A stretch of DNA of 64,000 bases from Picocystis sp. L7 (Eukaryota > Chlorophyta > Picocystophyceae > Picocystales > Picocystaceae): contig QXJR01000015.1 in NCBI GenBank assembly GCA_020975725.1, forward strand, positions 124,001-188,000, written 5' to 3'. The notes under the pieces were generated by a model, which was not told the DNA's origin, searched no databases, and saw only the letters and a program-made list of their open reading frames with translations. The translations under genes and the position numbers were made by a program. Below are positions 1 through 64,000 of this stretch, piece by piece; the stretch's first letter is position 1; the number at the start of each line of letters is the position of its first letter.

Positions 1-922
1 GATGACCGCTTGTTCTCTTGCCATTCGACTGCCCCCTTGACCCCTGCTTTCGTGTATCGGTGTATCATGAACCTCCACCATTGAACAACTCTTATGGTTC
101 CTTGCAAAAGATAATACGTCCACATCAAATGGGGGTGAGAGAGCAAGTTTAGCACTCGAGTGTTCATCAAAGGTGTGTCGACGACTCTTGCTGTCCTATC
201 GATGGCACCAAACGGTCCTAGTATATGGTAGTTCCCATGGTATTGCCCTTTCGTAAGGCTATTCCTCAAATGACGGCATTGCTCGTCCAAACTTTTTGCT
301 TCCAAGGTGGCGGCGATGTCGGATGGAGCATTTGCTCACTAACACGCCACACATGGCTTTTTCCCATGCACGGATGATTCTGATTTATCCCATGTACAAA
401 ATGGTTCGATATTCCTTGGGAGAGATTTTTGCTTCATCGCCAACGTACACAAAAAACACGCATCCGTAGCTCCCACGAGGCGTATGGCACTCACTAGATA
501 GATTTGGGCTACGTGCTTTGTAGGCGTCGATGCTTCTTCATCTTATGGAAAGTCCGACCCCCATGCCTTCCATTTCCATCGGCCACTCGAAACGAGGATG
601 TTCGAATGGATGGCCGCCGTCGTCCACACAAAGAAATGCTCCTACCGTGACGGGATCCTTGTTTGGATCGTCGATCCAACCCACCACGTCGTTCCATCTC
701 GCCCAACGCGAAAGCCAAGCCTGTCGGTGTTGGACTTTCACATGGATCGACTTCAATCTGATCCACAAAAACGTCACAACAAGATTCACACCTGTGTTTC
801 TCTGACAAAAGCGGATCGACGTCGTGTTCGCTTCCCGTGCCCCCTTCGTCGGATCATCTGGGTTCCTTCCTCCTCAGAGATGCTGTCGATTTCGGATCTT
901 GGAGGATCATAGTGGATCGACG
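1..922. other. gene-free left edge and ABC1K upstream region
   Basis: I see no supportable gene here. The open frames between 500 and 920 overlap one another on both strands and have no recognisable domain. The last 100 bases are the presumed promoter and 5' UTR of the ABC1 kinase gene. Confidence 0.5.
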
Positions 923-3194
923 ATGGCGACGAAGATGACGAGCGTCGCGAGCGCGCCTTCGGCACCGCGCCATTCGAAGACGGCGCAGATTCAGGCGGAG
1001 CGGTTGCGAGCACTGGCTCGAGTGGGTCGTGTGGATCGCGACGATCTGCGAAACGCCGCACAGGGACTCCCGGTGCGCTCCAGGGCGGTCCAAGTGGCCA
1101 CACGACTCGGCGCATTCGCAGGTGCGCTCGTGCTCGACGCCGCACAGAAGCCAGGCGGGAAGGCACTTGACGTGGACGTCGATTTGGATGGTGTGGATGA
1201 AGTGGAAGGTGTCTCAGGAGACGTGGGCCGGGAAATGCGCGCCCAAGTGGAAGGTGCAACTCGCAGAGGGAAGGATCCGAACCGAAGGAAGTACGGTGCC
1301 AAAGATGCGTATCGTGCCAGACAATTGCTGAACTTGCTGGTGGAACTGGGACCAGCCTTCGTCAAGGTTGGGCAGGCGCTGTCCTCGAGACCTGATCTGG
1401 TGCCTCCAGCATACATCGATGCGCTGTCCCGGCTGCAGGACAGGATGCCGTCCTTCCCGCACGAAGTGGCCATGCAGGTCATCGAGGAAGACCTAGGAAG
1501 GAAGGTGGAGGATGTGTTTGTGGACATGCCCAGAAGACCCATTGCAGCCGCAAGCCTCGGACAGGTCTACAAAGCCAAGCTGAGGAGCAACGGACACACG
1601 GTGGCAGTCAAAGTGCAGAGACCAGGGATGGCAGAGTCCATTGCCATGGACATGTATCTGGTGCGGGAAGCTGCGGCTTGGATCGACGAGAATTTGGAAA
1701 AGGTGGGAGGCATCGTCCTGGAACAACAACTTGCACCGCTGGTGGAGGAATTTGCCGCTCGACTTTTTGGGGAGCTGGATTATGAGCAGGAAGCAGACAA
1801 CGCAGAGAAATTTGAGAAATTGTACGGCGAACTGCCAAGAATCCGCGTGCCAAAGGTGTATAGAGAATGCCTGTCCACTCGAGTGCTGGTGACAGAGTGG
1901 ATTGATGGGAGCAAACTCACAGATAAAAAAGCCATGGAAGCTAGGTCTCTGTCGGTTGTAGATTTTGTAGATGTGGGAATCGAGTGCACACTGCGGCAGC
2001 TCCTTGACCACGGCTATTTTCATGCAGGTAAGAGCTAGGCATTGCACCAGTGCTCGGTGAAGCGCAACGGGAATTTCCAGAGGGACTGACCATGGTTTGT
2101 TTGTGTCGTGTGGCAACGTTCCAGATCCTCATCCTGGAAACCTACTGGCCATGAGCACTGGGGAGCTTTGTTATCTAGACTTTGGCGTTATGAGCTCGGC
2201 CCCAGAAAACGCCAGGTATGCAATCATTGCACACGTCGTTCACCTTGTAAATAGGGACTATCAAGCAATGGCAAAGGATTACTATGACCTAGAGTTTCTG
2301 GATCCCAGTGTGGACACTACACCACTGGTTCCAGCGCTTGCAAACTTCTTTGACAGTGGTGTGATAGACATGGGCGTGGACCAGCTAAACTTCAAAGCGT
2401 TGGTGGATGGGCTGGGCGAGATATTCTTCCAGTACCCTTTCCGTGTACCGCCCTATTGGGCTTTGGTGCTACGCTCACTGACTGTCCTAGAAGGCTTGGC
2501 CATCTATTCTGATCCCGAGTACAAACTTCTTGCAAAAGCATATCCCTACATGGCCCAGCGATTGCTCACTGATCCAGAACCTACCCTTAGAAAATCTCTA
2601 GAAGAACTGGTTGTCAAGGATGGACGGTTTGATGTGGATAGATTCGAGGGGCTCATTGAAAACACCAAAAAGAGTAAAAGTTACGATTCGGAGGGATTTT
2701 GGCTATTTTTGGAATGGTTCCTATCGCCGGAGGGTCACCGGGTCAGGGAAGCATTTAGTAAGGAGGTGGCTATTCTGCTGGATGATGCGAGTTACGCGAA
2801 CACCCGGAACACGCTCAGGGATGCGTTGAAGCTGGTTTTACCTGCAGGGGATGTGGAATCTGCTGTGGATACATATTTGAACCTTCGCAAAGAGGAGAGT
2901 CAAAAGGCAGACCAGTTTGTTCGATTATTTGAGTCTGCAACAGAGATACTGGTCCCCAACAGGACGGAAATCTCCCGTGGCACAATCAGCCCTGAGAAGC
3001 TTCTGAAGTTCATCCAAGCGTCTACTAATCCAGAGCAAGGGAAGCGTCTGCAAATGCTGGCTCAGCATTCTGATGCACTGAACGAGCTAGCAACAAGCAT
3101 CAGCACGGAAGTTTTCACTCGTTTTGTTGCTCGTATCACCAAATTAGGTCTACAAGTCAGTGAGCCTGCCAAGAGCAGAACCAGGAAAACATAG
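923..3194 (+). CDS. ABC1/UbiB-family atypical kinase (ABC1K), probably plastid
   Basis: Atypical protein kinase-like ATPase of the ABC1/UbiB/ADCK family. Plastid members act in plastoquinone, tocopherol and plastoglobule metabolism, and mitochondrial members in ubiquinone synthesis. Two exons, 923-2027 and 2125-3194, are joined across a 97-nt intron (GTAAGA donor, TTCCAG acceptor). Splicing restores the family motif HADPHPGN exactly at the junction, which fixes the intron. The protein has 724 residues. The KxGQ motif is at about residues 148-151, followed by the SSRPDLVPP stretch typical of the family. The start is the first ATG in the frame; the open frame further upstream has no ATG. The Ala/Ser/Arg-rich N-terminus suits a plastid transit peptide (inference). 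Family certain, organelle likely, exact subfamily not resolved. Confidence 0.9.
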
Positions 3195-3321
3195 AGGACC
3201 ACCATCGAGCCGGCTTTGTTGCAAACAGGTATCCCTCATGAAGAGCAATGTCCTGTGCAGTGCAAATGATGGCGAATGTGGGTTGTATCATCAATTTATT
3301 CGAATGGGGGTGGCATTGATT

Positions 3322-3957
3322 TTATGGAGGGCCATTCTCTTCGTCTTGGAGCGGGGTGCGGTTGTTGCTACTGCTGATACTATCATTTATCTGGCCAATG
3401 GATTCGCTGCCTGCAAAGTAATAAAATATTGCCACAATACCCACAATCAGCATGCCTCCAGCTATGCACCCCATGGTTCGCAGCCGCTCTCGGTTCCAGC
3501 TCGGCTGAAACCCTGTGCCTGTCTTCCTTGCAGTGTGGGCACCCGTTCCCTCCCACACTTGCGCAGCCCCTGTGTCCATTTCTTCTTCCTGCACGTTTGA
3601 TTTGTTCGTTTGCTTTCCTGATGAGGACGGGAACAGGTCCCTTTCCAGCTCCAGCAGCCGCTGTTTCACATCAAATGGCTTCCGGACTGTCTCTTCTTCG
3701 CCTTCCAGCCTGGTCTGCGGTGGTTTGGACTTGGGCCTTGCGTCCAACCAAGCGTCCAGCTGATGTAGAAGGTGTCTAGTGTGGCTCCTGGACGCATCTG
3801 GATCTACCTCTTCCCCTTTTTCGCCGTCCACCTCTTCTGCACTGACGCCTTCCAGCTGGAAAGGATTGCGGATGAGCCAATCCGACACCACGTGGTCCAG
3901 GCTGGGCAGCCGCTCGGCGCCCACCAGGCCTTTTACGCGCGTCCTGAGGTCCTCCAT
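3322..3957 (-). CDS. single-span membrane protein, unknown function
   Basis: Frame of 211 residues starting at an ATG at 3957; the open frame continues upstream but without an ATG. The first about 150 residues are hydrophilic and partly acidic, with a possible short helix (DVKQRLLELERDLF) before one clear hydrophobic span beginning MGCIAGGMLIVGIVAIFYY. About 36 residues follow the span. This topology would suit an endomembrane protein with a large cytosolic N-part. I do not recognise a family; a SNARE-like or adaptor role is possible but nothing proves it. It is convergent with ABC1K (128 bp between stops). A GGCGGGAA motif lies at 4041-4048, upstream of the start. Confidence 0.6.
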   Translation of the reverse strand: MEDLRTRVKGLVGAERLPSLDHVVSDWLIRNPFQLEGVSAEEVDGEKGEEVDPDASRSHTRHLLHQLDAWLDARPKSKPPQTRLEGEEETVRKPFDVKQRLLELERDLFPSSSGKQTNKSNVQEEEMDTGAAQVWEGTGAHTARKTGTGFQPSWNRERLRTMGCIAGGMLIVGIVAIFYYFAGSESIGQINDSISSSNNRTPLQDEENGPP

Positions 3958-4813
3958 TGCAGCCGAATCGCGTTGGGACCTCGAAAGCGCGCCCAAAGCG
4001 ACGCTCAGCGCTCGAAAGTGGCGCGAAAGCGCGCAAATCTGGCGGGAAGCGACTTCGAAGGACGCGGGGTCGACCCGACAGTATTTATGAAACACGGATC
4101 GAGTTAACCGGGTCGAAATCGCTCAGTAAGGCCGGAGGAAATCGATCGATCGGAAAGTTTACGGAATATTAAGCGTTGGGTCGAGCAGGGGAAAGAAGAG
4201 AGGAAAAGGAAGGAAACCGGTTGGAGATCGGGATCGAACCCGGTTCGTTCCTGGTCTGATTGGAGAAACGTAGACGGGTGTACGGGGTGGAGGGACGGCC
4301 GCCCCATCCCAGCTGGCAAAGGATACGATGGCTTCCTTACCGGACGCTTCTCTTGTCTGATGGAGGAAATCAGGCCAATCCATCTCGTTTGAGGTCTCAA
4401 ACCATGCTATGATACCTTTCAAAGCAGAATCGACATGGTGCTAACGGTAGGCCTGGGACGACCATGGCCTGCACTGGTGTGGGCTGCTCGTGCTGGACAG
4501 GAAACCAAACACATCGCACAGCGGAAGGGATACTTCGTTGGCCTAGCACTCCCTCTGTGGAAACACGTTTGACCGGTGGGTACGATTAGCCTGGCAGTCG
4601 GGAGCACATGCACAGTCCTTGGGGACAAGATCCTGGCTTGAAAAGAGAGATCGCAAGAAACACTACAGGTCGAAGAGCAGGGAGAAAAGAATGTTGTGCA
4701 TTCTACATCGAAAAGAATCGTCACGTCTAGAGGGCGTATGTACAAGTGAAGACCGTGAGCCAACCATCCTTGGTTTCCCCCAAACACGGCGCAGGGCCTT
4801 GTTTCTGCCTCCC
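3958..4813. other. intergenic: promoter of the membrane protein and 3' flank of the PF09713 gene
   Basis: No supportable gene. 3958-4150 is rich in CGAAAGCG-type motifs and is probably the promoter of the minus-strand gene. A tRNA T-loop-like GGGTTCGATCCCG occurs on the minus strand near 4240, but the rest of a tRNA is missing. Confidence 0.5.
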
Positions 4814-5284
4814 TCACAAATACGTACCGGGCGGTTGTGGTACAACGGCATCTTCCATGTACAACGATGACATGTCACCTTCCTCTACTTGCATTTTCCT
4901 CTGCAGGGCGTGGTGATACGACTGGAAGAACTCCGGATTCTGCTCCTCGAGCCGGTTCCAGACGATGCGGGTGAAGGAGGGTTGAATCTTCGCGTCTTTT
5001 TCCAGCAGGGCCACCGTCTCGTCCTGAGTAAGCAGATGGGAGATGCTGGTTTCTACGAGGAGATGCACCTGTTGGATGTCTTCGAAGGTTACCGTCCTGG
5101 CTTCTTCTATCCTATTGCCTTCGTTCCCATCCCCACGGAGCTCCATGGTCGAGGTCCCTCCAGCTTCGTTCCTGGTTCCCATGGACGCGTTTTTGCGCGT
5201 CCGGGCGGCTGGTCCGCGTCTGGAGGCGGCCGTCGCGGCTGCAGAGCTCGCGGATCCGCGTCCGCCAGGCGTGGGACGCAGCAT
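4814..5284 (-). CDS. plant protein of unknown function, PF09713 / TIGR01589 family
   Basis: The C-terminal about 75 residues match the small plant-specific domain known as A_thal_3526 (PF09713): VTFEDIQQVHLLVETSISHL, then a conserved IQPSFTRIVWNRLEEQNPEFF block. The biochemical function of the family is unknown. I start the gene at the ATG at 5284 (156 residues, A at -3). Two further in-frame ATGs downstream are possible alternatives, because the Ala/Arg-rich first about 60 residues carry no recognisable domain. The frame is open further upstream but without an ATG. Domain identity is firm, the start is not. Confidence 0.72.
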   Translation of the reverse strand: MLRPTPGGRGSASSAAATAASRRGPAARTRKNASMGTRNEAGGTSTMELRGDGNEGNRIEEARTVTFEDIQQVHLLVETSISHLLTQDETVALLEKDAKIQPSFTRIVWNRLEEQNPEFFQSYHHALQRKMQVEEGDMSSLYMEDAVVPQPPGTYL

Positions 5285-5991
5285 TCTTGCGGTTGGTGCG
5301 TGGACGATGCCGACGCACGTCGAAACGTTTGTGGACTCGATCCACGTAACCGAAGGGCACCCAACCCCGATCCAGAGGGCGCGTCTCAAATCCACCCCGG
5401 AGGATGGGGGATCGCCAAGACAGTGCGGGCGAAGTGAGGCGAAACGTACTGGAAGGGAGGGCGGATGGCGGGAACGTGCCGCAGAGGAAGGGTGTGGGAC
5501 GGGAGAGCACGCCCTCTGCGGGTATGGAAGGGGGGGATACCCGTGCCACCCACGTGGCAGGTCGTGCTCGAAGCGCGATGCAAGCCTGGCACGGGTTCGA
5601 ACGACGAACGAGGGGGCGGATTTCGGGGAGATCCCCCATGACACGAAGTCGTCCCCCAGCCGGCTGCCTCCTCCTCGACGGGGAACGGAGTCAGAACCCG
5701 CCCTGTGCCGATAGAAAAGCAATCGGCGAGGGGGCTCGCCCTCCAATCATCGCCCGCCAGCTCGGACGAGATATTTTTCTCCGTGCGGCGGTTGGGGAGA
5801 TCTTTCGGGGTGGGGCGGGGTCCAGGGTATCGATACCTTTCGTCTCGTCCATCGATAGGTGAGCGAGAGATGACAGAAGACGTCAAGGAAGACGACGTCG
5901 ATACCTTTCGGTGCCGCGTCTCGCCGAACCTGTCTTTCCGCCGCTCCTCCGGCGGGAAACCGGCGGGAAACGCCGTTGCTACACCAACGGC
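5285..5991. other. intergenic region left of the transposon, with tandem E2F-like sites and a hairpin
   Basis: No gene seen. GC-rich upstream region of the PF09713 gene. Near its right end are two GGCGGGAAA motifs in tandem (5951-5959 and 5962-5970), matching the E2F/DP consensus. A perfect 7-bp hairpin follows, GCCGTTG (5972-5978) with CAACGGC (5985-5991), directly abutting the transposon's left core. Confidence 0.5.
5951..5970. promoter_or_regulatory. tandem E2F-like motifs GGCGGGAAA
   Basis: Two GGCGGGAAA copies 11 bp apart. The motif matches the conserved E2F/DP binding consensus. The controlled gene is unclear, because the transposon array has been inserted immediately to the right. Confidence 0.4.
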
Positions 5992-6001
5992 CTTTCTCGA
6001 G

Positions 6002-6025
6002 AAATATTGTAAGGTTTCGTTACAA
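6002..6025. repeat. left-end inverted arms of the transposon (possible recombinase site)
   Basis: AAATATTGTA (6002-6011), 9-nt spacer, then TACAA (6021-6025). This is a half-degenerate version of the perfect inverted pair seen elsewhere in the element. The counterpart in copy 2 is 8640-8663. Confidence 0.5.
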
Positions 6026-6156
6026 ACTGACCCTATTTATCGATATCTTTTGTAACCATTCGTCCAATATTTCGAAAATCTTTTCTTTTTCGGTCCCGAT
6101 TCCCCTTTCAAGGACCAAAAACGAAACCGGGGAAAACGAGATGCCAAAATTTATGG

Positions 6157-6185
6157 AAATATTGTATTGATATCTTACAATATTT
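6157..6185. repeat. perfect inverted repeat AAATATTGTA-N9-TACAATATTT, copy 1
   Basis: Arms 6157-6166 and 6176-6185 are perfect complements. The site lies about 30 bp upstream of the recombinase ATG, so it could be a recombinase-binding operator or a cryptic recombination site. The copy 2 counterpart is 8795-8823. Confidence 0.6.
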
Positions 6186-6214
6186 GATCTCGATCAACGC
6201 AGTTGAAAGTATCG

Positions 6215-8443
6215 ATGTTCGTCGACAGAGATATCTACCTTTTGTCGACCGTTGGGAGACGTACAACGACGAGCACGGAGGATTGGACGACGACGATGGC
6301 GCAAGACCCGAACGACTGCCTCGGCAACGAGCGCGTTCGAAGAGATGCCATCGATGTCTCTATGACTCGAGATATTCAAAGAATGAGCAGGTCCAAAGCT
6401 ACCTTGAGAGATTACACGACCAAAAACTCAAAGTTCCTTCTTTGGGCGATTGAGAACTATGAAGGGCTCAAAGAACTTGGTGCCCACGAATTTATGTGCG
6501 AAGATTGGGTAAAACGAGTGATTTTGCAAGATGAAAACCGAAGAGTGAAAGAGGTGAAGAATATACTTGCTAATATTGACCCTATAAATAGGAGTGGGTT
6601 GGAAGGTATCCTTCATTTGGATCGGTTGGACTTCTCCGCATGGAGCTACTTCCTTACAAGTATACGGCGCAAGAACAAAAACGGAGGGGAATCCTACTTG
6701 AAAAACTATGGCAATTTTAAGTCGGCCCTTCGCTTTTTGTTTCGTTCGGTGGGTGTGACTTTGCCACCATGGTTTGACACGCATGCAAAGGAGCTTGTCA
6801 CGGCCCTTAGGAGAGTCTCTGCTCAAGAGCGTGGGGAAGATGCCGGAGAGTCACATCAAGTGGGAAAATGCTCTCTCCCGTTTCCTCTCTATTGTGCAAT
6901 GGCGCATGAGCTTCTTCGAGATGGATTGTGGAGTGCCCACTTCATTCATGTGTACTCATGGAATCTCTCGGCAAGGGCATCTACAACTTGTGCTCTACGG
7001 CTATCTCACTTTGCTTGGGACAATGATTGCATGAAGATTTACATTCCAACACAAAAGAATGATCAAGATGGAGGGAAGCAAGGTCAATATCCACACCATG
7101 TGTATGCAAACCCAAACATTCCATACATATGCCCATTATTATCCTTGGCAATGTTTTTAGCCACTACCGAGAGGGCAGATTCAGATGGAAATGCTTTCTT
7201 TGATGAACAAGCAGCTTATGCAAGGCATTCAAAGCAAATGGTAGCATGGAAAGAAAAAAATGTTGAAATGCTCCGTGCATATGGCCTTGAACCTAGTGAT
7301 ATCGGGACTCATAGCAACCGGAAAGGAAGTAGCACCTTCGTAACATCTGGGGTTACCGATGGCCCAAGCATTGTTGCTATGTGCAATCGAGCCGGATGGG
7401 ACACCGGCAAGGTGTTGAGCACCTACTTACGGTACGAGGCGGCCGGTGATCAATACATTGGTAGGATTGTGGCCGGCCTTTCACCATCAAGTGGAACAAA
7501 GTTTGCTCAGCTTCCTCCTCACTTCCTCCCCGGAGTAGATTTGCTGGTTCTTAATCAGCTCCTCAAAGTGGCATTTGGGAGTTTCACACGGAGACCACTA
7601 GTGCAACCTGTGTTGGAGCATTGTTTGGCCACTCTTTTGTTCCATGAGGCATTCTTGCTTCACGATTTGGGCCAAGGGAACCCTCTACGGTTTATACCGC
7701 TATGGCACGATCCATCCCGAGAGCATTTGAAGAGATTTCTGACCTGTGATGGCAATGAGGACAGATGTGGGAACGGCATCACGGCCACCGGCATACCGAT
7801 GAATGTGCACATCCTGTCCAGTTGCACATCAACAGCCAAGTCCATCGAGAAATTGAAGGACAACCTTCCTAAAGTTGTTCTTCAATGCCTCGAAGAAAGA
7901 GATGTTGACTGTGGGAACATCACATCAGCCTCCATCCGCAACATATTCCAAGAAATGATCCAGCCCCTCATGACGGCAGTGACGGAAAGCATCGAGGGTG
8001 GTGGGCAGCGGCCATGCGTACATCCACTTCAAGAGCCCAACATGCTTGGGCTCACACGTTTGCCAACAGCTCCTCTCCATATACCAACCAAAATATCTGT
8101 GAAAGCAGCCTTTGTGAGCTATTCATCAGGCCAAACTCCATGGAAAAGGCTCACAAACGCTATGGTGGACAAAAAAGACCGAGTATTGTTAGCCGACCTC
8201 AAGTTCATCATGGAACACATCGAACGCGAGTTGGTCAAGAAGAACGCATGGAACGGAGAAGTGCCCATCGATCCAAGCTACGCAACGAGGCTCTTTGATC
8301 TCGCGAAGGAGCATGTGCCCACGAAGACAAAACACGGACGTACCCTCATGTGGCGAAGCGCATGCTTATACCTCCGGAAGCAATGCAAGGCGAGGGCACA
8401 AGAAGACCAAGACGGGGACTCCTCGCCGCTTCCGCCATCTTGA
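6215..8443 (+). CDS. Crypton-like tyrosine recombinase, copy 1
   Basis: Site-specific tyrosine recombinase (YR) of the Crypton type, expected to integrate a circular DNA intermediate. 742 residues from the first ATG at 6215; an in-frame ATG at 6296 in a better context is an alternative start. Residues about 65-230 resemble an N-terminal core-binding domain. The catalytic core contains R254 (SARAS), a lysine near 281, the H366-x-x-R369 motif (THSNRKG), W395 and the nucleophile region YLRYEAAGDQYIGR, with Tyr404, 407 and 414 as candidates. About 300 residues follow the core with no domain I recognise; the end is basic. The frame is intact and probably functional. The family call rests on motif pattern, not on a search. 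Confidence 0.82.
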   Translation: MFVDRDIYLLSTVGRRTTTSTEDWTTTMAQDPNDCLGNERVRRDAIDVSMTRDIQRMSRSKATLRDYTTKNSKFLLWAIENYEGLKELGAHEFMCEDWVKRVILQDENRRVKEVKNILANIDPINRSGLEGILHLDRLDFSAWSYFLTSIRRKNKNGGESYLKNYGNFKSALRFLFRSVGVTLPPWFDTHAKELVTALRRVSAQERGEDAGESHQVGKCSLPFPLYCAMAHELLRDGLWSAHFIHVYSWNLSARASTTCALRLSHFAWDNDCMKIYIPTQKNDQDGGKQGQYPHHVYANPNIPYICPLLSLAMFLATTERADSDGNAFFDEQAAYARHSKQMVAWKEKNVEMLRAYGLEPSDIGTHSNRKGSSTFVTSGVTDGPSIVAMCNRAGWDTGKVLSTYLRYEAAGDQYIGRIVAGLSPSSGTKFAQLPPHFLPGVDLLVLNQLLKVAFGSFTRRPLVQPVLEHCLATLLFHEAFLLHDLGQGNPLRFIPLWHDPSREHLKRFLTCDGNEDRCGNGITATGIPMNVHILSSCTSTAKSIEKLKDNLPKVVLQCLEERDVDCGNITSASIRNIFQEMIQPLMTAVTESIEGGGQRPCVHPLQEPNMLGLTRLPTAPLHIPTKISVKAAFVSYSSGQTPWKRLTNAMVDKKDRVLLADLKFIMEHIERELVKKNAWNGEVPIDPSYATRLFDLAKEHVPTKTKHGRTLMWRSACLYLRKQCKARAQEDQDGDSSPLPPS

Positions 8444-8531
8444 TTCGCGTCTCCATTTCTCCCGCACGTGTGGTGCAGTCGACGACCTGTGTACTACACG
8501 ACGTAACGCAAACTAGGGCAAAGTCATTCCA

Positions 8532-8587
8532 TTAATCGATATTTCTTTCCTGCATCTATCGCGATCTTTTCCAAAGATATCGATTAA
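8532..8587. repeat. inverted repeat TTAATCGATAT near the right end, copy 1
   Basis: Arms TTAATCGATAT (8532-8542) and ATATCGATTAA (8577-8587) with a 34-nt spacer, in the 3' flank of the recombinase gene. It could be a transcript-end hairpin or a protein-binding pair. The copy 2 counterpart is 11170-11225. Confidence 0.5.
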
Positions 8588-8617
8588 AAATATTGTAACG
8601 ATCTCAATACAATATTT
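8588..8617. repeat. perfect inverted repeat AAATATTGTA-N10-TACAATATTT at the right end, copy 1
   Basis: Arms 8588-8597 and 8608-8617 are perfect complements. The site lies 12 bp before the CTTTC core (8630-8634), and the left-end arm pair of copy 2 starts 5 bp after the core. This arrangement resembles a YR recombination site. The copy 2 counterpart is 11226-11255. Confidence 0.6.
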
Positions 8618-8630
8618 CCAGGTAAAACAC

Positions 8631-11268
8631 TTTCTCGAGAAATATTGTAAGGTTTCGTTACAAACTGACCCTATTTATCGATATCTTTTGTAACCATTCG
8701 TCCAATATTTCGAAAATCTTTTCTTTTTCGGTCCCGATTCCCCTTTCAAGGACCAAAAACGAAACCGGGGAAAACGAGATGCCAAAATTTATGGAAATAT
8801 TGTATTGATATCTTACAATATTTGATCTCGATCAACGCAGTTGAAAGTATCGATGTTCGTCGACAGAGATATCTACCTTTTGTCGACCGTTGGGAGACGT
8901 ACAACGACGAGCACGGAGGATTGGACGACGACGATGGCGCAAGACCCGAACGACTGCCTCGGCAACGAGCGCGTTCGAAGAGATGCCATCGATGTCTCTA
9001 TGACTCGAGATATTCAAAGAATGAGCAGGTCCAAAGCTACCTTGAGAGATTACACGACCAAAAACTCAAAGTTCCTTCTTTGGGCGATTGAGAACTATGA
9101 AGGGCTCAAAGAACTTGGTGCCCACGAATTTATGTGCGAAGATTGGGTAAAACGAGTGATTTTGCAAGATGAAAACCGAAGAGTGAAAGAGGTGAAGAAT
9201 ATACTTGCTAATATTGACCCTATAAATAGGAGTGGGTTGGAAGGTATCCTTCATTTGGATCGGTTGGACTTCTCCGCATGGAGCTACTTCCTTACAAGTA
9301 TACGGCGCAAGAACAAAAACGGAGGGGAATCCTACTTGAAAAACTATGGCAATTTTAAGTCGGCCCTTCGCTTTTTGTTTCGTTCGGTGGGTGTGACTTT
9401 GCCACCATGGTTTGACACGCATGCAAAGGAGCTTGTCACGGCCCTTAGGAGAGTCTCTGCTCAAGAGCGTGGGGAAGATGCCGGAGAGTCACATCAAGTG
9501 GGAAAATGCTCTCTCCCGTTTCCTCTCTATTGTGCAATGGCGCATGAGCTTCTTCGAGATGGATTGTGGAGTGCCCACTTCATTCATGTGTACTCATGGA
9601 ATCTCTCGGCAAGGGCATCTACAACTTGTGCTCTACGGCTATCTCACTTTGCTTGGGACAATGATTGCATGAAGATTTACATTCCAACACAAAAGAATGA
9701 TCAAGATGGAGGGAAGCAAGGTCAATATCCACACCATGTGTATGCAAACCCAAACATTCCATACATATGCCCATTATTATCCTTGGCAATGTTTTTAGCC
9801 ACTACCGAGAGGGCAGATTCAGATGGAAATGCTTTCTTTGATGAACAAGCAGCTTATGCAAGGCATTCAAAGCAAATGGTAGCATGGAAAGAAAAAAATG
9901 TTGAAATGCTCCGTGCATATGGCCTTGAACCTAGTGATATCGGGACTCATAGCAACCGGAAAGGAAGTAGCACCTTCGTAACATCTGGGGTTACCGATGG
10001 CCCAAGCATTGTTGCTATGTGCAATCGAGCCGGATGGGACACCGGCAAGGTGTTGAGCACCTACTTACGGTACGAGGCGGCCGGTGATCAATACATTGGT
10101 AGGATTGTGGCCGGCCTTTCACCATCAAGTGGAACAAAGTTTGCTCAGCTTCCTCCTCACTTCCTCCCCGGAGTAGATTTGCTGGTTCTTAATCAGCTCC
10201 TCAAAGTGGCATTTGGGAGTTTCACACGGAGACCACTAGTGCAACCTGTGTTGGAGCATTGTTTGGCCACTCTTTTGTTCCATGAGGCATTCTTGCTTCA
10301 CGATTTGGGCCAAGGGAACCCTCTACGGTTTATACCGCTATGGCACGATCCATCCCGAGAGCATTTGAAGAGATTTCTGACCTGTGATGGCAATGAGGAC
10401 AGATGTGGGAACGGCATCACGGCCACCGGCATACCGATGAATGTGCACATCCTGTCCAGTTGCACATCAACAGCCAAGTCCATCGAGAAATTGAAGGACA
10501 ACCTTCCTAAAGTTGTTCTTCAATGCCTCGAAGAAAGAGATGTTGACTGTGGGAACATCACATCAGCCTCCATCCGCAACATATTCCAAGAAATGATCCA
10601 GCCCCTCATGACGGCAGTGACGGAAAGCATCGAGGGTGGTGGGCAGCGGCCATGCGTACATCCACTTCAAGAGCCCAACATGCTTGGGCTCACACGTTTG
10701 CCAACAGCTCCTCTCCATATACCAACCAAAATATCTGTGAAAGCAGCCTTTGTGAGCTATTCATCAGGCCAAACTCCATGGAAAAGGCTCACAAACGCTA
10801 TGGTGGACAAAAAAGACCGAGTATTGTTAGCCGACCTCAAGTTCATCATGGAACACATCGAACGCGAGTTGGTCAAGAAGAACGCATGGAACGGAGAAGT
10901 GCCCATCGATCCAAGCTACGCAACGAGGCTCTTTGATCTCGCGAAGGAGCATGTGCCCACGAAGACAAAACACGGACGTACCCTCATGTGGCGAAGCGCA
11001 TGCTTATACCTCCGGAAGCAATGCAAGGCGAGGGCACAAGAAGACCAAGACGGGGACTCCTCGCCGCTTCCGCCATCTTGATTCGCGTCTCCATTTCTCC
11101 CGCACGTGTGGTGCAGTCGACGACCTGTGTACTACACGACGTAACGCAAACTAGGGCAAAGTCATTCCATTAATCGATATTTCTTTCCTGCATCTATCGC
11201 GATCTTTTCCAAAGATATCGATTAAAAATATTGTAACGATCTCAATACAATATTTCCAGGTAAAACAC
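8631..11268 (+). mobile_element. Crypton-like tyrosine-recombinase DNA transposon, copy 2 (tandem)
   Basis: Second head-to-tail copy with the same period of 2,638 bp. The encoded protein and every minor reading frame match copy 1, so the copies appear identical. Its right end (TAAAACACTTTC) runs into host DNA at CCACCGG. The middle junction has the structure expected of a joined circle. Only one copy of the core lies at each boundary. Confidence 0.85.
8853..11081 (+). CDS. Crypton-like tyrosine recombinase, copy 2
   Basis: The same 742-residue recombinase as at 6215-8443, displaced by 2,638 bp, with the same ATG choice and the same R/K/HxxR/W/Y residues. No difference from copy 1 was found. 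The absence of any divergence implies very recent duplication, ongoing gene conversion, or an assembly duplication. Confidence 0.82.
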   Translation: MFVDRDIYLLSTVGRRTTTSTEDWTTTMAQDPNDCLGNERVRRDAIDVSMTRDIQRMSRSKATLRDYTTKNSKFLLWAIENYEGLKELGAHEFMCEDWVKRVILQDENRRVKEVKNILANIDPINRSGLEGILHLDRLDFSAWSYFLTSIRRKNKNGGESYLKNYGNFKSALRFLFRSVGVTLPPWFDTHAKELVTALRRVSAQERGEDAGESHQVGKCSLPFPLYCAMAHELLRDGLWSAHFIHVYSWNLSARASTTCALRLSHFAWDNDCMKIYIPTQKNDQDGGKQGQYPHHVYANPNIPYICPLLSLAMFLATTERADSDGNAFFDEQAAYARHSKQMVAWKEKNVEMLRAYGLEPSDIGTHSNRKGSSTFVTSGVTDGPSIVAMCNRAGWDTGKVLSTYLRYEAAGDQYIGRIVAGLSPSSGTKFAQLPPHFLPGVDLLVLNQLLKVAFGSFTRRPLVQPVLEHCLATLLFHEAFLLHDLGQGNPLRFIPLWHDPSREHLKRFLTCDGNEDRCGNGITATGIPMNVHILSSCTSTAKSIEKLKDNLPKVVLQCLEERDVDCGNITSASIRNIFQEMIQPLMTAVTESIEGGGQRPCVHPLQEPNMLGLTRLPTAPLHIPTKISVKAAFVSYSSGQTPWKRLTNAMVDKKDRVLLADLKFIMEHIERELVKKNAWNGEVPIDPSYATRLFDLAKEHVPTKTKHGRTLMWRSACLYLRKQCKARAQEDQDGDSSPLPPS

Positions 11269-11272
11269 TTTC
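11268..11272. other. right-hand CTTTC core (possible attachment site)
   Basis: The third occurrence of CTTTC at the 2,638-bp period (5992, 8630, 11268). Host DNA resumes after it. The inferred empty site reads GGCCTTTCCCACCGGAACG. A similar TTTCCCACCGGAA occurs near 63811. Confidence 0.6.
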
Positions 11273-12059
11273 CCACCGGAACGAGGCGACGCCAGCCTGG
11301 TCCCACCGTCCGGATCCCCTCTTCGCGGAATTTCGTCACCCCAGCGTCACCCCGCTCGCAACCCAACCCGATCTCCCGGGTCTAAACCAGATATCGACCC
11401 GGTCAAAGAGTCGGTTTACCCAAGATACTATGGAAGGGAGTTCCCGGTTCAATATCTCTTCCCTGCCTATTAAAATTTCTCGCTCCCGAGATGTACAGAC
11501 CGCCTTCCGACCGACAGATCGAAGAGATCGAAGGATGCAACCGACGGGACGACGAACGAAACGCTCGCTCGTCGCCGCAGGAACGACGCGAACGATGGAA
11601 CGAACGCGTGACGGACGTCTTGGAGCTGTGCGGGTGGAGGAAGAACGTGTCCACGTGCTGGAAAATGCGGAAATAGGGGAGGAGGCGCAGCTGGGTGTCG
11701 GTGGTGTAGATGCACGCGGTCGTTCAGGTGGCATGTTGTCGCGACACCTTCGTGCCTCTTGAACGATCGCGTTGTACCTGGGGAAACGTAGAAGGGTAGG
11801 GGAAAGATAAGAAAGGGGGTACAAGTTCAAGTTGACCTTGCTTGCTCGTATTTTGTGGCGAAGGATGGGGTCCCGGATCAACTCACCATAACGGTGCTTG
11901 TGGCCAGCCTTAGTAACAATTCGGAACGCTGGTTCGATTGAATCAAACAGCTTATCCACCTCCTCAAAAGTTACACCTTCGTTTCAGCTTTCTTTCAACG
12001 AATCTTGTGTAGCTAACACCATCATCCTTAGGTGGGGCGACCTCTCTCGTTTATGCGTC

Positions 12060-12813
12060 CTTGAGCTCACAAATTTGGATCAAGCGCCAAGGTCTATGAC
12101 CACTACCTGCATCACCACGCATCCAATGAATGAAAGACTTTTGCACAACTGGGCATACACCTTGAAAGGGAGCTCTGCCATTCCCTTCTCCACACTCAAA
12201 CCACGTGTTTTTGGCAACCGCGCCCTCTGCCTTTTCCATCCATTGAGCGTTTGATTGACGATCGGAGGAAGCTGTAGCCACAAATCCGTTCTCCCAAAAT
12301 CCTTGAAAAGCAAATGTAAAGTTGCGCGGTATGACGATAGTCTATTCTCACACAACTTTTCAAAGTCGTCTTCCGAACTCCAAATTGGCTCCAATATTTT
12401 TGGGGTGTATTGAGGTCCCAATGCAACGGCTCAATGGTTTCGTCACAACAACATGGTAATAGAGCATTGATCATGGCCTCGCCCGATGTCCCATCTCGTG
12501 GCCGAGCCATGGCTAGGCTTCTCTCTACTTGGGAAGTGAAAGCAGAGGTGAGAGGAGCATCTCCGTTGTTATAGAGATGGAGGAGGAAATTCGCAGCAGA
12601 ACTTTTGTAACGGTCCCGTATTTACATATATGTGCTCTCAAGTAGCCCATCTACTATATCCGTTTGTCCTCCGTCGCCGTCACGAAGGATCTCTTGCTCG
12701 CGATCCCCATCACCATTTAGAGCCTCCCTTCGTGTTCTATCCGATGCTGTAATCGCAATCGCACGCACGTCGAGTTGCAGTTGGCGTGCACGCACGGAAG
12801 GTTCGTTCGCCAT
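12060..12813 (-). pseudogene. decayed Crypton-like recombinase, diverged from the tandem copies
   Basis: Read on the minus strand from an ATG at 12813, the translation parallels the N-terminal half of the tandem recombinase in the same order. First a YKSSAANFLLHLYNN block (compare YTTKNSKFLLWAIEN). Then YRATLHLLFKDFG (compare FKSALRFLFRSVG). Then AELPFKVYAQLC (compare CSLPFPLYCAMA). One in-frame stop lies near 12622 and at least one frame change near 12421. The catalytic half is not recognisable. This is a separate subfamily, not a broken copy of the tandem element. As a plain DNA transposon remnant it shows repeated YR element activity at this site. Confidence 0.6.
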
Positions 12814-12840
12814 GGCCTCGTAGTCGGCGTCACCCCACGA

Positions 12841-12942
12841 GGGTGACGAAATTACCCGGATTTCCCTTCCTCCGGGCTCTTGTGTGGAAAACAGTGGGGA
12901 GAACAGACCGAAGGAAAACCCGTTCCGGTAATTTCGTCACCC
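12841..12942. repeat. inverted repeat GGGTGACGAAATTACCCGG
   Basis: GGGTGACGAAATTACCCGG (12841-12859) faces CCGGTAATTTCGTCACCC (12925-12942), with a single-base length difference and a 65-nt spacer. It may form a hairpin or mark ends of a small inserted element. Confidence 0.55.
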
Positions 12943-13460
12943 TCCCAGGGTGACCGAACCCCAAACCGGGCTGGATCTGGGGTGACGAAATGCCCAGAAC
13001 CCTCTCTCCATCGCGCACACGCGTTCCGTGCGGTCCTCCATGGCGCGTGATCGCGTCCACCTGCCCTGCCGCATCCCTCTTCCAGCCTGTCCATTGGGGA
13101 GGCATCGGAACGAATCGTATCTTCGGCGACCCTGGCGGATCCGACACGGACATCCGGGGTCCACCAATGAGAAGCCAGGGATCCACCTGGCCGTATCTCG
13201 GGACAGACCGGGGTCGCCCCCATCCAGGGGGCAATACACTTCGGATACTTTCGAAAAGGAACCAGGCGATCGAGACTGGTTCCCACCCGCTCTGCAGGTG
13301 CATGCACGATGGCAATGCTGCGTGGATGCCGCAAGAGGCGCGACCGGACGCTTCCACACGGAAGCGGGGGTTGCGAAGAGCGCAGATGTTGGAACTTCCT
13401 CCTACTTGCGGTGTCGTGGACAGGTGGATCGGTTCCCACCCGACGATGGCAAGCATTCAT

Positions 13461-13530
13461 CCGGGTTCAACACGCACGTTCGAAAGGGAAACCGTCCGGG
13501 TTCAACACGCACGTTCGAAAGGGAAACCGT
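13461..13530. repeat. 35-bp tandem repeat, two copies
   Basis: Units 13461-13495 and 13496-13530 are identical and a partial third starts at 13531. Each contains GTTCGAAAGGGAAACCGTCC, a variant of the TTCGAAAGGG motif found upstream of many genes in this window. Confidence 0.75.
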
Positions 13531-14211
13531 CCGGGTTCGAATCGAGGTCGAAGCCGAGTGGCATGGGGAAGTTCAGGGAACGAAGCGCGCCTGGACGAAG
13601 GCGCCAACCGCGTGATTCGTCGAGGATGGGACGCGGTCCGAACGGGGAGCGGGAGGACGCATCGAAACCCGTGGAACCGATGGAATCGACGCCGTAGGTG
13701 TGTCCTTGGACCTCGGCGCAAGGTCCGTCCTCGCACGACGCTGGCGTCGCGCAAGGAAGCTCCTCCACGGCCGGTTCCCGATCCCTCCTTGGCAAACGCA
13801 CGCGTTGCTCGTCTTCACGACCCATGAACGACCCTCTCTTCCACCTACGAACGAAAGGAGGTCGAAAACGCGCACCTCCAACCGCATCATCCGCCACCGC
13901 CACGCTTCCTCGCGGTTAACTTCGATGTTTACCGAATGGGTCTCTCCCAAACCCCTCTCGATCGCCACGTTCGGTCGAAGTTTACGAACGAGTTCACTCG
14001 AGCGCGTGGCCATCTCGCGCGCGATGCGGCGTTTTGCGCTTCAGACGTGCGCACGCGTGCGTGGAATGGCGTATGGGATCCATCCTGCGCCTCCTCCTCC
14101 CCCTGGGACCACGCCGAACGTGTACGAGACGATGTACGTGACGCAAACGTGAGAGGAACGCCACGACGCAGGCGATGGAGAAGCAGATCCGCGCTTGCAA
14201 GTCCGCCTGCG

Positions 14212-14640
14212 ATGGCTGACGCACGTTCCGGACGCTTGGCGAACGACCTGCGACGGTGGTGGATGCGGCGCCTGGCGTGCGGATGCAACGGACGCAGCGT
14301 GGAGTTGACGGTGTTCGACGCCAAAGGACAGCGACACACCATCAAAGCAAGAGCAGGACAGCGCTTGAACGACGCGTTGCTGCAGAACAAGGATCAGCTG
14401 GGAGAAGACTTCGAGTTCCAATCGCCCGTCGGATGCGTGGAAATGGACTGTCACGTGTCCGTGGCCAACGAGTGGCTGGAACGATTGCCACAACCGTCCG
14501 AAGACGAACGCAAGGTCATACGAGAGTGCGTGGAAAGACCAGACAAACATTCGAGGCTTGGGAGCCAGATCGTGCTCTGCAAAGACATGCACCAAATGGT
14601 CATTGCGCTAGGAGCTGCACAACCCTGGCAAACGCTGTGA
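14212..14640 (+). CDS. mitochondrial complex I ferredoxin-like subunit (C1-FDX type)
   Basis: 142 residues from an ATG at 14212. The fold follows the [2Fe-2S] ferredoxin pattern and the C-terminus KHSRLGSQIVL...QMVIAL...QPW matches my memory of the plant C1-FDX protein. In plants and Polytomella that protein sits in the bridge of mitochondrial complex I. The cysteines that hold a cluster in true ferredoxins are not conserved: the loop reads SPVGCVEMDCHVSV, and the last Cys position is Ser (RLGSQ). It should therefore be structural and not carry electrons. The basic first about 30 residues suit a mitochondrial presequence. A TGTAA poly(A) motif lies 95 nt after the stop. An unseen upstream exon cannot be excluded. 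Confidence 0.75.
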   Translation: MADARSGRLANDLRRWWMRRLACGCNGRSVELTVFDAKGQRHTIKARAGQRLNDALLQNKDQLGEDFEFQSPVGCVEMDCHVSVANEWLERLPQPSEDERKVIRECVERPDKHSRLGSQIVLCKDMHQMVIALGAAQPWQTL

Positions 14641-15396
14641 GGGGAGATGACCTCGCCCGCACTCACGTAGCTAGATAAAAGAGTTGCAAACTGGGTTCAC
14701 GCTGGGAAAAGGGATCCTGCCTGCAACCACATTGTGTAACAAAGGGAGCATTATCCAGACCGCAACGCACCGCCGGATTGGTTTGGGCGCTTTCCAATGT
14801 TCTGTGCCTACTCTGTGGGTGTAGCACCCGCTTCAGTGCGCATCGGTGGCAAACTTCTCCGTTTGGGATGCAAGCAGACTTGTGGCTCGACCGGTGACCC
14901 GTATTGACAGGGCGGCTGTGTGCAGAGGCTCCTCCTCGCCCATCCTTTTGATTTCCTAGAGGACAAGCGAGCACGCCGGATGGCGGAACGGTTGTTCCTC
15001 GTTCCCATGGGAGGCTTGATGGAGTGTTTGGCAGGCACGAAGGCTTCGGTTCCGCCTCGAAGTCTCACGGTCGTCTCATTCAAACCATCCCCTGATGCAA
15101 GGGAGGCTGGAAGGGTGTTTCCCACCCCACGCGCCGAACGCTTGCGGCGTTCCAATGCGCTACTCATTCCCGTTTGTCCCATTCCACTTCCAGGACCGCA
15201 TACGAAGGCACTTCTGGTGCTTTCCGTGCATACTTTGCACTTGGCCATTGCTTGGTGCCCCATCCACCTTCCTGTGTTCATGCATTCTCCATCTGCATCT
15301 TGGGCAGTGCACAACCAGCGCGTGTTTTAAGTCCAGGTTCAGGGTGGAGAGTTCACTTTCACGTGTGTCGGAGTGGGAACTCGACGCTGAGCCGCC
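14641..15396. other. intergenic between complex I ferredoxin and mitochondrial carrier
   Basis: No supportable gene. The region holds the 3' flank of the ferredoxin-like gene, including TGTAA, and the carrier's upstream region. The overlapping open frames on both strands have no recognisable domain. Confidence 0.5.
14735..14739 (+). terminator. TGTAA poly(A) signal, complex I ferredoxin gene
   Basis: TGTAA, the usual chlorophyte polyadenylation signal, 95 nt after the stop codon. Confidence 0.5.
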
Positions 15397-16387
15397 ATGT
15401 CGGAGACGAACTTCGCCAAGGTGCGCACCGGCGGCGTGGGAGAGCTGTCATGTATCGTGCGACGTGCTGACGCGTCTGGAACAGGATCTGGTGGCAGGAA
15501 CGGCGGCAGGCGTGTCGCAGATCGTGGTCGGACATCCGTTCGATACCATCAAAGTGAAGATGCAGAGCGGTGGAGCGGCATCTGGAGGCGCCATGGACGC
15601 ACTGCGACACACCGTGCGCACCGAAGGTGCACGTGCAGGCCTCTTCCGCGGGATGGGTGCGCCGCTGGCGAGCGTGGCGGCGGTGAACGCGCTCCTCTTC
15701 ACCGTACGAGGACAGGTGGAATCGGCCTTGGCGCACGAGGACGGAACACCGTTGAATCATTGGGATCAAATGCAAGTCGGTGCAGTGGCTGGATCTGCAG
15801 TGTCGCTCATCTCTTGTCCCACAGAGCTGATCAAGTGCAGGTTGCAAGCCCAGAACCAGGGGAATGCCCATCCCGTCCATGGGAAGGCCAACCTGGCGGA
15901 CGGAGCATTCAAAGGCACGGTGCCATCTAGGTCCTTCACGGCATCTGCAGCCGCAAGTGCTGAAACCGTGCGCTTCACTGGACCCATCGATGTCGCCCGA
16001 CGGGCTGGATGGAAAGGATTGTACCGTGGATACGGCGCAACCTTGTTGCGCGAAGTGCCGGGAAGTGCCCTGATGCTTGCATCCTATGCAAGTGCGTTGG
16101 GCACCCTGGAAGCCCAAGGCGGGATGGTGCAGAAGACGGCACCCTTGTTGGCGGGTGCGTTGGGTGGAGCGGTGTATTGGTCCATCACGTATCCGGTGGA
16201 TTTCATCAAGAGCAAAGTGCAGACGGACATGAGCTATCGCAACGCCAGGGAGTGTGCGTTGAAGGTGTTTGAAGCAGAGGGCGTGCACGGATTCTTTCGA
16301 GGGTTCACACCTTGCTTTCTGCGCAGCCTGCCGGCCAATGGAGCCACCTTTGTTGCGTACGAGGTGGTCCGCGCACATTTGGACTAG
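15397..16387 (+). CDS. mitochondrial carrier family protein, carnitine/ornithine-carrier-like
   Basis: Solute carrier of the mitochondrial inner membrane (SLC25 family). Two exons: a 24-nt first exon 15397-15420 coding MSETNFAK, and 15485-16387. The 64-nt intron has GTGCGC and AACAG ends. Splicing gives MSETNFAKDLVAGTAAGVSQ and puts the first transmembrane segment directly behind a short N-terminus, as usual for the family. 308 residues with three repeats carrying PxD/ExxK/R signatures: HPFDTIKVKMQ, CPTELIKCRLQ and YPVDFIKSKVQ. The sequence HPFDTIKVKMQ resembles the carnitine/acylcarnitine and basic amino-acid carriers, but the substrate cannot be fixed by eye. The continuous open frame upstream has no plausible start, which supports the spliced model. 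Confidence 0.85.
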
Positions 16388-16979
16388 CGACCATTGCTGG
16401 GAGATTTCATCGCGGTGTCCTGGTCAGCCCATGGGCGATTTTCCATCCATGGACCCCTTTTCTATTCCATACCATTTTTCTGAGGCCTTGTACGTCCTTC
16501 CTTCCACCCTTTGCCTTGCCGTACGGTCCATCACCGGTCTCCCTCCTGCCAGCTGGAAAGGCACCAGGTGTCCTCCCCCCCTCTCTCGGACGAACCCCCC
16601 TCCCAGATATTTTATGGCCTTCTCGACCGCTGATTGGTCCGTCGGATCCGCCCCTCCCTCCACCCCAGCTACAGCCACCCCATCGAGAGTCCGGGTGAGC
16701 CCGATCGGATTCGTACGGTCCGATCCGGGGGGGGAAACCCCCCTCCCCCTGTTCCTCCCTCGGCCGTACGGATGGCGTACCCGGACGGTCGGACCCCCCT
16801 CCCCGCCCCACCCCTCCGTACGTCCCGTACGGCCCCTCTCGACGTCCCGTACGGACGGGTTCGAGGCGTCCGATCCCCCTTTCAAGCCTTCCCTTTCGAA
16901 CCCGGACGCGACCCGGGTTCGAACCGGGATCGAAAGGGAAACGAACCCAAGCGGGACGTGCTGCGCCATCCACTTCGCG
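16388..16979. other. upstream region of the phosphatase gene
   Basis: No gene. Rich in short palindromes, including runs around CGTACG and a G/C block near 16725. TTCGAA motifs near 16900-16940 (CCCTTTCGAACCCGG, GGGTTCGAACCGGG, ATCGAAAGGGAAACG) lie just before the phosphatase start. Confidence 0.5.
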
Positions 16980-18251
16980 ATGGCGATGGCCGTGATTGCG
17001 CCGGAAGAAGGCGAACGCAGGAGCGCGCGACTGGCGCCGAACGCGGTGATCGGAGCTCGTGAAAGGGAGGAGAAGACGCACGTGCCGTGCGCCTTGCCCC
17101 TCCCGCGCCTGGCGCACGCCTCGAAGCGCACCAAAGCGTGCCAGTGCAACGAGCACCACGGACGTGAAGAAGCCGTGCACAAGCGCGTGCTGCGGGCGCT
17201 TCTGGGAGAAGGAGGGCGTCGAGAGGCTTGGGAATGGAAGGCCGAAGACGTCGTCGAACTCTGCGGACAGGTGCAGCGCATCTTCGAAAACGAAGACAGC
17301 TGCCTGCGGCTCCAAGCACCCGTCAAGGTGTTTGGAGACATTCACGGACAATACCATGACTTGTTGCGACTCTTCGAGCTCTTCGGATCCCCTTCCAGGT
17401 ATTGCAACAACGGGGACATATGTGCCTTCGACTACCTCTTCCTGGGCGATTACGTGGACCGCGGAGACCAAAGCCTCGAAACCATATGCCTGCTTATGGC
17501 CCTCAAAATCGAGAGCCCAGAACACATCCATCTCGTACGAGGAAACCACGAATCTCCGTCTGTCAACTGCATGAACGGACTCATGGCAGAGTGCTCGGAT
17601 AAAATCGGCGGAGAAGGGGGACTGGAGGTGTGGGATTCGCTCAACGAAGCGTTCGAGTGGATGCCCTTGGGTGCCACGATTGGAGATCGCATCCTGTGCG
17701 TGCACGGCGGGATCGGACAGACCGTGCACTCCATCCAGGATATCTTGGACGTCAAGAGGCCCTGTACGGTGGACCTGTCGAGCCCGGAACCGTCTGTTGC
17801 CAAGGACTTGCTCTGGTCCGACCCCACACCGCATGATTCTATCAAAGGAATTGGACGTAGCAGGAGGGGACCCGGTGTCTGCACGTTTGGTCCAGACCGG
17901 GTCAACGAGTTTTGCGAGGCTAATAGGCTAGACATGATCATAAGGGCACATGAATGCGTCATGGATGGCTTTGAGAGATTTGCAGACGGGAAGCTGATCA
18001 CTGTATTCTCCGCTGCTTCGTATTGTGGACGGGTCCCCAACGCTGGAGCCATCCTAGTCATCAGTAGGGACCTTGAAGTCATACCGAAGGTCTCAAGGCC
18101 GACCGGGTGGACTGGGTATGTTCCGCAAGAGAACGTAGCTCACACCGCATGCACACACAATGAGATGGAAGGAACCAAAGTTACAGTGGAGACACATAGC
18201 ATCTATAAAGAGTGTACGTCACAAGCAGTCGTGGAAGAGACTTGCTTATGA
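16980..18251 (+). CDS. PPP-family Ser/Thr phosphatase, PPKL/BSL-like catalytic domain without Kelch repeats
   Basis: Metallophosphatase of the PPP family. 423 residues from an ATG at 16980, in one exon. The metal-binding and catalytic motifs are complete: GDIHGQ (about 119-124), GDYVDRG, RGNHES, the CVHGGI histidine and RAHECV. The sequence between them (DYLFLGDYVDRG, HLVRGNHES, MIIRAHECVMDGFERFADG, NAGAILVI) is closest to the plant BSU1/BSL (PPKL) phosphatases as I remember them. PPKLs normally carry N-terminal Kelch repeats. Here the domain is preceded by only about 110 residues with no Kelch motif, so the Kelch part is missing or lies in exons I cannot see. A TGTAA motif lies 15 nt after the stop. 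Confidence 0.85.
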   Translation: MAMAVIAPEEGERRSARLAPNAVIGAREREEKTHVPCALPLPRLAHASKRTKACQCNEHHGREEAVHKRVLRALLGEGGRREAWEWKAEDVVELCGQVQRIFENEDSCLRLQAPVKVFGDIHGQYHDLLRLFELFGSPSRYCNNGDICAFDYLFLGDYVDRGDQSLETICLLMALKIESPEHIHLVRGNHESPSVNCMNGLMAECSDKIGGEGGLEVWDSLNEAFEWMPLGATIGDRILCVHGGIGQTVHSIQDILDVKRPCTVDLSSPEPSVAKDLLWSDPTPHDSIKGIGRSRRGPGVCTFGPDRVNEFCEANRLDMIIRAHECVMDGFERFADGKLITVFSAASYCGRVPNAGAILVISRDLEVIPKVSRPTGWTGYVPQENVAHTACTHNEMEGTKVTVETHSIYKECTSQAVVEETCL

Positions 18252-19310
18252 GCCTTGTGTGGCTCTGTAAATATCAGAGGTATGTATAATCTTCCCCAAA
18301 CTTGTCTTTGCATACTCGAAGTTCTCCAGCTTTTTCACTCGCTTCGTATAGGGACAACCGATTTTCTCCCTGTGAACCTATGCGTTCAGATGCAAGCCCT
18401 AGGCGTGATATTGTTCCCCACGACTCACACCGTTGTGCATCACTTCGAAGCATTGTGCCCCCGATGTTCAGGACACACGTTCTCTTGCCCGCACAGAGAT
18501 GGTAAGGTCCAGCTTCGGCTCGTGACCAATCAACCAGCATTGCTAACGCAAGAACCCTGGAATGCTGCGTCCATGACTTGCTACTTTCTCAAAAGCTTAG
18601 TTTGGTAAGCACAATCTTGTTGATGATTTTAGCAATGGTTTTATGAACAGCAACTGCCTATCATTGGGCGTTGTGGGCCATAAGGTTGTACAAGAATAGC
18701 TCAGATAGCACATCGCATTGCTTGCAGCGTTTCCAATCCCAGATAATCGAGTGGCCGATGACCTACGCACTGCTGAACTACCATCGTACCAAGGAGACAT
18801 TCATTTCACAGTCAAAGGCTACCTGAAGGCACGTCTGTCGACCATGCATGGTCCCTCCGTCTCGGCATCTCATTGACCTCTAGTTGTCGCAACAGCCGCG
18901 CAATTTTCGTAAGAGAAGATTTAGTCTGACTGTTAGTGTATCCACGGGCCATCTTCTTGGAGCTTCTCTCGCCAAAACCAAAGGAGACGTGCGGAGACGT
19001 TTTCGGTGTTGACTGCTTCTCTGGTCCACAAGCGTGCACATGCCAAATCCTTCGAGCTACTCCAAGGCCAAGGGCGTAAGCAAGCAGATTTTGGCGAAGG
19101 GACGCATACAGCACAAGACCACTCCCCCCATTTTGCCAAGTTGAAGCTGCAAGCACAACGTTTATTCAGTGTCTTGTACCATGTGGTTTTACCATTCATT
19201 TCGAGTTTTAGCCTTGCAACAGTGGTGCGCAATGATGGCCCTCTCACAGCATGGTGTATGAACGACACTTAAAGAAGCCTCCTTTCTTAGAGCGGTCTCT
19301 CCTTGGTCAG
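18252..19310. other. gene-free interval, convergent 3' flanks
   Basis: About 1.06 kb between the stops of the phosphatase and cereblon. It is AT-richer than coding DNA and has no long frame with an ATG. A protein-like patch on the plus strand near 18730-18870 is too short and too weak to name. Confidence 0.5.
18266..18270 (+). terminator. TGTAA poly(A) signal, phosphatase gene
   Basis: TGTAA 15 nt after the phosphatase stop. Confidence 0.4.
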
Positions 19311-20720
19311 CTAAAGGACGAGACGCCCTAAAGTATTTTCGTCTCTATGCTCGTCACCAAGATCTTCCGAGAACCTAAAATTCTTCCGTGAAAGCGCCCA
19401 GAAAACTTGAGGACCCTTATCTGCGTACACCTGAGTGAACTTCCAGCCCCAGTGTCTTGTGCAAGATGAGCACCTGAGGATAGTCCAAGCATATCCAGGA
19501 AACCATGAGTGCTCCTTTACAGGCTCGCCTTCAAGCCTAGCAGCATTTTCCAGAAGCTCACCAAGGAGTATTACATCGTGCATGACGCTGTTTGGGTTTA
19601 CAAAGATCGTTCCCTTGAGATTAACCAGCCCTATGTCAGACAGCGGTATCATGCTTAAATGGTCTGCTATCGGCCTTTCACACGAAACACATTGGAACGT
19701 TGTGTTGGAAGTATTCAACATCTCACGCACTGTACGCAACCGGTCGTAGCAGCTGTCCAGGTTCAACAGGTACCTCTGCTGCAAGTAACCAAATGGTCCA
19801 TTGGAAGCGATCCAGTGTGCAATACTGTGTGGTGTAGCATTGTCGGGCGGCTCTACGGTGTGAAGACCAAGGTCCAAGACGTTCGCTAAAACACTTTGGC
19901 TCATGCTCCATAGGTCATGCTGTTTGGACAAGCAAGTGGGCATGTGAATGCAAGATACCTGGTGTGCCCAAGATACAAAAAACACAGATCGTTCTGGCAA
20001 GGACAAGCCCCCTCCTACTTCTTTGATCAGCTGTCCTGTGGAAAGGTCAAAATTTTGACGACAGCGGACCAGCATGGGTTCCGCGTTCAAATCACCAGCA
20101 GGCAGACAAATTTCTACAATTGCCCCAACCTTTCGCAGTCCCCCATAGAAGTAAAAGACCACAGCAATCAGATTGCGCGCTGGAAGGCCAGCTGTTGCTG
20201 CCGGCGCGGCGATTTTTCTCAGTATGGCGGTGCTGCTGGGGATGGTGAATTTCGTGTCGGGGAAGATGGCTACGTCTTCAAAGGACAAGAACGGCAGGTG
20301 ACTGGCGTTCTTGTCCGGTCCTTCCAGGTACACGGGCAGGTAATTGCTTTGGATGCTTCGCAGGACTGTTTCGTGTCCGCTGTAGCTGAAGAGCGCCAGG
20401 AAGAGATCTTCTCGTCCCAGTTCCAGCTCTTCTTCATCGAACTCCGCACCCGTGAACATCATCTCGTCGCTGTCTTCTTCGGAGCTTCCGCTGTATCGAT
20501 CGAAGTCCACACCTTGGTCTCGCAAGGCGTTCCTTCTTTGGTGCTCTTCTTCGTCCGAATGCGAGCTCTGGGAGGTGCCGATGTCGCTGTCGCTCGAGCT
20601 CATGCCCACCAAGCTTCGCAAGGAGATCCAGCCGCCTTCCTCCGGTGGATCTTCGCCTTCCGACCAAGTGCGCGAAGGGAACGAGCGGCTGCGACGTGCG
20701 CCGCCTCCCTCTCCCGCCAT
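19311..20720 (-). CDS. CRBN: cereblon homologue (Lon N-terminal domain plus CULT domain)
   Basis: Cereblon is the substrate receptor of a CUL4-DDB1 ubiquitin ligase and binds cyclic-imide degrons through its CULT domain. 469 residues from an ATG at 20720. The acidic/Ser-rich N-terminus is followed by a Lon-N-like domain (about 100-330) and a C-terminal CULT domain (about 340-460). Zinc ligands are CVSC and CSSC. The three tryptophans that build the ligand pocket are all present, in HSWFPGYAWTI and HWGWKF. The NPNSVMHD loop matches the animal NPHGYVHD loop. The frame stays open upstream of 20720 without a credible start. No introns seen. Identification is strong; the substrates in an alga are unknown. 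Confidence 0.9.
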   Translation of the reverse strand: MAGEGGGARRSRSFPSRTWSEGEDPPEEGGWISLRSLVGMSSSDSDIGTSQSSHSDEEEHQRRNALRDQGVDFDRYSGSSEEDSDEMMFTGAEFDEEELELGREDLFLALFSYSGHETVLRSIQSNYLPVYLEGPDKNASHLPFLSFEDVAIFPDTKFTIPSSTAILRKIAAPAATAGLPARNLIAVVFYFYGGLRKVGAIVEICLPAGDLNAEPMLVRCRQNFDLSTGQLIKEVGGGLSLPERSVFFVSWAHQVSCIHMPTCLSKQHDLWSMSQSVLANVLDLGLHTVEPPDNATPHSIAHWIASNGPFGYLQQRYLLNLDSCYDRLRTVREMLNTSNTTFQCVSCERPIADHLSMIPLSDIGLVNLKGTIFVNPNSVMHDVILLGELLENAARLEGEPVKEHSWFPGYAWTILRCSSCTRHWGWKFTQVYADKGPQVFWALSRKNFRFSEDLGDEHRDENTLGRLVL

Positions 20721-22240
20721 GGCGATCCCCAACCCTCCCTGCCAGCTGTCGATCGCCGATTGGTCGAGAACGCGACGGTTCGTGGACAAAGCCACGTGTC
20801 GGAATCTCACACGAGGGTGTGGTCCATCCACTTCCCAACCAACCACCCAAATGAGAACGTACCGAGGAAGGAAGAGGTCCACCAACCGTCCCTCCAAGTG
20901 GACGAAGAAGGACCGTGGGAAGGAGATGCATGTGCTCCGCGATGGACACCAAGGAGGGAGGAAGCCAGCGTGCGTCGTGGTCTGCGTGTTCCAGCCAGTC
21001 GTCGCCGTCGCCGTCGCATGCCTGCGAAGGTGGGGGCGTGGAAGGAGCGGGAACCGTCGGGAACCAAGGAAGCTTTTGCAAAAGAAGCGCGGTCGTTCAA
21101 CGGTTCCGAGAAGGGCTTGCAGAACAAATGCACGCCACGGGGGTTCGTGGCAGAAGCCGGACGAGGACGTCGTTGGTCGGAGCATACGTCGATGAACATG
21201 GACAGAGTACGAAACACAACCAGTGCGTCGAAGGATCCATCAAACCAAGGGCAACACCGTCTTTGCTCGTGTATGCCATCCCTCCGGTGTGCATGGTTGC
21301 TTTGCGACACTGATTTGTTGCCAAGGACCACAAACCCGTACTGCTCATTACCGAGTGGTGCCCACAAGCGCGCACATGCATTCTTCTGTGGACAAGCAAG
21401 GCTATTGCAACCGAGATTGTCTCCAACCTCGCGCTGATATGCACCATGAAGAAGGGATGGGTATGACGCAGGGGAATCAAGCCTAGGTAAACGTGCACGT
21501 GGTGCTCTCGAGGAGTGCACCTCTCGTGCAGTTCGCCTTCAAACGAGTATTTGGCCACGAACGACCACTCAGGATGCATGGGCAAGCGGCAATGAAAAGA
21601 GGTTGTGCGTGATACCAAGAGTGTGAAAATATTCAAACCCTTCCTGTGTGAGCGAGATTTTTGGCGTAACGGCTCGTTCTGTCATCGTCACCATGGTCCA
21701 TTTCGTTCCTTGAACCTCGATCCATTTCAAGTGCGCGGCCAGGGATGCAGATGTCACACGAGTCCTTTGCCACCCATGATTGGCACTTTCATGCTTGCAT
21801 CTCCGTATTAGAGGTACGACATTGTGAATTTTGAACGACTCCACCAAATCATGCACTCTAGTTGCGTTCGACTGTTGTCTTCTGCACCGAGGCGTTTCGA
21901 ACTCTGGGCATGCAACACACAAGTTGGGAGGGGCCTTGCGCACTCGTTTCCGAATGCACGTGTTCGTCATCATCCCCGGACCACGTTTCCGGATCCAAGC
22001 GTGTCCCATGCGTCGCTCCCCGACGCGTCGGACCTTCGTTTTCAACCTCTTCCAGGTAAGGTCCCACGTCCTTTTGGATCTCCGGTCGTGTGTAGGCACC
22101 GCCTTGGGCATCTCCCGCCCCTGTATCTCTAAGGACCGTGTGGACCGCTTGTATTTGCGGTCTTTCTTCCCGGGGTTTTGTGTGGTCCAGGTCGAGTACG
22201 GTTCGTTGGAAGCGTCGGTCACTCGAGCACACGTGGAAGC
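20721..22240. other. divergent upstream regions of cereblon and the NTF2-like gene
   Basis: About 1.5 kb with no supportable gene. The 268-codon open frame on the minus strand (21569-22375) begins without an ATG at its first codon, and its protein has no recognisable features. Confidence 0.45.
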
Positions 22241-23029
22241 ATGGCCGCTACGACGATGCAAGCGACGCGCACGATGCGAACTGGGATCCGTGCGGGAAGG
22301 AGCAGGGTGGGAGGAAGGATGGCAGGACGCCTGGGGGCCCGAGGGAGGCGCGAAGGACGCGTCGAGAAGGTGCAAGCCTCGTCCACCGAATCGACGGTGA
22401 CGTCATCCAAGTCCTATCCCGAAGGGATGTTCTTGGAACCAGATCAAGTGGAAGCCATGATCAAAGATGCAGGATTCGAGAAGAAACCCGAAGAGCTAGT
22501 GGGCATGGCCAAAGACTTCCTGGCGAGTGGATTCTCGGTTCCAGATGGTGGGAAAATGCTGGCCCAGTCCTTCGAGTTCGTGGGACCGGTGGTTGGCCCC
22601 CTGACCAAATCAGAGTTCCTCCGAGCCTTGAACAGTTTCAAGGTAGGAGAAAACTTCTCCATCTCAGAAAGGAACCATGACTTCCGAGTGGACCCTTTCG
22701 AACCCAACCGCGTATGGTTCACCACCAGACCCCTTGTGAAGCACGACAAGAACGGACCTCTAGGACCTGCCACCGGCAAAATCTTTGAAGCGCCGCCGCA
22801 ATCCTGCAGCATCTGCTTCAACAAGGAAGGGAAAGTGACGCAGTTCACCATCGGCTACGTCATGGATAGGAGAATCGGGGATACAGGTGGGTTGGGAGGA
22901 ATCTTTGGGCTCTTGTACGCCATCGACAAGGGGCTCCCGTTTCCAGAGGCTCAGCCGTGGGAAATGTCCAACCAGTACAAACTCTTCAACTTTATTCAAG
23001 GTTTCCTGAGCAAACTGCAAGGTTCATGA
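22241..23029 (+). CDS. plastid-targeted protein, probable NTF2/SnoaL-like fold
   Basis: 262 residues from an ATG at 22241. The first about 60 residues are rich in Ala, Arg, Thr and Gly and poor in acid residues, like an algal plastid transit peptide. The mature part (ESTVTSSKSYPEG onward) has a pattern seen in small algal NTF2/SnoaL-like proteins: SKSEFLRALNSFKV-type helices, then a strand-rich half with RVWFTTRPLVKH, SICFNKEGKVTQFTIGYVMD and a final helix. This fold call is inference. No catalytic residues can be named. A TGTAA motif lies 108 nt after the stop. It is convergent with the kinase gene, whose stop is 157 bp away. Confidence 0.6.
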   Translation: MAATTMQATRTMRTGIRAGRSRVGGRMAGRLGARGRREGRVEKVQASSTESTVTSSKSYPEGMFLEPDQVEAMIKDAGFEKKPEELVGMAKDFLASGFSVPDGGKMLAQSFEFVGPVVGPLTKSEFLRALNSFKVGENFSISERNHDFRVDPFEPNRVWFTTRPLVKHDKNGPLGPATGKIFEAPPQSCSICFNKEGKVTQFTIGYVMDRRIGDTGGLGGIFGLLYAIDKGLPFPEAQPWEMSNQYKLFNFIQGFLSKLQGS

Positions 23030-23136
23030 AGTGCAACTTTCCGTGGAATCTGCCCAGCCGTGTGTCCTTCACGGCGATACCCTGCCGGCTGGCAGACTTG
23101 ATACTTGCCTGAGTCCTCTATTGCAATACAAAAACG

Positions 23137-23141
23137 TGTAA
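23137..23141 (+). terminator. TGTAA poly(A) signal, NTF2-like gene
   Basis: TGTAA 108 nt after the stop of the NTF2-like gene. Confidence 0.5.
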
Positions 23142-23186
23142 AAACAACCCGTCCCTTCACATGTGCACCTACGTGGAGTGAGCGGT

Positions 23187-24257
23187 TTATCGACCGTTGG
23201 GAAAATTCGACATAGCCGCAATTAGTTTGCCCCCTACGCCCACAGTGCTGGTCACTGCTTGCACCTGCTCATCCATCTCCCAGAGTGCACGCAGCTCTTC
23301 CGTTGACAACCGTACGGGGTGAAGGGTTGGCAAAGAATCATTGTGGGTCAGGAAGGGATGATCCATGGCTTCTGCAAGGGTCAAACGCGTGGATGGGTTT
23401 TTATCCATTGTGCGTTTCAGGAAGTCCTGCGCAGAGTTCGAAATGCCACTGGGAACAGGTACAGGCATTTCTGATATGTGCTCGTAAACTTCGCATGCAG
23501 TATGTCCATCAAACGGGAAACGACCAAGCATCAGAACGAAGGCCGTCACCCCTAGCGCCCACGTATCCGCTGCAGTGCCACTGTACTTGCCTTTCCCTGA
23601 GCATGCCTCTGGCGGCGCAAAGTAGGGTGTTCCGTAGGACACGCTGCACTGGTCATCGATGGTCTCGCCGTTGAAGACGACTTTTCCCAACCCCAGATCT
23701 CCCACTTTGACCCTGCCATCCTCCGTGAGCATGAGATTCTCAGGCTTCATGTCCATGTGGACCACACCGCACGCATGCAGAAATTGCAGACCACACACTG
23801 CATCCCTGAGGTACAGGCGGCAGAGGCACTCTGGCAGTCCCATCCCACATCCTGCGATGACTGCCCCTCCCGATACGTATTCCATGATTGCATACAAGTT
23901 CTTTTCCTTTGGATCGTCCAACACCTCGATCAACCTCACTACGTGTGGATGTCGGATCCTCTTGAGGATGGACAGCTCCCGCACGACGTCGTCCCATGCC
24001 GTGTATTTGGCGTGCGTCCTCTTTTTCTTGAGGCGTTCCTTGGCGTACACTTTGGCAGCGTACAGTTCACCGTCTTGCGTATCTCGCACCAGGATGACCT
24101 TGGCGTAGCTCCCTTCGCCCAGGCGATGCAGCTTCGCGTAGTGTTCGATGTAAGGAACGCTCACCGGTCTTTCCATCGCTTCCAGCTCCTTTTCCACCAT
24201 CGCTCGCTCCCTCGAAGAACTTTCCGACACCTGTGGCTTGCTGCATCCCAAGCCCAT
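23187..24257 (-). CDS. CaMKK/SnAK(GRIK)-like protein kinase, predicted N-myristoylated
   Basis: Ser/Thr kinase of 356 residues from an ATG at 24257. The N-terminus MGLGCSKPQ fits an N-myristoylation site (Gly2) with a neighbouring palmitoylatable Cys, suggesting membrane attachment. The kinase domain has the glycine loop GEGSYAKV, the lysine in YAAKVYAKE and an insert of KKKRTHAKYTAWDD type before the C-helix glutamate, as in CaMKK and the plant SnRK1-activating kinases. Two motifs are unusual: the catalytic loop is HMDMKPEN instead of HRD, and the metal-binding motif is DLG instead of DFG. The activation segment SYGTPYFAPPEA is normal. The key Asp residues remain, so activity is likely. A role upstream of SnRK1/AMPK is inferred from the family. 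Confidence 0.82.
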   Translation of the reverse strand: MGLGCSKPQVSESSSRERAMVEKELEAMERPVSVPYIEHYAKLHRLGEGSYAKVILVRDTQDGELYAAKVYAKERLKKKRTHAKYTAWDDVVRELSILKRIRHPHVVRLIEVLDDPKEKNLYAIMEYVSGGAVIAGCGMGLPECLCRLYLRDAVCGLQFLHACGVVHMDMKPENLMLTEDGRVKVGDLGLGKVVFNGETIDDQCSVSYGTPYFAPPEACSGKGKYSGTAADTWALGVTAFVLMLGRFPFDGHTACEVYEHISEMPVPVPSGISNSAQDFLKRTMDKNPSTRLTLAEAMDHPFLTHNDSLPTLHPVRLSTEELRALWEMDEQVQAVTSTVGVGGKLIAAMSNFPNGR

Positions 24258-24267
24258 CGTCGGTCGA

Positions 24268-24279
24268 TTTCGCGGGAAA
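24268..24279. promoter_or_regulatory. E2F-like site TTTCGCGGGAAA
   Basis: Matches the E2F/DP consensus and lies 11 bp upstream of the kinase ATG, so it may sit in the 5' UTR. Confidence 0.4.
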
Positions 24280-24291
24280 CGTGGCCCTTCT

Positions 24292-24408
24292 TCCCCCCCT
24301 TCTATCTCCCCTTCTTTCCCTTTCCCCTTCTTTTCCCTCCTTCTATCTCCCCTTCTATCTCCCCTCCTTTCCCTCCTTCTATCTCCCCTTCTTTCCCCCT
24401 TCCCTCGT
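24292..24408. repeat. polypyrimidine low-complexity tract
   Basis: About 117 bp of almost pure C/T on the plus strand, built from repeated TTCTATCTCCCC and TTTCCCTCC units. On the transcribed minus strand it is a purine tract in the kinase 5' flank. It may form triplex DNA or affect translation. Confidence 0.7.
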
Positions 24409-24758
24409 CGAAGGGAATCCGTATCCGAAACGTGGAATCCAAACCACCACCACACGTGGGCATCCGAGGTGTACGGGAAAGGATGGCGAAGGATGCACAA
24501 GAGGCGTGAACCACGATCCGCGAGACGAGACGAGACGCCTCGGGAACGGTGGGTGCGTCCTTGAGCGCGAACCGCCATTGGAATCGGACGAGTGCCTTTC
24601 CACGAAGGATTCGAACTTCACCTCGGGTCACGAAGCCTCGTACGATGCGTTCGTGGTGAAAGGAACCTCGACAGGCGCTGGGTGCGTCGCGCTCGTTTTT
24701 TCCCCCCTCGGAGCGTCAGACCACCGTGAAGCAAAGCAAAGCTATTCTGCCTTGCTTC

Positions 24759-25229
24759 CTACCGCCTCCTTCTCTTTCGATGCCTCAACACCCAAAGGCG
24801 CAAGCGTTGTACTTGGGAAACGTCGAGCTTCGCACGTTCACGCGCTTCAGGGTAGCGCGTGGGACGTTCTTCGAAGAGGAAGAGAATGCCGAGAAAGTGG
24901 CGCCAAAGTGCATAGGCGAGGATGTCGTCGGTGGCTTGCTGTAGTTGATGCAAGGCGTAGTCGTAGCACGTGTGGCCAAAGCAATCTTCCCAGGACGGAT
25001 CCACCCCTTCCAGCAGCAGACGCCAGACGAGTTTCTCGCGCATCGTTTCCTTGCACTTCGGATCTTCGTCGGCCAGGACGATGTGCAAGAGCGTGCGTTT
25101 GTGTGGGTCCACGTAGTGTGCGTTGATCTCGGTGTCTTCGTCCAACAAGTCCATCACTTCCTCCACGTCCTCGGGTGGCGAAGAGAGTCGGTTCAGGTGA
25201 AGAGCGGCCAGGACGCGGAGTGCCGTCAT
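24759..25229 (-). CDS. small ankyrin-repeat-like protein
   Basis: 156 residues from an ATG at 25229. One clear ankyrin-like repeat, RTLLHIVLADEDP with WRLLLEGVDPSWEDCFGHT, is followed by a second partial one (TCYDYALHQLQQ). The C-terminus is strongly basic (RHRKRRRR at the very end), possibly a nuclear signal. Function unknown; ankyrin proteins usually mediate binding. It is divergent from the C69 peptidase gene, with 524 bp between starts. The frame is open upstream without an ATG. Confidence 0.6.
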   Translation of the reverse strand: MTALRVLAALHLNRLSSPPEDVEEVMDLLDEDTEINAHYVDPHKRTLLHIVLADEDPKCKETMREKLVWRLLLEGVDPSWEDCFGHTCYDYALHQLQQATDDILAYALWRHFLGILFLFEERPTRYPEARERAKLDVSQVQRLRLWVLRHRKRRRR

Positions 25230-25753
25230 CGCTGCCACGACACGGTGGAAAATGAAGCCATCCGACCCCACGTCCTGGGGTCGTTTCGTCCCTGGTCGAA
25301 CCCAATGGGAAGCCAGGGGCGGACGCCGGGACAACCTTCCTTTCTCTCCGATCAAGCTTCCCCTTTCAACGGCTGGGTCGACCCCGATCGGACCCCCGTC
25401 GGCTTCCACCCAGGTTCCCCGCACTGGACGGTCCGATCGCGCCGATGGACGCCACGAGGCGCACACGGACGGTCCAGATCCGTTTGGACCCGTGCCGCCC
25501 CAGCCCTCCGTTTCGGCGGCCGCGAGGGCTCCCCCAGCTTAACATCCGCTTAACTCCCGTCTCCCATCCGCGATCCCGGTGAAACCGCCTCCCTTTCTCA
25601 CCAACGCTGGTGACCGATCCCACGGCGTACGAAAGGGGGTCCAGGATCACGTGGCGGTGTTCGGTTAAGGTTAAGTGGATCGGTGCCGGGTCCCCTTCCA
25701 GCAGCCACGAAAAGTGCAACCACCATCACACGTGACCGCGAATTCGTGCAGAG
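25230..25753. promoter_or_regulatory. bidirectional promoter region, ankyrin-like gene and peptidase
   Basis: 524 bp between divergent starts. It contains a direct GGTTAAGGTTAAGTGGAT near 25662 and several ATCGGACC/TCGACC palindrome-like motifs. No gene seen. Confidence 0.4.
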
Positions 25754-27559
25754 ATGGCGGCGCGTGCTCTGCATGCGCTGATGGGCGTCGTCGTGGCCTG
25801 GACGGTGCTGGTGGAGGCCTCTCCGAACGTGGACCGCGACCACTGCACGGCCATGGGCGTGGGCAAGTCGGCGACGGTTCGTGGTGGGACCATGGTCTCC
25901 CACACCGACGACAGCGGTGACGCGACTTCGGACTTGCGTTTGGTGCGTGTGCCCGCCAAAGACCACGAACCTGGTGCGATGAGGCCCGTGTACCACATCC
26001 TGGACGGCTATCCCAGGCTTGTGGACGCCGAAAGGAGCCCGTACTACGCACCCGTCAACGGACAAAAACCAAGCACACCGCTGGGATACATTCCAGAGGT
26101 CGAACACACCTATGCGTACTGGGAACAGGATTATGCGCTGCAGAACGAACACGGATTGGCCATGGGAGAAAGCACCTGCGGGTCGAACGCGCAGCAAGCT
26201 TCCGTGGCAGACGGCGGGAAAGCTCTCATGGCCATCGAGGAACTCTCCAGAATCGCGTTGGAACGTTGCAAGACAGCGCGCTGTGCGGTCACCACCATGG
26301 GAGGACTGGGGGAACAGTACGGATTCTATGGCAGCGACCCTGGGTTGGGTGGGAGCGCGGAAGCTATGATTGTTGGGGATCAAGAGGAGGTGTGGGTGTT
26401 CCACATATTGCCCCATCCGGTGAACGGTTCCACGGCCGTCTGGATTTCTCAACGAGTGCCTGACGACGAGATGGTTGTGGTTGCGAATATGTTCGTCATC
26501 CGTCACATAGACTTGGACGACCCCGAGTGGTTCTTAGGATCGGCAAACGTCAAATCAGCTGCTCTGGAACAAGGGTGGTGGGACGGTGAAAAAGAATTCG
26601 ACTTCACTGCAGCATACGCATACAACCAGCTCTCGCCCCTGCTTCACAAGAATGACTACTACTCCGGTCGCAGAATCTGGCGGATCTTTGACTGGGTCGC
26701 ACCCTCTCTTCACTTGGACTCGACCCTGGGACACGTTCCGGAGAAGCCAACTTATCCATTCAGTGTAAAGCCGGATGAAAGGGTGGAAGAGAACACACTG
26801 ATGATGATCATGAAAGATCACTATGAAGGAACAGAGTATGACCTCACCAAAGGTCTAGCAGCCGGGCCTTTTGGCAACCCCAATCGATATGCTGGTGGAA
26901 GAGGAGAGAATGTCGTGTTCCCATATGGAGGATGGGAGCGGGCGATCAGCATGTACCGGACCACCTACAGTTTCATCGGAGTAATACGAGATGCCCCTGT
27001 TACGGGACACTACATTTGGTACGGACAAGATGCCCCACATGGGACCTGTTACGTTCCTGTGTATGCAAACCAAAACAGCGTGCCAGCTGCCTGGTACACA
27101 GGCGTACAAAGCGAGTTCTCAAGGGATTCTGCCTGGTGGGCATTCAATTTTGTAAACCAGTGGACAACTCTGAAGTACTCGTACATAATCAAGGATGTTC
27201 AAGCGGCAGCTTTTGCTTGGCAAGCCAAAGGATTTGAGTTGATCAAGGAAATCGACGGTCTGTCCAACATGGCCGTTAGCGATGCGGACGCTTTGGTTCT
27301 GTATGCCGAGAAGAAAGCTAATTCCTTTTCAAGCGAACTACTTGATTCCTGGTGGAAGCTTTCCGATTTCTTGATTTCAAAGTACTACAATGGTTATATA
27401 ACTGAGGGAGAAGGGGAACGCCAGGCCGTGGGGTATCCTGCGTGGTGGTTGGAATCTGTAGGTACGTATGTGAACTATCCTAATGGGGACGTGGAGCCAA
27501 AGCCTTGTAAGCCAGATGGCAAACCAGTCGGTGGCTTCCGGAAAATAGACTTTCTCTGA
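25754..27559 (+). CDS. secreted or vacuolar peptidase family C69 (dipeptidase-type)
   Basis: 601 residues, single exon, ATG at 25754. The N-terminus MAARALHALMGVVVAWTVLV is a signal peptide. The maturation point appears to be Cys31 in RDHCTAMGVGKSATVRGG, which matches the N-terminal-nucleophile cysteine of the C69 dipeptidase family; removal of the preceding residues would expose it. Further family blocks are EHGLAMGESTC, MGGLGEQYGFYG, VWVFHILP and the MVVVANMFVIR region. The protein continues to the length usual for eukaryotic members. It probably hydrolyses dipeptides in an acidic compartment or outside the cell. The exact substrate is unknown. Confidence 0.88.
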   Translation: MAARALHALMGVVVAWTVLVEASPNVDRDHCTAMGVGKSATVRGGTMVSHTDDSGDATSDLRLVRVPAKDHEPGAMRPVYHILDGYPRLVDAERSPYYAPVNGQKPSTPLGYIPEVEHTYAYWEQDYALQNEHGLAMGESTCGSNAQQASVADGGKALMAIEELSRIALERCKTARCAVTTMGGLGEQYGFYGSDPGLGGSAEAMIVGDQEEVWVFHILPHPVNGSTAVWISQRVPDDEMVVVANMFVIRHIDLDDPEWFLGSANVKSAALEQGWWDGEKEFDFTAAYAYNQLSPLLHKNDYYSGRRIWRIFDWVAPSLHLDSTLGHVPEKPTYPFSVKPDERVEENTLMMIMKDHYEGTEYDLTKGLAAGPFGNPNRYAGGRGENVVFPYGGWERAISMYRTTYSFIGVIRDAPVTGHYIWYGQDAPHGTCYVPVYANQNSVPAAWYTGVQSEFSRDSAWWAFNFVNQWTTLKYSYIIKDVQAAAFAWQAKGFELIKEIDGLSNMAVSDADALVLYAEKKANSFSSELLDSWWKLSDFLISKYYNGYITEGEGERQAVGYPAWWLESVGTYVNYPNGDVEPKPCKPDGKPVGGFRKIDFL

Positions 27560-28878
27560 GCCGGCTTTACGTCAAGGTGCAAGGCCGTACAAGCATTTGC
27601 ACGTTGCTATTGGTTAATGTTTTTACCTTCTGTATCTTTTCGATTTTCATGCCCATACTGCTCGAGGCCTGGTCTTTCGTTGCTTCAGTTTCCGTGCGAT
27701 TGATACTATCCATCCCCCTTTACACGAATGGTTTGACTGCAATACGATCATGTAGACATGTAGAGCGTCCTGCCTGAAGGGTTTCTGTTGCAATGCATTG
27801 ATGCGAGCACATCTTCCACAATTTCCACAGTTTCCCGCATGATTACTTCGGAGGAGATAACGCTGCTACAATTCGATCGATTGTTATCAAGAGCAGAAAC
27901 CAGTGCACACGATTTGCTCCAAGTTTGAAAGGGGTATCAGTTGCAAGCCTCCAATATGGACCATTTGGCTCGAAACCTTCACAATTGTGATGCGTTGGAT
28001 TGGAAGGACGGACTTCTTTCGATGGACCGTACATTCAAGGTGCAAGATGAGGTTTGCACGTTTGCATACGTTGGAAGGTGATGCGCTGGGGAGATATACG
28101 GACAAGCAAAGTCCACGTTCTTGTGGACATGTCCCATGTGACCCATGTCGACTGTTGGTTTGCGTGCCTACGCTCTTTCTTCGTCCAGAGAAGCTGGCTG
28201 CCAGTCAAAAATTGGAAGTTGACAAGCCGATCGTTGATCGCAGGCTTCAGGCCAGAATCGCTTTGTGGATGCTCTGGTCCCTGACCCAGGCCTTGCTTCA
28301 TGGTTTGAAAGATGGTTTGGTTTCCCAACCACCTACTACGGTTGCTATATCCGCACCTGCATCCGCATGTGTACCCTCTCTGTTTCTGATTAGCACTTTC
28401 TCGTGGAGAGGGAAGGGACGGTCAGGCTGTTCCTTTGATCCATGTACCCCACACATGGCTTGGTTCCCATCCTCCTGGACTTGGCCAACCTGGTCCACTT
28501 CTTCCACCTCGCCCCACCCGGCCATGGAGCCGTTGGAACACCCCGGGTGGAAGGGTCCCCAACGGTCCATTTTCCATTTCAAATTCAAATCCCCTGGTCG
28601 GGAGACCCGGGTTCGAACCCAGACGAACGTTGAAGGGTCCCTTTCGTCGTCTCAAATCTCCCCAATTCTCGGGTCTTTCTGATACAAGGGCCACGTATTT
28701 CAGACGCGACATGGTTCGGTCGACATGCGCGTCTGAATCTCTCCGATTGAGGTCGGGAACGTAGAGGGATCGTGGTGGTGTTTGAGACGATCGATCGGGT
28801 TCGTCGGGGGGTCGGCATCGACCTCGAATTCAACTTCGAGCTGTTTCGTGCAGTTTCGCGACGCGTTCGTGCTTCGCA
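27560..28878. other. gene-free interval before kinesin-5
   Basis: About 1.3 kb with no supportable gene. The last 300 bp are GC-rich with GGGTTCGAACCC near 28611 and TCGATCG motifs and form the kinesin upstream region. Open frames are short and overlapping. Confidence 0.5.
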
Positions 28879-31800
28879 ATGGCGCCTTCGAGCGTCCGAA
28901 TGAGCGGAAAGAGCGAGGAGGTGAACGTGCAGGTGATCGTGCGCTGCAGGCCACCTTCGGACGAAGAACGAAAGGCACGTGCGTCGCAAGTGCTGCGTTG
29001 CAATGAAGCAACTCGAGAAGTCACGATCTTCCAGCAAGTGGCTGGTAAGCAGATCGATCGCACCTTCACTTTCGACAGGGTTTTTGGCACCAATACCCAA
29101 CAGGAACACCTCTTCCAAACCGCCATCGTGCCCATCGTGCAGGAAGTGCTCGAAGGATTCAACTGCACCATCTTCGCTTATGGGCAGACGGGAACTGGGA
29201 AGACCTACACCATGACTGGAGGCATGGAAGACCTTGCCTACCACAGTAGGGATCTTGACGACAAGGCCGGAGTTATTCCTAGAGCTATCCAACACATCTT
29301 CGGCGCTCTGGAGTCAGCGGAAGCGGAATACAGCGTCAAGGCCTCCTTTTTGGAACTCTACAACGAAGAAATCACAGACTTGCTCGCACCAGACGATGCC
29401 AATGGTGCCCTGATAGGAGGCACAGAGAGAAAAATGACACTCATGGAAGACGGAAAAGGTGGCGTTCTTGTGCGTGGACTGGACGAGGTCATTGTGAAGA
29501 ATTCTAGCGAAATCTACAGCATTCTGGAGCGGGGGACCTCAAAGAGAAGAACTGCAGAGACGTTGCTGAACAAACAATCTTCCCGCTCGCACAGCGTCTT
29601 TACCATCACTTTGCACATCAAAGAGTCCACTCCAGAAGGAGAAGAGCTAATCAAATGCGGCAAGCTGAATTTGGTGGACCTGGCGGGCAGTGAGAATATC
29701 TCTCGGAGCGGAGCTAAGGACAAGCGCGCCCGGGAAGCTGGAGAAATCAACAAATCATTACTGACTCTGGGTAGAGTGATCTCATCACTGGTGGAGCACC
29801 AAGGGCACGTGCCTTACAGAGACAGCAAGCTGACTAGACTGCTCAGGGATTCCCTGGGTGGACGAACAAAGACTTGCATCATTGCCACCGTGGCACCCAG
29901 TATGAACTGCTACGAGGAGACTGCTAGCACCCTGGACTACGCACACAGAGCAAAGAACATCCGCAATAAACCAGAGGTGAACCAGCGGATCAGCAAGCAT
30001 GCCATGATCAAAGACCTTACGACAGAGATCGATCGCCTGAAGCAAGACTTGATTGCTACACGAGAGAAAAATGGAGTTTACATATCGAAGGAGAGGTACG
30101 AGAAAGAAACTGAGGAGCGAAAATACATGGAGCAAAGGCTGGAGGAAATGGAGGCAGAGATCGAACTTAAGTCGAAGGAGCTGGAAGATGTGCAGCAACT
30201 TTACGAACAGAAGAAAAGTGACTTTGCAGCGCTCCATGAGAAGCACGAGCTCATTTCCAACGAGCTGAACACAACCAAAGGGAAACTGGCAGCCACAGAA
30301 TCTGCTCTTGAAGAAGCCCGGGGTATGGTCGAAGAACGTGATTTTGCCATCGAAAAGCAAAGTGCAGCGCACAACAATCTCATGAGAGTCACCCAACAGA
30401 TTCGCCAGGAGCTGGAGCATTCAGTTGTGGATGTGCAGTGCCTGCACCAGAAACTAGACAGGAAGGCAGATATTGAGCAGGACAATGCCAGAACGGTCAG
30501 CGAATGCAGGAATACAGCACTGGAGAAGATCAAATTGCTGGAGGAGATTATTCAATCCACACTTCATGGTCAACAACACCAGCACGCTGAAGCTATGTCC
30601 CAATTGCAACAGCTTATAGAAAGGAAAGGGGAGGCTTTGGCAAGCTTTCAAGAACATGCTGACAAAATGAGAGGGCAGATCACCGATCTATCATCAACTA
30701 TGGTAGCCGCTGTTCAAAAGCAGTGTGACGGTGCAACAGACGAACTTAATTCTGTGTTGGGACAGGAGCAAGATTTCTTCCGCAACCTACAGGAGTGTTC
30801 CAAAGCTTTGGAAGAAAATATTGAAGGAATCAGGTCACGCCTTGATTTGGCATTGAGTGGCCAAATACAACAGATGAAGGAATTCGTTCTTCAACAGAAC
30901 GGGACATTTGATTCCATACTCGGAGCTGCACGCGAGGTTGTCAATGATGCAAGAACTGCATTTTCTGACGTGGAGCTGGCTGCAACAAAGGCAGAAGAGG
31001 CTGCTAGAGAAGCCAACGAGAATGCAGCAGCACACATGACCACATTTTCAGAGGAAATGCAGCAGCAGGCCGCCAAAGACCAAGCCAGTCTCATGGAGCA
31101 GATGGGAAAGCTTGTTGAGGGGTTCATGAAGAAGCAGAGCAAAGCCTGGTCCAAGTCAACGAAAGCCGTGCTTGGAGAGGTAAATCGGGCTGGAGCAGTC
31201 ATGGGCGATTCCTCTGGGGAAATCTTGACAACTGTTCGCAACCATGCACAGAATTTGGAAAGCAAGGAGCACAGCGTTGCTGAAATGACTGCAAATGCAC
31301 AAGGGAAACTGGTAGAGAACGGTGCAGAATTGGAGAAGGTTTCTGCAGATGTGCAAGGTTTATATGTCCAAATGCATGATTCGGTTACTGCTCACTTTTC
31401 TGCAACAACCGCATCTGGTCAAGCCCACACAAAGAAGATGGACAAGGCCATCAAGTCAGCCAAAGGCGATCTCTCTAAATTTGTGAAAGCAGCAGAGAAA
31501 GAGTCCAAGAAGTTGGTGAAGGATGCAACAAAGATGTATGGCCTGCTGGACCAGGACATGATTGCTGCTCACAAGGAGGAAGTACAGACTCTCACAAGCA
31601 TGAAAGCAGCTCAGGAAGCTTGCAGCGGATCCTTGGCCAATTTTGCGGGCAGTCATACTGAGCAACTTGCAGATTTTTCGACGATGGTGTCAAGATACCT
31701 GCAGGAGGAGTTCCAAGAGGATGTAGCCACCGGGAGCACACCTGCCAAGCGCGTGCGATCTGTTCCACGGTTATCAGAGGTTGATGCACTTAGGATACCT

Positions 31801-31989
31801 GCGTTTGAGCAGCTGATAGAAGAGTACCGCACCACTGTAGAGGTTGATGGAAAGGATCGGAAGCGTAGGAGGTCCAGTGAGGACGACCCTGATTCTGGAA
31901 AAGAGAACGAGGCCGAGGCCCCATCCAAAGCATCTACGCCAGGGATGGAAGAGTGCCGCAGCCCTCTGTCTGCGGTCGTCAACCACTGA
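28879..31989 (+). CDS. kinesin-5 (BimC/Eg5) mitotic motor
   Basis: Plus-end-directed tetrameric kinesin that slides antiparallel spindle microtubules. 1,036 residues, one exon, ATG at 28879. The motor domain is N-terminal (about 18-370): P-loop GQTGTGKT at 102-109, switch I NKQSSRSH, switch II LVDLAGSEN, and the neck region NKPEVNQR. A long coiled coil follows. The C-terminal BimC box is present near residue 951 as TGSTPAKRVRSVP, with the threonine that Cdk1 phosphorylates in other species. It has the length and domain order of the family. A TGTAA motif lies 56 nt after the stop. Confidence 0.95.
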   Translation: MAPSSVRMSGKSEEVNVQVIVRCRPPSDEERKARASQVLRCNEATREVTIFQQVAGKQIDRTFTFDRVFGTNTQQEHLFQTAIVPIVQEVLEGFNCTIFAYGQTGTGKTYTMTGGMEDLAYHSRDLDDKAGVIPRAIQHIFGALESAEAEYSVKASFLELYNEEITDLLAPDDANGALIGGTERKMTLMEDGKGGVLVRGLDEVIVKNSSEIYSILERGTSKRRTAETLLNKQSSRSHSVFTITLHIKESTPEGEELIKCGKLNLVDLAGSENISRSGAKDKRAREAGEINKSLLTLGRVISSLVEHQGHVPYRDSKLTRLLRDSLGGRTKTCIIATVAPSMNCYEETASTLDYAHRAKNIRNKPEVNQRISKHAMIKDLTTEIDRLKQDLIATREKNGVYISKERYEKETEERKYMEQRLEEMEAEIELKSKELEDVQQLYEQKKSDFAALHEKHELISNELNTTKGKLAATESALEEARGMVEERDFAIEKQSAAHNNLMRVTQQIRQELEHSVVDVQCLHQKLDRKADIEQDNARTVSECRNTALEKIKLLEEIIQSTLHGQQHQHAEAMSQLQQLIERKGEALASFQEHADKMRGQITDLSSTMVAAVQKQCDGATDELNSVLGQEQDFFRNLQECSKALEENIEGIRSRLDLALSGQIQQMKEFVLQQNGTFDSILGAAREVVNDARTAFSDVELAATKAEEAAREANENAAAHMTTFSEEMQQQAAKDQASLMEQMGKLVEGFMKKQSKAWSKSTKAVLGEVNRAGAVMGDSSGEILTTVRNHAQNLESKEHSVAEMTANAQGKLVENGAELEKVSADVQGLYVQMHDSVTAHFSATTASGQAHTKKMDKAIKSAKGDLSKFVKAAEKESKKLVKDATKMYGLLDQDMIAAHKEEVQTLTSMKAAQEACSGSLANFAGSHTEQLADFSTMVSRYLQEEFQEDVATGSTPAKRVRSVPRLSEVDALRIPAFEQLIEEYRTTVEVDGKDRKRRRSSEDDPDSGKENEAEAPSKASTPGMEECRSPLSAVVNH

Positions 31990-32875
31990 TCAATGGCAGT
32001 AGTTGTTCCTGCCTTCCAGTTTTGTGTCAAGGCATGGTTGCCACTGTAAACCACATGCCTCCAACAGCACTCCATTGCCCGCTTCACTTTCTGTGTTTTT
32101 TTCGCTCGAGTTAAGCCAACTTCGTCTCCACCCTGGACCCCTTGTTTAGTACGAAGTTAAGTGGACGGTTCGTGCTCGGTCGAGAGGCTTCGGTGACGGT
32201 TGGAGATCTTCATCGGTTCGTTCGTTCCGGATCTGGGACGATGCCCGCAGAGGATCTATAAGGTTTCGACAGCGGACCTCTGCGCATCTCGCGCGTCTAA
32301 CAGGTATCGAAACGGATGTGTCCCGCAGAGGCACGGTCATATTCGTTATGAGGATTCCTCCTCGCATCCGGTTCTCTTTTCGTCCCTTATCCTCTCCCTT
32401 GATTCGCCCCCCAGCAGATAAGACACGGATCTCGTCCCTCCCTGGTTCGACTGGGAGATTCTCCGTTGGGGTCTGTCGGATCGAACCGGGGGAGAATCTC
32501 GAACTTTCCCTTTGGGAAAGGGCACCTTCTCCCCTTTCGAAAGGGGGGTCCCTTGCCCGATGGAAAAGCCCTTGACCCGAATAGGATCCCTCAGTGGTTG
32601 ACAGACGATTCCTCGTCGATGCCCGCCCGAAAGGTGCCCCCCGTCCCACGATCCTCCTCGCCACCCCCCGACGAGGCATCCCTCCCACCTCCTCCTCCTC
32701 GACGCGCGATGGTCTTTCTTCCGTCCAACCACCCTCTCAAATCCATCCTCTTTTCGTCTCACGTCCGCTTGAACCGCGGTTGGATTTGAGGGTACGCGAG
32801 GGAGGGCCTCGTTCGGTTCGGTTGGTGGCGATGGCCAACCTCCATGAGCGGCATTTGTGACGCGATCGCACGGCC
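31990..32875. other. intergenic between kinesin-5 and sigma factor
   Basis: No gene. It starts with the kinesin 3' flank and ends with a GC-rich sigma-factor upstream region containing CCCCTTTCGAAAGGGG near 32531. Confidence 0.5.
32045..32049 (+). terminator. TGTAA poly(A) signal, kinesin-5 gene
   Basis: TGTAA 56 nt after the kinesin stop codon. Confidence 0.5.
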
Positions 32876-34237
32876 ATGGCGCGTCCTGCTGCGCGCGCCT
32901 GCGCACCAGCGACGGCCGACTTGCCCCTGGCGACGGCCCTGCAGCTGGAGAGGCTCGTGCTGGGTCCGGAGACGCGCGCAGAAGGGCGAAGGAGCGGCGC
33001 AAGGGTGACGGTGGTGGCGTCCAAGCCGAGAGAGCACGTTCCCAGACACGCACAGCGAGCCACCACGTCGAGCTGTCCGTCCATGGCGCGTCTGCGACGC
33101 GAAAGACGCGTGGCGGCGACCTCCGAGGGATCCCAGGCGACGTGTACGCAGCAAGCACTGCGCACGGCGCGTCGGAAGAGCCGGGGAACGCCTTCGGGAA
33201 CGACCGCGATGGACGATCCTGTGGCCATGTTCTTGAAAGACATCGCCAACACCTCGGTGTTGAGCAAAGAGCAGGAGACGGCGCTGGCCAGACAGGCGCA
33301 GGATGGATTGAAGCTGGAACGGACCGCCAGCCGACTGCGTCGCAGCCTGCGAAGGGAACCGACCGACGCCGAACTGGCCGTGGCCTGTGGACACGGGAGC
33401 GCCGCAGCCGTGCGTGAGAGACGCGAAGCAGGCCGAGAGGCGAGGGAACTCATGGTGGAGTACAATCTCAGGCTGGTCATCAGCATCGCCAAGCGCTACA
33501 CCAACAAAGGGATCGTGTTTGGGGATCTCATCCAGGAAGGGGTGCTGGGACTCATCCGAGGAATCGAGAAGTTCGACCACGAGAAAGGGTTCAAATTCAG
33601 CACCTATGCCCACTGGTGGATCCGACAGGCCATCACCAGAGCCATCTCCGACCAATCCAGGACCATACGCCTTCCCGTGCATGTCTACGACACCCTCACG
33701 CGCATCCGAAAGGCCACAGAGAAGCTGCAGGAGCACGACCATGCGCAGGAGGCAAACCATCAAGCGGCAGAGAGCGTGGCTCTGCAGCTCGGCCTGTCGG
33801 TGGACAAGGTGCACAAAGTGCTGGCTGCTTCCGTGCCTGTCCGGAGCTTGGATGCTTCGCTCTCCTGTAACCATGCCAACTGTAAGCCGCACGAAGGAGG
33901 AGAACTCACGCTGCTGGACAACCTGGAAGCCGAGGACGCCGACGGGCATGCATCTGTTGAGGCCGAGATCGAAGGGAGGTACATGAGGGAGGACATCAAT
34001 GCCATTCTGGCCACCCTGCATCCCAGGGAAAGGAACATCCTGCGTATGAGGTACGGCCTTGCCACCGCAGACGGCAAATGCATGACCTTGTATGACATTG
34101 GAGCGGCTTACGGGCTCACCAGGGAGAGGATTAGGCAGATTGAGGAAAAGGCGCTGAAGAAGCTGAGGAACCCAGCCTTCAGCATTCCCTTGCAGGATTA
34201 CTTTGAGGACATGGCATTCGTTTCAATGGCTGAATAA
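32876..34237 (+). CDS. plastid sigma-70-type RNA polymerase sigma factor
   Basis: Nuclear-encoded sigma factor for the plastid-encoded RNA polymerase. 453 residues, ATG at 32876. The first about 110 residues are a basic Ala/Arg/Ser-rich transit-peptide region. Then region 1.2 (DPVAMFLKDIA), region 2 (NLRLVISIAKRY, FGDLIQEGVLGL, EKGFKFSTYAHWWIRQAI with the -10-recognising helix), region 3 (RLPVHVYDTL) and region 4 (LHPRERNILRMRYGL and the helix-turn-helix GLTRERIRQIEEKALKKLR). All regions are complete. It is convergent with phototropin, and the TGTAA motifs suggest overlapping transcript ends. The subfamily (SIG1-6) is not resolved. Confidence 0.93.
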   Translation: MARPAARACAPATADLPLATALQLERLVLGPETRAEGRRSGARVTVVASKPREHVPRHAQRATTSSCPSMARLRRERRVAATSEGSQATCTQQALRTARRKSRGTPSGTTAMDDPVAMFLKDIANTSVLSKEQETALARQAQDGLKLERTASRLRRSLRREPTDAELAVACGHGSAAAVRERREAGREARELMVEYNLRLVISIAKRYTNKGIVFGDLIQEGVLGLIRGIEKFDHEKGFKFSTYAHWWIRQAITRAISDQSRTIRLPVHVYDTLTRIRKATEKLQEHDHAQEANHQAAESVALQLGLSVDKVHKVLAASVPVRSLDASLSCNHANCKPHEGGELTLLDNLEAEDADGHASVEAEIEGRYMREDINAILATLHPRERNILRMRYGLATADGKCMTLYDIGAAYGLTRERIRQIEEKALKKLRNPAFSIPLQDYFEDMAFVSMAE

Positions 34238-34272
34238 TAGGGTTTTCCCGTACCAACCCATCCCGTTGTTTG

Positions 34273-34277
34273 TTACA
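34273..34277 (-). terminator. TGTAA poly(A) signal, phototropin gene
   Basis: TTACA on the plus strand is TGTAA for the minus-strand phototropin transcript, 138 nt after its stop. Confidence 0.4.
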
Positions 34278-34400
34278 TCCTTGCACGGGGAGCGCATGCC
34301 TGCGCTTTTGAAGTTGGTTTGTCGAGCGAAGAGCAGGCAGATAATGTGAGGATGAGGGTGCTGGATATTGTACAAATCTGTTCGTCTAATCCGCAAGGGT

Positions 34401-34405
34401 TGTAA
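34401..34405 (+). terminator. TGTAA poly(A) signal, sigma factor gene
   Basis: TGTAA 164 nt after the sigma-factor stop, close to the phototropin stop on the other strand. Confidence 0.4.
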
Positions 34406-34414
34406 GCAAATATC

Positions 34415-36868
34415 TTATTCATCTTGGGTACCTTTCTTCTCCATATTCGCCTGCAACACTGGCAGTGCCGCTTGGTCCCTAAGCCGCTTCCAGTCAACAC
34501 TTTCTAGAAAAGCTGACGCTTTGACATCCTCTGCACCGTGCTTGCTACCCAAACGCTGGGTGGGGTCACGTTGAAGCAGCTCTGCTATAAAACTTCGAAC
34601 ACAAGGCTCTACCTCTGGGTGGGTGGGGAACCGTAGCGGCTTCTTCAAGATATTCGAGAACGTTTCTTCCCTCCGTTCGCCTAGGAAAGGGCTCCGTCCA
34701 TAGAGGATTTCATAGGTGAATATACCCAAGGTCCACCAATCCGCCGAACTGTCGTGCGGTAGTCCTCGTATGGTTTCCGGTGGAATATACTCCTCTGTGC
34801 CCACAAACGAGTTCGTCCGCGTTGTTGGCCTTGCCACCACAACGTTGCGAGAAAAGCCCAAGCCGCAGGTCATGCGACTGCAGCAGCCACGCACCTTGCC
34901 GATCTTCTTCCATGGACCGCTTTCCATTGAAATCAATGGCTCCGAGAGGTGGCTCAGATCAAAATCTGTAACGACTATGTGCCCATCCTGGTGGATCAGG
35001 ATATTCTCTGGTTTCAAGTCTCGGAAAATGCACCCATGCAGATGCAAATGCTGAAACGCAAGAACCACCTGTGCAATCACCAATCTGACTGACTCCTTGT
35101 CAAGACGTTTCTTCTCGCTCCTTTGGAGGAGCCCAAAAAGATCACCTCCTTCGCAGTAGTTGGTTAGCAGATACAAGCTGCTGGAGGTCTGAAAAGCGGC
35201 ATACATGGTCGGGAGGAATGGGTGATCCACTGTGTCCAACATTCGATGTTCCAGCAAGACTCTTGCTGCCTTCTGTCGTTTGATCATCTCTTTCTTGTCC
35301 AGCGCCTTCAATGCAAAAAGCGACGCCGTTGGCCCATCTTTGAGGCGCACGAGGTACACGGTGCCCACATCCCCTGACCCGACCTTCTGAACAGAGACAA
35401 AGCTCTGGGGCGTCAGGATGCCACTCTTGCCACAGTGCTTCTTCAGCAACTCAAAGTTTGGATCACTCCGTTGGTGTGGGCGGGGTTGCCTCACCTCCCC
35501 ATTGAAAACTAAATCCCACTCTGCCACGGCCCTTTTGATCTTAGATGGCATGTGCCGAAGTTGACTTGACAGGGCCTTGTGAGGGTCTTCCACTTTTGGA
35601 ACTTTTAAACCGGGGATGATCTTGCCAACATCCATTTGCACACCAACCAAGAATGGAGCCCTGTCTTCTCCAGGTCCGAACACTGGGGAAATGTTGAACA
35701 TATTCCAGAATGGCTTTCCGTTCTTCTTGTAATTGAGGAGCCTTACCATACATTCCCTTTCTACCGCAATAGCTTCTCGTATTTCACGCACAGCCCTTGG
35801 GTTGGTAAGAGCTCCCTGCAAGAACCTGCAGTTTCTTCCAATCACTTCACTCAGAGCGTAGCCGGTGAGTTCCGTAAAACCCTTAGAAATAAAAGCAATG
35901 GGACAGTCCTGGACTGTGGCATTACTCATGACAAAACTGTGCTGCTTCTGGATGACTTTCAAGATCTCCTCTGCATCCTTCTCATTCAATCCCGGTCCCG
36001 CCAGTGGCGGTGGCTTGGAGTGCTTCCTCACGAGTTTGGCAGCAGGCTTGGCATGTCCATTGGTCAACTTTGTCTCTCCGTTTAGCGGGGTTACATGCTT
36101 TGCATACTTCACAAACGTCGGCAGCCCAGCATCATCCATCCTGGAGTAGGAAACATCGTCTCGGTAAGCTTGAACCTTATCCAGACCAGCCGGTTTGCCG
36201 GCCATGAATCCCCTCAGATGAAGCATGATGTCACGATACAGTGGGGTGTCCCACACTATCATATGCGCAAGCATCCACTGTCCTTTGGGCGTGAGATGCT
36301 TCCCGTTCATGCCTACTTGTTGCACATTCTTGGACCACAGCGGGGTGACTTGCAGCAGGCACCAATATTGCGTTCCGTCTTTTCTCTGAGCCAGCACCTT
36401 GGCCCGCAGGTCTGTTCCCTCCGCCACAGCGTTGCAGAATTGTCCTGCAGTTTTGTCACCGCCGTCCACCAGTGTCTTCTTCAACCATTCTTGGAGTCCC
36501 AAGCCCAGCACTGTTTGTTTCTCCCAACCGGTCACGTAACGCAACCCTTCGCTGACGTATCGGATGGCGTCCGAGGGACCTTCGCTGCCCTCGCCATCCT
36601 CCTTGGCGTCGCCGGACGTGCTTCCATGTCCCTCCTCTCGCTTGCATCGCACGTCGCGCTCTGGTCCTTGCGCTTCGACGTGCTTCGGCTGGACGTTTTC
36701 CGACACGGGCGCCTGGGCCACGACGAAGGTGTGTCGCAGCCCGGCCACCGCGGCCGCCATGCGTTCCCTGCGGTCTTCCTCGCCATATTTCGGAGGCTTT
36801 TCGGCGAAGGAGGCCTCGCCATCGCCATCGCCAGGCGCGCGCGCATCGTCGAAGGAATGGCGGCCCAT
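34415..36868 (-). CDS. PHOT: phototropin blue-light receptor kinase with degenerate LOV1
   Basis: Blue-light photoreceptor kinase of green plants. 817 residues from an ATG at 36868, one exon. LOV2 (about 310-414) is complete with the flavin-binding GRNCRFLQG; Cys347 is the adduct-forming residue. The AGC-VIII kinase (about 490-790) has GSGDVGTVYL, the catalytic loop IFRDLKPEN, the signature TDFDLS in place of DFG, the activation-loop insertion, and VGTEEYIPPE. The region in the LOV1 position (about 45-214) keeps the edges HTFVVAQA, RYVSEGLRYVTGW and GTQYWCLLQVTPLW. The NCRFLQ helix is absent there and about 50 acidic residues interrupt it, so LOV1 cannot form a cysteine adduct. The upstream open frame has no ATG. 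Confidence 0.92.
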   Translation of the reverse strand: MGRHSFDDARAPGDGDGEASFAEKPPKYGEEDRRERMAAAVAGLRHTFVVAQAPVSENVQPKHVEAQGPERDVRCKREEGHGSTSGDAKEDGEGSEGPSDAIRYVSEGLRYVTGWEKQTVLGLGLQEWLKKTLVDGGDKTAGQFCNAVAEGTDLRAKVLAQRKDGTQYWCLLQVTPLWSKNVQQVGMNGKHLTPKGQWMLAHMIVWDTPLYRDIMLHLRGFMAGKPAGLDKVQAYRDDVSYSRMDDAGLPTFVKYAKHVTPLNGETKLTNGHAKPAAKLVRKHSKPPPLAGPGLNEKDAEEILKVIQKQHSFVMSNATVQDCPIAFISKGFTELTGYALSEVIGRNCRFLQGALTNPRAVREIREAIAVERECMVRLLNYKKNGKPFWNMFNISPVFGPGEDRAPFLVGVQMDVGKIIPGLKVPKVEDPHKALSSQLRHMPSKIKRAVAEWDLVFNGEVRQPRPHQRSDPNFELLKKHCGKSGILTPQSFVSVQKVGSGDVGTVYLVRLKDGPTASLFALKALDKKEMIKRQKAARVLLEHRMLDTVDHPFLPTMYAAFQTSSSLYLLTNYCEGGDLFGLLQRSEKKRLDKESVRLVIAQVVLAFQHLHLHGCIFRDLKPENILIHQDGHIVVTDFDLSHLSEPLISMESGPWKKIGKVRGCCSRMTCGLGFSRNVVVARPTTRTNSFVGTEEYIPPETIRGLPHDSSADWWTLGIFTYEILYGRSPFLGERREETFSNILKKPLRFPTHPEVEPCVRSFIAELLQRDPTQRLGSKHGAEDVKASAFLESVDWKRLRDQAALPVLQANMEKKGTQDE

Positions 36869-38127
36869 GCCTCGTTTTTCCCTTCTGTTCCCTTTCGAAA
36901 GGGAGACGAAACCCCAATCGATTGGAAGGTCGACGTCCGGTGCGAGGGAAATAGACCCGAAAGGAACCCGGAACCGAGGATCCCGAGCCTCGAGGGAATC
37001 CAAGAAGGATTCGAACTGGAAGGAGATGGATCGCAAAGATGGATTGCGTGTGAACGAGAATGGTCGACAAGGTGGAGTGCAATGCCACTCACGCACTCCC
37101 GCATGCTAGAATGGAGGTACGGTCTTGGACCCGCTCCGTCCGTGACGAGGACGAGGAAGGGTCCCTCACAAGCTCCCGTCCAAGGAAACGCCGCGCGACC
37201 CTACAAGGTGACCTTGGATGCTCTCACGGCTTTGGTCACGCGGATGTGAGTGCTCGGGCGGTCCTTTCCCGAGATACTAAAAGCGATCTTGCCATGTCAC
37301 CGATTCGTATTCTCCATGCGTTTCCTAGACAACGGCAAGAACGAATCCAACGGACATTCCTAAACACGATAAATTGTTCGCCATGGCATTGTTACTTGGC
37401 GAGGCACCCGATCTCCCTCCCTTTTCCCAACTTAAAGACAACCCATGCTATTCCAAGACCGGAGGCGAAAGGAGCAACAAGCCTCGCCTCGCAAACCGGT
37501 TTGTTCGGGGCAACGTTTGTGCTGGTGCATGAATCTTGGTATGGACAACTAGTTGTCCCCGAAACGGCCTACCAATAGCGTAAGCCAAGGATTAGGAGCG
37601 TGGAAGCAAGCAATGATGGTAAATCGAACGGGAAACTCCATACCAAACGATGAGATACATTCCAAGTCATTTGATGGAGCGAGTGCCCATCCACACATGC
37701 AAGGCATCTTGGCGCAACATCTCATTCAACATCGGATCGGTCAGGAATGCATGGATTGGATCACTTCGCATAAGGAGTGCGTTGGGACGAATGCAAGAAG
37801 TCCGTCTTTCTCCTTGCCGTGGGCATGTCATCATCTCAATCCACACGAGTTGTGAATTATCGTGGGTTGGTGGACGAGCGCGCATCCGAGAAAGGTGCTT
37901 GGAAGGATTGAAGTTCCACGTCGACAACGGGCCTTGCTTTGATTTGACTGGCAAACGCCACCCCGTGCAACTCGTTTTCGCTCCGGCGTTCGAAGGACCT
38001 TGAAGCATGCCACGGCTTCTCGGCACGATTCCACGAGTCGCCGTCTCATTGCATGTCGAAGGTGCTTGTAAGCCCATGGTGATCCTTCCAGGTGGCACGT
38101 TTGTCAGTCATGCTCGTGGTTGAATGA
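36869..38127. other. phototropin upstream region and gene-free interval
   Basis: No supportable gene in about 1.26 kb. CCCTTTCGAAAGGGAGACG lies about 20-40 bp upstream of the phototropin ATG. Several open frames of 60-170 codons on both strands overlap one another and have no recognisable domain. Confidence 0.5.
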
Positions 38128-38754
38128 TCACGCGGACAGGCAACATCCGCAGAGCGGATAATGCTTGTTGCACAGTCCTTTGAGGAAGGTCTGTCCATGG
38201 TCCATGCACTGATCCAACGTGGTGCAATTCCCACCTCTGCTGCTGCACGACCGCGGACCTTCGTCCACCACCAAGGCGCAGACCTCTCGCTGGTACACGT
38301 CGGACGCGACGCAGCATCCGCAGCTCCCTGTCGCGCCGACCTTGTTCCCGCAGAAGTGGACGGCATCCCACACCTGCGGTTCATCCGGTTCTCCGTGGCT
38401 TTCGCAGTCGTGGCGACTGGTGCATTGTGCGCTCGCGTCCAGCGCTTCGCACGTCCCAGGCACGTCGGCACGTCGGCAATCGATGCAGCACGTCGGCACC
38501 GGGCTGTCGCCTCGTCCGTCTGGATTGTCGATCACGTCTTCCTGCAGCAGTGGACATCCGTTGCTTCCCGCTCCAGCGAGTGCGACGCAGCTGCCGACGC
38601 AGAACTGCTCGCACGCCCATCGCGGCGTGCAGTATCCGTCCAAGCTTTCGTAGGCCGCTTCGCAAGCGTTCGTGGCGGTCACGTCGATCTGGGAGGCCCA
38701 TGCGGACGATGCACGAGCCAAGAACGCCGTGCAGGCGACGAAGAAGGCGTCCAT
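38128..38754 (-). CDS. secreted cysteine-rich protein, unknown family
   Basis: 208 residues from an ATG at 38754. A signal peptide (MDAFFVACTAFLARASSAWA) is followed by about 186 residues with 24 cysteines, roughly 13 percent. The cysteines fall in related modules: two end in CGCC (GSCGCCVAS and PLCGCCLSA) and an earlier one has TCCIDC. The spacing between modules is similar, suggesting internal duplication. The even number of cysteines suits full disulfide pairing. It is probably a wall, extracellular or vacuolar protein. I recognise no named family. Nothing in the neighbourhood suggests its role. Confidence 0.6.
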   Translation of the reverse strand: MDAFFVACTAFLARASSAWASQIDVTATNACEAAYESLDGYCTPRWACEQFCVGSCVALAGAGSNGCPLLQEDVIDNPDGRGDSPVPTCCIDCRRADVPGTCEALDASAQCTSRHDCESHGEPDEPQVWDAVHFCGNKVGATGSCGCCVASDVYQREVCALVVDEGPRSCSSRGGNCTTLDQCMDHGQTFLKGLCNKHYPLCGCCLSA

Positions 38755-40275
38755 GGCGACGTCAAGTGCGTGCTTGGGTCCTGGTGTGGCGCGAGACGCG
38801 GTTCGTACACGAACACCTCGGGAACGTCGACCGCCGACGCGACACCTGCGGCCATGGAGGCGCGGAACGTCCTTTTCGCATGCGCAGGGTCGCCTTGCTC
38901 GCCTCCATGCCGTGGAGGAAGGCCGTGCATCCGCATGGAAACGCACGTGGCGTCCTCGTCGATGCGCGACAGGATTCGTTGGGACGCGCGATGGGATGGA
39001 TGCAAATTCCACCAGGAGAATCGGCTTCGAAGATGCATCCAAACGTCCAAGTGCAGAGCAAGAAGATGCCGTGTGCCACGTCAGGGTCTCCTCCGGTGCC
39101 ACATGGATGGTGGTGCAGGAAAGACATCCATGCGTGCGAGGTCCACCTTGGGATGGGAATTGGGAACAACGCGATCCAAAACGAAGGAGAGGTGAAGCGA
39201 ATGCGATCCGACGTGCTGCAAATGGGACGGGTCAAGCGCTCCATGCCGCGTGAGATGGAACACACCCTCACAAACAATCCGCAAAGCAGAAAAGGTCGAA
39301 GCCCAAACATTTGCCAGAGCCCAAGCAATGACCGTGGAGAGGCTCCATCTACTCTCCACTGCGCTTTGGACCGCCTCGGCCACGCGTTCGCGAGGCCGTG
39401 GTTGCTTTCCTTGTGCCCGAAAAGTCGAATCCGTAGTTTTGCTACGGTTTGCAAATTTGAGAAGGCGATTGTGCAAAGCCTAAAAATAGGCATCCACGAC
39501 ACACGGGCCAATCCATCTACACGAACAACATCCTAGCACAGCGAACAACATCCGTTGACGATGCAAGGTTCGTCCAAATACCTCCCGAGCATGAACCCTC
39601 TTCGTAAACGTCAACCTTACGCCCATGGTTTAGGATCCATGTTAAGCTCCACCTAACGTGACTTGGTGCTCCACCGTTTGCCCCATTGCAAGGTAGGTGC
39701 TTTGAACGCAGGATCGGTTCGAACCTACAACGCACTCTTGCCTTTGCATAGACCACGGTGATTGTGTGGATCCAATGTACAGAGAAAGTCGTTGCCGACT
39801 TTCCAAGGAAAGCCTATCTTGTGATGCATAAATCTTTTGGGACCCATCGTCGAAGGGAACCTTTATCGTGGGTGAGGATGACAGCCAACTTGCCTCGCTT
39901 TGTTCTCCCCTTGAATCTTCCCGTCCGACATCTCGTCCTCACGTGACCTCGTGTGGAATTGCACGACCTCGGGTGCTTGCACCATCACGAGTTGTCTGCT
40001 CGGATTGCATCCAACAGTTCATCGTTCGTTCGGTTTCAAGCGTGAACCACACCACCACCTCGGGTCACGGTCTCCCTCCCCCTTTCAGTCCCGAACGTCC
40101 TTCCGATCAATGGGAAGTCTCAAAGGGACCGTTTCCTTTACGAACCGGTTGGGATTGGGGTAGGATCCAGCCGCCACCGAGTTTCATTTTGAAGGGATCT
40201 TCGGATCCATTGGCGCGCTTGCCGCGCCGTGCTTTGCACGCTTTCGTGCGTGCTTTGCCGTGCTTCGGGTGCAGG
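38755..40275. other. gene-free interval between the cysteine-rich protein and bS6
   Basis: About 1.5 kb with no supportable gene. A 249-codon open frame on the minus strand overlaps several plus-strand frames and has no recognisable domain. Confidence 0.45.
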
Positions 40276-40749
40276 ATGCCGATGTACGAGCTGCTGTGCA
40301 TGGCTCGGCCCTTGGCCGCCAGGAAGGAGCTCGCCGAAGTCGCGACGAGAGCCGGACGCACCGTCCTGCAGTCGGGAGGCATCGTGGCCGACGTCAAGAG
40401 CTATGGCGAGCAAACGCTAGCTTACACCATCAAAACGGCGTCCGGAGAAAGAATTAGACAGGTGAGTCCGTGGTTCCTCGGATCGACCTGCAATGCAGAG
40501 GGCTTTTCTTCGCCTGAAGATGGTAGTCCTTCCACAACCTCGACTGACCGAAGCGGAACGACGACGAACGTACAGGCGAACTTCCTCGAACTCAAGTTTG
40601 CAGCTTCTCCCGACGTGCTCAGTGCCGTGGAAAGGGACCTTCGCCTGGACGAAAGGATCGTGCGTTGGTGCCTTCGTAGGAAGCCTACCATGCCCTATGT
40701 CCCCAAGGCCAAAGTGCCGAAAAGTCCACGGGCCTTTGAAGACGACTAG
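40276..40749 (+). CDS. mitochondrial ribosomal protein bS6
   Basis: Small-subunit ribosomal protein of the bS6 family, which binds with bS18 on the platform. Two exons, 40276-40461 and 40576-40749, with a 114-nt intron (GTGAGT donor, GTACAG acceptor). Splicing joins GERIRQ to ANFLELKFAASP, the expected family sequence; unspliced, the intron inserts foreign residues. 119 residues starting MPMYELLCMARPLA, typical of mitochondrial bS6, with no long extra presequence. The C-terminal tail (MPYVPKAKVPKSP) is basic. A snoRNA cluster begins about 160 bp downstream on the same strand. Confidence 0.85.
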   Translation: MPMYELLCMARPLAARKELAEVATRAGRTVLQSGGIVADVKSYGEQTLAYTIKTASGERIRQVSPWFLGSTCNAEGFSSPEDGSPSTTSTDRSGTTTNVQANFLELKFAASPDVLSAVERDLRLDERIVRWCLRRKPTMPYVPKAKVPKSPRAFEDD

Positions 40750-40912
40750 TGATCGCACTGCCACCGCTCTATCCTAGAGGTTCAAAGGGGCCGTCACAGC
40801 AGCACTCTGTTCCATATGTATATCTTGAGCATGGCCGTAGAGGGTGAGTGTTGCCACCTACCCTTGATGTGTAGGAGCCGCAAAGGCAGTCCGCACCGAA
40901 CAACGAAACAGA

Positions 40913-41006
40913 GCTGCGAACGATGTACAAAAGATTATCCCTGTCTGAAGGTACCATAGGCCGGTACTTTTCATGTGGACCTCTTATTAGCTCTAGCTGA
41001 CGCAGC
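40913..41006 (+). ncRNA. box C/D snoRNA, double guide (18S and 25S)
   Basis: Closing stem GCTGCG (40913-40918) with CGCAGC (41001-41006), perfect 6 bp. A divergent C box ACGATGT (40920-40926) follows the stem, a D' box CTGA is at 40945-40948, a C' box-like ATGTGGA at 40965-40975, and the D box CTGA at 40997-41000. The 12 nt before D (TATTAGCTCTAG) are antisense to the conserved 18S sequence CTAGAGCTAATA. The 10 nt before D' (TTATCCCTGT) are antisense to the conserved large-subunit sequence ACAGGGATAA. By the box D + 5 rule the targets would be A in CTAGA of 18S and G in ACAGG of 25S. The weak C box is the main doubt. Confidence 0.65.
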
Positions 41007-41250
41007 TTCTTGGAGCAACATTGTGGCGAAGCTGCATGCCGGGCGGACAACTTGTTGACTGACCTTGTATGTCTTGTACATGTAGCAATGCTGTATATGT
41101 AGCCTTACCAAGGCAGCACCAAGGTGAGCACGTGTTTGTTACTCTTTTTGAACGACCGTTGAGGAACCAAATATTGGGAATCTCTCTGCAACACCATTGA
41201 AGAGAACCACTGAATTTATCTGAGGTCATGTGGAACTGTGTGGACACGAG

Positions 41251-41343
41251 GTCACTATGATGATTCAAAGAAATATTCAAGCTCAACAGATCAGAGTAAA
41301 GCATTGCTTTGTGCTGTCAATTTTCTCCGCTGTTCTGAGTGAC
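41251..41343 (+). ncRNA. box C/D snoRNA guiding 25S rRNA
   Basis: Closing stem GTCAC (41251-41255) with GTGAC (41339-41343), perfect C box ATGATGA (41257-41263), and D box CTGA (41335-41338). An internal guide TCAAGCTCAACAG (41277-41289) before a degenerate D' box is antisense to CTGTTGAGCTTGA of the large-subunit rRNA, a highly conserved stretch. The D-box guide target is not recognised. The layout is canonical, about 93 nt. Confidence 0.78.
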
Positions 41344-41513
41344 TAGACATATACTGGGGCCTTAAAAGACTACTCCAGCTGTAGGCTAACGCAGATTGTC
41401 GGTGGCGTGTGCAGGTTTAAACTCCATGAAAAACTTTCCCTATCACTTTGGTAGGCAACGTGTGAAAACATGTCTCGTCAGAGGTACGTGCCTATCTCGG
41501 TGCATGATTGCTT

Positions 41514-41637
41514 GAGTCTATGATGATGCATGTTTAAGGGCGTTTCTCAAAAACATTCGCAGGCCCGCACTAGAGTTTTCCTCAGCGCCGAGTTGAGAAC
41601 TGTTGCAGAAATAATCTTCCTTGGATGTCTGAGACTC
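41514..41637 (+). ncRNA. U14: U14 snoRNA (SNORD14/snR128), copy 1
   Basis: U14 is an essential C/D snoRNA needed for early 18S processing. Stem GAGTC/GACTC (41514-41518, 41633-41637), C box ATGATGA (41520-41526), and D box CTGA (41629-41632). It contains both U14 rRNA-pairing elements: CATTCGCAG (41554-41562), antisense to CTGCGAATG of 18S, and CTTCCTTGGATGT (41616-41628), antisense to ACATCCAAGGAAG of 18S, directly before box D. About 124 nt. Confidence 0.9.
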
Positions 41638-41880
41638 CTGCAATGATCGATGGCCACACCAGAGGTCACAAAAAGGGAATGAATTTGGAGATGGTTGCTG
41701 ACCAGCCTGCTGTTTTCCGTAGGTGTACCTTAAATGGTAAGTTGAAGAATGAGTTTGTCGAACGTGGCCAGTGACGATACTGCTTTAAGGGCGTTTCTCA
41801 AAAACATTCGCAGGCCCGCACTAGAGTTTTCCTCAGCGCCGAGTTGAGAACTGTTGCAGAAATAATCTTCCTTGGATGTC
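41533..41880 (+). repeat. 97-bp perfect direct repeat (U14 core)
   Basis: 41533-41629 and 41784-41880 are identical at a spacing of 251 bp; the flanks diverge. This is the shared body of the two U14 genes. Confidence 0.9.
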
Positions 41881-41889
41881 CGAGGCCAC
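41764..41889 (+). ncRNA. U14: U14 snoRNA, copy 2 with variant boxes
   Basis: Same 97-nt core as copy 1, including CATTCGCAG (41805-41813) and CTTCCTTGGATGT (41867-41879). The closing stem is different but pairs perfectly: GTGGCC (41764-41769) with GGCCAC (41884-41889). The C box is GTGACGA and the D box CCGA, each one step from consensus, so function may be weaker or lost. The re-paired stem argues for constraint after duplication. Confidence 0.8.
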
Positions 41890-41901
41890 TTGTGGACAGT
41901 T

Positions 41902-41977
41902 GTGTGTGAAGGAAGAATCGATAATTTCGGATTCCCTCTGAGTCCTTAAAGGATAGAAAACAATATGTTCTGACACA
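41902..41977 (+). ncRNA. candidate box C/D snoRNA
   Basis: Weak closing stem TGTG/CACA, C box-like GTGAAGG (41906-41912), and D box CTGA (41970-41973). An inner CTGA (41938-41941) is preceded by TCGGATTCCC, antisense to GGGAATCCGA of the large-subunit rRNA. The poor C box and short stem keep this tentative. Confidence 0.4.
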
Positions 41978-42054
41978 TGCACACTACCTCTAAAAGGACA
42001 AGAATCTTTGAATTGTTGTAGAGAGATGCTAACGGCAGTCTTCACGGTTCGTCG

Positions 42055-42059
42055 TTACA
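42055..42059 (-). terminator. TGTAA poly(A) signal, aquaporin gene
   Basis: TTACA on the plus strand, 92 nt beyond the aquaporin stop in the direction of transcription. Confidence 0.45.
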
Positions 42060-42150
42060 GGTTTGGATCTGTCAGAGGCAGGTTTTAGCATTAAAGGCAA
42101 GGTAAACATAGAGGTTTACCGGGGTGCAGAAGGCCTAGTCGGTAGTGGAG

Positions 42151-43257
42151 TTACTCGGATTCAGTCTGAGACGACTCCTCTTCATCAGCGTAGTTCTTTC
42201 TGCGACAACAACTGGAGAGACCGCAGCATGGGCGGCGGGGTTGCTCCTCTGACGGAGGAGGTACCGAGGTGGTCCGCGCCACTGGTGAGATCAACCCAGG
42301 TTCGTATCGCTGCTCGCATTGCTTCCTCCCACGAAAGAGGATCTCGTATATAACCGCTGCTGCCAAGGAGCCAGCCATGGGCCCGGCCCAAAAGACCCAA
42401 TGGTCTGACCAGGTTGTAGATGCTACAGCCGGTCCAAAGCTTCGTGCTGGGTTCAAGGATGCTCCATCGATGGGCACTGTTGCAATGTATCCAACAAGAG
42501 CAGCCATTCCCACTGCAAAAGCTCCCAACGCATCGAGGTGTAACACAGCCTTCACCCTTTCACTGTCCAACGTGGCCAGCACCGTGGCTGTCCACAGGGC
42601 TGTAGCCATCAGCTCGGCAACGAGGGCTTCTTGCCAGCCGTACCCGTCACTCAGTTCGTTCGCTCCACCGTTCACGTCGTTGAAAACATCCGTGCGGAGG
42701 GACTTGACAATGAGGGAACCGCAGACTGCTCCTCCAAGCTGCGCGATCACGTAGCACACCCCTCTCAGCAGGGTGATCTTCTTGGTGATGGTCACTGCCG
42801 CGGTGACCGCTGGATTGACGTGTCCGCCGGAGATTCCAGCCGTCCAGAAGACGACCACGAACACACAAAAGCCATACACGATGCCCAGCATGGTTTGTGT
42901 GGCCGATGTGGTGGGAAAGAGCACGCTCCCTGCATCGATTTGGATCGCGCTGTCCGCTCGAAACACCGTGGTGAGGATGATGAAGTACACCAGCATCCCG
43001 GTGGCAAAGAACTCGGCCAGCACGGCTCTCCAGAAGAGCGGATTCGCAACTTCATGTGGGCTCAAGTCCAATCCGAAGGAGAGGGAAGGTCCAATGCCAG
43101 CCCAACAGAAGCCACACTCGAGCTGATGGGCACGCACGTCCTCCACAAAGTTCGGACGCACGGGCTGGGCTTCCCCTGCCGCTTCGGGTTCGTCTTCCAC
43201 GTGCTTGGAGGCCGCTTTTCCGCCCACGCGAGGCGGATCTTCGCTGCTCGTCGCCAT
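42151..43257 (-). CDS. aquaporin / major intrinsic protein
   Basis: Six-span channel of the MIP family for water and/or small neutral solutes. 368 residues from an ATG at 43257. Both half-helix motifs are canonical: GGHVNPAVT and GASLNPARSFGPA. The cytosolic N-terminus is about 80 residues and the C-terminal tail ends with a Cys/Arg block (PCCGLSSCCRRK) and an acidic/Ser end that may be phosphorylated. The long N-terminus is unlike land-plant PIPs, so I do not assign a plant subfamily. Tandem with GCN1 on the minus strand. Confidence 0.9.
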   Translation of the reverse strand: MATSSEDPPRVGGKAASKHVEDEPEAAGEAQPVRPNFVEDVRAHQLECGFCWAGIGPSLSFGLDLSPHEVANPLFWRAVLAEFFATGMLVYFIILTTVFRADSAIQIDAGSVLFPTTSATQTMLGIVYGFCVFVVVFWTAGISGGHVNPAVTAAVTITKKITLLRGVCYVIAQLGGAVCGSLIVKSLRTDVFNDVNGGANELSDGYGWQEALVAELMATALWTATVLATLDSERVKAVLHLDALGAFAVGMAALVGYIATVPIDGASLNPARSFGPAVASTTWSDHWVFWAGPMAGSLAAAVIYEILFRGRKQCEQRYEPGLISPVARTTSVPPPSEEQPRRPCCGLSSCCRRKNYADEEESSQTESE

Positions 43258-43737
43258 CGTTCTCTCTTCCGAAGGCGCGCGTTCGTGTCGGAGGACGTGA
43301 CGAATGGCGTCGGCCAAGCCCCTCCCTCGGCGAGGAGGGGTGTGGCGGTTGGGATCCTCGTTGGACCGAAAGGGACCAGGGCTCCCTTCTGTCCGATCAA
43401 GGCATCCGGTTGGAGAAGGGAGGACCGATCGGAACCCACCGGGTGGAGTCGGGGTAGGGGGGAACAAGAGGACACGTGTAGCCCTATCCTGGATATGGAG
43501 ATGAAATGGGGTGGCATCCATCCACCTGGGATGGAAACTGGAAGGATGTGCTGAAACCAACAACGCAGCAAGTCGTTGACTACCATGCAAATCGGGAACC
43601 CTTGGCCCCGCAGAGCGACGGACGGAGCAGTCCCTGGAAGCAAGAGAACCGATGTCCGTCTGGCTGGGGCTGGGTTGGCAACCTGCAAAAGATCAAGCGC
43701 GACTGTGCTTTATTATCAAGACTGGCAGGGAAGAGGA
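43258..43737. other. aquaporin upstream and GCN1 3' flank
   Basis: About 480 bp between tandem minus-strand genes. No gene seen. Confidence 0.5.
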
Positions 43738-46700
43738 TCACCACTCGAAAACTTCCTCCTCCATCTCTCCATGCTTCCTTGCAAGGCGACGCAGGGTGCC
43801 TTCCGTGAGAGTGCTACGTGTGCTGCGATCCATAAGCTGGACGTGGCCAGTGGCGTAGGACACATCCCCCTTGGACAGGCGCATGACAGCACGTATTGCA
43901 TACTCAGAGGACGATTTCACATCCCCCTTTCCATCCATGAGAAGCAACAAAGGGGGGACGAAGGACGAAAAGTGAGCGGACAAAAAGTCAACCCCCGCAG
44001 CACATTCTGCCTCGGCCACCTTCCTGAAGCAGATGCAGCCAGCCACCTTGCCTTCAGTTTCAGATCCTGCAAGAAGTGCAGCAAGGCCCGGCAAAAGGGA
44101 GGAAAGGGTGGATGATACAATGCTTGTATGGTGACCGATGAGGTAGCAAAGCAACCGATGTGATCCATGAGCAGCAGCCTCTCGAACAGACACTAGTTCG
44201 TCCCCCAGAGCAAAACACAGCCCCTTCACGATGCTCTTGATCCTTTCCAGATCGGCTGATGGACCACACATCCGATCAGGAGCCCTACACAGAGAAGCAG
44301 CTAAACCCAAAGCGAAACCCAGCCGCTCCTGCCATGAAATTGAGCCGCGTGCAACACCAGATACCAACCCTCCCCGCAAAAAGTGATCCAACTCCTGCTC
44401 TGAACAGTGCGAAAGAAAGGCACCCATGCAAGCTGCTGCTGCCTCTCGAATCGTGTCATTTTCTGTTTCGGTGAGGGTGGTTGCAATGGCTTCTCCGGCG
44501 GCAGTGAGAACATTCGGAGAAACCCCTTTGCCTGCACAGTCAAAAATGCTGCAAAGTGCCCTAACAACTGCAAGTTTTACCCCAGTGGACTCGCTTGATT
44601 TCAGCTGTTGGCAGAGATCACCCACGAGAGGATCCACCCGTGTGCTCAACTTCATCAGTGGGCCAAGGTTCTTCGCTGCTCTGTCCCGGATTTCTGACGA
44701 GCCATCTTGCAAACACTTAACAAAAGTGGTCTGCAATTGAGGCACAAAGGGCTTCAAACCTTGTCCCGAGCTGTCAATGAGAATACCAAGGGCTTTCAAG
44801 ATGGCACTCTTCACTTGCGAGGCAGACCTATCACTCATGGTGCGGATCAAAGGACCAGCAATCTGCACCACAAACGGCTTGATAGCAGATTGCGAGGTCA
44901 TTGCAATGACTTGCCCCAGACCTTCTGCTGACTGTTCCCTGAGCTCCAAGCTCCCAGTCTGCAGGATACCTTGCAGAAAGACGGTCAAGAATGGAGACAG
45001 GCCCTTGGGCAGGTTCAGGCCGGGTAGCTCCACTGATAGCCCATCCGATTCTTTATATACCCTCTCTCCTACGAGTGCCAAAGAGTTCTTGAGCGGCCTC
45101 ACCAGTACCCCCGTCTTCTCTTTGGGAAATCCTGCGACGATGGAGTTCAAAGCTGCCCATGCAGCTGTCACACAGTCAGCAAGAGAGTCACCGAGCAAGG
45201 GAACCAGCATTGCCACGAGTGCAGGCGCATGCTGCTCCCATTCCACCCGTGACGAGCTCTTGAAAACATGCTCAATCACGCGGCATGCACATGCACTCTC
45301 TTCACCAACATCCATCTTCATCTGAAGCTCTCGAATCATTGAATCCACTGCCTTTCCTTCCACAACAGTTCCGATGCTGTGCAGTGCATCCTGACTAGCT
45401 TTCGATGCATCAGAATCTCCACCCATTGCAGCTGTTTCAATGAGCGGAGGGACAACGGTACCAAGATGCCGTTGTAAATCTGCCCAGGCAACCTCAGCTA
45501 ATGCTCCAAGAGACTCGGCCCGGAATGCATCCATCGGCATGTGCACCAGCTTGGGTAAAATATCTGTAAGCAGCTGGGGGCATACAGAGAGGACTTGCTT
45601 AAGACCCTCGAGCGTGCGGTCATCACCTTCCGTATCATGCAGCTGGTTGATCAGGGCAGGAACGATAGCGTCGATTGCAACCCTCCCACCGCTTTTAACC
45701 AGAACACCGAAAGCTTTTCCACCAGCATTCCGTACTGAATCTTCTGAGTCACAAAGCGCAAGCTCCACAGTTGGGAGGAGTTCGGGTAGGTAAACTGCAA
45801 GCTGTGATTTCGTCGTTGCTTCAAGAATTTCAGTGAGCCCAGCACACACCCCACACCTCGTGGATACTACTGGAGAGGTCATGCTTTGCTGCAGAATCGG
45901 TACTACCTTTGGCAGAATGCGGTCGCCAAGCTTTCTGACCAACTCTCCAAGGCATCTTCCAGCCATCATGGTAGAGTCTTCATCCCCATTTGCCAAAAGC
46001 TCAATCGACAACTCAATCAGCGGACCAAGGATGTCAACCAAAGTCCTTGGCGTATTGGGGACAAGAGACTTCCAAACAGAAAGAGCAGCAGTCCTCACAG
46101 TCAGAGCAGGGTCACTCCTTGATAAGTACAGCCTTGCCAGAACTCCCCACATGCGATCCTCACCGACAACCTGTTGTATTTTGGCGGCCTCGGCTTCTGA
46201 TGTGGTCCTCGGGCCTGCGATTCCTTCGTTCATCAGGAGCTTGCTCGATAGTCCTGATACTTTGAACAAGAATTCTCCTAATAGGTCCACAGAGCTCTGG
46301 CGAATCCTCCAGTTGCTGTTGAACATTCCCTCCTCCACTGCTGGTAACAGCACAGGAAATGAAGTCCTTGCATAGAGATCGATGAACACTCTCGTAGTGC
46401 TGAAAGCGGCTTCGCGAACGCCTTCATTATCGTCTGCCAGTCCCCCAATGACAACGGGGAGGGCGGTTGGGAGGTGCCTAACGAAACCGTCACCCAAAGT
46501 GCTAGGGAGGAATCGGCACAGAACAACACACCCTTCCCTCGCTGCAGAGCTTTGCGATCGCGCTGCTTCCAGGAGCGTTGGAAGCAGTTGATCCACCTTT
46601 TGGGGTTCCATGATGGCAAGGATCTCAGAGAGCCCCTGAGCAGCACCACTACGCTCCACAGCACTAGTTTCACTTTTCATGGTTTCTAAGAGCCACGGAA

Positions 46701-49700
46701 CAAGCTCCGTGAACTTTTCCTCTCCCAAACCTCTCATTAGGGATCCAAGTGATTTGGCTGCAATGGCTCGAATGTCAGGATTAGGATCAACCACAATCTT
46801 TTGCAGCTCTGGCAGTATCAAGGGAACGTACGGTGTAAGATCCTTGGGTTCATTCACCAAGCTTGACATTTGGCCGATAATTTTAGCTGCCTTCTTCTTT
46901 GTCTCTGTGCTGCGATCTCTGATTCCGCGGTTAACAACGGGTATAAGCAGTGCTAACGAGGGTGCATCAACTGTGTTCATAAAGACGGTTCCCAGTATGG
47001 TGTCCAAGCATGTTGCATTGTGTTTTGCTGGGCTATCGAAAGCAAGAATTATGGCTGGTACAAGCTGCTGCACTTCTGGATTCTGGATCACACTGCCAAT
47101 TTGCTGCAGAGCAGTCTTTGCCGCTGCTTGTACCTTAGGGTGCGATGAGCCAAGAACCTCGGAGAGCTTGGGCACAACTGTGGGCAAACAAGAAGACAAC
47201 TGCTTCGGAGCACAGAAAGCCATTGCTCCAAGCATCTGCACACTCCCTACTTGCGTTCTCCAGGCGGGATCATCCAGTCCATTCAGTAGACTGGGCATTA
47301 CCAACTTCACACCCTGAGCGGACAGGTTCCGCATGACAGCTCTTGCGGCTAGGTCTGTTGCTTCTCTCACAGGAACGGAAGAATCACTAAAACAAGTGAG
47401 CATGATCGGAAGAATGTGGATCACATAGGGTTCAAACATCCTGCCTAGCTTATCACACATACATTCAAAAGCAAAGAGGGCCCCTTCTCTCTTCTGGGGC
47501 TCCTTCTTTGCTTCTGATGCCTCTTTTAGAGTGTCCATGATACTGTACTGCTTAAGAGAAGCTACGCCAAGCCCTTTGACGAGCCCTGCCAAACCAAAGG
47601 CTGCACCTCTCCGTGTACCATAAGCATTGCCATTCAACAGCTGTTGGAGCATTTCAGCAACGACCTTTTCAGTCTCGTGGGTATCTGATTGAATTGCAGG
47701 TATCAGACCCGGCAGGCACTCTGAAACTGCTCTCTGCACGGATTCTGATGGAGTGTGCAGTGCCTTCAAAAGCCTTTGTAGAATTTCCCTAGCTTTTGCA
47801 TCTGAGGTAGGAAGATGTTTTGCAACTCTGCCGAGGAAAACTACAACGCCCTCTCTGACAAGATCGTACTGCTCTTCATGCATGTCGTCTACCTTCTTAT
47901 TGTTCAAGTACGATTCAAATAGAGGAACGAGCATGTTGCTGTGATCCGCACCGACCTGATCAATGATCTCCACGCCTGCTGCAACCATGTCTGTGCGGAC
48001 CCTTTCTTCAGGGTCTGCTAAACCCTTGGATATGAGGAAGTTGAACATAAGGGGTAGGTCACTGGAAGAGAACTCCTCAGCAGAAGCTTTTATTGCCAGC
48101 GCTAAACCGTTCCTAGGTTCCCACTCACTTCCTTCCAAAATATCTTCCGCACTGGGGTAAATTGCGAACAACGAGAGGAAAGTAGCAGAAATGGTGCTTG
48201 GATGTTCGTGTATAGCAGCTGCAATGGCATCGGCAGCAGCTTCACGAATTGACAAATTTTTGTGTTGAATGTACTTGATGAGTTCAGAACCTGAATCATG
48301 ACGACAAGGATGAAAAATCTCGGTCAGCCCTTCAAACCTCTGGGAGAAATAGTTTATCTAGACGAAAAGTATGTTCCCACCAGATTTAACCCATGCTCTG
48401 TGAAAAACCCAGCGCATGAGCTGATAATGGTGCGATCAATCTTGGGGCTTTTACAGCCATGGTCAGAATGGTTATGCACTACGTGCAAATCTAGACCACA
48501 GATAGTTAAGCCCCAAACGCCAAGAACGTTCCGCGTGGTCAACATAGCTCAACGTACCGTATTCTGATCCTAGTCCATAAGGATACAGATCCCATAACCT
48601 TTCTGCCATTTCAGCGTTTTTCTCGTCCACATCATGCATAGCTAACCATAGCCGACATGCAAGGTGATGAGAACGTTGAACAAACTTTCCGGATAGGCAT
48701 GGAACGTATTCTAGCGCTCTAATTGCTGCAGCCCTCACCCTTGCATGTTCCGATAAAAGACCTTCCAGGGCAGAGTCTAGTTCGCCTTCTTCTATGCCTT
48801 CACATAGAGCGGTGAGAACTACAAGCAACTTGTCTGTCAAAGTAGGCATCATTTGGAGCACATGGTAACATAGCAAGACGGCCTGAGAACGGGGAATAAC
48901 TAGCCCTGCAGAGGTATGAGAAGAAAGCACAAGAAGTGCGCTTTCATGCAGTGATGAATACACTGGGCTACTCAAAGTATACCTCAAAATAGGGAACAAC
49001 AAGCAATACGTCTGAGAAGGCAACTGGCCTGAATCCCTGCAGCATGTTGCCATGATGGCTATAGACTTGGCTACTTCCCCTGTGCTTGATGGGTCTCCTT
49101 TGCACACTGGGTGCAGACAAGTCTCTCTCAGCGCCAGGCTTGTATCAAAACTTGCGTTTGCAAGCAGGGAAGGACGAACACGTGAACAGAGCCGACGCAT
49201 GCAGTCAAGGGCAACGTCTCCAACTACCGGAGACGAGAGGAGAGGATAAACAAACTCTGCAAAAAAATCCAGATGAGCAAAGGTCGGCAAAGGTGCACTT
49301 CGTGCAATCAAGGAAGTAACTGCAAGTCCAGCAGCCAAAGAATCTCGGATTCCATCAATACGATGCTTGATCTTCTCCTCTTCTTCCCGCTGAGCTTGCA
49401 TAGCAAGTTCCCTTGGATCTTTCTTCCCTTGTTTGTTCCCGACTTTAATGCCCTTTTCTGCACGAGCATCACGAATGGAAGGACGCAGAGGGTCAAGCCC
49501 TTTCTTCCCGGAAGTAGGACCAACCAGTTGATCCCCAAAAGTTCCACGGGAGTTTGACTCAGCCAGTACACTAGAGTGAGCACGCCAAATGTCAACCTCC
49601 CTCGAGGATAGGGCATCATGCTCGGTAGTGTTGAGTAACCTCTCCAGTAATACACTAAGGGAAGGCCAAATGCCATCTTCACAGACATTCAAGAGACTTC

Positions 49701-51813
49701 CCAAGGCAAGTCCTCCGACTGTGTTGAGAGGAGACTTTCCAACCTCCAAACAAGTCAGGATAGATATGGCAGGTATGAGGGAGCTCGCAACATCTCTGAT
49801 GTAAGGTGCTGGAGAAATAGAATCTGGGAGGGATGCACTGAGTATTTTCCAAAGAATGTGCCAAGATCGAGCATGATGATGTTGGACGACTGGTAGGTGA
49901 ACCAGAACAACAGCCATTGAAAGTTCATCCACACACAGCTTCTGCTTATCTGTCGCTGCATGCCCAGAAATGATCGCCAACACCGACTGTAGTAAAAGCT
50001 TGCCATTTGTACCACTACTTTGCTCCTCTTCTTGAATTGCCTGTGGATGGAGAGGTTGTGCTTGCGTGGACCATTCCCACAACCTGTGCAGAAAGCCCAA
50101 ACGAAAGCTTCCCTTTCCAGCAAAGTGCTGGGCAACTGAGAGTGCATTGCGACTAACACTGTAATCAGGGTAAAGAGAGAGCAGAGACACTAAGCGAATC
50201 GACTGCTCCGCAAAGTCATCAAAGCCGATCGTCAGTAGCCAGCCTGCCAGATGGACCAAAGTGTTCAGATCGGAGAGGCTAAGCCTTTGCAAAGATGCTT
50301 CACTAAGCAGGCCCGAGTCTTGATTCGCAACTTCCACAGGCACCCCCAGCGCACTGCCACTACCTTGGCATATTGCCAGTAGCAGGCACCCAGCTATGCC
50401 TTCAGATCTCAGTTGGTTGGGTTTGGACAGCGCCTGTCCTACTAGTTCCTCGATTGTAGGGGCTAAGGCAGTGCCGGAGAGAGACATAGCTTTCTCTTCG
50501 ATGGTCTTGTCTATGGTAAATCTTTTCTCTCCAATGAGTGAATGCACGATGCATGACAGAGCTTGCCTCCTCACAGCCATACGTTGCTCTTTCAAACCTC
50601 TTGCCAGTGCTCCAACAACCGTATCTGTAAATGGTTGCTTTGCAACGTACATCCATTGTCCCAGGGATTCATAACAGTGACGGAGCACCTCCTCATGCAT
50701 CTCGTCTTTCAAAAATTGTGCTAGGAACTCTGTAGTATTGTTCGTGATTTGAGTATCAGCTTCCAAGCAACTTTTGGCAGTGGCCACTGCACCAATTGCA
50801 TCCGAAATAGACAATCTTTCAACCCAATTTTTTACTTTCCCTTCCTTGCACTTGCCACCCAGCAGACTTGTCAGAACGCTCATTGTGCTTGCAAGGACTT
50901 CTACATCGTGCACCTTTGCAACGAGACTGCAGAGTACAGCTATGCCTAACTTTCGTTGATCCTCGTCTTTGTGTCTTATCTGAAGCAATATCGCAGGTAG
51001 TATCTGTTCCACATGATCGCTCAGGTCTAATCTGGTCCACTCGCAGAAGGAAAAGAACGCAGGCATGACAGTCTCCTGGCTTCTCTTGCACATTCGAACA
51101 ATGGATGGGAGCACGAGCTCACTGAATTCCTGCTGGTTGATCTGAGGTATAAATGCATCGAAACACTGGACTACGCCTGGCTGCACATGTTTTGATGTGC
51201 CAACAACGTGGGCGTTGTATGCATTCAACACTTTGTCCTTCAGATCTCTCGACAAAGTTCCAATCCTGAGCTCGTGATCCACGAGAGCACTGGTCACAAA
51301 TGGCAGAAACACTTTGCTCAAGGCATCCTGAAACTCCGTTGCCATCGCCGGTCGAGTCCATAGAAGATTGGCGACCGCACCCCTTGCAGCTTTCCATGGA
51401 CCCTTTCTCCCTTCTGTCAGCGTCCACACGCGATTCAGAAGCTGATCCATTCCTTGTACCACCAGACCAATCGCAGTTTTCCCAGTCTCTTGGTCCAAAT
51501 ACTTGAGCACGGTGACGGACCACCAGAGCAATGCGGTTGCAGTCCTAGCCGTGAGTCCGTCCGTCCCTCGCTTCAGAGTCTTCGCAAGGGCATTGGTGCA
51601 AGCTTTCAGGAACGCTGACGACGTCCTGCATCCTCGATCCACCGCTCCTTTCACTGCTTTGTGCATGTTTCGGTGATGCTGGCTGTTCACCATCGCTGCC
51701 AACGCCTCGTTGCACACCTCCTGCGCGTGATCGTCCAGCCATCCTTCCTCTGCCTCCATCTTCACCCTTCTATCGTGCCAAAACTGCACATCTCGACCGC
51801 AGTACGTCGCCAT
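43738..51813 (-). CDS. GCN1: GCN1, eIF2alpha-kinase activator (HEAT-repeat protein)
   Basis: Giant HEAT-repeat protein that binds ribosomes and activates the kinase GCN2 when amino acids are short. Two exons on the minus strand: 51813-48558 and 48290-43738, with a 267-nt intron (GTACGT donor, TTCAG acceptor) joining EYG to SELIKYIQHKN. The product has 2,602 residues, normal for GCN1. HEAT repeats run throughout; the central eEF3-like region includes RRGAAFGLAGLVKGLG and the LVPWLLETMKSETSAVERSGAAQGLSEIL block that is near-invariant in GCN1. The start at 51813 (MATYCGRDVQFWHDRR) is the first ATG giving protein-like sequence; the frame stays open upstream to 52086. Identity certain, first residues less so. 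Confidence 0.93.
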
Positions 51814-52086
51814 GTGCGCGAACCAATGCGCATCCGTCGACGCGACTCGACACGTCTGATCGCTTGGGCGCCGCCACGTCCTGCCCAACCGGTTGGATCC
51901 GGGACTCGTCCGATCAAGCACCACGATCTCTCCGATCAAGGGGACGGGTTCGAAAGGGCGAAAAAGCCCGATGGGGAAGGGGGGATGATAGGGAAAAGGG
52001 GAGAGAAGAATATAGTACAAGGGGACGAGGGGGGAAGACCTCGTGAGGAAACTTCTCCACATCGATGGAGGGATGCTGCATGGCAT

Positions 52087-54237
52087 TCATACAAACGGAT
52101 TGGAAGAGTGTACATTGCCTCGGGAGCCTGAAGTCGTTGTGGGACTGACCTGCATCTCCATCTCGGACACCGAGCCCAAGCCATGGGAGGAGTTGTTGTG
52201 AGATGTGGGAACAGAGGCAGAAGGAGAATCCAGCTCCGCATCCGGAGGCAAATACTCCAACAACACTGCTCGGATCTCTTCGTTCATGTGCTGCCGGGCC
52301 CTCTGCTTGTAAAAAACCAATCCAACCAGCAAACCAACCACAGCGAGGCCCATGGTGGCAGAAACGACAATCAGTGCCACTTCCCATCCTGAGTCGCTGC
52401 CCCCACCTGACTCCGTGCTGGACGTGGAAACTACTAGGCTCTCCACAGAAGTGCATGCTTTCCTGGTGGGATCTGTGGGGTCGATCTCAAAACCTTCCTC
52501 GCAACTGCAGGAGTAAGGAAGCCCGGATGTTCTCGGATCCATGTTCGTGCAAATTTGGCTGCAGCCAGCAGTGCCTTCGCTGCACTCATCGACGTCCTCA
52601 CAGCTCTTTCCATCCCTTCCTAACCTGAGACCAAACTCACACTTGCAAGTTGCAATTCCATTGTTGGAAGAGCACATCTGCTCACATCCACCGTTGTTCT
52701 CTGCACAAGCATTCTCGTGAATGCAAGAAAACGCTCCGACCAACTTCATGCCAGGATCGCAACTGCACTCGTAGGAGCCAATCGTATTTGTACAGTGCTG
52801 CTCGCACGAATCTGTTCCCCTCGCGCATTCATCCACATCAGTGCAGGTGTATCCATCCCCCTCATACCCTTCTGGGCAACGACAGATAGATCCACGGAAG
52901 GTATCGAAGCAAGCATCCACAAAGGAACCAGGAGGACCTTTCCAGCATCCATGGCTGTCATCTACACAGTCGTCTTCCTGAATGTCCTTGTGCAAACAAA
53001 CCTGCGGCTCTGTGCCTTCCTCAAAGCCAGCACACAAGGCTCGCAAAATGCCGTTCGTGCTGAGGTGCCCTCTGTACTGCTGTCCATTGACAATTACCGT
53101 CGGCAACAACATCACCAAGCCCCTGTTTGAGTTTTCTTCATCTCTCATCAGAGCTATCTCTTCCTCGATCATCGAAATTTCACCATCGCCAAGGTAGTCA
53201 CCCATGCAGTTTTGGATGCCCCCTTCGTAGTGTTGCAACTGTGCGTAAAAAAGTGCGCTCTTTATACATTCCGGATCCATGTTTTTGCCATCTTCGGCAG
53301 TGCAATGTTTCCCATAGAATGCTGCATACCTCCACCAGGCCCAGGGTCTGCCAGCGTCTCTTGCAAACTTGTAGATGCAGAGTTGCCGCAGATTTTCAGT
53401 GGCTGTCGCCATGCCACTATAGGCTTTGTCTTGGTGAGCATAGTAATCCGGAGAATTGGGTGCGCAGTACCTCCCTTGGGCAATGCATTCGGCCTCACAT
53501 TGGATGCTGCCCAGATGTGGACTAGTGCAAGGGTAGAACATGAAGTGGGGGGTGAATTGCGTGAAGTTGGCCTTCTCGAGTTCCACTGAAATTTCCTGAA
53601 ACCTCTCTTTAAAAGTCTGCTGGGTTTCACAAGAGTGACCACATGATGTGGAGGTTGAAGTCCACAGCTCCCACTCCACTCGGTCGTCTGGATTTGGCAG
53701 GTAATCCCTCCAGTCGAGTTCCAGGATGACTTGGCTTCCTTTCTCCAGTTCCACCTTGAAGTCTTCCCCTCGCTTCTTGGTGATCAGTGCAGTGGGTATG
53801 GTGATGTTGTTCGCGAGCATTTCCAAATCGGGGATGCCTGTTGGAGGCGTCATGGTAACGAGTGTTTCGTCGGTGTTGTCTGACACCAGCAGCGCGTCCG
53901 CACCGCCTTGCTGGGCGTACCACGCCTTTTCGACGAAGTAGCAATCCCCACGGTCCACAAGTGCCACCACCGCGTACATGCCGTTGGAAGGGTGGTCCAG
54001 GTGGGTTTCCAGCGTTTCGCACGCGAGCGCATCTTGTCCAGAAAGATACACGAGCTTGCCGAGCAAGCTACCACCGTACAGTGGGACGCCGAAATCGGCC
54101 ACCGCTGCGTCAAAACTGCCTCGGAGGGCCAGGGGTTGGTGCACGACCACGCTGTGCGTCTCCACGTGGAACACGGAAGCTTGTGCCACCACGAAGAAGG
54201 CGCTGATTGCGCATGCCAAGGCGCAGCACGCGCGCAT
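52087..54237 (-). CDS. VSR: vacuolar sorting receptor (VSR/BP80 type)
   Basis: Type I receptor that sorts soluble proteins to the vacuole in plants. 716 residues from an ATG at 54237. Domain order: signal peptide (MRACCALACAISAFFVVAQA), PA domain (about 35-165, with GKLVYLSGQDALACETL and ALVDRGDCYFVEKA), the VSR cysteine-rich luminal domain (WWRYAAFYGKHC, SALFYAQLQHYEGG, LMRDEENS, TVIVNGQQYRG), three EGF-like repeats including two DVDEC calcium-binding starts, one membrane span (WEVALIVVSATMGLAVVGLL) and a cytosolic tail. The tail has EEIRAVLLEYLPPD where land-plant VSRs have a YMPL sorting motif, so the second conserved hydrophobic is Pro here. Tandem with GCN1, 273 bp between them. Confidence 0.92.
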   Translation of the reverse strand: MRACCALACAISAFFVVAQASVFHVETHSVVVHQPLALRGSFDAAVADFGVPLYGGSLLGKLVYLSGQDALACETLETHLDHPSNGMYAVVALVDRGDCYFVEKAWYAQQGGADALLVSDNTDETLVTMTPPTGIPDLEMLANNITIPTALITKKRGEDFKVELEKGSQVILELDWRDYLPNPDDRVEWELWTSTSTSCGHSCETQQTFKERFQEISVELEKANFTQFTPHFMFYPCTSPHLGSIQCEAECIAQGRYCAPNSPDYYAHQDKAYSGMATATENLRQLCIYKFARDAGRPWAWWRYAAFYGKHCTAEDGKNMDPECIKSALFYAQLQHYEGGIQNCMGDYLGDGEISMIEEEIALMRDEENSNRGLVMLLPTVIVNGQQYRGHLSTNGILRALCAGFEEGTEPQVCLHKDIQEDDCVDDSHGCWKGPPGSFVDACFDTFRGSICRCPEGYEGDGYTCTDVDECARGTDSCEQHCTNTIGSYECSCDPGMKLVGAFSCIHENACAENNGGCEQMCSSNNGIATCKCEFGLRLGRDGKSCEDVDECSEGTAGCSQICTNMDPRTSGLPYSCSCEEGFEIDPTDPTRKACTSVESLVVSTSSTESGGGSDSGWEVALIVVSATMGLAVVGLLVGLVFYKQRARQHMNEEIRAVLLEYLPPDAELDSPSASVPTSHNNSSHGLGSVSEMEMQVSPTTTSGSRGNVHSSNPFV

Positions 54238-55416
54238 CTTCGTGGTCTTCACGTGGACAATGGCGCGAAAAGACAGGGTCGTGTCGATCCAGATCCTCGG
54301 AACAGACCGACACGTCCTTCCAATCGAACCCGGGTTCGGCACCCGATCGAACCCGATCGTGTCCCGTGGGAAGCCAGAACGAAACGGGGGCGATGGGTTT
54401 TTGATCCCTCCGAGAAATTCGTCCGAGAGGTTTCCGCATCCCGGGGGGAGGTCTGAGTGGGGAGCAGGGACGGGAACGGTCGCGGATCGGATGGGACCTC
54501 GGATCTGACGACGGGTGGGGCAGGTGCTGGTTGGGCACCGGAAGGAGCGTTTGGCGGGAAAAAAGGGAGCCACGTGATCGGTACGGATGACGTGGACACA
54601 TGCGACGCGGGTGGTGCACACGTGGTTCGAACAATGGCCTGGAGGAGGTGCTCCCAAAACCTTTGGCATGGGTCTCGGATGAACCCTGCGATTTTCATCG
54701 CTTCTTTCGCACTCAGCACCTCCGACCCTTCACCGAGTTTGGCGTCCGAAGCAGCAGCCCAGCTCGCATGGGACGGCGCTCCGGATGGAACGGCCCCGTG
54801 GCGTCTCCACCGTGCGCTTCCAATTGCAATGTTGTTCGCATCCTTTCTTCCCATGAGAACGCATCGTGAACAGACCGTCTCTAGGTGTCGTGGCGAGTCG
54901 TTTCGGCGATGGGTGGCGGGATCCTTGGGACCTCCTCCATCCGGTCTCCAATACCCCCCTTTGGAACGAAGGACGCTGCCAGGCCTGCACAGAGGGGATC
55001 CCGGGGAGTCTCCAGGAGCGACGAAACACCCCGTCCACCAATACCCCCCTTCGATCCGGTCCAAGGTGGCTCGGCCTCGTTCCCTATGCCCCCCTTTCGC
55101 GAAGGTCGTGTACCCCCCTTTCTCCCCCGCATCCCGAAATCCTCGCCCGGACGCGTTCGATCCCCCCATTCCCTCCCGCACAGGAGCTCTCTCCGAATAT
55201 TCGAAATTCTTGGTTTCGAAGGTTTCAATCCCCGGTTTCGGGGACCCTCCTCCCCACCCGAGAAGGGGGGTCTGTAGCAGGACCATGGTTGTTGACGATC
55301 ACGACAGAAACGCTGGTGGACAGCGAAGGCGACGAACGTGCTGCGCTCGCACAGGGACGCTCGGAGGAGCTCTTGGCGGTGAAAAGGGAAGCTGGACGCG
55401 TGGAAGAAGGTGCAGG
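54238..55416. other. divergent upstream regions of VSR and the four-span protein
   Basis: About 1.2 kb. No supportable gene. It has an E2F-like site at 54550 and repeated AATACCCCCCTT-type motifs near 54950, 55040 and 55085. The frame in 55290-55416 that reads GC-rich third positions has no ATG. Confidence 0.45.
54550..54561. promoter_or_regulatory. E2F-like site TTTGGCGGGAAA
   Basis: Full match to the E2F/DP consensus in the divergent region between VSR and the four-span protein. Confidence 0.4.
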
Positions 55417-56193
55417 ATGGGATGCTGCGCTTGGTTCGGGATCCTGGTGTACGTCACGCTCAGCCTGGCCGTGCTGCTGCTCACCACCGTGGCCATCGCT
55501 GGGAACTACTGGATGGACGTGCGAGGCCAGCCGGACGTGGTCCCCATCAGTAACGCAGGACTGTGGCACGTGTGCTGGAGCACCGAATCGAGGTCGACCC
55601 GAAGGCCACAGGAGGACTTCGAGGGCGTTCCCATCAGCATCAGCGTCAACCACGATGGCTCGTGGATCGACCACTGGGAAGAAGTGTGGAAGCCGAGGGA
55701 TCCGGAGAGCTCGGAACCAGAGCCGAGAGTAAGGGCCGAGCTTCAAGACGGATTGGACAGCTTCGTAGATGACTTCACGAGCTTGTTTCGTGGCAATCCG
55801 AGCAATGGTTGCTCGGGAGATGTAGAGGAACTTTACAGGAATATTTGGAGGTCCGACTACTGGGGTTATGTTCAAGCGACACGCGCGTTTACCATTGCAT
55901 TTGCCTCCGTGGCTTTGATCAAGCTTTTCATGGCCCTGTGGGTGTGGTACAGGAACCGAAACCCCCTGGGCAAGTCCATCAATGCCAAGAGACTTCTGCT
56001 GGTCGTGGCGTTCATTCAGCTCCTCTTTGGCCTGGTGGTGGTGGGTGTGTTCACAGCGCTTTACATCCAAGTTGCCCATGGTGCACTAGATGGAAATTTG
56101 GACCATCCGAAAGACTACTGGGGCTGGTGTTATTGGGCATTCGTAGGCATAGCCGGTGTGTCGCTGGTCGACATGATCGTACTGTGCTGCTAG
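55417..56193 (+). CDS. four-span membrane protein, claudin/PMP22-like topology
   Basis: 258 residues from the ATG at 55417 (MGCCAWFGILVYVT). Four hydrophobic spans: near the N-terminus, then a long polar loop of about 100 residues with several acidic and Trp residues (GLWHVCWSTES), then three spans (FTIAFASVALIKLFMALWVW, LLLVVAFIQLLFGLVVVGVF, WAFVGIAGVSLVDMIVLCC). This layout, with W and C in the first loop, resembles claudin/PMP22-like proteins, but homology is unproven. MGCC allows N-terminal lipidation. An in-frame ATG at 55285 would add 44 Arg-rich residues; I prefer 55417 because the added part reads better in another frame. A TGTAA motif lies 31 nt after the stop. Confidence 0.65.
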   Translation: MGCCAWFGILVYVTLSLAVLLLTTVAIAGNYWMDVRGQPDVVPISNAGLWHVCWSTESRSTRRPQEDFEGVPISISVNHDGSWIDHWEEVWKPRDPESSEPEPRVRAELQDGLDSFVDDFTSLFRGNPSNGCSGDVEELYRNIWRSDYWGYVQATRAFTIAFASVALIKLFMALWVWYRNRNPLGKSINAKRLLLVVAFIQLLFGLVVVGVFTALYIQVAHGALDGNLDHPKDYWGWCYWAFVGIAGVSLVDMIVLCC

Positions 56194-56223
56194 ATTTCTC
56201 AGGCTTTCATCCTTGCACGCACT

Positions 56224-56228
56224 TGTAA
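56224..56228 (+). terminator. TGTAA poly(A) signal, four-span protein gene
   Basis: TGTAA 31 nt after the stop. Confidence 0.5.
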
Positions 56229-56315
56229 AGAAACCCATGCAACCACTTTTCTGTTTCTCGAGTCGTTTGCTCGGTGCAGTTCTTGCGCATGCCACTTGAC
56301 CAATCACGAGGGGGT

Positions 56316-56693
56316 TCACTCTTCGTTCGGTGCATCCTCTATCCTTTCGTTCCTGAGATCGAATTCCTCTCCCCACCAGTCGAGGTTGTCAACGAGGCGG
56401 TGGTACTTCTCGCACCCTTCGCACTGCACGTACACGGTCCCTTTGACGAGTGCTTTAGGATTCACCTTTTTCGAGTTCCTCGTGCCGCACACGTCGCACG
56501 TGAACTCCACCGTCACCGTCCTTCTCGTGGAGCCTTCGTCCGTCGACGGCGCTCGCTCTCCGCTTCCCTTCGGCTCGCCGCTCGAACTGGGAACTCCCCT
56601 CACGCGCCATCGATGCAGTTCCACCTTCGTGCACCTTCTCGTTGCGTTTTTAAACCTTTGGAACGACGCCGTGCGCGCCTGCAGCAGCGCCAT
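56316..56693 (-). CDS. Zim17/HEP-type zinc-ribbon protein (Hsp70 escort, DNL zinc finger)
   Basis: DNL-type zinc-ribbon proteins keep organellar Hsp70 soluble and support its function (Zim17 in mitochondria, HEP2 in plastids). 125 residues from an ATG at 56693. The first about 55 residues are basic and Ser-rich like an organelle-targeting sequence. The zinc ribbon has CDVC and CEGC with TRNSKKVNPKALVKG between, followed by the diagnostic HRLVDNLDWW. Mitochondrial versus plastid location cannot be told from the sequence. Convergent with the four-span gene and divergent from RPA49. Confidence 0.88.
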   Translation of the reverse strand: MALLQARTASFQRFKNATRRCTKVELHRWRVRGVPSSSGEPKGSGERAPSTDEGSTRRTVTVEFTCDVCGTRNSKKVNPKALVKGTVYVQCEGCEKYHRLVDNLDWWGEEFDLRNERIEDAPNEE

Positions 56694-57409
56694 CCCGCTC
56701 TCAGCGATTTCACAACTGTGGAGTGGGAGAAGGCGCCTCGGTCCCACCCTCCTGCGTCACAACAGCACAGTTGTGACATGGTTGTGCACCCAAGGGATGG
56801 GGATGGAACGGGTCCAGGTCGTGGTCCAGAAGGACCAGGGAGGTGAACGGTCCATGCAAGGTGCATAGCAGCGCACATCCAGTGGTCAAGAGCAGCAGGG
56901 TGCACGAATCGTTGTGTGCAAGCGCATCTTCCATCCTCTCCTCGACCGTTCCTTGGTGGTTCACGAGGCTCGTCCGCCGGCCTCCGGGGGTGGTTCCATC
57001 GATGCGTGTGGACGGGAGTCGTGGATGGCAAGCCAGGGGTCGGGCTCGGAATGCAACAAGCAGGTGAAATCCGTCCACGAAGAAGGGCATGACGGTCGAA
57101 CCCGTGCGTGGCCGTGCGTTCGATCGTTCCTACCCCATGAAGCAATGCAATTCTCCCGATACGAACGATGCATCGATCCAACTTTCGTGTACGACGTGCC
57201 TGTTTGCCATCCACCCTGTCCTCCCTGCTCTCGCACCACCGACAGGATTTCCCCATCTTCCCTTTCCTCCATCCTGCATCTGCCTCTCATTCCTTGGGTG
57301 GAAGATCGACCGCCCCACCCCTTCCCGCCAGATCCGCTTCCCGCCATCCTTCTTCCCCCCCCGCCCGACGCCTTCCCGCCACCACGTTCCCGCCAGATTC
57401 GGGACGTCC
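56694..57409. promoter_or_regulatory. divergent promoter region HEP / RPA49 with clustered E2F-like sites
   Basis: 716 bp between divergent starts; no gene seen. TTCCCGCC occurs four times within 73 bp: 57322-57329, 57338-57345, 57373-57380 and 57387-57394, ending 15 bp before the RPA49 ATG. Confidence 0.5.
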
Positions 57410-58777
57410 ATGGCGCCGATGCGCGATGGAAGCGGCGATGGCGAGGCTTCTGGCGGGCATGGCGGATCGCTGGTGCGTCTGGCGAGGTCCACGAAGGATG
57501 GAGGGAAGGAGGGAGGACGCCTGCACGCGACGGTGCTGCGTTTCGCCGACGGGAAGGCGCGTCGACCGCGGCGGTTCGGCCGTGACGGCGCATGGCGATG
57601 CGAAGATGGCGATGGCGAAGGGTTCGTGGCCGCCGCGACCAAGCCAGAGGCGTGTGGATGGGCCTTGGCGACGTACAACCGAAAGAAAGGTACCATGGAG
57701 GTGATGGACGTGCCCAAGGGGACGCTGAGGATGCTCGCCGAGCGTGGAATCGAACGCGCCGACGCCGTGGAAACCGAAGAGAAAGGCGGCGCAGACGAAC
57801 GAAACGCGAAGAGGAAGAAGCTGCTGCACGTGTTCGGAAGCCAGAAGAGGCGGAGGCAGGAGATGCGACGAGATGCCAGCCGAGTGGAGACCGGACAGGT
57901 CGGAGACGCGCACTTGCAAGCCAACCTGCAAGCAGCAGTGGCCCAACAGGTGGAACAATGGGGAGGAGAAAGGAAAGATTTGAACGATGAAGCAGGGAAG
58001 AAAGGAATCACCAAGGAAGCTTGGATGGAACGGGCCGCCAAAGAAGCGAGGAAGGGGTTGCCAACGCACGTGGAAGATGCCACCGATCCACGAAAGGCCT
58101 ATCCCATCGATCGAGTGGTGCCGCACGATTTGCGCCAGGCAATCCAGGAACTGGCAGAGAATCTGCTGCAAGCAGCACGAAGTCAAGCAGACAAAGACGA
58201 CTGCGACGGAGGTGGCGGTGCCAGGCGAGACGATGGCCTTCTCGATGGACAGGGGTGGCCAATCTACCTGAAGAAGCATGCTGATGCTTGGCTGGCCCAG
58301 GCAAAAAACGAAGAGGAAGAAACTGTACTCAAACATGTGCTGGGATACCTCACCCTGCTGCTCATCTTCCATGTGGCGGGAGGGTTCACGAAGAGTGCTG
58401 CACAGCTTGGCGAAAAGCTGAACGTTACTGCTGAAGTAGCGAGGCACTTAATGTCCAGGTTCATGGAGGAGGTTGGACAGGAAGGCGGGGGTGCAGCGTA
58501 TCAGAAGAGCCGCAACAGCACGTTGTCCCTTCAGTACCATATCTTGCTACTCTTGCTCATCTTACACAAGTACATCATGGACCCAGAAGAACTCCCAGGT
58601 CAGTTGAGGTTGTCCATGAAGGAAGTGCTCATGCGATTCCGGGAAATGGGTGCAGACTATCGCATCACCACAACCAAAGGCAAGAAGCATTACGTTGTAA
58701 GGCTTCTGCAGAATAATTCAGAAGGTGCAACTCTTCAGAGCAAGTTTCCTGCCCTCAAAATTGGACGCGGCCGTTGA
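57410..58777 (+). CDS. RPA49: RNA polymerase I subunit A49 (RPA49)
   Basis: Pol I-specific subunit that pairs with A34.5 and has a TFIIE-like tandem winged-helix C-terminus, aiding rRNA gene initiation and elongation. 455 residues from an ATG at 57410. The N-terminal part has the dimerisation-type strands, then the family motif LLHVFGSQKRRR (compare FG[ST]KK in A49). The C-terminal part from about 225 (RKAYPIDRVVPHDL, HVLGYLTLLLIFHVAGG) matches the winged-helix region. Upstream E2F-like sites suggest growth- or cell-cycle-linked expression (inference). Convergent with VPS11, 136 bp between stops. Confidence 0.8.
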   Translation: MAPMRDGSGDGEASGGHGGSLVRLARSTKDGGKEGGRLHATVLRFADGKARRPRRFGRDGAWRCEDGDGEGFVAAATKPEACGWALATYNRKKGTMEVMDVPKGTLRMLAERGIERADAVETEEKGGADERNAKRKKLLHVFGSQKRRRQEMRRDASRVETGQVGDAHLQANLQAAVAQQVEQWGGERKDLNDEAGKKGITKEAWMERAAKEARKGLPTHVEDATDPRKAYPIDRVVPHDLRQAIQELAENLLQAARSQADKDDCDGGGGARRDDGLLDGQGWPIYLKKHADAWLAQAKNEEEETVLKHVLGYLTLLLIFHVAGGFTKSAAQLGEKLNVTAEVARHLMSRFMEEVGQEGGGAAYQKSRNSTLSLQYHILLLLLILHKYIMDPEELPGQLRLSMKEVLMRFREMGADYRITTTKGKKHYVVRLLQNNSEGATLQSKFPALKIGRGR

Positions 58778-58913
58778 GAAATGCTCGCAAGCAGGGACGA
58801 TGCCTTTGCCAACACCGGGAGATGAGGCACCCATTGGGTCCTTCCTGATCTTTCAAATCCAATATACAACGGGCATAGACTATGCCAAGAAGAATTCTGC
58901 GCCATCTGATGGA

Positions 58914-61754
58914 TCAAGTGAAGTCTTCCACCCGAGGTGCGGCAAACAATCCGCGGGAGAATTGTTCAGCAACAACAGAGAATCCATCCGGTGAATCCTC
59001 CAGCTTACGGAAAAACTTTTCTGCAGATTTGGGGTCTGATGCCTGCCTTGCCAATGCTGACTGAATTTCCCAGACGTTATGCGCAAGGGGTGCGCAGATG
59101 GGACACTCTGCTTCGGTGTCTTCGAGACACCTCTGGTGATAGGAGTGCATGCAAAAGAAATGAACAGAAGGCAAATCCAGTGGATTCATGCATGCAGAAC
59201 ACTTGTTGTTTTGGAAAAGGATTGGCTTGGTGCGAAGTGCCTTAATCTCCTTTTCCATCTGGGCCGTCTCCTTCTCTAGCCTTGACGATTCTGTGTGTGC
59301 CTCCTCAATTCGACGGGATTGCATGTCCATACTTTTGGTCAGGTATCCTTGAACAACCTCCATGTTGATTTCCTTATTTTTTGATAAAGTTTGCAGGACA
59401 AGCATCGGCGGAAGGCGAGATTTCTCGTGAATGCACTCCAAAACTTCTTCCACCTCCGAGTTCACATTCCTCCCTTCTATGCACTCCCGATTCACAAAGT
59501 AATCTAGGACGCTGAGCCAGTGTTGCTGGGTGTTGGTGCTGCTTTCTGAATACCGCCTGCACGTATCAATCAGTGCCCTATAGTTATGGTCTGACATGTA
59601 CACCTCCAGGACTTCACGATACTGCCCCATGCGTTCATAAAGGAACACTAAACCTTGGCTGAATTCCGATGTTTGGCAAAGCATCAAAGCCTTGGAAGAA
59701 TCGAAGCGCGGCTCACTTGCATCGTCTGGCCATGCCTTCTGCAGCAGATGGAGAGCTTTTTCCCTGCGTTCACTCCCTCCGCCAATAGAATCTTTATTGG
59801 TCTCAACCTGGCCATTCTGTACTTCTCCATGCATCTTGGCTGCCTCAAGGTCCCGAGCCAAGTACAGTTCCAGGAGTGTGGTAGTGAGTATGAATTCATC
59901 CTCGCTGTCTGGCACAGTGTTTACAATGAACTCTAGAAACACTAGAAGCTCCTGCGGGTGCTCAATGTAAATGTGCAAAAACTCTGTTGCTCGCGCAATA
60001 GGCCGGGCACCTTCCTCGACAGCAGTGCAGAGCTCCATGAGTTGTGCAGTTGTCTTTGTTGGCGAATGATCCAACAATGTTTTGCCGTGCTTGAGCAATG
60101 AACTCTTCCTGACATTGGGGTCTAGCTGCGATACGTACTCAATCCCTTCCTCAAACCTCTTGAGGTCATCAAAGAGGATTCTGAAGTACCAGTCAAAGTC
60201 ACCTGCTTGCTTGGAGAGAAAAAGAGCGTGTTCAAAGTACTCTGCACCTCGCAACACCCGTATGGCTGTGCTCACATCAAAGCTCCCTCCGTATTGAGTC
60301 TTGCCCGCGTGCATTTCATTTTCATCTTCGAAGGAAGTTGCGGCTGCGATAAAAGCATCCAGCTTACTTACATCTTTCAGCCTGGTGTAGCAGTTGAGGA
60401 GAAGGGTAGTATGATCAACTCCACCCAGTCCTTTCTCGTGCAGCTTCTCTAGATACATGGTCAAGCTGTTGATCCGTTGGGCATCAAGAAATTTGCGAAT
60501 CACATAGGAAGGTTCAAGAAGCCCAATGGTCTCAATGTACTGCTCCATTGCTCCAGAGTAGTCTCCTTTCTTATACAGATGGTCTCCGTATCGTCGATGC
60601 ACGTCAGATCGTGTCTCTGCAAAGGACGGGTCCTCGGGGACCAGGTTCAGCGCAATGACGTACAAGTCCTTCTGAAACAGGATTTCCAATTTGGATGCCA
60701 TGTCTTTCTCCCTCAAGTAAAGGCAACAAGACTTTTGAACGACCACCATGCCATCCCATTCAAATACTACATCCAACACCTCATCAACGAGCTTAAGATT
60801 GCAAACTATAAGTTTGTTCTTGAGGTCGTACACCTTGATGTCATTTCTTTTCTGCTGGTCTGTTTCATAGACAGTGTTTGAAACAGCAAGCTTTTTAGCT
60901 TCTTCGACGTGGTCCACAGTGATGAGGTATCCTTGCCACCATTTCATGAGCCTTCTGTCACCCGGGAAGGCAAAGCACGGTCCCCTTCCATCCACTTCGT
61001 ACATGTACACAGCTTCCTTACGACCCACAATCAACTGCCCCTTGTCCGTGGTGCACACGTTGCTTCTTTCACACCCCTCTTCGTCCAGCGTTCGGAGCTT
61101 GGCCCGCGTGGCCAGGTCATAGGCCATGGTGTGCGTTTTCGTGACCACATACAACACTGGCACCTCCCCAGCTATACCCAGTCCCAATCCGGTCACTGAA
61201 TTCGTGCCGTCTGCATTTGTATCGATGGCGGTTTGCAGCACGAATTTCTGGTACTTGTCTTTGGCGATATTGCCACGGAACACCAGCACGTCTCCATTGG
61301 CCATGCCCAGTCCCACCACTAGGCTCGGGTGTTGTTTCATGCTGGCTTTCTGCGAGGGATCCAAGGCTGCCACGCAACAGGTGACTTCTCCATCGATGTT
61401 TCGGTTGCTACCTGTCCCTCTGAGGGTCTGCAAGCAGTTCCGGGTCCCTTGCTTCGAAACTGGTTGTTCCAGGTCCCAGAGTTTGCTCGCGAAACAGCTG
61501 CCGCTGTTCGGTCCCGTTTCCTTCCCTACGGTGAGCATCATCGTGCTTCCAGGCACGACCTGAACGTGTTTGACGTCGCTCTGGTGCGCCACGAAGGTCT
61601 CTTGCGTCTTCCAACCACGGTCCACGATCTGCACACGTCCATCCTCGCGTCCCAGCACGAGCTGTCCGCGTCCTCCGCAGGCACACGAGATTTCCCCTGC
61701 ACCTTCCAGATCCTGCTTCTCCTCTTTCTCGAAGAAACGGAAACGTCTCCACAT
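58914..61754 (-). CDS. VPS11: VPS11, core subunit of HOPS/CORVET tethering complexes
   Basis: Subunit of the class C core that tethers membranes to endosome and vacuole. 946 residues from an ATG at 61754 (MWRRFRFFEKEE). An N-terminal beta-propeller (about 1-340, starting FFEKE as in other VPS11), a long alpha-solenoid with the clathrin-repeat stretch RRYGDHLYKKGDYSGAMEQY, a coiled-coil segment (SRLEKETAQMEKEIKALRTK) and a C-terminal RING-H2 at about 852-887 with CSAC, CMHSYHQRC and CPIC. Length and domain order match the family. It works with VPS16, VPS18 and VPS33, none of which is in this window. Confidence 0.93.
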   Translation of the reverse strand: MWRRFRFFEKEEKQDLEGAGEISCACGGRGQLVLGREDGRVQIVDRGWKTQETFVAHQSDVKHVQVVPGSTMMLTVGKETGPNSGSCFASKLWDLEQPVSKQGTRNCLQTLRGTGSNRNIDGEVTCCVAALDPSQKASMKQHPSLVVGLGMANGDVLVFRGNIAKDKYQKFVLQTAIDTNADGTNSVTGLGLGIAGEVPVLYVVTKTHTMAYDLATRAKLRTLDEEGCERSNVCTTDKGQLIVGRKEAVYMYEVDGRGPCFAFPGDRRLMKWWQGYLITVDHVEEAKKLAVSNTVYETDQQKRNDIKVYDLKNKLIVCNLKLVDEVLDVVFEWDGMVVVQKSCCLYLREKDMASKLEILFQKDLYVIALNLVPEDPSFAETRSDVHRRYGDHLYKKGDYSGAMEQYIETIGLLEPSYVIRKFLDAQRINSLTMYLEKLHEKGLGGVDHTTLLLNCYTRLKDVSKLDAFIAAATSFEDENEMHAGKTQYGGSFDVSTAIRVLRGAEYFEHALFLSKQAGDFDWYFRILFDDLKRFEEGIEYVSQLDPNVRKSSLLKHGKTLLDHSPTKTTAQLMELCTAVEEGARPIARATEFLHIYIEHPQELLVFLEFIVNTVPDSEDEFILTTTLLELYLARDLEAAKMHGEVQNGQVETNKDSIGGGSERREKALHLLQKAWPDDASEPRFDSSKALMLCQTSEFSQGLVFLYERMGQYREVLEVYMSDHNYRALIDTCRRYSESSTNTQQHWLSVLDYFVNRECIEGRNVNSEVEEVLECIHEKSRLPPMLVLQTLSKNKEINMEVVQGYLTKSMDMQSRRIEEAHTESSRLEKETAQMEKEIKALRTKPILFQNNKCSACMNPLDLPSVHFFCMHSYHQRCLEDTEAECPICAPLAHNVWEIQSALARQASDPKSAEKFFRKLEDSPDGFSVVAEQFSRGLFAAPRVEDFT

Positions 61755-62381
61755 CGCACGCGCGACGCGCACGTCCTAATGGCGGAGCACGTTGTATCGC
61801 GGATCACGCGATGGAACGTGCTTCCACCACCTTTCGAACCGAAGGTAGAAGGGAGTCCCTCTCCAACTACGCTTCGGACTGTCCCTTTCAAGACTCCCCT
61901 TTCGATCCTCGGGACTACGGGCACGCTCGGATCGATCCGATTCACCCGGGGGGATCCCCTTTGGATCCTTCCCTTTGGTTCCTTTCAGGGGTTCCCTTTC
62001 GAACCCACGTCCGAACGGGTTCGCTGGCGAGGGGGATCCCAGAGGACACCCGAGGGACGTGTCGACGGGAATGGACATGGACGCAACCGCCAACGTCCCA
62101 TCGGCGCCTTTTCCTTCGTCGAAGCGGGATGCCAGACGACGAAGAGGTGGGTCTGGGACGCCAGGAACCGTCGGCGTTCGCTCTGGGCGCGGGAAACACG
62201 CGTCCCTCGCGCTCGCCTGGGCACTCGGAGGCGTCCAAGCGCAGGTTTCCGACCGTGGAACGTGGGAATCCTTCCCTGCACTCCTTCGTTCGCGCGCCGA
62301 AGCGATGGCACACGTCGCGGATGGGAGCCCCAGGTCTGCTTACACGCGTGCCTTTATTGTTCGTGTGAAAGGTGCGACGAC
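61755..62381. other. VPS11 upstream region and DHODH 3' flank
   Basis: No gene seen. The VPS11 side contains CCCTTTCGAACCC and CGAACGGG motifs near 61995-62020. Confidence 0.5.
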
Positions 62382-63692
62382 CTAGGCGGTGGTGCGATGC
62401 GCGGAACCCACGGCGTCCGACACCGACGACCAGCCGTCTCGACGCAAGCAGTCGACCAGTTCGCGCTTGATCCGCGGCACCAATGCCGGACCGTCGTAGG
62501 CGAAGGACGTGTACAGCTGGACCAAGCTTGCACCCGCACATATCTTGGCGTAGGCATCCTCTCCGGACGAAACGCCACCGCATCCCACCAGCGGGATGCG
62601 TCCATGGGTGAGCTCGTACATCCGATGGAGCACTCTGGTGGAGCTTTCCATCAGCGGTTTTCCGCTCAATCCTCCGGTTTCTTCGCCGTGTTTCGCCGAA
62701 GCCACCTCCGGCGGACGTGCCACGGTCGTGTTGGACACGATCAATCCGTCCACGCGCAACCGCGTGGCCACGGATGCCACGTCCTCGAGGTCCTGCTCGG
62801 ACAGGTCTGGCGCGATTTTGATCAGCAGCGGCGGTGGACCTCGTATTCCCCAGGTCATGGCGTTTCGCGCTTGGAGGACCTGCTTCACCAAGGTTTCCAA
62901 CTGCTTCCGTCCTTGCAGCGCACGCAGTCCAGGTGTGTTGGGCGACGAGATGTTCACCACCAAGTAATCCGCGAACCTCGCCAACCGCTTGACGCCCGTC
63001 ACGTAATCTGCAGCCGCGTCCAAGCTGGTCTTGTTCTTGCCCAAGTTGATGCCCAGCATGCCCAGCTCGTTGGTGCGCTGGCTCAACCGACGGGCCAGCT
63101 TCGCGTGCACCTCTTCGACGCCTTGGCTGTTGAATCCGTACCGGTTGATGACGGCGCGCTGGTCCACCAGTCGAAAGACGCGCGGCTTGGGATTGCCAGG
63201 CTGCGGCTTGGGCGTCACCGATCCCACTTCCACGTGTCCGAAGCCGAGGTCCAACAGGCCGTCGACGGCTTCTGCGTTCTTGTCGAAACCGGCGGCCAAG
63301 CCGATGGGATTGCAAAACTCGCGTCCCCAGAGCACCGTGCGCAAGCATTCGGGATCCGGACGCGTCTCCTTGGGCAGGAGGCGATGCTTGGCCGCCCAGA
63401 CCGCCAAGTCATGCGCGGTCTCGCCGTCCAACGTGCGCAGCAGCGGCACCAGTGCGCTGCTGGCTTCGAACACGAGGTGCCGCACCCACGGCTGGTCCGA
63501 TATCCCGTATCCGATCCCCGTTCCCACGCCAAAGGCGACGCCCACGCGCGCCAGGCGCCTCCTCCAGCTCGTGGACGACGCCGCACGTCCGGTTTCGCGC
63601 GCGCCAGGTCCGCTTCGGAAGCTGCGGGCGCCTCCTGTGCGCCACCGGGTCGCATGCACGGCCCATGCGTTGGCCATGGCCCTCCTGCGCAT
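62382..63692 (-). CDS. dihydroorotate dehydrogenase, class 2, mitochondrial
   Basis: FMN enzyme of the mitochondrial inner membrane that oxidises dihydroorotate to orotate with quinone, the fourth step of pyrimidine synthesis. 436 residues from the ATG at 63692 (63677 is an alternative). The N-terminus is a basic presequence followed by a hydrophobic span (RVGVAFGVGTGIGYGIS) and the quinone-tunnel helices, which define class 2. Catalytic-domain motifs: NPIGLAAGFDKNAEAVDG, GSVTPKPQPGNPKPRVFRL, NRYGFNSQG, NISSPNTPGLR, LLIKIAPDL, IVSNTT, GLSGKPL, and the FMN-phosphate loop GCGGVSSGEDAY with LVQLYTSFAY. The catalytic Ser lies in NISSPNTPG. An ATG at 63920 would overlap the divergent gene start and is less likely. 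Confidence 0.93.
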   Translation of the reverse strand: MRRRAMANAWAVHATRWRTGGARSFRSGPGARETGRAASSTSWRRRLARVGVAFGVGTGIGYGISDQPWVRHLVFEASSALVPLLRTLDGETAHDLAVWAAKHRLLPKETRPDPECLRTVLWGREFCNPIGLAAGFDKNAEAVDGLLDLGFGHVEVGSVTPKPQPGNPKPRVFRLVDQRAVINRYGFNSQGVEEVHAKLARRLSQRTNELGMLGINLGKNKTSLDAAADYVTGVKRLARFADYLVVNISSPNTPGLRALQGRKQLETLVKQVLQARNAMTWGIRGPPPLLIKIAPDLSEQDLEDVASVATRLRVDGLIVSNTTVARPPEVASAKHGEETGGLSGKPLMESSTRVLHRMYELTHGRIPLVGCGGVSSGEDAYAKICAGASLVQLYTSFAYDGPALVPRIKRELVDCLRRDGWSSVSDAVGSAHRTTA

Positions 63693-63918
63693 TCCAGGAC
63701 CCTCCCACGAGCACGAACGCGATCCCACGCGCGAGGCGAGAGCGCAGCACGCGCAGCACGCGCCTCGAAATGGCGGTGGAAGCTCGCCTCGGTGCAAGAC
63801 CCCCTTCCCTTTTCCCACCGGAAAACACAGTTGTGAACGGGGTTGTGAAGATCGTCGTGCTTGCTTCCGTCGCCTTCCGAGGACGTCGGAAAGACGCGTC
63901 CTTGTCTTCAGGGTCGCC

Positions 63919-64000
63919 ATGGATCCTCCATGGGACTTCCAAGAGAGGCAAGGCGTCTTCCGGCGCGTCCTGGTCCCGGAATACGATCGGAAACCGCGCC
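63919..64000 (+). CDS. start of an unidentified gene running off the window
   Basis: A good-context ATG at 63919 opens a frame that reads MDPPWDFQERQGVFRRVLVP and stays open to the window edge (27 residues seen). The sequence looks protein-like and its position is divergent from DHODH, so a gene start is plausible. Too short to identify. Confidence 0.35.
   Translation, partial: MDPPWDFQERQGVFRRVLVPEYDRKPR

Follow-up and report, generated by a model that had tools for sequence, protein, structure and literature searches.

The window analysed here, a 64,000-nucleotide stretch of the green alga Picocystis sp. L7, holds a long unit twice in direct succession, which raises the question of what this unit is and by which route it came to stand in tandem. 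The first-pass annotation had proposed a Crypton whose tyrosine recombinase inserted a circular form beside a resident copy by crossover within a short core. The answer we consider fairly probable is a compact, recently active Crypton-like transposon that inserts by way of a joined-ends circle, and whose sole long gene encodes a tyrosine recombinase. The comparisons with published systems below draw on excerpts of the cited papers.

The tandem unit and the restored host palindrome

The unit and its core were delimited by comparing the window with itself at an offset of +2638, which yielded the following features:

5992-8629, + strand: element copy 1, 2,638 bp, starting with core CTTTC; identical to copy 2, including the next core
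8630-11267, + strand: element copy 2, identical to copy 1
5992-5996, + strand: core CTTTC at the left host/element border; exact repeat, with a GC step from 0.66 to 0.31
8630-8634, + strand: core CTTTC at the joined-ends junction; exact repeat
11268-11272, + strand: core CTTTC at the right element/host border; exact repeat, with a GC step from 0.30 to 0.67

Two copies of the 2,638-bp unit stand head-to-tail with 0 mismatches between them, and the run of identity between 5992-8634 and the sequence one offset downstream spans 2,643 bases, i.e., one period plus five. The core common to the outer ends and the junction is exactly 5 bp long: the base 5' of CTTTC is C at the left border and A at the junction, and the base 3' of it is T at the junction and C at the right border, so the core stops at both points. 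Because the copies are identical, a spacing of one period between the first two occurrences of CTTTC follows automatically, and the third alone is informative. Among random pairs of breakpoints taken from the flanks, 0.55% share a run of at least 5 bp. In 100-bp bins, the GC content changes abruptly at both outer borders. The head-to-tail repetition, the shared CTTTC and the sharp host/element transitions claimed by the first-pass annotation are thereby confirmed.

Given 0 differences in 2,638 sites, the divergence between copies is below about 0.11% (95% bound, rule of three); hence, either the tandem event was recent or the copies have been homogenised. Tandem Repeats Finder was silent on this tandem because its longest period is 500. 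When the unit was used as a query against the rest of the window, neither blastn nor tblastx returned a further convincing copy: the best off-element matches had an E-value of 0.027 over 20 bp and of 0.005 over 21-22 residues, respectively, and these short matches are taken as chance. CTTTC as a core is known from one insertion locus.

Joining the two host flanks with a single CTTTC gives CCGGCGGGAAACGCCGTTG-CTACAC-CAACGGCCTTTCCCACCGG, a 44-bp palindrome with a 6-bp loop, which is distributed over the flanks as follows:

5960-5991, no strand: left host part of the palindrome, comprising the left arm (5960-5978), the loop CTACAC (5979-5984) and bases 1-7 of the right arm (5985-5991)
11268-11279, no strand: right-arm remainder of the palindrome, 12 bases (CTTTCCCACCGG)

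The arms pair at 17 of 19 positions with one core, at 10 of 19 without a core, and at 13 of 19 with two cores. Since the palindrome is best in the one-core register, the flanks would once have been contiguous with one CTTTC, and no host base would have been lost. This restored palindrome, which is new beyond the original tandem observation, indicates where the element's boundaries lie and what the empty site was, without recourse to a second genome. The inner seven pairs lie wholly within the left flank, and the outer twelve positions are the evidence for a spanning insertion: ten of them match, a score equalled by 5 of 116,802 flank 12-mers on both strands. For the seven outer positions contributed by the right flank alone, six match, which 149 of the 116,802 equal. 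A one-core empty site would also be left by a target-site duplication, and hence does not prove a core crossover by itself.

When loops of 3-12 and at most two mismatches are allowed, a threshold chosen after viewing the site (n = 1), every other stem with a short loop in the 58.7 kb of flank is shorter than the palindrome. No other 19-column stem with 17 pairs was found in the flanks or in three flank shuffles. Stems of at least 17 columns cover 44 of 58,724 bp, which is the length of the palindrome site, and this site falls within them; with looser cut-offs, the coverage grows to 158 bp at 14 columns and 880 bp at 12, the site still being included. Folding energy sets the site less apart: among 14,665 overlapping 64-base windows, 53 reach its stability, a count that takes in its own window, and certain windows elsewhere exceed it.

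The opposite arm of the palindrome reads GTTTC, not CTTTC, so the exact core is present on one arm only. A preference of the element for palindromic targets is possible, judging from one site, and palindromes around further copies would point to structure-guided target choice. The full proposal is that a green-alga tyrosine-recombinase transposon picks host palindromes as targets, recombines within a 5-bp core on one arm and forms its tandem arrays out of circles, which in our estimation is improbable; in the parts of the literature compared, such a combination of fixed core and structural target is not described for Cryptons. The palindrome may also have a function of its own. The sequence GGCGGGAAA occurs twice in the left-arm region (5951 and 5962), as well as at 26213 and 54553, and resembles an E2F site; the palindrome may therefore serve as part of a promoter, in which case its use as a target would be incidental. 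Beside the insertion, at 5949-5970, stand two adjoining exact copies of CCGGCGGGAAA, which contains GGCGGGAAA.

Gene and ends of the element

In the open reading frame listing, a single long intact ORF appears per unit:

6296-8443, + strand: recombinase-like ORF of copy 1, encoding 715 aa if started at ATG 6296; signature compared with lambda Int, Cre and XerD
8934-11081, + strand: recombinase-like ORF of copy 2, identical to that of copy 1

The open frame in copy 1 holds a further ATG at 6215. The encoded protein carries a tyrosine-recombinase-like signature composed of R227, K254, H339xxR342, W368 and Y377. As yardsticks, the fetched records of lambda Int (R212, H308, R311, H333, Y342), Cre (R173, H289, R292, W315, Y324) and XerD (R148, H244, R247, H270, Y279) were used. 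The identity of the catalytic arginines in these three enzymes is established, and a role for K254 is presumed from established knowledge and by analogy. The distance from the first Arg to His is 112 residues in the ORF, against 96 in lambda Int, 116 in Cre and 96 in XerD, and that from the second Arg to His/Trp is 26, against 22, 23 and 23. From His/Trp to Tyr there are nine residues in all four proteins, a spacing that the search pattern demanded. The loose motif spacing is matched by 28 of 2,000 shuffles of the element protein and by 0 of 79 flank frames of at least 200 codons, and three different Arg residues of the element protein satisfy it. The R-K-HxxR-W-Y signature thus points to a tyrosine recombinase and is suggestive, not proof.

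Searches of Pfam, NCBIfam and the PDB with the element protein gave no tyrosine recombinase match. The weak matches obtained were DUF5617 (E = 0.079, under its cut-off), a PHROG of unknown function (E = 0.34), HUWE1 (E = 0.2 to 0.83) and a further two chains (E = 0.8). The fold was modelled twice from the single sequence, and the models, with a mean pLDDT of 34 and 40, were unusable; with the second as Foldseek query, nothing reached E ≤ 0.001 and the 50 matches listed held no recombinase, a search that is uninformative given such a query. The ORF, which matched no family convincingly, showed no reverse transcriptase or DDE transposase domain in Pfam. The putative assignment to the recombinases was made from the motif, the anatomy of the element and its ends.

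These ends carry a recurrent 10-mer, AAATATTGTA, found directly or as its complement exactly five times per unit (6002, 6157, 6176, 8588 and 8608). The exact 10-mer is absent from the whole window outside the units, and in 500 shuffles of the unit it occurred 0.008 times on average and never more than once, bearing in mind that the motif was picked after viewing. Allowing one mismatch adds one site within the unit and yields two sites in flanking DNA. The motif is arranged as follows:

6002-6011, + strand: left-end AAATATTGTA motif
6157-6185, no strand: internal dyad AAATATTGTA-N9-TACAATATTT, located ahead of the ORF; by identity, copy 2 has it at 8795-8823
8588-8617, no strand: right-end dyad AAATATTGTA-N10-TACAATATTT of copy 1; copy 2 at 11226-11255
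8608-8649, no strand: joined-ends site, TACAATATTTC, 20 bp containing CTTTC, and GAAATATTGTA; perfect 11-bp inverted arms

Read directly, the termini have no terminal inverted repeats and no long terminal direct repeats, and the inverted motifs are subterminal only. The 11-bp arms lie 4 bp from the core at the left end of the element and 11 bp from it at the right, such that the core is off-centre in the 20-bp gap between the junction arms. Arms of 11-13 bp with a spacer of 6-8 bp are given as typical for such recombinases in the excerpt of PMC3212892. Given the off-centre core and a gap wider than this spacer, the junction arms are probably not inner binding sites. The end motifs and dyads look like candidate binding sites of the recombinase or of an accessory factor, and the dyad preceding the gene could allow the recombinase to regulate itself. 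This dyad, at 6157-6185, has the same half-sites as the right-end dyad, its spacer being 9 bp long where that of the other is 10 bp, a likeness that suggests self-regulation by an end-binding protein.

Routes to the tandem

In the proposed mechanism, the recombinase, if catalytically active, would excise the element by a crossover between the two terminal CTTTC, and the ends joined in the excised circle would read ...aaaaca-CTTTC-tcgaga... The circle would then reinsert by a crossover inside CTTTC at a host CTTTC, here within one arm of the 44-bp palindrome, giving host-CTTTC-element-CTTTC-host with all host bases kept. A tandem would arise when the recombinase acts at the CTTTC of a resident copy, whether by insertion of a circle, by way of a dimeric circle, or by attL x attR exchange between sisters. 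This reading brings together the identical copies, the exact core, the repeated end motifs, the recombinase-like signature and the single-core empty site. The dimeric circle, the sister exchange and a microhomology duplication all leave the same sequence as insertion of a circle. The anatomy gives good support to an element with a short core, a joined-ends junction, an exact empty site and a gene of recombinase-like type. The claim that a circle inserted beside a resident copy describes one of several equivalent routes, and to call the locus direct evidence of the insertion mode, as had been done, was too strong.

The rival reading given most weight is a single insertion followed by duplication through microhomology repair or template switching between the 5-bp terminal repeats, with neither recombinase nor circle involved in making the tandem; it would yield exactly the observed sequence. 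Shared stretches of 5 bp are the kind used in microhomology repair, and CTTTC is frequent here: CTTTC/GAAAG ranks 17th of 512 5-mer classes, with 248 counts in the window (element included) against a median of 125. However, both breakpoints would have to land exactly on the terminal 5-mers, and the element itself encodes a recombinase-like protein able in principle to cut there, so we regard this duplication as unlikely. A slimmer chance still is given to a transposon of DDE type or with an enzyme of another kind, for which CTTTC would be a duplicated 5-bp target and the tandem secondary. A single site cannot tell such a duplication from a core, the one-core empty site fits both, and the profile searches recognised no tyrosine recombinase; against it stand the R-K-HxxR-W-Y signature, with spacing near that of Cre, and termini that are not inverted repeats, the 11-bp arms being subterminal at unequal distances from the core.

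The tandem is known from assembled sequence alone and its copies are 100% identical, as would also be expected if a single chromosomal copy existed alongside joined-ends circles, or the population were mixed, and the assembler had rendered this as two copies. We consider such an artefact quite improbable, since an assembler is unlikely to create a junction on a 5-bp overlap. By the same reasoning, a joined-ends molecule should exist even if the tandem as such does not exist in the cell. Three further explanations were rejected. The restored palindrome, which indicates that the unit is an insert, speaks against an ordinary tandem duplication of host DNA, and the lack of a reverse-transcriptase match and of long terminal repeats speaks against an LTR or DIRS-type retroelement. 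Insertion in a tRNA or Rfam gene was discarded because neither Rfam at its gathering scores nor ARAGORN reported such a gene in the window, the latter program being run with the bacterial code, a setting that could miss intron-bearing nuclear tRNAs.

For the transposon with a joined-ends circle, which we prefer, the junction, the two intact identical genes and the base-exact empty site provide a concrete, PCR-testable site for the Crypton circle model in an alga.

Related systems and host neighbourhood

Cryptons are described in PMC3212892 (Kojima and Jurka 2011), as far as excerpted, as having a recombinase gene, terminal direct repeats of 4-6 bp and no terminal inverted repeats, with a proposed circle; excision as circles was proposed there by analogy with prokaryotic elements. 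The present element is alike in its lack of terminal inverted repeats and its 5-bp terminal direct repeats, and its gene is recombinase-like by motif. Among the groups named in that excerpt (CryptonF, S, A and I), most CryptonS members have TATGG termini, whereas CTTTC is found here, which still allows membership, and CryptonF has a GCR1_C DNA-binding domain, whereas GCR1_C was matched neither by the full protein (E ≤ 1) nor by its C-terminal part (E ≤ 10). The hosts listed in the excerpt are animals, fungi, oomycetes and a diatom, in contrast with the green-lineage host of this element, though a DUF3504 gene from a green-alga mitochondrion is mentioned in the same source, and an abbreviation for C. 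reinhardtii stands in one of its figure legends. The element is thus Crypton-like by anatomy, and the Crypton identity given in the first-pass annotation is plausible but not proven, as the searches of IMG/VR, GTDB genome contigs, plasmids and phages returned no sequence relative, the profile searches gave no recombinase match, and no fold model was usable. The literature search, covering titles and abstract openings, found no Crypton tandem.

Head-to-tail copies are known from other elements. Salmonella genomic island 1, a tyrosine-recombinase element, forms such arrays, in which neighbouring copies meet at an attP-like joint, as here (PMC2297512, in excerpt), but it is bacterial and 42 kb long with an 18-bp site, compared with 2.6 kb and a 5-bp core, and its arrays were seen by Southern blot and PFGE, whereas the present tandem comes from assembled sequence. 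The endogenous phaeoviruses of Ectocarpus, from what the excerpt of PMC13236599 describes, are a close mechanistic analogue in brown algae: their tyrosine-recombinase integration uses minimal core homology, and in the circular form the core is flanked by AT-rich inverted repeats. They are, however, giant viruses with a CC core, whereas the present element is 2.6 kb long, carries a single long gene and has a 5-bp core. Among eukaryotic transposons, Helitron and KolobokP also occur in head-to-tail multimers, and circular intermediates are supported for Helitrons and are one of two proposed routes for KolobokP, according to the excerpts of PMC5148889 and PMC9587614. These elements differ in enzyme, namely a rolling-circle Rep/helicase in Helitron and a DDD/E transposase plus homing endonuclease in KolobokP (same excerpts), and no Pfam domain of either kind was found in the element ORF.

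Relatives were sought in sequence collections. Among plasmids and phages, tblastn of the element protein gave no match. A strict motif pattern, which finds both copies in the window, had 0 matches in IMG/VR and the GTDB genome contigs. In a separate search for related loci, three stretches in IMG/VR and eight in the GTDB contigs matched a pattern, 0 of which were confirmed. With relaxed patterns, IMG/VR gave one locus for one pattern and seven for another; the single locus had stop codons in the matched frame, and the relaxed-pattern loci that were read had no tblastn match at E ≤ 1 and were rejected as chance. A further IMG/VR locus, retrieved by the dyad pattern, was set aside by eye, as its listed ORFs are unlike the element's.

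An ORF with a plant protein 1589 (A_thal_3526) domain has its first ATG at 5284, and the element is inserted roughly 700 bp upstream of it. The neighbouring genes also include a PAS/kinase protein, read as phototropin-like, and a sigma-70 factor, read as plastid-type; together, these neighbours suggest a green-alga host. At 12829-12954, a 53-nt inverted repeat, 74% complementary and with 20 nt between its arms, could be a decayed foldback element; its CGTCACCC-type motifs are also seen at 11334-11353, near the right border. Farther along, 41521-41884 holds a pair of 113-nt direct repeats that are 95% identical and spaced 251 bp.
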